A stretch of 39,460 bases of DNA from Chloromonas sp. AAM2 (taxonomy: Eukaryota; Chlorophyta; Chlorophyceae; Chlamydomonadales; Chlamydomonadaceae). Shown here one piece after another: positions 1 through 39,460 of the stretch. The notes under the pieces were generated by a model, which searched no databases, was not told where the DNA came from, and was given only the letters and a program-made list of their open reading frames with translations. The stretch covers positions 1 through 39,460 of the forward strand of contig QAXH01006340.1 of NCBI GenBank assembly GCA_004335635.1. The letters are read 5' to 3'. The position numbers and the translations under genes are program-made. The stretch's first letter is position 1; each line of letters begins with the position of its first letter.

Positions 1-594
1 AGGCAGGCCAAGCCAAAGCAAAACAGGACGGAGCCGCCAAAGTCAAGGCCAAAGACTAGATAAAGGGAGCCAGTCAGTCACGTCCAGGAAGAGGCAGCCA
101 GGCTGCACCAGGGCTGAACGTCAGAGAACAGGGACAGCCAAACTGCAGCAGGTTCTAAGGAGCAGGGCCCGGAACACTGGCATCTAGGCTGCAGGGTCAG
201 GCTGACGAAGAACCAGACGCCCATCGCGCAGGCACAGAAAGCTATGATCCTGGCCCAAGGCCCGCCAGGCTGCAGGCGGGCTGCTGGCATGGGCTGTCAC
301 GAACTCGGCTAGGTTGCCCTAGAAGCGTGCAGCGGCCGCATCATCAGGCCAGAGCCACGGGTGCGCTTGATCCATCACATGACTCTATCATTGCTCCACT
401 CCAGGACGTCTTATATATTCACGTCCATGTACACAATGACTTCAAAACATGAACATCGATCGCCACCACACGCACAGCCCAGGCCTCCCCCAGGGGCCTC
501 CATGCATTGAGTGTGCACGCTACCGTCTTCGCCTGCCCTTGAGCAAAGGCACGCATGTGTGCCATACAAATACCCTCCCCCCCCCAGGCTTTAC

Positions 595-1959
595 CGTTGT
601 ACCCCATCAGCACGTCGTCCACCACATCCTTGACCCCTGACATGTACACGTCATGCTGGGTGGACCCGGGACCAAGCACCTGTACAAGCAGCAGGCAAGG
701 TGTACATGGGGAAAAACAAAGCATGATGACATCTTGACAAGTCCTCTGTCATAATATTGTTGATGCGCTTGACTGACGGTGCATATGTATGGTGTAGCAA
801 GGGCCCACATGCATCACGAACGCTGGCAAGCCATGCTCGCAGTGAGAAAGCCATACACAAGGTTTATGGATGGATGCTGCCTCACGGGCTAGTCTAAGCG
901 CTTGCAATGTAATGATTGGGTTGTCTGCTCAGTGCAATGCTGTTTGTTGCTCAGTGCTGTCTCAAAAAGCAATGTGTCACGGTTTGTGACATCAGCAATT
1001 CATGCACCCAAGGAAACTTGTTGGCTGGTACAGCACTGTGAGGCTGAGCGGGTAAAGGGCGAGGAAGAATTGCTGATGCCACACTTCAGGGCTTTGGTAA
1101 CGAGCTTTAACACCTGGTGTGAGGCTAAACAGGTAGAGGGCGCATCAGCCAGCAGCCAGGGCTTGAGCAGTTGACGTTACACTCAGATGAGGCAGTTGCA
1201 TCAGGATGATGTTCCTGGTGAGGTGGGGGTGCTGGATTTCAGCCATTTACATGCAGGAAGCACCATTTAGGATGCATGGCACTGCTGAATTGTTTGATTG
1301 GATGTGATGGTTGGATGTGCTGGGAGGAACGTGTCTGTGTACATGTTGGTTTGGCGTACCTTGTCGAATACAAACTCGGACGATGCTACAGGTGCATCGC
1401 TGCAGGCAGAAGCGGGAACAGGAGGCAGAAGTAGTGTGAAACCAATTGAAGATGCGGACTTTGCCTCGTGCACGCGACAAGCAAAAGCACAAACATCGCA
1501 GCACGAGAGGCTCACGCATGTCACTTACGGGCGAAGGAGCGTGACGCAGCCAGGCTGCTCATCGTGAATCTGCAACCCTCCAGCCTGCTCATCCCTGCCT
1601 TCGGATGGTATTGCAGGCCTCACCCGCAGAACAACCTGCATCGCATTACAAATCTTGCTACTGCCAGCTACGGTTACACGAAGAGCGGACCACCCATTGA
1701 ACATTGAGCTCACCTTGACACGCTCCGCCTCCGTATTCTCTACTTTGGTAAGCTTGCTGGTTGGTGTGTCCCCTCCACGTCTGACAGTGCATTGGGAGTG
1801 GCTGTCGGGCGTGACTTCAGCGCCATGCAAAGCGCCAGCGCTGGGCGCTGTTTTGTTCGAAGGTGTAGTATACCCTGGTCTTGCTGGTATTTTGGAGAAC
1901 ATCGGAAACAAGCCAGCTCTGGGTGAAGAGCTGTCGTTAGCGAAGTGTTGACGTCGCAA
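595..1959 (-). CDS. Kinesin motor protein, N-terminal part (four exons, truncated by window edge)
   Basis: Kinesins are ATP-driven microtubule motors. Exons in transcription order: 1959-1714, 1635-1529, 1399-1360, 679-595; phases agree at every junction. The spliced protein has an approximately 82-residue Ser/Thr/Pro-rich leader, then the first motor strand ERVKVVLRVRPAIPSE, then EFVFDKVLGPGSTQHDVY, and finally VDDVLMGYNG, the segment just before the P-loop. The ATP-binding AYGQTGSGKT block should come next, but no such exon was found at 1-594, so the next exon lies beyond the left edge. The start at 1959 is the first Met of the open frame; an internal Met at about residue 20 is possible. The gene is divergent from the OTU gene, 311 bp away. 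The family (motor domain) is clear; the kinesin subclass cannot be decided from this part. Confidence 0.9.
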
Positions 1960-2270
1960 GTTTCAACCACAGGCTCATGATGGGGCGCGCACACTCTTTA
2001 AATCCACTTAGCCCGACTTCTGTCCAAGATAACTTCCTCGCTCAAAATCCAGCGCGGTTACTGGTTTTGTTAGTTTGCACGTTTCTTGAGCTCCCAGCCA
2101 CCACGCTGTGGTGTGTAGGGTCGATTGAGGCCGACACAGACTCCTGCATGCGCACATGGCAGGATAATAAGCAAGTCTGCAACCTTTCGCATGCACCTGC
2201 ATCAGTGAAGCGCCCTGAACACGCCTGATGTTCAATCAGTCCTCTCCCTTGGTACGGGCCTGCTTTAATC
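1960..2270. promoter_or_regulatory. Head-to-head intergenic region (kinesin / OTU gene)
   Basis: These 311 bp separate two divergent start codons and must hold both 5' UTRs and core promoters. I see no convincing TATA box or repeated operator-like motif. The role as a shared promoter is inferred from geometry only. Confidence 0.5.
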
Positions 2271-5200
2271 ATGGGTGCAAAGAAGGGCGCTGCGACCTCT
2301 GGAAAGGTCAAGGAGAGGGACAAGCTCAAGGACAAGGGCAAGGGCAGCAAACCAGCGCAGCACAGCCAACCAGAAGTACCTTCCAAGAAAGAGAAGCCTG
2401 CCAGGGGCAAAGAGAAGGCATGCAAGTATTCCTACCAGGTGCCTGGGCCTGGATTCATTCAGGAATGAGCACGACATGTGCATTCATGCAGGCAGGCAGG
2501 CAAGCTTACATGCACTTATATTATGCACGCAGGCAGGTAGCCGTCTAATATGCATTGTTCTGGCATTGCATGCCAGGTGCACGAGTCGTACAAGTGTGTT
2601 GCATGACAACTCCTTCATGCTGTACTGGCATCATGTGCAGGCCACTGCCCACGACTTGCAAACTGAACACCATGTGCTCCTGACATGCACGTCACACGCA
2701 TCTTCACCATATCACACATGCAAAAGTGTTTGGCGAATCTACCTTGCAGAACCTCATAGACTTGCGACATTTGCATGTGTATCAATGCATGATGACAATC
2801 TCCAGCCGTGTAAATGTCCTTCATATCAGATTGCATGCACCTCTTCACATGAGGGGAGGGATTTCAACGCGTCCAACCTACTCGTCATCACACATCATAC
2901 TCTTCACATGCATCACACCTCTTCATATGCATCACACGCATGCAATCCTCAGGATGAGTTGGCCAATGAGCTGTCTGCCCTCGGCCTGCGGCTGAAGAAG
3001 ATAGCTGCGGATGGAAACTGCTTCTTCAGGGCTCTCAGTGACCAGCTGCAGGTGTGGGGCACATGGAGGAATGGCAGGCGGTGGGCTTGGATGCTTGAGG
3101 GGCGCTGCAGGCCTGAACAACCAAGTCCAGGGGTGGTACACCACGGGTGCTCAGAGAAGCATCTGTCCACCAGTTCTGCACCATGATAGCATCGGTAATG
3201 GTATGGCTGCTGCTGCCTCCTTGGCTTCACAGAGGTTCTAATGCGAGTAATTCTCGAAAACAGTTATAGCAGAGTCCCAGCCAAGTGACAAGGTTGGAAA
3301 CTGTTCTAGCCGCTTCTGAGCAAGACCAGCAAAGCAGAGAGCAGAACAGAGAGCAGGAAGCAAAACACTTATGTCACACACTAGTTTGTGTTTGTGTCCT
3401 GCCATGCAGGGGGATGAGGCCATGCATGGGCAGCTGCGCACTAGCATCATGAACTACATACACGAGAGGTGGGCGAGGCCAGCAACGTTGCCTTGTCTTC
3501 TGTCAACCAGCTTGTTGCGTTGATTGTTATTGCGAACAAATACGATTATTATCATCGCTGTCCAGCATGCACAGCATGAACGCGCTGCCCAAATGACATC
3601 AAGAGCCATGTGGTTATGTGCTTCATGCAGTTTTGTGTTCGACAGCTCTACCCTGCCTTGCCAAATCTCAGCACGACTGTTTCAGTGGCTAGAACTGCCA
3701 CTGTTGTCATTTGCCTCAGCTGTATTCCACCAACACCAGCACTTACTCTATCATGTCTGCCTGATCCCAGTATCTATTCCCAGACTTAGTCCCAGAACCT
3801 AATCCCAGTGAGCTGAACACAATTCTAGCACTACAAAGTCATTACCACTGTTATTATCGTTTTTTTATCATTATTAATATTATTATCAGCATTGTCAACG
3901 TTACCTGTCGCTCCTATCTTACCTGAGCCAGTATGCTGAACGCAAGCCTAGCACTGTGCATGATGGTGCTTCTGCAGGGAGCAGGAGTATGGCCCGTTTG
4001 TTGAGGACGATGAGAGCTTCGGTACCTACGTGGCACGCATGAAAAAGGTATGCATAGCCCATGCATAGCAGCATGCCATGGCCACTGCGGACGGCAGACA
4101 GATGCGGCAGGAATATCTTGTGTGGAATTCTTCACAAGTGTGTATGTATTGATTACATCAGGGGGCCCCACATGCACCGAGCGCGAACGTTAGCAAGCCA
4201 TGCAAGACGAGGCCTCCACTGTAATCCGAGCCAATTGTCAAAGCATGACGATGATGTCTGTCATCCGAGTCATTGAAAAGCGCCATAAGCACGTCTTTAA
4301 AACAAGAAAGAACAACCGTGACTGGTGAGCTTGTTGTCTGTTCTCCTACTTCTTTGACTTGATGAACCCCTGGGCAGTAAACCATGCAGAGCCTGCAGGC
4401 CTTGCATTGTGTTGTAGCTGTCGTTGCGTTCATGTGGAGGAGGATATTTGCTGGAATGCCTTGTCCCCTGGCAGCGATTTGAATGCAGCCTACCCTGTAC
4501 ATAACCTTGTGCATAGTTGCTGTGCACGTGCATTGTCACATCTGCTACAAACATTGATGCGTTGGTGCATCTGCGCCAGTCAGTGACGATGAAGTAAGTG
4601 TTCACTGGTCCAATGTAAGAGATACAATGCGTGCCTGCCATGCGTCTGTGGCCCCTTTCTTGCTTGAGCAAGGAACACCTTTGAAGCGTGTGGGTGCAGG
4701 ACGGCGTGTGGGCGGGCAACATGGAGCTGGTGGCCGCCTCACACACACTGGGAGCAAACCTGACAAGTAAGTCATTCAGTGAGAGCCATACGCTGTGAGA
4801 GTGGGCAGCACCAGACCCACAGATGCAGGCAGATGTTCTTTTTTACTCTCTTCAGGCCAGTGGCTTTGACTAATATTGGTCATCGTTCTTCACGGCGGAA
4901 GTGGTGACAAAACTGGCGTGTATTATCACTGCTTATTATTATTGCTTATTATCATTTGCTTAGGATTATCATTACTGGCGTGGAATACCGTAATGTTCAG
5001 CAAATCTCCGAACCAGCGTCGTTACAATCCTCAGAATCTGACCTCGACATTTCACCAAAAACCTGAGGTTCGTAAAACCGAAGTCCCAATAGGTGGCAAA
5101 AACCAGGTTCGTAAAACTGTTGAATCAAAAGCTCCAGGTGCCATGTACAGGCAAACCTTGTAACACTAGCGCACGCCAGTGCTAAAAACCAGTGCTGGAT

Positions 5201-8200
5201 GGCTCAAGATCAGTGGTGTTTGGATGCTGCGAGAACGCGCAGAAACCTTGAGGATCGTAAAAGCGAAAAGCTCAACCAGCCAAATTCCTGATTCGTAACT
5301 GGTTTTGACTATCGGGTTCCGCAATTCGCTGCACAATACGGTATTGCCAAAGACTGGTACCTTCCCGGTACATCCCCTTGGTGTGCAGTTTATCAGGCCG
5401 GCCAGCCGCGCTGGACCATCGCCAACTTCGATCAGGGCTCCGTGCCCATGCTGCACCTATCCTACCATGACGGACAGGTGAGAGCCACACCATGGCCTCT
5501 ACACATCGTTACTTATGCTTGTGGCATGACAGGCAGGTCACGGACCTCCAAATGTTTCACGTTGTGTTGGCTGATTCTCCTGCGGCACTGGAGCCGTGTG
5601 CACATGGCGGACAAGCCCAAGGAGTTCTATAATTATGACCCCGGTTAGCGCAATCCTGATTTTGACTTTGCCCGTCTTCAGTCTTTCTATTGTCTATTTG
5701 CAAGTCTCTGGATTGTCCGTTTTTGACCGTCGTTTTTGCAGCATTACAACAGCGTGCGCATGGCTGATGACCCGGGCACTGGGCCTCCCCAACCGATAGT
5801 GCTGCGGGGTGATGGCGTTTTGAGGCGGACACCCCCTAGCACATCGGAGGAGTGGGGGACGAGGGAGGTGGCGAGGGTGGCGGCATGCACTGCCTGCACC
5901 GACCGGGATCTGGTGCGTGGGTGTGTCGTGGTTTGGTTGCAACTTGGTAAGCCAAACCAATGCGTTGGTACAGGGCTTTAGGCAAAATACCTGCTTTTAG
6001 AGAATCTACCGGGGAAACAGGGAACAACATTTCAAACACCGCTAAAAAGCAATAGTATTACCATCATGCTGCTTTAAGCTGTACTGGCTATTGCTGCTGC
6101 TCCCAACAGTAGTGCCTGATCTTCATCGCCATGTGTGATGCTCTGGGTGGATTGAGGCAGAGACGGTGCAGCGGTACGCATCGAACACTGGGCAAAGTGT
6201 GGGTCCACACAGGCACTGTGATGGAGCAAAACAAGCAACCCATTGGCCAGATATGATAGGAATCTTGAAATCTGAAGTGTCTAATCCCGAATCTGAGCTT
6301 TAACTGTTGACCTGAGCTGTATGGCTGATATGGCGGGGCAATGACACGCAAAGACAACGGTTTTAGAGATTTTTCTTAGTGCATCGTATCGGGCATGGTA
6401 TCGTTCTTCATTAAATTGCCGTCAACCGTCCATCAGGCAATCTATCGGGCAGAAACCACACACCCCATGCTGCCACTTTTTATGTTAGAACTCCTCCCAC
6501 ACTGCACGGCTGCGCGTGATTCTTCAAGTACAGTAGAGACTGAGATCGTTGGCTGCACGTAGGTCTTTCAATCGCTGAGAATGGCCACGCCGGCGAGTCG
6601 CTAGGTAAAAAAGACTAGGGTTGTGCTAAGTTTTTGCAACCTTGCGAGCCTCCCCTGCAATGCCGGTCTCTCCAGCCTGCATCAAATGCAAGAACAGAAT
6701 CCATCTAGCCTTGCTCCGGCCCGTGCCGCAGCAAATCGACGATTTTCTCAGTTTTGCCCATGTCCACTGGCCCGAGGATGAGGAGCTGCATGGGCGCCTC
6801 GAGCAGCCTCAGCTGTGCACCTCTGTGCATGGGCAACTGGCCTGCCTATTCTACAGTTGCAGCATGGAGCAGCTTGCCTTGGACATGGCAGTCAGCGGCA
6901 CATGGCCCGCACCATGACCCCACCTGGTGTGATGTTCACACCAGCCTCTGCACCATGGAATGTCGCTCTTCTCAATTACATCAGACCGGGCTGACATCAT
7001 TGTGGGACTTCGTGGCACCATCCCAACCACCCCCACGCATGCAGTACACACCAACCCGTAGCACATCCGCCACCCAACCCTGGCCCAGCTCAACCCACGC
7101 AGCACCAGTACAAACCCGCTGGAGACACTCTCCGGCACCATTGTCCAACACCTGCACTGCAAGCCCTTTGCCAGTGCAGTGCTGCGCCAATTGGCTGTGA
7201 TGGACCACATTTCACACCTCAGGCTGGCCTGCGGCCTGTCGCCTACCCGCCAGCCGCAGCCAGTGGCGCCACTACAGCCCCAATCTGATGGAACCGTTTT
7301 GAAGCGGACTGGCAGACAGCTCTCTGTCACAGCTGCAGACCCAATTAAAGGCCACCATGGACAAAGCAGCCGCCCGCATCACGCACGCGTACCAGGCGGT
7401 ACGGGCCCACTTCAAGACCGAGTAGCCCTCCAGGCGAGCAAGGCAACCATGTGTGTCATTGATAGCAGACTCCACTGTGCAGACATGATGCTGAGCAAGG
7501 CTGCCCAGGGTGCATTTGTAGAGAGTTCAGGTCCAACCATGTGGTGAGAAACATGTGTCGGTTTTGAAGCCCCAAAGACATCGTTCCGCAGAAATATTTA
7601 GTATTCGCGCGACTGGTAGTCGGTAGATGCTGTTCGTCCTTTCAAACGCGTGATTTGGGTTAAAGGAAGAGGAGATACTCGCAGTTTTTCCTACTTAATG
7701 ATGTCGGAGTGGACAGTTTGACCAGGGGTTTCTTCGGAGCCCTCCGCGTACATGACAGAATACAGAAGCAACTCGAGCAGAATCGGCCACGAAATGAGCA
7801 AGTAAACCCAGTCTAAATGGTTTTTGAGCACCCTCACTAGAGCCGGCGCCAGCGGCTCCCGGCGTCGATCCGCAAACTTTTGAAGGAGGTATCGGAAAGG
7901 GCGGAACAAGGCGCACCCGACATCCGAGCCCGATCTATGTTGAATCAGCCCGATCTATCATGCCCGCTCTATGTTGAATCAGCCCGATCTATGTTGAATC
8001 AGCCCGACCTATGTTGAATTAGACGACCATTCAACATCGCGCAGCCAAAGGATTTGAACCCGTGACCGCATGGGGGGTATGGGCAGAAACGATGAATTGA
8101 ATTTATTTTGCCAGGTCCATCAGGCAGAAACGATACAATTAATTCAGAGGCTTGTCACTAAAGGGAACACTGGTCGATTGAGACCGAGCAGAAGCGTGCA

Positions 8201-9282
8201 TTTTCTCTCACCCAGAATCCACTAATGTACCACCTTGCTGCTGCTTGCAGGTCAAATGGGCCTTACAAGAAGCCAGGGGTGATCCGGACCTAGCGATTGA
8301 AAAGGTGGTTGAGCGGTTGGCCTCGGCGCCTGATTCAACAGCTGTGGCAGAGGAAGTTGACGATGGGAAAACGGACTTGTCGGAGCAGCCAGGCCAGCTG
8401 CTCCCTGCTGCTGCCACTGCTGCTCCTGTTGCTGCCCGAACTGATGGCACTGCCTCTAGTCTGCACAAGGCAGTGCCTGATATCCATGTCTACATTGACA
8501 GTCAAGCTTCGCATGCCAGCCGTGCAGTGGTGGGTGGTGATAGTGATGCTAGTGCTGGTACCCCCGGGGCACTTGCATGCACAAATGCGGCAGATGGGGC
8601 AGGCCTCATGCATGCCAGTTGCGAAGGAAAGGACGCCTGTATGCACCGCAAGAAGTCAGAGTTAGTTGATTGTAGCGTCGAGCTAGTGGCGGACAGATCA
8701 CAAGGCCAAGTTTGTTGTGATTTTCAAGCACCTGATCATGAAGCGAGTGAAGGTCTGCCTGTGGACACTAGTCTGGGACAGAATGGCGCTCTGGTGCTGT
8801 GTAGTGGTAGGAATACTGGAGAGCAGACCGGCTCAGAAGATATTTCTGCTGTGACAGTTGGCCACGTGGGGCCACGTGGCAGCTGTACTGATCACGTGGG
8901 GCAGGTGGTTGGGGGCTTAACCAACCATGTGCTTAGCACTGAAGGTGGTGGTAGTGAAGATGGTAGTGAGGGTGGGGTGCGAGGAAAGGCGGCAACGACG
9001 GGGTCGGGGGCGGAGGCGGATGCAGGGCGGAGAACGAAGCGGGGTGGTGCGGGGGTGCGGGTGGCGGGTCTGGCGAGTGGGAATAAACCCCCGTCCCGCA
9101 ATAAGGACTGTCCGTGTGGGAGTAGGCGGAAATACAAGGCCTGCTGTGGGCCTGCTGCCGCAGCGGCTGCTCGCCGGAAGGCTGCAGACGGGCCGGCTGG
9201 TATGCAGGGGCGGGAGGCAGAGAAGGTGACCTCAGATGAGGTGGTGGGTCGGGCAGCTCAGCTGGCGGCGATTACTATCTAA
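2271..9282 (+). CDS. OTU-family deubiquitinase with UBA and C-terminal SEC-C motif (8 exons, 584 aa)
   Basis: OTU proteases remove ubiquitin. Exons: 2271-2438, 2953-3051, 3410-3468, 3978-4047, 4700-4766, 5389-5477, 5742-5912, 8251-9282; all GT-AG with consistent phase. A Lys-rich leader (about 1-56) is followed by the OTU domain (about 57-190). The catalytic block is IAADGNCFFRAL (Asp76, Cys79); DGVWAGNMEL follows, then LSYHDGQ and HYNSV, giving catalytic His185 as first residue of exon 7. A UBA-like domain (about 225-266) spans the exon 7/8 junction: ACTDRDL joins VKWALQEARGDPDLAIE. After a low-complexity linker comes SEC-C, CPCGSRRKYKACCG (Cys528, 530, 539, 540). This order matches the plant OTU7 / animal OTUD3 group; the SEC-C tail is the plant-type feature. 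All catalytic residues are present, so activity is expected. Introns are long; intron 7 is 2.3 kb. Confidence 0.93.
5003..5302 (+). repeat. Degenerate repeat cluster in intron 5 of the OTU gene
   Basis: Related copies built on the core ACCTGAGGTTCGTAAAAC are seen near 5060, 5100 and 5244, with a weaker copy near 5285. They lie in the intron between exons 5 and 6. No coding sense was found. The origin is unknown. Confidence 0.5.
6642..7547 (+). pseudogene. Decayed coding region inside OTU intron 7
   Basis: One frame reads with protein-like composition over about 900 bp but is interrupted by two TGA codons near 6917-6930 and one TAG near 7055. It opens with a stretch containing QQIDDFLSFAHVHWPEDEEL and ends with LRQLAVMDHISHLRLACGL and a Pro/Gln/Ser-rich tail. 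Around 6918-6985 a second frame (VMFTPASAPWNVALLNYI) reads better than the first, which suggests a frameshift as well. It lies on the sense strand of the host gene. I do not recognise the family; a transposon or retrogene remnant is possible. It is not part of the OTU protein, because the flanking exons join in phase into an intact UBA domain. Confidence 0.45.
7927..8020 (+). repeat. 20-bp tandem repeat, about 4.7 units
   Basis: The unit is AGCCCGATCTATGTTGAATC. Two near-identical units sit at each end, with a degenerate one in the middle. It lies in OTU intron 7, about 230 bp before the last exon. Confidence 0.85.
8043..8078 (-). other. tRNA-like T-arm / B-box sequence (tRNA pseudogene or SINE head candidate)
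   Basis: Read on the minus strand this contains GGTTCAAATCC, close to the RNA polymerase III B-box consensus, inside an imperfect T-stem with at least one mismatch. I could not find the matching 5' acceptor strand, D-arm or anticodon arm, so this is not a full tRNA gene. It directly abuts the 20-bp tandem repeat. Confidence 0.3.
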
Positions 9283-10020
9283 TAGCAGATCGCTCTGTTG
9301 TTTTTGCCTCAGCTTGGGGCTGCCGCATCTTTGCTGATCGTCACAATCAGATGAGAGATTAAGAGGATCGATTTTTGAGTAGGTTTGCCTCAGCTTTCTT
9401 TGCGGTCTGCTCTCACCGTGACCTCAGAACGTTAGGATAGGGCGAATCGGTGGACTGGAATCCGCGTACTGATGTGAAAGAATACTGGCTGTAGAATAGA
9501 ATAGATCCCTTACTCAAGGTGATAGTAGGGAGATACGACTTTCAGAAGCCTGTCTACTTGGATGCCTTCGTTATGCCACAGCAGGTGCTTCAGGATGCCT
9601 CAGTTGGCTGCTGGCTGCAGGCTGTACTTCACTGTAGCTTTTAGAGTTGGAGTTTGATGCGGTACGCTCGGCATGAGAGCCTAGCTGCTTGCAGTGCAAT
9701 CGTCTGATTCGCTTCCCGGGCTCACGAACCCACATGAAGGCAAGGGGCCTTTGTCTTCGGGCGTTTTCCTTGATTTTTTTCGCTTTTCCTATGACGTTTA
9801 TTAAAGCTAGTCCAGGCTCTTTATGAGTGTAGCCATGCGTCTTGGGTAGGGAGCAGAACTCCTCTTGCAATCCGCAGGCCTTGTCGCTTTAACTGGTGTG
9901 TTCCTTGCTCTGTGCGCATTGACGTCGCCTCCTGGTTCTTAGGGGTTGTTAGGACGGTATCCAGCCTCGTCTCTTGCATGGCATGCTAGCGTTCGCGCTC
10001 AGTGCTTGTGGGACCACCCT
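9283..10020. other. 3' flank of the OTU gene, no gene seen
   Basis: This contains the 3' UTR of the OTU gene. I did not find the TGTAA polyadenylation signal common in green algae close to the stop codon. Open frames here are short and without protein-like composition. Confidence 0.5.
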
Positions 10021-10164
10021 ATGATCACCGGAGACGGGAGAGGAAGACAGAGACTGAGGCGGAGACAACAGGAAGAAGTTTCTAGCCCGTCATAAAGACG
10101 GGAGATGGAGACGTCGCAGACGGGAGACAGAGACTGCCCAGGATGTGCCATCTCCGGTGATCAT
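10021..10164. mobile_element. Foldback / MITE-like element with 14-bp terminal inverted repeats
   Basis: ATGATCACCGGAGA at 10021-10034 is the exact reverse complement of 10151-10164. The 144-bp unit has no coding capacity and contains three direct copies of GACGGGAG. The outer flanks both begin GGACC, but a clean target-site duplication is not evident. A non-autonomous DNA transposon is the simplest reading. Confidence 0.6.
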
Positions 10165-11042
10165 GGACCCCCATGATGCAATCTATATGTAGATGTTATG
10201 ATGCAAGGACAGATGTACTGCTGTTTTGTTGAATTGCTGTTGTGCTGTATCCCAGGCTGCGTGGTGCTTGGAATCGTGGACCATAGCTCTCTAGCCACAC
10301 AGGCATCAACCCAAACTCAGAGATCTTCAACAGAAAGATATTTTGACCACAACCGGATGTCAGGACAGGCAGACCAACTCCCTCTGCCTACACTAGATGC
10401 CTGACATTTCAGAGGAGGGATACAGGGAAGGACTCCGGTAACATGTTTACTAGGTTTCGCATATTTCATTCATTCTTGCTGGGCAACATCTTGTCGCTTA
10501 ACAAAACAAACCAATTCGAGTCCTTGCTGACCAGTTGTTCTCTGGTTGTTCTGTCAATACTATACTCATTCATTCTTGCAAAACAAAACAAGCTAACGCC
10601 AAGCCAAGTGATTGCATCGGCACCAGCCTTTGCTCAGTCCAGACCTACTCTGCGACTTCTCCAGGCTAGAGGAATACTCAAGGAACACTATGCGATTTGG
10701 TGCTTTAAGGTACAGCTCAAAAGAGCAACAGATCGTCTTTTCAGGGCGTGAGTCCAGTGGCACATGCCAAAGCCTTGTGTTGACAACATGCCATGGCGTC
10801 TGTGCACATGTGCCGCATGCAAGCCATGAGCGCAAAGGGAGTTCAGCCACTATGTTTTATAATCGAGACAGGTTGCACCTGTAAAGCATGACAATGATGT
10901 TGAGACCAATGGTGGCTTCAACTTCCCAGTTTCCAGTGTGCACCTTCGGTGCAGGTGTATACACTGTGCATCTATACACTAACTAAACCTACATCACCAT
11001 ACCCGACACTTCACTATTTTGTGTTGTGGTGGTGGCGGTCAC

Positions 11043-11163
11043 ACACCTACCACTATGTGGTGGTCACGTCCGCAGGCTGGCAGCCTGAATGGTGTAGGCG
11101 TGTGGGGGGGATGACCACCACATAGTGGTAGGTGTACACGATTCAGGCTGGCAGCCTGCGGAC
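11043..11163. repeat. Two interleaved inverted-repeat pairs
   Basis: Segment 11043-11066 is the perfect 24-bp reverse complement of 11112-11135. Segment 11068-11090 is the reverse complement of 11141-11163 with one mismatch, and is itself a near-palindrome (CAGGCTGGCAGCCTG). The order is A-B-A'-B', so the two hairpins cannot both form as simple stems in one strand. It is non-coding. Confidence 0.85.
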
Positions 11164-11386
11164 AAGGGCCCTGGGTGGGGCTTGCCAAACATACATGATT
11201 GCCTTTCCAGACGGTCGGGCCCAGGATTGAATGGCACATAAGCGGCCAAACCGTGACATTGAGAGACCCAGCTGGCTTGTTGCTGCATCTGCGTTTGCGA
11301 ACGTGGATGCCATGCTGCTTGACTCCTGCCGGGGCCAGTGGCCCCGGGGGAGAGGTGTGAGGTGCATGTTGCCAGTCTGAGGTCTA

Positions 11387-11668
11387 NNNNNNNNNNNNNN
11401 NNNNNNNNNNNNNNNNNNNNNNNNNNNNNNNNNNNNNNNNNNNNNNNNNNNNNNNNNNNNNNNNNNNNNNNNNNNNNNNNNNNNNNNNNNNNNNNNNNNN
11501 NNNNNNNNNNNNNNNNNNNNNNNNNNNNNNNNNNNNNNNNNNNNNNNNNNNNNNNNNNNNNNNNNNNNNNNNNNNNNNNNNNNNNNNNNNNNNNNNNNNN
11601 NNNNNNNNNNNNNNNNNNNNNNNNNNNNNNNNNNNNNNNNNNNNNNNNNNNNNNNNNNNNNNNNNNNN
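11387..11668. other. Assembly gap (282 N)
   Basis: A run of N. Any feature crossing it cannot be read. The flanks on both sides have weak minus-strand coding character. Confidence 1.
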
Positions 11669-11796
11669 CCATGCCCCAAGTTGGCACAGCGCCTGACGTA
11701 GGCTGCATGCCGGCGAGCAGCTGTCCTCAGACGCTTGGCCGTGCGCCCATCAGGCTTGCCAGAGCGCGCAAAGAGGGGCTTTCCAGTGCCCTGCAC
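11669..11796 (-). pseudogene. Short Arg-rich coding-like fragment at gap edge
   Basis: On the minus strand this reads GTGKPLFARSGKPDGRTAKR and then an Arg/Ala-rich stretch before entering the N gap. It has a basic, protein-like composition but no recognised domain. It could belong to the same decayed element as the remnant at 12403-12872. Confidence 0.3.
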
Positions 11797-12402
11797 CCAA
11801 AACCCTGCTTGAATTTTTAAAACAGACCTTGCAAGCTGAACTCTGCGACCGCGACAGACATGAGCGCCTTGCCATGACGGGGCCGACGTAAGCTACAAGC
11901 AGAGCCCCTCACCCCGGATGGAGAAGCCCTGGGTGAACGGCAATGTCGCAAAATCTGACGTGAATTTTCACGTCGGGAAACGTCCAAGAACGCGCAACCC
12001 GGACCACGGCTACTGAAGCTGAAGCCATAGGCGGATGCGTCTCTGCGGCCCCGTCACTGCAAGCCCAAGGTCGTCTCTTGAGGTGCCGAGGTCGGCAAAA
12101 TAGGTCTAAAAACCTTTGTGTGACCGCTCGGGCCTACCCTACGACCCATCCACCCATGGGCTCGACCAGACCCTTCCTTGTATGGGCCAACCTTGACGGC
12201 AGACCTGTGGGCAGTTTTGCGAGGACGACATCCGCATCTGCCTCTCCGATAGAGCCAAGTAGCTCTGGCTCTATATATGCATCTGTAACCTCCCGCGGAT
12301 GGTTCCGCTGCTCCCAGGTTAGACCCGTTTCCTGAGCCACCCCTTGCACTGCCTTTGTGCACCCTCCGCTGCCCTGAACTTCATTTGCCTCAAGGCCACA
12401 CT

Positions 12403-12872
12403 TCACGTCTCGCCAATTAAGCACATCTCACCCCTTATCCCGAGCTGCCCTGCCACAAGCCACCTGAAAGCGTCAATGTAGCTCCAAACTTCAGGCATGA
12501 TTTTGTTTTCATCTAGCTCCTGCTGCTTTAAGTTGAGCTTCTGATCCATGGACATCACTTGCTGAGCAAGCACCACCACGGCTTCGGTGAGGGCCGCGAT
12601 GAACTGAGATACTTTGGACGCATGGCGGTCAGCTGATGTACATCCTGCTGTATTTCCCGCACAACATGCAGCACTTGACCCATTGTCACAGGATCACTGC
12701 CTCGGCCGGGTGTTGTAGCCCGCGTTTTCAGCCGGAAGCGCATGTCCATGAGACGTTCTAAGCGCGCATTGGTTTCGCTTGCATTGGTGTCTGTCGTCGG
12801 GCAGCTGATCTGCAGCTGCTGATTCAGGCGTGTGCACTTGGCCAGAGCAGCATCCATGTCTGCAGCGTCCAT
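12403..12872 (-). pseudogene. Coiled-coil coding remnant with one frameshift (possible transposon ORF)
   Basis: From Met at 12872 the minus strand encodes MDAADMDAALAKCTRLNQQL and a helical, Gln-rich stretch ending HQLTAMRPK near 12610. The sense then continues in another frame as SQFIAALTEAVVVLAQQV and DQKLNLKQQELDENK to a TGA at 12403-12405. One missing base near 12604-12618 would join the frames; it could be mutation or an assembly error. A third open frame (12134-12424) continues leftwards with similar composition. A CAG acceptor sits just upstream of the Met (12873-12880), so this may have been an internal exon. The family is not recognised. Confidence 0.45.
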
Positions 12873-12899
12873 GTCTGCAGGTGTATAAGGGTGTTAGCA

Positions 12900-15165
12900 G
12901 ATGCAGAAACGCCGTCAGGCGACATCACTATGCTGCCGCTGGCGCTTCATGGCATGCAAGAGCCACTCTGCAGGAGCCACTGCACACATGCACGCTACTC
13001 TGGCCAAGTAAACACGCCTATTTCCAGCACAGACGCTACAGCATCAGCGCAGCCAATGCGCGCTTGAAACGTCTGTCAGTGGACGGAGCGACCTGATTAT
13101 GATTATGCCCGCTGACACTACTGGGCGAGTCCCTCGACATCAGGCCACGCACGAGCCACGTAAAGACCTAAATCCATACCTGCACAGGCTCCTATGGCGA
13201 ATATAGGCGGGTTTGCAGCGACAACTAAGCGGCAACTACACTAGCTAGTGAAAGCAAGGGTTAGTGGAAGTTGGTCTACGCCTCAGCTTATGGGCGTGCA
13301 GCCTTAATGCACATGTGTTTGACGGGATTGCTTGTTGTGTGACAGGTCTGTCTGATTTCTGGTTGCATGTTTCCATGGCGCGCGTCCACGCCCGGAAAAA
13401 GTGATGAGCTCCAGAAGAATTCGCATTTGTGGTGTGACGTGATGGTAGTGGCCTCAAGGTGGTCTTGAACTTCACTCTGGGCTAGCTGTTCCCTGTCCTG
13501 AACATTTTCGATTAGCACTGTTGCACGATAATCACGTCACACAGAGCGACTCCATGTGCAGGTTACCATTCCAGCATCGATGCATTCTACCACTAACGTT
13601 ACACAGTCCTGCTGCTGAGGCTGTTGTCCTCCGAATTTCCTCACCTGCCCATGCTAGCTGAGACCTGCTTCCTGTTGCCTGTGCGTACTTGCCCAGTCCT
13701 AGCTCGTTCTATGAGATCACTCGTAAGCCCTGACTGTCATGCCTCAACATTGCACGTGTAGCCCATGTCATAGCTCATGGCCTGTCTGTTGTTAGCTGAA
13801 ATGGTCTGAGCAACATATTGCAAGGGTATGGACCTCATCCCATACAGTTTCACTTTCTGCGAGTAGGATGGCAAGTCGATCAATCCGCCATTGGAAAGGA
13901 CCAGCGCGTCCGCTCATCTTCTATCGTTACAGAATTCACAGAACCACTGTCTAGCTAACAAGGCCACTAGTGCCAAGTTGCAAACCTACATTGTGATGTG
14001 CAAGGGCAAGTACAGTGAGATAGTACTTGAAAGCAGTCGCTCTTGCCGTGCCCTCAAAATGCAATCAATCAGAAATGACCAAAAACTTGACTGTCTGTGC
14101 ACAAGTTGTCAACGCCAAACTCGTGTAGCTTTCCTGCCTCTGCACTTTCGACCAACGGCAGAAATAGATGCGCACCACTGGATGATGATTCAACGGCCTT
14201 TCACTCAACCCAACCCAATACAGATCCAACCAACGCCACTCTCTCAGCCGTTTTCAATTCATCACACAAAGATTACCACATGTAAAGTACGGCGAAGTTG
14301 TACAGAACTGCAGCGTCCTTGCCAAAAAGCTATGCGTCCTTCCAGGCACGTGCATGCCTCAAATATGGCCACAATTGCAACACCAGACGGCGCACAAACA
14401 GTCCACACATCACCGACTCCCACTCCTCACACGAACAAAAATTGTGCTCAACTGGCCATTTTCTGACTCTCTTGCATTGCTACAAACATTGTAAACTATT
14501 ACGGCTGAGAAATTACTGGCTGAGGAGTCACACACCAACTGCCCCAGAGCTGAGACACTGAGACACACTGAGTCACATAAGAATTGTCCCAGGCCTGTCA
14601 AACTTATGTGTGTTGTGGGTGTGAAGGGAGGAGGGGTGCAGTTCACCAAACACCATGTGGAAATTCCAAGGTTCAGTCTTGCACTGCTCCTGGAGTAAGA
14701 AAGAACAGAAAAGGAGGTGCATGGTGCTGGCTCCAGAAAGTGCCAAAATGGAGCCAACGTGGTCAACTACTCTCTGTCTGTCATGTGATTTTCAAAAGTC
14801 AGTCACTCTGCAGTCGTTATTGACGCAAAACTACGCACCCCTCACAATTGGGAAAACTGTGGCCATCTGTCCGGCCGTTGTTGCTGCCCCTCATGATCAA
14901 AACAGACATACATTTGTCGCAAGCATAATCATAGACCGGCAGGTCCCTGGAAGCGTTCCTGTGGCCTCTGCCACTCCTCTCTCATGCCTTTTTTTCATGC
15001 TTCGTAACTGAAGCTGCTGACCTGGCAAGAACAGAAGGTAATCGCCAGAACAGATTGAACAGAACTAGCAAACTCCCTTTTTTCGGTTGTACAGGCACGG
15101 GCTTCCTGTGCGCCATGCACCTGTTTTGCATTGTCACATGTCATGCCCCATTGGACTGGAAACAC
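12900..15165. other. Gene-poor stretch before the convergent 3' end
   Basis: No gene is supported. The open frame at 13891-14466 (plus) has no domain, no splice context and a composition like its surroundings. The right part presumably holds the 3' UTR of the minus-strand gene ending at 15166. Confidence 0.45.
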
Positions 15166-18100
15166 TTATTCAGCAGGTGCTGGCTTGGGCGCTGGGGGCT
15201 TTTCAGCTGCAGCTGGCTTGGGAGCAGCTGGCTTAGGCGCTGGGGGCTGTTCAGCTGTGACTGGCTTGGGAGCAGCTGGCTTGTCTGCGGGTGGGGGGGC
15301 AGGCTTGGGCTTTGGGGGGAGGGTGCTGGCGGTGACCGCAGCAGCCTGCAAAGTAGAGGCAGAGACAGAATATGCCTAAGTAATAATAAATCTTGAATAA
15401 GTCGTTGTGCAGATGCATGCCAATCCAACTGGCACAACAATATTTGCAGTCAAGAGCCTTAAACGACTGCTACAGGCAGGAAAGCAGGAGTAGGATGCAG
15501 CATCGACAGTCTGACGAAGCCAGCACGTGCCATGAGTAAAACGAATTGCTGAACAGAAATCAACCAGATAAGAAGACGACAGAGTTTGCAATAGTAGTTT
15601 TTCAAGGCAGCGTGAAGACAGGCAGGTGGAGGGCGACTCAGCACGTGCAATAAGTAAAACGGATATCCTGTAAAATGGAACCAGACGGACAACCAAGCTG
15701 ATTTACTCACCGCTTCCTTGGCTGCCTTAGCCGCCGCCTCAGCTGCCTTAGCCTTGATTTCTGCCTCAGCACGTGCCTGGAAACAGAAAGTAACGGCAAG
15801 CACGTGGGTCAGTAGATGTCAGGGAGGTGAGGAGGTACTTCAGCACCCGGCCATGTTCATGAACCCGGCATGCACCCAGCCATGTTCATAAACCAACGTT
15901 GGGTGGGTAATAACCAAACTGGACCCAGTTTCTCTAACTTCCTTCTGTCCTTCCAACTAGCCTAGGCCACAGAGGGCTTCAAATACATCCATTGTGCATC
16001 ATCTGATCAGTCGACCGCTCTCCCCCCTTCATGTTGATGGAATTTTATCCTTTGTATTGACCTAGCTTGACTTTTTTGACTTTTTTAACTTGGCTGATCA
16101 TTTTAGTTACGTCATCCTTTTTTCATGGCCTGCATCCTAATCTCTAGCTCCATGAACGGCTCCACCATCATCACTATAGCTCAGCCCCTTACCTTCTGGA
16201 TGGCCTGTACCCTAATCTCCAGCTCAATGGATGACTTGGCCAGGAAGTCTGCCTGTTCCTTGGCCAGTTGGGCCGCTGCCTCCGCGCGCGCACGCGCCGA
16301 CTCAGCCTCAATCTGGGCCTGCAAAACCAAAGCAACAATGTCAATCAAAGAACCAGTGTCAATTTGGTACTACGCTCGCACATTGTTGACTCCGCTCTAC
16401 CTGGGCCAGCAGAATAAGACTAAGGATCAAATTCAGATTGTTAATGTAGACTGCTGGTATAAGGATGTCTCAAGCTGTACCTGAAAAGAAAAAGCAACAC
16501 TCCGCAGTCTACTCTCAGTACTCTTTGACATTGTGATGAAATGTAACCCTCGCTTGCCCACCTTCATCTGAGCGTCGTATGCAGCCTTGGCACGAGCAGC
16601 TGCAGCCTCCACCTTGGCCTGAACAAGCACGTGACACCAGGTACTGGGGTTTATAGGCAAACAAGTTATTGGGATACAGTGACCCAAACTCAACATGCTG
16701 AAAGGAATTTGTTGTTGGTAATGACACAGATTGGGCCTTAAGCAAGAGGTGCACGTTGTGGCACTGGGAGGTTGAGCAGTGCGCACTGAGCACCATGTTG
16801 TGCAATAAGGGCAGAGCAGCATGTTATGAGAGCCTAGGCGGTTCACGCCAGGGCTCATCGGAAGTTGATGCGATACATTTGCAGACTGCTGACAGGCGGA
16901 GCTCCTGTCCTACCCTGTCCGACCTGAACCCTACCTTGCCCTCTGCTGCTTTCCTTGCCTCCTCCGCTTCCATCTTGGCCCTGACATCATCGGACAGCTT
17001 CTTCAACCGATCCTCCTCAGCCTTGCGAATGGCAGCCTCAATGCGGGCCTGCGCAAATAGTTAACAGTTGGTACCACAGTCATTTGCATGGGCAGCGCCC
17101 AGCCCGCTGGTCAGTCACGCGTGTGCAGTTCGACCGGATACAGGCTGGAACAGCAGTTGTTCAGTGGCCCTTGAGTGCAGTTGTCACGGAAAACTACCGC
17201 AGAACTTACGGGCAGTGGATTGGTTGCAAGCACACACAGCCAGGGAAATTTTGCCAGTTCTGGGACACTTTGATCGGTTCCTGTGGTGACGCGTAATGTG
17301 ACTTGATGTGTCATCTGATGGATGTATTGCGTGGCGAACACTCGCTGCGCTGCCCGCTGTGGGTCAAGCAAGCGCCAGTTCTTGCTACTTCACCGCGTCA
17401 GGAGGCGCTCGTCTCCAGCTGTAAACTCAGCCAACCAGAGGTCGCTTGTTTTAGAATAACACGCTGATCATTTGCGACTGCTCAGCGGCTTACCACTCAG
17501 CGGCTTACCGACGAATGAACCACTATAACGACCTCTGTGCCCAGTCAATAAGTAGAAAGCAGTTGAGAGCAGAACACACCTTCTCTTCAGCTTCCTTGAC
17601 TGCTGGGTCCACTGGCTTAGGCTTAGGCGCCTCCGCTGGTTTGGCTGGTGCTGGAGCGGCAGCTACGGCAGCTGCAGCTGCTGCTGGCGCCGCTGGCTTG
17701 TTCATGGCTTCCAGCTTGGCCCTTAGCTCTTTGAGTTCTGCCTCTGCCTTGGCACGAGCCTTGGCCTCTGCTTCAACCTGTACACAACACGCGTTATCAA
17801 TGATTCAGTCCAAGTGAAGCACTACTGCTCACTGGTGCAACTATTGTGTCTGCACGTTGGAACAACCTTTTCGAACCTTGAAATTCATCGGAAAACTATG
17901 CTCTGGCAAACTAGCGAACAACCCTGGAACAACTTTGAGGACTTCTGATACCTGAAAAGTGACAAGTGACTTGCTCGTAATCTTTGAATCTAGCGGGCCG
18001 GCGATATACTGCGGAAATCAAACCTTGACCCTAACACCAACCCAAACAGTCCTACAGACTAACTACACTCTGACCTCCGTGTTTGAACAACCACCTTAGA

Positions 18101-21100
18101 ACCACCTCCTGAATCCCCCCTGTGAAGTATGGCCACGTGGCTCTCAATACCCACCTTGGTCTTAATTTCCAATTCCACGTTGGACCGGATTTCTGCCTCG
18201 AGCTGCTTCCGTTTCTCTGCCTCCGCCTTCTGCTTAGCTTCCATCTCTGCCTTGACCTTCTGCTCGGCTGCAAGGCGCACGCGCGCCTCCTCTTCAGCCT
18301 TGGCTTTTGCCTCGGCTTCCTTAGCCTGTAGGGAACAGGGTTTGGCCAGGTCAGGCTAAGGTTGAAGTGGTGTTGGACTAGGATACAGCTAGGGTTGGTT
18401 AGGCAAGCATTCAGGCTAGGAGAGTGCTGGGGTTAGGCTTGGTATTGAAGCATTCAGGCTAGGAGAGTGCTGGGGTTAGGCTTGGTATTGAAGCATTCAG
18501 GCTAGGGTAGAGCTGGGGTTAGGCTTGGTATTGAACTCAACACCAAACACGGCATGCGACATGCAATACAATTAAATGATTACCAACAATTGAACTACGA
18601 TTCAAGCGTGTAATTCACGACCTGGTGGTCCAGTCGTAGGCACTACACATACCTGAATCGCATATGTGATAAGCTCGACTCAGCATTGCTTACCTTGGTT
18701 TCCTCCTCCTTCTTTGCCTTGGCTTCAGCAGCAGCCTGTGGTGTAGGGAAAAACAGGGTGTAAACACAGGGTCCGTTAAGGGTACTGAGGAGTCTGGCAT
18801 GAGTGAGGCAGGGAACAGCTGAAAGCAACGGTAAAGAGGCCTACCTGTGGTGTGGCGTGAACAGGAAACAGGGACAATCCAAGCAGTGTGGGCTCATTGT
18901 GTACAGTGGACTTGGCTTAAGAAATATAGAGTAAGGCCAGCCTTAAGAATATATAGAGTGCAGGATGAGGATCTGACTTTGTTCTTCATAACGTATGATA
19001 AGGTGCTTGACCAGAAGATGTCACCTACTGAGCACGTGGAAGTTGTTCACGGCTGTTACATGCCACACGTGGCGACCGTTTCTCCAGCGACCGTTTCTCC
19101 AGTGACCGTTTCTCGCTCACCTTGTCCCTGGCTGCCTGGATTGCCTCTGGTGAGGTGGATGATACCACCTTGGGCTTGACCACACTCGCCTGAAACACAT
19201 GACAAGCACGTGCAGTGTGACGTTAAAACAGTAAGAAAAAGCAGTGTGAGAGGGGCTCAGAAACGTGAACAGCATAAGAGCAGTGCGATGGGGTTTTCCT
19301 CTAGATAAGCGCACAGGCTGTAGTTTGATATGCCTCCTTTCCATAGCCGACGTAGATTAATACTTAACAGCAGCAAATAACTTCAGCACCACCAGTATAC
19401 AAAGCAGGGCAACTAAGGGCGCTGCCATCAACTACTGATGAGATGATTACCACAAGCCACTGACCAAGGCGATTGGTTTCCAGTTTTGAGTACGTTTCTT
19501 GCACTTTGCTACCGCGCCACACAAGGGATCTGCGACCTGTGACAAACTGGGCAGACACTGCACCACATCTCACCTGCGTGTTTGCTTCGTTCGCTGCCTG
19601 GTTATTCTGGCTGACTTGCACCAGCAGCATGGCGCCCGCTATCCCTACTAGACCGATGGCGCCCACTCGCGCAAAGTTGACTAGGGAATCCACCATGTTG
19701 GGCTCATCATCCTGAACAGGAATAAACATACAGTAGGAGAGTATAGTAGGGCTAGGGTTTGGCTACGATTGTATTGGAGAGTTCACTAGGGAATCCACCA
19801 TGCCGGGCTCGTCGTCTGCATGGGGTGGATATAAGGAGATGAGGTGTACAGCTTAGGTAAGGGCTGGGTGGAGCTGGTGTAGGCAGGTTGATCGGGCTGT
19901 GCTGAGGTTGAGGCTGGGGCTTGGCAAGGATTGGGCTAGGGTTGGGCTAGGGCTTGACGATTAAACAATATGAACCCAGTTTTGTGCGCTCGTTGTGTCC
20001 ACCTCAGTCCGTTTCTTAAACACCGTCAAGAAATGCATCCGATGTCAAGATCAGCACGATGCAAGGAAGAACATTGCAACACGAACGATGCAAAAACAAA
20101 ACAGACTGCTACCCGCCAATCAGTACAAGAACAACAACACTGTTGAGTACAAGAATGTATCTCCCTCTCACTCACTTCATCGAGTGAGTCGCTTGCGCTC
20201 CTGAGCTTCTGCGCCACGTAGGCCCTCGAGCTCTTGGCGCTGCCGTTGGCCGAGGCAACCAACTGCTCGATGTAGCTCGCGTTCTTGCCCTCGCCCTTGC
20301 TCTTCTCCTCTGCAACAGAGCGCAAAACGTCATTGATGGCTGGTGTCAAGCAATTCCAATACCAAATAAACGTGGCACGAGATACGTTCCTCGGTGACAA
20401 TCGTCATGGCACAGTATGTTTCTCGCAACTCCTAACTGATGCCGTGCGATCAAGGCATTGGCTACATTTGCAAACCGCCTGTCGTACGGTGCTGGCGATT
20501 GACTACGGTTTGCAAACACGGAGCAGTACACCCGATAGATAATTCACAACATCTCTTTGAACTGAGTTTCAAGATCCCTGGACGACCAATGCGCCGTTGG
20601 GCTCACCCTTGGACTCGCTCTTGGGCTTGGAGGACTTCTTGACGTCGTGGTGCTCATCCTTGTCGGTTTTCGTGGTGGTTTTTGAGAAAGGCATCCAGTG
20701 GCGATCGTCGTCGTCGTCACTGTGTTTGCCGTTTCCGTTCTTGCTGTGTTTTGAGGTCAGCACCAGCTCGCTGTCGCCATTGCTGCTGTGCTTGTGCGAG
20801 TCGCCACTGGAATTGCGCAGGCAAAACAAGGAACAAAGGCACTGAATTGCTCGTGCAAGCTGGCCCCTGTGCACCCAGCAGCTTGGAAACCATGTACCGC
20901 CAACATAGTCCAGTGGTAAAAATCAGAAGACGACAAAACGATGCAGCAATGCTTGCACAGTCGAACCCTTCCGTCGCTGATTGATAGATATACCACACAG
21001 TACAGCTGCAGAAGTATTAATCACGAGTGGTGCTGAAAATGTCAAACCTCTGAGTAATAACATCTGATTTGTGTGGGACATCCCGTACCTGCTCGACTTG

Positions 21101-24100
21101 GAGGGTGCGGGTGCAGCCACCTTGCTGGCCAGCGATGACAAGGCCTTAGTGGGCGTGGGTGGGGTGATGGAGGGCATGCGGGTGGGCTGGGGGCTGCCGG
21201 CGCGAACAGCCAACATAGCGATGTTGTCCTGCAGGCAGAATACGTGCACAGGCACAGTTGAGCATTTGGCAGAATGAAGCATTTGACGCAGCCACCAAGG
21301 CAATGTTGTCCTGCGGACAGGGCATGTTTGGGTGTCCACCGTTTGACGTGCCAGTGCTGAGATGGATTATTCTGAACAAGGCATCCTGACCTAGTACGTC
21401 AAATGTTGGAAGGGCATAGGCAATAGAACTGGCAGGAAAACAGAACTGCCTCTGGATTGTTAGCTTCACCCTGTCGCCTGAGGCATCAGCAGTGACAGCA
21501 CTGTCCAATGCAGAGCCAGAGCGACCTTGACAAGTCAGTTACTTCAGTTACAACTGTCAGTTACTTCAGGTTGACTATGGTTATTACCCTCACCCTGTCG
21601 CCTGAGGCATCAGCAGTTGCAGCACTGTCCAGGGCGGCAGCCAGAGCGACCTTGATTTCGGATGCGGCGGGGCGGGCGAGCTGGGGCGAGGCGAGGCGAC
21701 CAGATGGCTTTGGGGAGGGCTCAGGAGATGGGGAGGGCTTGGGAGCGGCCTGGAGCAACATGTTTACAGCGTCAAAGGTATTTGCTGACAACAGGCAAGC
21801 TGCCACAGAATACAGAACAAGGGCCTACCCTGAGCAAGCAAATAAAACGAGCGAGGCAAACAGAGCAGGAATGATGGGTCGAAGGGAGGCAGGTAACAAA
21901 ACAGACAGTCCCGGATGGTGCTTATCAGTTCAAGCCTCGAAATGTGAACCGTGGTCGAACCTTGGCGTGGTAGTGCCTAGCCTTAACTTAACCCCAACGC
22001 AGCAACATACCTTCATGGCTTCAAGCACTTCCTTGGGCGGAACAGCAACCTTGGGTTTGTCCTCCTTCTTCTCACTCTTGACCTCCTTCTTCTCACTCTT
22101 ATGGTCATCGTGATGATCGTCATGGTGATCGTCATGCTTGCTGGCCTTAACGTCCTTCTTCTCCTTCTTCTCCTCCTTATGATCATCATGATGGTCGTCG
22201 TGCTTGGCCTTGACGTCACTCTTCTTCTCCTCCTTCTTCTCACTCTTCTTGTGATCATCGTGATGGTCATCGTGATGGTCGTCATGCTTACTGGCCTTGA
22301 CCTCCTTCTTCTCCTCTTTCTTCTCGCTCTTCTTATGGTCGTCATGATGATCGTCATGGTCGTCGTGCTTGGCCTTGGCATCACTCTTCTTCTCATCCTT
22401 CTTCTCGTCCTTTTCGACGGTTTTAGAAACGGCCTTCATGGCGGCGGCCTTGGCTTGAGCAGCGGCGAGGGCAGCGGCGGCGGCAGCAGCAAAACCGCTC
22501 TTGTCGGTTTTGGCCGCTTGTTCCTTGGCTTTAATCTGCGCGGCCATCAGGGCAGCGGCCATCTGTTCGGCACGCTTCTTGTCCTCGCTCTACATGGCAC
22601 ATGCAATGCATGTTTCACGGTGTCAGTGTCGCATCGCACTGCCACAGTCGCAACGCGCACAAGACAAGCATTCCAACTTTCACAACGATCAACGTCAGCA
22701 TCACACTCTATCACGCCGCTGATGCTTTGCTACAATAGACTTGACAGGACAATGCCACATGGCGCATGAAATGCAATGCTTTGTCTCTCACCAGCCTGTC
22801 AGTCTCATGTTCTTCCTTGTGCTCTTTGTGTTCCTTCTTAACTGCCGCCACAGGCTTCTCATGGTGGTGGTCGTCCTGCATGCAGACTTGTCATTGACTA
22901 AGTTTGGTGGCTGGAAACCCGCTGTGCAGAGCCTGTTGCTGTTGAACGGGATGCTCTGAATAGATCTGCAAATGTCATGATGACGATGGTCAGCAGACCA
23001 TTTTTCTGATGCTTTTCTTCGCTTGTTATACCTTGACCATTTTGTGGTAAGTATTACAAACAACTTGAAGAGCCTGCACACCGCCGAGCTCATTTGCACG
23101 TGCTTGACTGCTTGGGGACCGTTATCCTCATGATTTGCGTACGGGTTGAAGTAGGGGTCTGCTTAGCAACTAGTCTGTTTGCTCTGACGCACAGCAAAAC
23201 TGCATTATATGAAAAGCCACGTGAAGATGAGTACCCACCTTGTGGTGATCGTCTTTATGGTCCCCAGTCTCCTTAGCCTTGGCTTCAGACTTGAGCAACT
23301 GGAAAGCAGCTGCCGTCAGCTTGTTCTTCCAACTGCTGCTAGAAAGCGCCTCCTCTTTCTTCTCACTCTTCTCCTCGTGCTTGTGGTCACTCTTCTCGGC
23401 CTTGGCGTCACTCTTCTTCTCCTCCTTCTTCTCACTCCTCTTGTGATCGTCGTGATGATTGTCATGGTGCTTGGCATCGACCTTGGGTTTGTGGGAAAGG
23501 GCGGCGGCGGCAGCGGCAGCTGCGCTGTCAGCTTCCTCATCGTCCTTAGCCTGAGGCCAGATTACAAACATGAGCATTATGCATTGGTTGGTCAAGTCGC
23601 AAAGTACCAAATATGCACTCCTCAACAGAAATGCTGAGACGTAGAAATATCAGTTGGCACCAAGCACCAAGCATGACACTGACGTAATAGTGATTCTGCT
23701 GTACTTGACCGAGCTCTAGCCCAACCCCAGGTTCAGCACAGCCATCTGTCATGGCTTTCCCGACATCAATTGCGTCATACCCGCAGCTGTAGCTCGTTTG
23801 TTTCCGGCTGGTTCCCTGCACTTAATCTGCCATTTCTTGATTTCTCTGCTGCGTGCTACTCAGACCTCATTGTTCCAACCTAAAACGTGGAAAGGCATTT
23901 CCAACACAAAACAACACACAGCCACACACCTTAGCAGCCTTGAGTGCTGGGGCCCAGCTGAGCTTGCCGGCAGCACTCTTCCAGGAAACGGCCTCGGGCT
24001 GCGGGCAGGCAACACGACCAATGCATGGTGGGCTGACGGAGCATAAAAATACTATCACCATGCACTGCATGTCGAGTAATACCAGTGTTAACAAGTACAA

Positions 24101-27073
24101 CGCAGCGCCATCAATGCATCGCCATCTCCTCCCTCTCTTTAACCCTGTTCTGCGGCCCTAAGGCCCCGCAAAACCCTTTTCCAATCTTTATTGCGCTGTC
24201 CCACCGTCCTGTGCCAGGTTGTTTCCTCCACTTTTTCCCTGTGTGGCCCAAACTCGGCTGGGCATGTCGCTCGTCCTGCCCCATGTGAGCCAGTACCCTT
24301 TCCCACCTTCTTCGCCTCCTCCTTCTTATCCTCCTTCTTTTCCTCTTTCTTCTCTTCCTTCTTCGCCTCAGTCTTTTTCTCCTCCTTCTTCTCTTCTTTC
24401 TTTTCCTCTTTCTTCTCCTCCTTTTTCTCCTCCTTAGGCTTAGAAGGAGCTGTGATGGCTGCAGCAGCCTTATCACTCTTCTCACTCTTGTCACTCTTCT
24501 CAGACTTGCCTGTATACACGTGCAAGCAGGCACGTGCATCATGTACCATCAGTGTGAACGCCCAAGTCTACATGCAGCATGCTCTGTCTCAGCCGTCTCC
24601 TAGACTAGGCCATATTCTTTACTCCGGTGACACTCCATCCTTTCTGCCTCTGGCTGTTGATCATTTGAAACAGAGGCACAGACAGTGCATCAACCACGCA
24701 AACACCCACTTGCCGTCTTACCTACATGTGCCATGCGCCTATCCCACCGACTTTTACCTTCCTTGATGATGACACCCCCTTGATGATGACACCCCATCCC
24801 GGTCTAACGCATGATCACTGAAAACAGCCCACGATCATTGAAAATGACGGATAGTTGGGTACAGCCCAGCTGTGCTATCTGCGCCGCTGATGAACTGGCC
24901 AACCCTTCGCCTGCCCTGCCTTGCCGTACCTGCATCTTTTGGCTTGCTTAGACCGGGCAAAGTGGCCACAAAGCTTGATCCCATGAGGTTCTGGCCCCAC
25001 TTGCACGCCACAGTCATGCTACCAGGCATGTTGGGAACCTGCCGCCAACATGCACACACGTGGTTCTTAATGCATCTGGGGGCTGACTGCTTGTATGATG
25101 TCACGAGCACAATGCGATCGATTCCAGAACGAATGTCAAGACTGAGGCCCAGAGCAGCCACTGTCCTCAACTTTCCTGGTATCAGGGGCACTGCCACAGT
25201 TGAGTGAGTGTTGCCAGGCAGTGGGCCTGGCACATGGGCATGACCAGCGCTCTGCGCCCACTTCAGAACACCCCTCAACGGCTGCGCAGGATACTGAACT
25301 AAGCCCTGAGTCTTACCTCCAGCACTCTGTTCTGTCCCTGCTCCCAGACGTACTCGCCTGAGCCCTGGGTAAAGATCAACGCCTGCATACAGGACACGGG
25401 ATCAGCCCGCATATTGCACAAGAATTACAGCGCCTGACATACAGCTAACTCGAAACTTAGACCTGACGTCTTGCTGCTCAGCTTACATCGTCTGCATCCA
25501 CGTTGTGAACTCTGATTGCGGCTTCTGATTACGTCACATGTCTGGCCTATCGCTGTCTGCATACCTTGAATTCATAGATTCCGGGTTTGAGCTTGATGTC
25601 AGAGACCCAGACGTCACCCTCAGACCACTCTGCACGGCAGCATGGATGCACCCCCGTGATCATCATGTCATTTGCAACACAATGTACACCAGTCCGTGTG
25701 ATTTGTAACACAATGTTCACCAGTCCGTGTGGCCAGACATGAGGCCAGAGGTTGGGCATGCCCAAATGCATGGCGCACTACCATCCGATGAATAACATGC
25801 TGCGCCATAGCCATGCAATTGCTGCACATTGATATGTGACAATGCAGCCGGTAGGCGATAGCAACAGGAGGAGTGGCCACATTCACATATCATTATCATC
25901 ATGAACGCATGGCACAGCATATGAGCCAACTATTCAGCGCAGAAGCTAGGGTAGGCTAGGGTAGGCTAGGGTGATTGCTCTGCTTGCTTTCTCACTCACT
26001 CATGTTGGGGGCGGTGGCGGGCTTCCAGTTGTTGAACTCAGGGGAACCGCCAACCAACTGCAACAGAAACAACCAGATCTCGAGTGTGAGAAGCGTAGCA
26101 CCAGAATGATAGCGCAGATACATGAGTGGGTGTCTCGATGCCAGCTGGGTGCTCCATGCAGAGTGGCCATTGAATGTGCCTGTTGGAACTGGGGTTTGAG
26201 CATGTGTGTGACACGAGCAATGCAATGTAGTGTTGAGATACATGAGTAAGGGCGGGATACTTTCGTACCAGCGTTGGTCGTGGGTTCGGTCTCTCCTTGC
26301 AGTGGCTTACGCTCATGTCAGTGTTATGCCAGTCCCAGGCACCATGTGCCGTCGACTGAACTGCCAACCCCTGCTTATGCACAGCATTTGACCAAACTGC
26401 CCATGCCTGCTTGTCTGATAATCGAACTCTGTCTCAGGCCCACTATTGCCGCATCTGTCTATTCTTGACTGGGCGCGTGTCCAGCCTTGCCACTTATCGT
26501 ATTGGCTGACCTGGTGCTGAGCTGTTTCGTGCTGCTCTGGGGTAGTTCATTCCTGATAAGCGATGGTCTGACAGCACATTGTACGCTTGCATGCCAGTCT
26601 GTCTGTCCTGTTCCATTGGTGCTGGCAATGGACCAGCTGTTTCACAACGGCATGCCTCTACCTATGCTGACACTGGGCAAGCTGGGTGCAAGAGACTGTC
26701 TCCGGCTGCCTGTTGTGTTGTCATGCAGTTTGCGCGTGGCTGCCGCGGAATACCTGGCTGCAGGGGCGGCTGAACCCGTGAGGCGGAATCGACATGCTGG
26801 CATGCAATGGGCGGTCTGGCTATTGCCGGTTCATTCTGGCAGGTTTGACTAAGTCAAATTCGCCGGGCAAAGCCGGAAAGACCACCGCAAAAATTGTTGA
26901 GCCATCTTGCTGCATGCTGGCTCAGCCAAGGGTTCATCGGCTCGCCGTGCTCAGAGCAAAAGTGTTTGCGGCGCAGAACATGCGGCCAGCTCGCCCCGCA
27001 CCTTGAGCACTTGTCCGAAGGGCACTTTCATTGGAAGAGCAAGCTTGACCTGGACAAGGTCGGTCGAGGTCTC
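15166..27073 (-). CDS. CBM20 starch-binding, transmembrane, coiled-coil protein (24 exons seen, at least 1135 aa, 5' end unresolved)
   Basis: Exons: 27073-27002, 26057-26000, 25629-25565, 25382-25317, 25038-24930, 24509-24307, 23998-23930, 23550-23239, 22875-22792, 22589-22011, 21749-21594, 21228-21089, 20806-20607, 20309-20176, 19711-19574, 19189-19121, 18735-18694, 18325-18155, 17777-17580, 17048-16935, 16618-16562, 16318-16193, 15776-15711, 15345-15166. All join in phase. Residues counted from 27073: CBM20 1-90 (VPFGQVLKLVGGSPEFNNW, GIYEFK, VWEQGQNR, keeping the Trp, Lys, Trp and Asn used for glucan binding in fungal CBM20); Lys/Glu-rich 124-191; Ser-Trp-Lys motifs near 197 and 288; His/Asp repeats 347-539; Pro/Ser-rich 540-749; one membrane helix about 765-783 (VGAIGLVGIAGAMLLV); coiled coil 796-1076; Pro/Ala/Lys tail. 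Likely a plastid starch/pyrenoid scaffold, comparable to Chlamydomonas SAGA proteins (CBM20 plus coiled coil). Function is inferred; the exon chain is strong. Confidence 0.85.
18407..18535. repeat. 43-bp tandem repeat, three units
   Basis: The units at 18407-18449, 18450-18492 and 18493-18535 begin GCATTCAGGCTAGG and end GGCTTGGTATTGAA. The first two are identical and the third has a few changes. It lies in an intron of the CBM20 gene, between exons 18735-18694 and 18325-18155. Confidence 0.92.
19072..19116. repeat. 15-bp tandem repeat abutting a splice donor
   Basis: There are three units of GCGACCGTTTCTCCA (the last is GTGACCGTTTCTCGC). On the gene strand (minus) the array begins within the donor region of the intron after exon 19189-19121. 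Confidence 0.8.
19782..19820 (-). repeat. Diverged copy of the transmembrane exon's 5' end
   Basis: This matches 19675-19714 closely, including the shared core ACTAGGGAATCCACCATG. On the minus strand it retains a TGCAG acceptor followed by an open frame equivalent to exon 19711-19574. It is an intronic duplicate upstream of the real exon. Confidence 0.75.
21464..21530 (-). repeat. Diverged copy of an exon 3' end and splice donor
   Basis: This is about 67 bp near-identical to 21588-21655, the end of exon 21749-21594 with its donor. The protein sense DSAVTADASGDR parallels DSAATADASGDR in the real exon. It lies just downstream of the real exon, in the intron. Confidence 0.85.
21793..21840 (+). 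repeat. Partial copy of the dispersed intronic repeat
   Basis: This shares AGGCAAGCTG and the terminal CTACCCTGAGCAAG with the copies at 31769 and 35344. It lies in a CBM20-gene intron. Confidence 0.55.
22060..22385 (-). repeat. Coding repeats: His/Asp-rich and Lys/Glu-rich modules
   Basis: Within exon 22589-22011, four successive modules read roughly KHDDHHDDHHDDHK then SEKKEEKK then DVKA. A fifth, more diverged module is in exon 23550-23239 (HHDNHHDDHK, SEKKEEKKSDAKA). Potential metal binding through His/Asp is inferred from composition. Confidence 0.9.
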
Positions 27074-27273
27074 CTGCGATGCGCAATCAAGCTTGGCCGT
27101 GAGAGGTTTACGCGCACCGCAGATTATCAAGAACAAACCTTTCCCCATCTGAGAGCACTGCATAGGCCAATGGATGCAGCACTGGCACACCTTTTCCAGT
27201 GTGGCCACGGCTGAGCCCTTCGATGACTCTGCCTGAGACCGGACCAGCAGCCTGGCAGTCCCATTACCGCTCA

Positions 27274-27501
27274 CGCACGGCCCAGCGTGCTGACGTGCGA
27301 TATGTTGTCCTCCTGCAAGACAGCAGTGCGCAAATGGCTGAGCTCAGCGTGCCCGGCCCCAAACCCTGATAACTTCTGCTGCTCAGGGCCTCGCTCACCA
27401 GTGGCCTGCTGCGTGGTGTGGCTGCGTCCGCCGATGTGAGCCGGCACCGTAGGTGCGCGGCTAACTCCTGCTCCAAGTTTGCTACCGTGTTGCGTCTTCA
27501 T
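27274..27501 (-). other. Candidate first exon / transit peptide of the CBM20 gene
   Basis: A Met at 27501 opens a basic, Ser/Thr/Ala-rich frame (MKTQHGSKLGAGVSRAP) that could be a plastid transit peptide. Two donors (GTGCGT and GTGAGC) lie near its end. Joining to the CBM20 exon is uncertain: an acceptor at 27073/27074 is phase 0, while an upstream AG near 27150 would extend the exon. The start codon of the gene is therefore not fixed. Confidence 0.3.
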
Positions 27502-27830
27502 AGTGACTCTGATGCCTTGCTACACAACCGTGGCCCAGGTTGAGCGCAGGGTTTGCGCAGGCCTGCTCCACAGGTCTTCGCCGCAGGTGAACAATTCTAG
27601 CCCCTGATTTTTCTGATTTGGCACGTGCACGGGAAAGTATCCTCAAAAGGTTGCAACTGCCAGTGCGCTTTTGTCGCAAAGCGGCTGGGCTTGCAGCGCT
27701 TATCCACAACACATCAACGCAATCAGCAACATCATCAGGCAACAGTACACAGTGTGCATAAAGAGCACAAAAGGAGCTAACCGCGTTTGACCATGCAGAC
27801 CGCTTAAAATTTGGACCGCATGAGGCATCG
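27502..27830. promoter_or_regulatory. Head-to-head region between the CBM20 gene and the membrane-protein gene
   Basis: About 330 bp lie between the candidate minus-strand start (27501) and the plus-strand start (27831). If both starts are right this is a shared promoter. A minus-strand open frame crossing it (27482-27883) overlaps the start of the plus-strand gene and is judged a shadow. Confidence 0.4.
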
Positions 27831-30800
27831 ATGAGCGTCAGAGAAATGCGAGCTCTGGCCTGGCTGGTCGCTGCTGTCTGCATCAGCCTTCTCGGTCACT
27901 GCGTGCATGGCGACCAAAGCAACGTCCGCAGCTGGAAGGCCGCTCGACAGGACGCATCAGGGGCCCTTCCGCAGCATCCCGGCCCCCATGAAGTAGGCTC
28001 ATCGAGCCATGCCATCGAACGGGTGCCTGCGAAAGCGCAAGACAGACAGGAGTCAACACCACCACTACCCGAGCCTTCCAACACCCCACAGCCTGCCGTA
28101 TCATCCCAGCCTCCAAGTGCCTTTGCATGGCTTGTTTGGAGCCATGCCTTGTGCGTGCTTGGCGGCTATCTCCTTGGCAGGATAAACAGCAGTTTAACCA
28201 GCAGCGGTAGCTGTCCGTCAGCGAGTCATAGCAATCCATCAACGCCCCGCGCCTCCATTTCATCGCCTTCCGCTCCTCCCGGTCTGCAACAGCCTGGGAC
28301 GAATGCCCTGACGGCAGCATGCCAGGAAATGGTGCTCACGGCACATTCAGCACACAGCAGCCCAGCCACGAAGAGCGCAACATGCAGTAGCAACGAAACG
28401 CTACATGTGCAGCAGCACAGCAGCACCGCGCCATGCATGGAGGACCCGCACATGACTGTTGCACTTCAGCACCTGCTGCCCCGTGCGCAAGACCCATGCA
28501 TGCATGCAGCCACACCTCTGCATGCTGCAGCTGGCCACATGGGCCATGTAATCACTTCTCACACCGATCACGATCTTCCAGGCCATCATCAAGGAGCAGT
28601 GCTTGCCACTGGTCCACAGCTTTCATACCTTTCAGCATCGCCCTTCCCAGCCGCACAGAAGAGTGCAACACACGGCAATACTTATGTTCGGTCTGTGCCT
28701 GTGGCGGAAGCAGTCAGCCACGTGGCAGGGCAGGAAGGTCGGGAAGGCCAGGCACTACCAAGTGAAGCGAGTGATGGAAGTCAGACATGCAGCCGCGTGT
28801 ATACAGGGAAGGGAGAACTGGGGCAACAGCAGCAGCAGCAGCAGCAGGAGCAACGGCAGCAACAACAACAACAGCAGCAATGCCAGCAAGTACTTGATGA
28901 GGTGGACGCTGGAGACAGCCAGCTGCCGTCCCACACCAGCCATGCAGACACCACCAGCATGGGCAGCAGCACAGATGGCAGCCATGGCCCCAGCAGCCAC
29001 AGGAACAGAGGTGGAAACCGTGATGCCATTGGCAGTGGCAGTGGCAGTGGCAGTGGTAAAGGGTTTAGCACTGGTGCTGGGGCCAGGCCAAGGGTTCGCC
29101 GGTCCTGGAGCAGCAGCAGCATGCCGGCTGGCCCAGCACCTGCTACAGCCACAGCTGCCTCCAGCGGCTGCCAGCCAATCAGTGCCCTGGCCCTGCCCCC
29201 GCCATTGGCACAGCAGGCAGACTTAGCGGCAAGGGAAGGGGACGAGAGGCATGGGACGCCTGCGGTGCACTTTGAGCTGCGGTTGAGCCATGCTGCATTG
29301 GACACTGCAGTGCATGCCATGGAGGCAGTGGCGCACACACTCCATGCACTACTAAGGTGAGGCTGTGCGTGACATGATCTGACTGGCATCGCTTGGTTGA
29401 TGTTCTAGTGGAAAGCAGCGTTGACTCCACCTAATAGCACTGCCATCGCCATTACCATTGCCAATGCTTGGTCAGCAACGTTAACAACTGCTTATCAACG
29501 TTACGTAACAATGTATCATTCTCACGTTGTCGATGTGAGTCCTACATTCCTGTGCATTATACGATTTCGTCTTCTGAGCTGGCTTTTTGTGAGTATGATG
29601 CCCTCATTGTCTCATGGTTGGCTGCTGCCCTATTGGCGAGAAACCTCTGTCAGCTCTGACTCCTTTCGGCAAGATCTATGGCTTTGACACCTTTGGGCTG
29701 TTGGTCTTACGCTGCTATAGGTCGTCTCACTCACACCCTGGCGAGCTGGTCATGCAGGCCATGACCAGTACAGTCACGTCTTGAATGTGATAGCTTTCCG
29801 TGCGATGGCCGCATGCAGGCCTGTAAAGGAATTGTCATCAGGCGTGCACCATCAAGTGGCTGCAGTGGCTGGATGCATTGGCATCGTCAGCCAAATCAAA
29901 GCTCGCCATGCACAAGATCGTATGTGATGAACATATGACACATGTGGTGGCCGCATGCAGGCCTGTGAAGGAGCTGTCATCAGGCGTGCACCACCTAGTG
30001 GCAGCAGTGTCTACCCTCAATCAGCATGCGGAGGATTGCAGGGCGGCGTTGGAGCGGGTGGCTGTGAAGCTTGACAGCGCATGCAGGGCTGCGGATAGGT
30101 GGATGGCATGGAACGAACTCTCTGCGCAACAGGTAAGCCAACGGGTTAGTTGGTTGGTTGGTTGGTTGGTTGGTTGTGCTGCATGTGACAGCCTACCCAT
30201 TTGCCATACTTGCGTTGTTTTGTTCATCAGACCATTGACATGGAACATCCACTGTGCGACTCAGCTGTTCAGTTTCATTCTGTGCGACTCGGCTGTACAG
30301 CACATGCACTGTACCGCATGCACTTTATCGCACGCACTTTACCACATGCATGTGCTGTGTGCAGGTGTTGGGAGGGCGGTGCATGCAACTGGGCATGGGC
30401 CTCATGTCGATCACACTCCTGACCAACTCAGCCTTCCACGGTCGGCTGCATTACGTGGCACTCGCCTGCTCTTCACACGCACACGCAACCACCACCAGCT
30501 CTGCTGCTAAGGGCTTTGCGTGGCTGTGGGCCCGTTCGCCTGCGGCTTCGCTTAGCTATATGTTGGCCATGGGTCAAACTGTGCTGTGCACCTGCCGACA
30601 ATTGGGTGAGTGTCAAAGGGGCAGGATTGCGAAAACAGGAAGGAAACTGCAGAGGCAGGGTAAGAGAGGGGAAGAGAGCTTTGCTTGGCTATGGTAGCCA
30701 TGGATCCATTTTGGCTGTGCACCTGTCGACAATGGGGCGAGTGTCAGAAGAGTGTATCAGTGCCAATCGTTATCATGCTGTGTAGTAACACACAACGCCG

Positions 30801-31242
30801 TGCACACAATGATCTTTGTTTTACAACAACACAATGTTTTTGTATTTGTTTTCTGCAAGGTTTTTCCAGCCAGATCCAAGCTTTTTTCCTTGCAGTCTGC
30901 AGATGTGGCCTGTCAAAACAGCAAACCACTATGCGGCCTCCACATGCATCTGCATGTCACCATGCAATGTGGTACGCGCTCTGTTAGGGATTGCTGGAGA
31001 AACATCACTTGCAATTGCAGGGCCGATGCCAGAGGGCAATGACTGGGCTTTGCCAACCCAGCAACCGCTTTTCCCTTTTCTGGCTCAGAAACAGACCTTC
31101 CAGAGGACCCTGAGCCTTGCATGTGCATGTTTTGTGGAGGCACCATGCCCATGCTTTTCTTAGGATGGGGATTTTGGCTGCTGCTGAGCGCCTAGCTGGT
31201 TTGTGCTGCGCTAGCGTGGATCAAACCATGATGAGCTATGTA

Positions 31243-31299
<57 letters not shown>

Positions 31300-32698
31300 T
31301 ATGCATGTTTGGCCTGGGCTTGAACCCTTGAAGCGTTTTGATCAACTCAACTCCCACCCCTTTCCTGTCGACCCCCACACCTTGCGCCCCATGCGCTTGT
31401 ACACTTGTGCCGTCGGCACACACTGCTATTGTATATACAATCGTGCCGTCAATCTCTAGGCGAGTTTGGCCGTGGTCTCGACTCGTCACACCTTGCAACT
31501 GTACTGCCTTGTCACCATGCAGGTATGTTTGGCCTTGGCTTAGCTGCGCTGTACTGCCTGCTTCCCTTGGCCTGGGGCGTGGCGGGGCGGCACATGGGAG
31601 GCACATGGCAGGTGGACCTACCGCTAGTGCTGGGGGCACTGGGCGGGGCGGCAGGGGCGGCAATGGTGCGTGAGGGGCAGGCCTGTCTTGTGCACGGGCA
31701 AAGGACAGCAGGGCTTGACTCTTGACTGCAGATCCTGCACCATGTGGCGCATGCATGTAGTGTTTGGTTTACACCAGGGAAGCCGTCACAGGACACGGGT
31801 CGGGATGTGTACCGCCCTGACCTACCCTGAGCAAGGAATGGTAAAACCCGCGCATTTGCAAAGGACTGCTGGTAATGAGTCCGAAAACTACTGCATGTAG
31901 TGTTCGGCGCGCTGAACAGGTGTCGCATGCCACTGCCTGTGGGTTCGCACAACAACTACCCACGTGACGACAGTTGTGCCTGCCGCTGCGCCAACTGACT
32001 TTACCCACGACCTGGGTCAGTGCCGAGAGCTCGTCTAGTCCTTACAGGAGCGTCACTTAGTGGGGTTCTTCTATCTGTCACGTCTCACACACCAAATTGC
32101 TCCGTGTTAGTCTCCAGTTTGCAAATCGTTTGGATTGAGCCTTTGTTTCTTCTGCCTCCCGGCCTCTAAAGCAAGGTACAGGTCATTTATAATCTCCCTT
32201 TGTCAATGCGGAGCAGTTTTGGGATTGCCCAATGATGGTCAATCGCTGTCCCTGGCCCTGGCCTTGCCTTCAGGTTCACTGGCTAGGAGGGTTGCTGCCT
32301 GCCTGCCTCCTGACCAGTTGTGTTGCTTGGTTACCTTAACTACACTACCATATATGACGGGACAGACCAGTCCTGTCCCTCGACGATTCCCTTGTGTTTG
32401 AGTGTGGTTTTTCCTGATTCCTTTCGTTCAGGTTCACGGGTTGGGCGCTTGCTGGACTGTCTGGCTGCTGCTGTGGTGGCTGTGGTGCGGCCTCATCTGG
32501 GCGCTCTGCACGCGCCCCCTGCCTGCCAACAAGCCCTGGGCCAAGGCCGTTTTCATCACGTGTGTCACACTTGTTGTGCCGTTACTCACGGGCTGGGCGC
32601 CTTTCTGGCTGGCTGTTGTACCACTGCATGGCGCGATAGAAGGGACTGTGCAGCGGGTGTTGCCTGACTGCCTGAGGGCTGGACTGGGGTTGGAATAG
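27831..32698 (+). CDS. Multi-pass membrane protein with signal peptide and Gln/His/Ser-rich region, unknown function (816 aa)
   Basis: Exons: 27831-29356, 29961-30132, 30365-30605, 31021-31122 (less certain, GTGCAT donor), 31523-31665, 32432-32698; phases agree. The start at 27831 gives MSVREMRALAWLVAAVCISL; 27846 also works. The N-terminus is a good signal peptide. A second hydrophobic segment (AFAWLVWSHALCVLGGYLL) lies near residues 97-115. A long disordered part follows, with two poly-Gln runs, a Ser-Gly run and many His and Ser. Exon 2 is amphipathic helix (LNQHAEDCRAALERVAVKLD). The last exons hold several membrane helices: LGLAALYCLLPLAW, WTVWLLLWWLWCGLIWALC, AVFITCVTLVVPLL. I recognise no family. 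If exon 31021-31122 is skipped the frame is kept and the protein is 34 residues shorter. Confidence 0.72.
29805..29868 (+). repeat. Diverged copy of acceptor plus exon 2 start (membrane-protein gene)
   Basis: This matches 29946-30009 with few differences, including the GCATGCAG acceptor and the sense RPVKELSSGVHH. The copy stays open to a possible donor at 29920 (GTATGT). Use as an alternative exon would shift frame with the following exon. Confidence 0.88.
30150..30176. repeat. TGGT microsatellite
   Basis: Nearly seven units of TGGT lie shortly after the donor of exon 29961-30132. Confidence 0.9.
30679..30747 (+). repeat. Diverged copy of exon 3 end and donor (membrane-protein gene)
   Basis: This resembles parts of 30512-30618 with an internal deletion. 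It shares CTTTGC-TGGCT, then GCTGTGCACCTG-CGACAAT and the donor region, in which GT has become GC (GGGCGAGTGTCA). Confidence 0.75.
31243..31299. repeat. (ATG)19 microsatellite
   Basis: 57 bp of perfect ATG repeat in an intron of the membrane-protein gene. Confidence 0.97.
31769..31838 (+). repeat. Dispersed repeat, copy 1 (full)
   Basis: It begins TTACACCAGGGAAGCCGTCA and ends CTACCCTGAGCAAGGAA. It is closely related to 35344-35412. It lies in the last intron of the membrane-protein gene, in the sense direction. Function is unknown; a short non-autonomous element is likely. Confidence 0.88.
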
Positions 32699-33849
32699 GG
32701 TTGGGCCACAGTTGCGTCCAGGGTCGTGCTAAGTTTTGGGTCTGGCTTGTCACGTCAGTGTTGTGAATTCAGCTGTCAGAAGATGTGTGTTCAGTGGGTT
32801 TCCCTATGATGGTGAGCCCCAGCGTGTTGAGCGTGACTTTCGGTTTTCAGGAAAGCGTGTCAAAGAAACGGCTCATACTCTTCTCTTCCTCGCATGCTTG
32901 CACATCACTGCATCCGCGAGGCCTGATTGTCTGTCCTGGGTCTGCCTCTCCTCGTCGCCGCTTTCATGCCGCCATGTTTTGGCGATTGTACAACGAGCTA
33001 GCTGGCTAGCTCACAACTACTTTGAAAATGGTGATGGTAGTTTAGCCCCACAGCTGTTTACTCCAGCTTACATGGGGTATTATCTGCACCAGGAACACAA
33101 ACTGAGCATTTTAAATTGCATGGCAATGAATCAGCGAGCTATAGTATCACCTCATGTGCGTGCAGCCTCGCAGGTGGATGACGCCCGGGTCTGATGTGGT
33201 TGTGCTTATGGTTGTGCTTGTGGTTGATGTGGTTGTGCTTGTGGTTGAATGGTTATCGTTGCTGCGTAGACACTTGCTTGTTGACAATTGTCGCTTGGTG
33301 CGTGTGTTCCTGTCTCTGAGAGCATCACTGTTATGATTTGTATCTAGGCAGGTTGACGACCAGATTACGCCATGAATTCCATCATCGGTCCAATGCCACA
33401 ATTGGTTCAATGCAATCTGCGCAAATAGTTGATGTTTGCGTTGGACGTGCTGCCTGGTGTGCACTCCCTCGTAACGCACGCATGATCTGAAATGCCTATT
33501 GCTCCAAATTGCGCTTTGGTGGTCCAGGATGGTTCTGTGGCTACACAAAGCCAATGGTGTGACATGTGTAGATGTGCTCAAGCATGCAGTCAAAGCCGCG
33601 CAGATTGATCAGCAAACGGTATGTATGTCAGTTGGTTGAGAAACAGGGCAGCTGTGGGCAAGCAAGGCAGTCCACATCAAGTCCAATCCTTGGGCTTCAG
33701 AATATACAAGGGCCGTATGAGGGAAGTTGGAGCAAGCTAGCTGGGGTACGTTGATTTCGCTTGGCTTGTTCCAACAGGACTGGACGACCAGCCAGCCTGA
33801 CGAGCGAACAAGGCTTCACCATGTCGGTCAGCAAGTCGGCAGTACCTTC
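32699..33849. other. Convergent 3' region, no gene seen
   Basis: This lies between the stops of two convergent genes and holds their 3' UTRs. An imperfect repeat of GTGGTTGTGCTT occupies 33195-33253. Open frames here are short and lack domains. Confidence 0.5.
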
Positions 33850-33875
33850 TCCTGTGACGGCTTGCCTGATGTAAG
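33850..33875 (-). repeat. Dispersed repeat, fragment
   Basis: In reverse orientation it reads TTACATCAGGCAAGCCGTCA, matching the start of copies 1 and 2. The rest (towards 33800) is too diverged to align by eye. Confidence 0.6.
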
Positions 33876-33996
33876 CACGCACGCACACACGAACGTGTAC
33901 ATATGGCATCCCACTTAATGCAGGCCTCTGTAAGCTGGAAGGGGTATCAATCCTCGGCTGCCCAAACTGATTGTTTTAGCACTATCGTGTCACTAC

Positions 33997-36467
33997 CTAA
34001 ACTATGCTTCCATTGGAGCTTTGCTGCGCAGCCCTCAACTTGCCCTCTGCTGCTACCAGCTTGTCACCAAATGTCCTGTATTCGCTGGGCTGCAGATGCT
34101 CATCATGCTGCACGGGCCACAATGGTCTCCAAGGTGCAGAGCGACACGGCTGCACAAACACTAGGAATGAATGCCGTCTCACAGCCGTTGGTACAGGAGC
34201 ATGAGCTGCTTGCACCATGTGCGGCGCTGCCTTGAATCGCCCAGCAGTGTGCTCCTGTAGCAGATTAACACATGATACGCTTTGCCAACACATATGGATA
34301 TGTATATGCGGCTTTCCTGCAAGATGAATGCACAAGCAGGGGATGACATGCTAAAATTGGTAGAACTAATCGTTATTTGAGGGTAAATGATTGCATGCGA
34401 GTTCCTGGCATGATGGCGGCTGCGTTGCTGACAATACATGCATGTGTGGAAGCGGACAAGTAAAGCAACCGCAGGTGTTGAGTGTTTAATAGTATGATTT
34501 GTTAAATATCGTGAAAGGAATTCATCATCATCATCATCATTACATGGCTTTTTATGGTTTAACTCACGGTACTGCAGCTAGACACAATATCTCTCCAAGA
34601 ATTACGCGCCTGACAATCGTTAAGTGAAAGGAATGTCAGGGGTCAACTAGGAGGTTGTTATGAAGCTTTATTACATTGCCAGACCAGTAACAACAGCTTG
34701 CTCAGGGTAGGCCAGGGCGGTGCCCATCCCATTGCGTGTCCTCTAACGGCTTCCCTGGTGTAAGTGCATATGTATAGCAGCAGAGCCAAGCAGAGCAACC
34801 TGTGCTCACCTGGGTGGCATCACCAACGAGCAACAGAACCGAATCATCGGGGAGGATGACATGTACAGGCCTTTCACTCGCGTCACGCACACACAGCCCT
34901 GGACGAACATTGGGCAGAAGTTAACATCATGCGGCAGAAAATGCAAGTAACTGCTGCTTGCATTTATATATGCGAGCATGTGCCTGGATTTCTATTTTCT
35001 TCCTATGGCTTCCTTCCATTGTGCATATCTTGCTCGTTATTTGAATGTTGAGCCGTGCTAAGGGCACTAGGTCAGTGCCAGAAGCAAAAGAAGGTTTGCG
35101 TGTGCTTGGAGCAGAGGCAGGTCAAGTGCCTTACCTGCAGTCTGATTTGGTGGGGCAACCTTCTTCACCCTTCCTTGCTTGTCAATACTTGTGTACATGG
35201 GGCACACGATCACCGTGAAGCTGCCACAGTCCGTATGCCTGAACACACAAACGGGAGGAAAGGAAAATCGTAGGACAAAGAGTGGACAGTCCCGTCAGGC
35301 TGTCACGGCTTGATGTGCGCCCAGTACATGATTAGTTGATTTGTTACATCAGGGAAGCCGTCAAAGGACACGGGACGGGATGTGTACCGCCTTGACCTAC
35401 CCTGAGCAAGAAAGGAGAAGAAAGCGTGCAGAACATGTGTCGTGCAGCTACACACGTCTGAGCCAAGAGAAGCAAGAACAGCCCTGACCAATACCGTACC
35501 ATGACCTTAGCTCTGCTGGCATCTCCAATGATGCTTCAGATACTGCGTACGTAAGCAGGCGGGCCTTGTGCTCTGTGCTGTGCGCCAAGTGGCTGTGCAT
35601 GCCTGTGTTCAAGGTGCCCAATTCTTGAGCGACATGCTCATCCATCAGCCTGGCTGCATGTAAGCCAACCTTGACCAATTGCTTCCCGAGCTGAAGGTAC
35701 AAACGTTCTAGGCCAGCTGGCTCGACAGGCCAAACGTTATCGCGACTGCCCAAGGGGTTATTGTACAGAGACTCCATAACTACTCCGTTGCTTTTACTCT
35801 GCCTGCTGCAACCTGCAAGCCATGAGCAATCAGCGCTGAGGATTTTCAGGTTGATTCTGACGCTATTACAGGCAGGCGTAGTATCAGGGTATCAGCACTG
35901 AGGTTCTGACATGCTAAGTGAATTAAATAGTCGCATTTAGCACGGCGACACAATACTGCTTGTCCCAGATTTTGTTTTGAATGCTGACAATGCTTTGCTA
36001 GGCTGATATGGAATGGGAAGGTAGAATTCAAGGCCCCCGTCTTGGCGTGCCTGTCAGCTGTCTCTTTACACAATTGTCAGAGTGGGCAAGTCCACTTGTC
36101 GTATTGCACCATGTAGAGTCACGTGTTGTTTTTATCTGCGACCTGGTCCAGCTGTCATGAACCGACAGGACAACCTGGCGTTTTGGCTCCGCCATGCTCC
36201 AGGGCCAGCAAGATTTGTTAACCGCATGAGAGCCTTGCCCCTGTTCTCACCAAATGCCTTCTCGCTTCGGGCGGCCGCCTTGACGGCCTCGGGCGCATCG
36301 AACAAGTCGCCCGCGAGAGCTAGCAGGCGTTCCCGTTCGCTACAGCCTGGTACGTTAGTGACGATTATCGCCCGCTGCTGTTTGAGAGAGGCAATGAGTT
36401 TCCTTGAAGTTGACGGGGTCGGATTTCTCAGAGACTTGTAGGAGAAATTGTTGATTTGGCTTGCCAT
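33997..36467 (-). CDS. 2-oxoglutarate/Fe(II)-dependent oxygenase, isopenicillin-N-synthase-like fold (5 exons, 326 aa)
   Basis: Exons: 36467-36251, 35812-35500, 35238-35135, 34898-34810, 34254-33997; phases agree at all junctions and the gene is complete. The N-terminal part (LIASLKQQRAIIVTNVPG) looks like the DIOX_N region. MESLYNNPLGSRDNVWP and HKARLLTY are typical of the family. The iron site is HTDCGSFT (His178, Asp180; the HxD is split from its preceding Trp by intron 2) plus His253 in FKAAPHMV. The 2-oxoglutarate-binding Arg is 267 or 268 (RRHSFLVFVQP). Length is normal for the family. Most relatives have His or another residue where Cys181 stands after HTD. The substrate cannot be predicted. 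The start Met (MASQINNFSYKSLRN) opens the frame. The gene is convergent with the membrane-protein gene. Confidence 0.9.
34697..34762 (-). repeat. Dispersed repeat, copy 3
   Basis: On the minus strand it reads TTACACCAGGGAAGCCGTTA and ends CTACCCTGAGCAAG. It lies in intron 4 of the oxygenase gene, in the gene's sense direction. Confidence 0.85.
35344..35412 (+). repeat. Dispersed repeat, copy 2
   Basis: It begins TTACATCAGGGAAGCCGTCA and ends CTACCCTGAGCAAGAAA. It lies in intron 2 of the oxygenase gene, antisense to it. Confidence 0.88.
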
Positions 36468-38191
36468 GCCGTGGTTTGAACGGCGTGGTCACCAATTGCC
36501 GTAGGTGCAGAGGCATCGATGTTCGTCGGTAGCAAGACAGGATGTAGCAGTCAGGCCGATCACACTACCACTTTTGACACTACCAAGGCTAACTCAGGAT
36601 CGCCGGGCTCCACGGACTCGTGGACTGCAGACCCAATCGTTATGACGGCATTAAAGGGACTTTCGAGATGTCGCTGCCTCGGACAAGTGAACAGAGTCAC
36701 ACGGATGCTTCCAAGAGCCACCTGTCTCCCGACGACCTGCGAGCCCTAGTCCAGTGATCACGTCACGTGCAATAGTGACTCCCTCGAGCCCGACATTACA
36801 TGGGAGTGGTTCATTCTAGCCCACTTCCCTTTTCTCTTCTTCTCTCCTCACATACACACAGCCCAGCGAGTATTGACGCGCGACTGTGGGACAGAGGCCT
36901 TTGCATTTGTCACTTGTGGCTGTTGGCTCTGAACTGCCGGCAACACTTGCCCACACCTCGTGCAGAAATCTATTGATGATTTGAGGTTGCATCGGGATGA
37001 GCTGTCGGGTTGGCATCAAGGTGGCAGGCAGGACGCAGGTGTGTGTAGTGCTGTTGAGAATGTGAATGGCAGAAATGAAGATGTCCCTCACGTTTGTGCA
37101 GATGGCACAACATGAATGCCTGGTAACAGGAAGCAAGGCTCAAAATGTGGCATTATGCGTCAGACACCAGGCCCATATCAGTCCTACAAATCCAAAATAC
37201 ATACCGCAAGTGGTCAAAATGGGCCCGCAGGTGTCAGCATGCGACTCTGGTGTACACCTTGCAATGTCTGGTACCACATGTATGGTAGTTTAGTCGACAC
37301 ACCTGAATACCCTTGATTTGCTTGTGGAGGCATTGTTTGCGCACAATGTATGCCTGCCAAGCCGGCTCCGGCACTCGACAGCGATTAGAAGGGCACGAGT
37401 GTGAGAATTAGCGTCCGAAATCATGGCAGGAACGTTCGCGTTTTGAAGGCAGTACATGCGTTCAAGCATTGAGTCAGCCAAGCACTGATTTTTTCTTCAA
37501 GCCCGTTTAGAAACTATCTCCTAGCTAGCAGCTAGTCAGGAGTAAAGTGGAAGCCGTTTCAACACGCAGGCGGTTGTGAAAGCGCCATACGCCACGCCAT
37601 GCCATACGCCACATATCATGCAGTTGAGATAGTTCCTCTCCGAAAAGCATCTGACCACTGTAAGTCGGGGCCATTGGGTGGCGAGGCAAATCTCAAGGCT
37701 GATTGCGGTCTGTTTGCAGCATCGATTGGACTTTGTAATGCGCGGACGATTAGTCATGAGCTCTGCTGGGGTGCATGCACGCAGAACCGACAGCAGCCAT
37801 GCCAGCTTAATATTATAAGACCAGCTCATGCACCTGAGTCTTGAGCAGGAACAGCCCGTTGTCACATTCACACGTGCATTGGTGAGCACACATAGCTGAA
37901 GGTTGCGACAGGACAGGCATGTGTACAGACATTTGAGTAAGTCATGCCACAATTCTTGCACGCAGCAGCACATGCGGTCCCGCGGGAAGGCCACACCACG
38001 CGTTTTCCAGCAACCCGTACGTGCAGCACAACCCACCGTTTCCAGCATGACTTTTGTCATGCTTGTCACCCTCATGACGTCTGAGACCAGATGTCACAAC
38101 GGTACGTGCATGTGCTGGCCGCCTGACGTTCTGTTGTTTTTCACTCGGGTGTATGGGAATGCTGTACGGATCTATGAGTCTCTGGGTCTGT
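36468..38191. other. Upstream of the oxygenase gene, no gene seen
   Basis: The left part must carry the oxygenase promoter. The longest open frame (37536-38075, minus, 179 codons) is Cys-rich, has no domain and no repeat of family features; I do not support it as a gene. Confidence 0.45.
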
Positions 38192-38257
38192 TTACACCAG
38201 GGAAGCTGTGAAGCGCTCAGGGCAGAGCATGGGCACTGATCTATCATGAGCAAGAAA
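38192..38257 (+). repeat. Dispersed repeat, copy 4 (diverged)
   Basis: It begins TTACACCAGGGAAGCTGT and ends ATCATGAGCAAGAAA, with a diverged middle. It is intergenic or in the 3' flank of the next gene. Confidence 0.7.
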
Positions 38258-38757
38258 CCAAAGGAGGCAAGCACAGCAAGAATGACCCCATTGGCACAAA
38301 ACAGCAAAGAGCAGAAAGCTTGTGTCACACGAATGGATGAATCCACCTAGCTCTTGTGCATTGCCAAATGTGCACAGCCAGGTGCAGTAGCGACCGTACA
38401 GATAGAGACGTCAGAGTCCAACACTTATACATACATGATAGGACTGCTAGCGTCCGCCCTTGGTGAATTTGGGCTCCCCTGTTGCAATCTCTGAATATGC
38501 ACCATGGCGTGACTGCGAGATATGTGGTAGCAACAGTGCATGGGGGTGCCAGGCCAAGCAAGGCACGATGCCTGAACCTCCAGCACACAGTTGCGCATGC
38601 ACGCATAGTGTTGGTTGTCACGCATGGGGTGCATGGAAGAGCATACCCCGTAGGCTCGCCTGCTTGGGGTCCATGTTTCGTAGTCAGTATGTCGTCGACC
38701 AGACAATGCGCTGTCGCCGTGAATTTGTTCACAAAGACGCTTTGTATATTACAGGCA

Positions 38758-39220
38758 CTATGCCTTCAGGTCGGAAACTGAAGCTTGAATGGCGGAGCAG
38801 GTTTCTGCGAGAGTATAGAAATAGGCAGCAAGGCCGAAGGTCAGAGCAATGAGAACTTCGACTCGCGCTGCACTTATCGCTGCACTTATCGCGCTGCAGA
38901 TATACATGTAGAAGTAAATGGCAGATATGCTAAGCCAGCTAGCAGCAGTTACAACCTTGTAATGCAGTCCGGCTGAACTGTTGACAAACTCATCTAGTAG
39001 CAATCACTTATCTGACTTATCTTCAACTCCAGAGGAAGTGAACGCAACGCAAGACATCCACATCATTTCATAAAATGTTTCAGATACCTGTGACTAGACA
39101 CGTGCTCACTTTTGCGTGTGATGCGTCGGGGCACTTTCGTATCTGTGGCGACACGTAGCGAGTGATGACTGAGGCCACCTGCTTGGCACCCTCCAAGGGG
39201 TAGAAACCGTCAAACTCAAC
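38758..39220 (-). CDS. 3' part of an unidentified gene, predicted membrane C-terminus
   Basis: A clear exon at 39220-39110 (CAG acceptor, GTGAGC donor, phase 0) encodes VEFDGFYPLEGAKQVASVIT and RYVSPQIRKCPDASHAK. A following exon from about 38952 to the TAG at 38758 would add two hydrophobic stretches (ISAIYFYMYICSAISAA, LIALTFGLAAYFYTLAE) and end SVSDLKA. The acceptor for this second exon (phase 0, TACAAG at about 38953) has a weak pyrimidine tract, so the junction is uncertain. Upstream exons lie beyond the right edge. I do not recognise the family. Confidence 0.5.
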
Positions 39221-39357
39221 CTGCACGACAACGACACAATATATGAACTGTAGTTGAAAGACGGCACCAAATGTCGCATCAGGCAACACCACCCAGAATA
39301 CCACAAGACTGGTTGCCTAGAGTTATCAAAGGACTGCTTGTTTTGTATTGTTATAAA

Positions 39358-39408
39358 TCACAGGACACGGCAAGGGATTTTCACTGTCCTGACCTGCCCT
39401 GACCAAAA
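39358..39408 (+). repeat. Dispersed repeat, partial copy
   Basis: This shares CACAGGACACGG and CCTGACCTGCCCTGA with copy 1 but is short and diverged. It probably lies in an intron of the right-edge gene. Confidence 0.5.
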
Positions 39409-39460
39409 CAATACAACGTGCTTGTCTTCATCTGTTTCCTAACAATGTTAACAACACTCA

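Follow-up and report, generated by a model that had tools for sequence, protein, structure and literature searches.

CBM20 proteins at starch and at membranes

In animals, STBD1 (genethonin 1) combines a CBM20 domain with a membrane helix in a single chain and tethers glycogen to membranes, and in Arabidopsis the membrane-anchored helical protein MFP1 and PTST2, with its glucan-binding module, place starch granules at the thylakoid. In Chlamydomonas, the available text of PMC11649565 reports that part of the CBM20 protein SAGA1 occurs in the membrane pellet and along the membranes that traverse the matrix, and that SAGA1 is enriched at the points of membrane entry into the pyrenoid even when starch is absent; its homologue MITH1, described there as lacking a Rubisco-binding motif, binds SAGA1 and co-pellets with membranes. 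Cre09.g394510, also from Chlamydomonas, combines an N-terminal CBM20 with a C-terminal t-SNARE and lies at the starch-matrix interface, where its authors propose a role in membrane remodelling (PMC10473203, in part), and further CBM20 proteins encircle the pyrenoid (PMC10473203, PMC10473226, both in part). CBM20 starch scaffolds of this general kind are already known, and SAGA1 already places a CBM20 protein at membranes; the gene described here is a variation in that a spanning helix is predicted in the same chain.

The gene product resembles STBD1 in joining a glucan-binding domain to a membrane helix, which here is predicted and marginal, but STBD1 binds glycogen, has the reverse order (helix near the N-terminus, CBM20 C-terminal), is not a plastid protein and lacks a long charged helix. 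It differs from MFP1/PTST2 in being one chain with a CBM20 rather than two proteins and a CBM48. With SAGA1 and SAGA2 it would share a chloroplast location and the linkage of a CBM20 to a long helical stretch, whereas the portions of the sources at hand mention no membrane-spanning helix for either (PMC11649565, PMC10473226); the same portions give SAGA1 two Rubisco-binding motifs, a feature unsupported here, and by these descriptions the helix is set apart as charged rather than leucine-zipper-like. The likeness to Cre09.g394510, as partially described, is an N-terminal CBM20 with a C-terminal helical domain of membrane-linked type. The first-pass annotation had held up starch binding and membrane anchoring in one chain as a departure from SAGA1 and MITH1; the predicted same-chain helix survives as the contrast, but the membrane association of SAGA1 itself (PMC11649565, in part) narrows it.

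How pyrenoid starch gets placed and held beside membranes is an open question, and crop pyrenoid engineering still lacks a solution for placing starch. Crop pyrenoids also still require traversing membranes and a CO2 diffusion barrier (PMC10473203, in part). A single starch-binding, membrane-spanning protein, if real, would be a simple part for pyrenoid building.

A predicted 26-exon gene on the minus strand

Within the window (the whole stretch of DNA analysed, 39,460 nucleotides), a predicted 26-exon gene runs on the minus strand from an ATG at 27501 to a TAA at 15166, its 3633 bases specifying 1210 amino acids plus the stop:

27399..27501, minus strand: exon 1 of the exon chain, ATG and first 34 residues, transit-peptide-like
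27191..27312, minus strand: exon 2 of the exon chain, aa 35-75, remainder of the transit-peptide-like N-terminus
24930..27073, minus strand: exons 3-7, CBM20 (aa 82-167) and C-terminal extension to aa 198
27002-27073, 26000-26057, 25565-25629, 25317-25382, 24930-25038, minus strand: exons 3-7 singly
20607..24509, minus strand: exons 8-15, charged region of low complexity (about aa 199-779) containing KEEKK and HDDH repeats
24307-24509, 23930-23998, 23239-23550, 22792-22875, minus strand: exons 8-11 singly
22011-22589, 21594-21749, 21089-21228, 20607-20806, minus strand: exons 12-15 singly
23930..23998, minus strand: exon 9, SWKSAA stretch (W272), a relaxed look-alike of a Rubisco-binding motif; a second look-alike, SWKNKL (W363), is in exon 10
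20176..20309, minus strand: exon 16, acidic stretch preceding the membrane segment, with a net charge of -6 in the 20 residues ahead of aa 840
19574..19711, minus strand: exon 17, predicted membrane segment (aa 837-857 at 19613-19675)
15711..19189, minus strand: exons 18-25, long Ala/Glu/Lys helix region with a break at aa 993-1020
19121-19189, 18694-18735, 18155-18325, 17580-17777, minus strand: exons 18-21 singly
16935-17048, 16562-16618, 16193-16318, 15711-15776, minus strand: exons 22-25 singly
15166..15345, minus strand: exon 26, Pro/Lys/Ala-rich tail and TAA stop
17877..17951, minus strand: possible in-frame cassette exon VSEVLKVVPGLFASLPEHSFPMNFK, outside the model, between exons 20 and 21

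The interval assigned earlier, 15166-27073, equals exons 3 to 26 exactly and leaves out the two 5' exons (27191-27501). Exon sites and frame were chosen by eye on the minus strand and then checked by script, so the splice-site scores are a consistency check rather than a blind prediction: scored by weight matrices built leave-one-out, 24 of the 25 donors ranked above 95% of decoys, as did 20 of the 25 acceptors. All 25 introns are GT-AG (mean length 348 bases), 20 of them are in phase 0, and across the exons the chosen frame contains one stop, the terminal one, against 21 and 92 in the other two frames. The earlier claim of a phase-consistent exon chain is thereby confirmed at the level of sequence, and the sequence supports the placement of the transit-peptide-like N-terminus, the CBM20 and the predicted membrane helix in one consistent chain.

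We also considered that two genes might have been fused in our reading, one with the CBM20 that stops short of exon 17 and another for a membrane protein with the charged helix. A methionine in exon 17 (aa 830) shortly before the membrane segment could serve as a start, and the intron before this exon, at 464 bases, is the third longest of the 25. However, exon 17 follows an acceptor and reads on in frame from exon 16, whose end is marked by GTGAGT, and the donor and acceptor of that intron beat about 98% (0.017) and 99.5% (0.005) of decoys, respectively, making a fusion of two genes very unlikely in our estimation. The longest intron (944 bases) falls inside the CBM20, and those from the CBM20 to the membrane exon are all at most 464 bases.

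Several smaller features accompany the chain. The candidate cassette at 17877-17951 comprises 75 open bases with AG before and GT after, its donor (GTTCGA) looking weak. Two exon parts recur in neighbouring introns as partial, decayed copies, the end of exon 13 at window 21457-21507 (90% over 51 bases) and the start of exon 17 at window 19780-19816 (86% over 37 bases), a sign of exon duplication within the gene, and the intron between exons 19 and 20 contains a 43-base unit repeated three times head-to-tail (window 18405-18533; 100%, 100% and 93%). TGTAA poly(A)-like words are too common to be informative, the nearest one 3' of the stop lying 1.2 kb off.

A transit-peptide-like N-terminus and a CBM20 domain

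The first 62 residues contain neither D nor E, the first acidic residue being residue 63. By simple composition, such a run has a chance of about 6.5e-6 given 17.5% D/E protein-wide, a fraction that the low-complexity parts inflate. From its sequence, the N-terminus looks like a chloroplast transit peptide.

Downstream of it, an HMM search identified Pfam CBM_20 (PF00686) at aa 82-167 (E 5.2e-12), covering model positions 2-91 of 97, with a score of 45.8 bits when the full chain is searched and of 51.2 bits when the domain is searched by itself, against a cut-off of 23.3 bits, in agreement with the CBM20 assignment made at first reading. The closest solved relative is the cyclodextrin glucanotransferase 4jcm (E 3.4e-4), and W110, W126, K140, W153 and N158 each align with the identical residue in its domain, at what we take to be sugar-binding positions; judged by sequence, the CBM20 looks capable of starch binding. 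Across the whole chain, hmmscan at E up to 1 returned CBM_20 and a sub-threshold X25 only and no t-SNARE match, and we rejected membership of the Cre09.g394510 type.

The charged middle region and the Rubisco-binding motif

Between the CBM20 and the membrane segment, aa 181-836 make up 656 residues of which 50% are D/E/K/R/H and 11% hydrophobic, so the length of about 650 charged or disordered residues given at first reading holds. Units of the form HDDH or HDNH number 12 in aa 318-584, and the region also includes a run of KEEKK units.

Rubisco-binding motifs have the form [D/N]W[R/K]xx[L/I/V/A]. The strict (D/N) form has no match across the window protein, and the relaxed form has two (SWKSAA at W272 and SWKNKL at W363), which is not above chance, as at least two occurred in 440 of 5000 shuffles. 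The alga's own Rubisco small subunit differs as well: among D23, E24, M87, L90 and V94, presumably the positions of the binding site or pocket, an alignment reveals that D23, M87 and V94 are all replaced by S while E24 and L90 are retained. On these three grounds we rejected the Chlamydomonas-type Rubisco-binding motif as a link to the matrix. That a single chain ties together starch (through the CBM20), the Rubisco matrix (through helical patches around W272 and W363) and the entering membrane (through the spanning helix) strikes us as highly improbable; if true, one protein would do what SAGA-, EPYC1- and RBMP-type proteins split among themselves in Chlamydomonas.

A probable charged helix towards the C-terminus

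In aa 894-1151 we counted 68 opposite-charge pairs at i,i+4 spacing against a shuffled mean of 22.6, a number reached in 0 of 1000 shuffles. Hydrophobic helical periodicity is absent from aa 894-994 (198 of 1000 shuffles reach the value) and patchy in the second half, where 9, 0 and 490 of 1000 shuffles reach the values for aa 1020-1151, 1031-1068 and 1088-1151, respectively. A Pro/Ala stretch (aa 993-1020) interrupts the helix and a Pro/Lys/Ala tail follows it. By this pattern, a stiff charged single helix fits better than a long coiled coil: of the coiled coil of about 280 residues proposed earlier, a long helix remains likely, but heptad periodicity is weak or absent over much of it.

A marginal membrane segment and a putative starch-to-membrane tether

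The membrane segment, aa 837-857, has a mean hydropathy of 2.04 over 19 residues, matched in 0 of 500 shuffles. By predicted insertion energy, it is the sole segment below zero (-0.16), the runner-up being at +2.79. Two natural yardstick helices score -1.26 and -1.65 on the same scale, however, and by that comparison aa 837-857 is weak as a membrane helix; it is also rich in glycine. The prediction therefore bears out a single membrane helix in so far as this is the only inserting segment, with insertion itself marginal.

Net flank charges on the N- and C-terminal sides are -3/-1 over 15 residues, -6/+1 over 20 and -4/0 over 30. By the positive-inside rule, these charges would favour a stromal C-terminus and are mildly against a stromal CBM20. 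A stromal location of the CBM20 is still our preference, since the stroma is where starch lies and stop-transfer import would leave the N-terminal part inside; this conjectural import route would override the flank charges.

These features are compatible with a nuclear gene for a chloroplast starch-to-membrane tether, a proposition that we regard as evenly balanced and yet as likelier than any of its rivals. The N-terminus would serve as a transit peptide by which the protein enters the chloroplast, the CBM20 would grip starch in the stroma, and the disordered stretch would act as a flexible leash with a length in the tens of nanometres. The hydrophobic helix would halt in a plastid membrane, either the thylakoid or, by stop-transfer during import, the inner envelope, with the C-terminal charged helix as a possible spacer or partner-binder on the far side of the membrane or along it. 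Starch grains, perhaps pyrenoid starch plates, would thus be kept close to a membrane, a pyrenoid role for the tether being less probable than the tether itself. The first-pass annotation had proposed just such a direct tether; the presence of the CBM20 and the predicted helix in one chain upholds it, while the marginal helix and the adverse flank charges weaken it. A charged tail of 350 residues inside the thylakoid lumen would be odd, which also counts against a tether.

The helix could suit the inner envelope as well as the thylakoid. As a special case of the tether, the CBM20 would then be stromal, the charged helix would lie in the intermembrane space, and starch would be held near the envelope with no role in the pyrenoid. 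ARC6, which undergoes stop-transfer during import into the inner envelope, provides the model, and a lone segment that comes two thirds of the way through the protein, after a long N-terminal part, would suit this route; the missing D/N Rubisco-binding motif and the altered small-subunit pocket also favour the envelope. The sequence is nevertheless equally mute on envelope and thylakoid, having no feature that distinguishes them, and we regard the envelope location as possible though doubtful.

The marginal insertion energy and the glycines of the segment would equally suit a SAGA-kind CBM20 scaffold, soluble or peripheral, that organises starch at the pyrenoid or at some other stromal site and in which the segment is buried in a helix bundle or lies flat on the membrane without spanning it. 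The flank charges, which oppose a stromal CBM20 combined with a spanning helix, point in the same direction, as does the membrane association of Chlamydomonas SAGA1 in the available text of PMC11649565. As aa 837-857 alone falls below zero and has a hydropathy that no shuffle reached, we consider such a scaffold unlikely; the relatives that bear on it are described below.

Relatives of the gene

A search of the alga's own genome with the whole protein, in which 38 of 83 candidates were scored, listed 30 matches, 23 in its own contig and 7 elsewhere. The latter, on contigs C192 (twice), C224, C373, C400, C2276 and C2224, all fall within aa 84-141, and among the matches listed from these 38 of 83 candidates the charged, membrane and helix parts did not occur a second time. 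With E values allowed up to 1, the CBM20 profile matched the same genome 15 times, across 12 contigs, with identical scores for C224, C373 and C400; the window gene's own short exons are not among these matches.

By eye and without a full gene model, C2276 (L015, L014) encodes a CBM20 followed first by a low-complexity stretch and further on by a very long Ala/Glu/Gln helix, and 3 of 4 intron positions inside the CBM20 are, also by eye, in common with the window gene; by layout, C2276 is the best SAGA-like candidate in the genome. C402 likewise has a CBM20 followed by a leucine-bearing coiled coil, and in C192 (L042, L041) CBM20-like parts alternate with disorder and a Gln-rich helix (both by eye). 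Judged by these three layouts, several CBM20 scaffolds exist in this alga, the window gene being among them with a predicted membrane helix in addition. Such CBM20 relatives with disorder and long helices count in favour of the tether and also of the SAGA-kind scaffold for the window gene; the scaffold is favoured too by an eye-picked hydrophobic stretch of C2276, which has an insertion energy of +1.81 and is not predicted to insert. Elsewhere in the genome, G000:C478:14884-24883 (L020) has several CBM20-like pieces in a row within 10 kb (with NW and WE.G.NR motifs), possibly a single multi-CBM20 protein.

Outside this genome, a protein search with aa 70-215 covered 329 candidates and gave none at E 1e-3, and in viral contigs 4 pattern matches were obtained, none of them a relative. 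No relative with the CBM20-plus-helix layout came from these collections, which apparently include few or no algal nuclear proteins and so carry little weight here.

The host

On the plastid contig, rpoB lies in two reading frames, one with domains 1-3 and the external domain and the other with domains 6-7, and a split rpoB is a chlorophycean trait. Homology of the plastid psaA fragment begins at residue 79 of its best chain (739 residues; 6qph, which we take to be from Dunaliella salina), and the best solved-structure match of the alga's rbcL and small subunit is 1gk8, presumably Chlamydomonas Rubisco. Given the rpoB and psaA features, a trebouxiophyte host was rejected. An 18S pattern gave 0 matches in the genome. 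LCIB-family matches on three contigs (C773, C1463 and C1677) would fit a CO2-concentrating mechanism, and a pyrenoid is plausible because the host appears to be a chlorophycean alga with LCIB-family genes. A bestrophin search of the genome gave no match and carries no weight, its controls having been likewise silent. The assembly further contains, on C1812 (L011), adjacent intron-free rbcL and rbcS unlike the alga's own, which is probably a bacterial contaminant.

Surroundings of the gene in the window

Divergent from the gene, a 532-residue open frame at window 27762-29357 on the plus strand has a signal- or anchor-like hydrophobic start and no Pfam match. None of 7 flanking reading frames had a Pfam match that passed the cut-off, the best being DUF2537 (E 0.0015, below its own cut-off), and names for the flanking genes were rejected as unsupported. 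Rfam and tRNA scans of the window returned no match. CACGTG occurs 28 times in the window against 12.7 expected from dinucleotides, and 67 times against 45.9 expected in 12 other loci of the genome, which indicates that the excess is in part shared by the genome at large.
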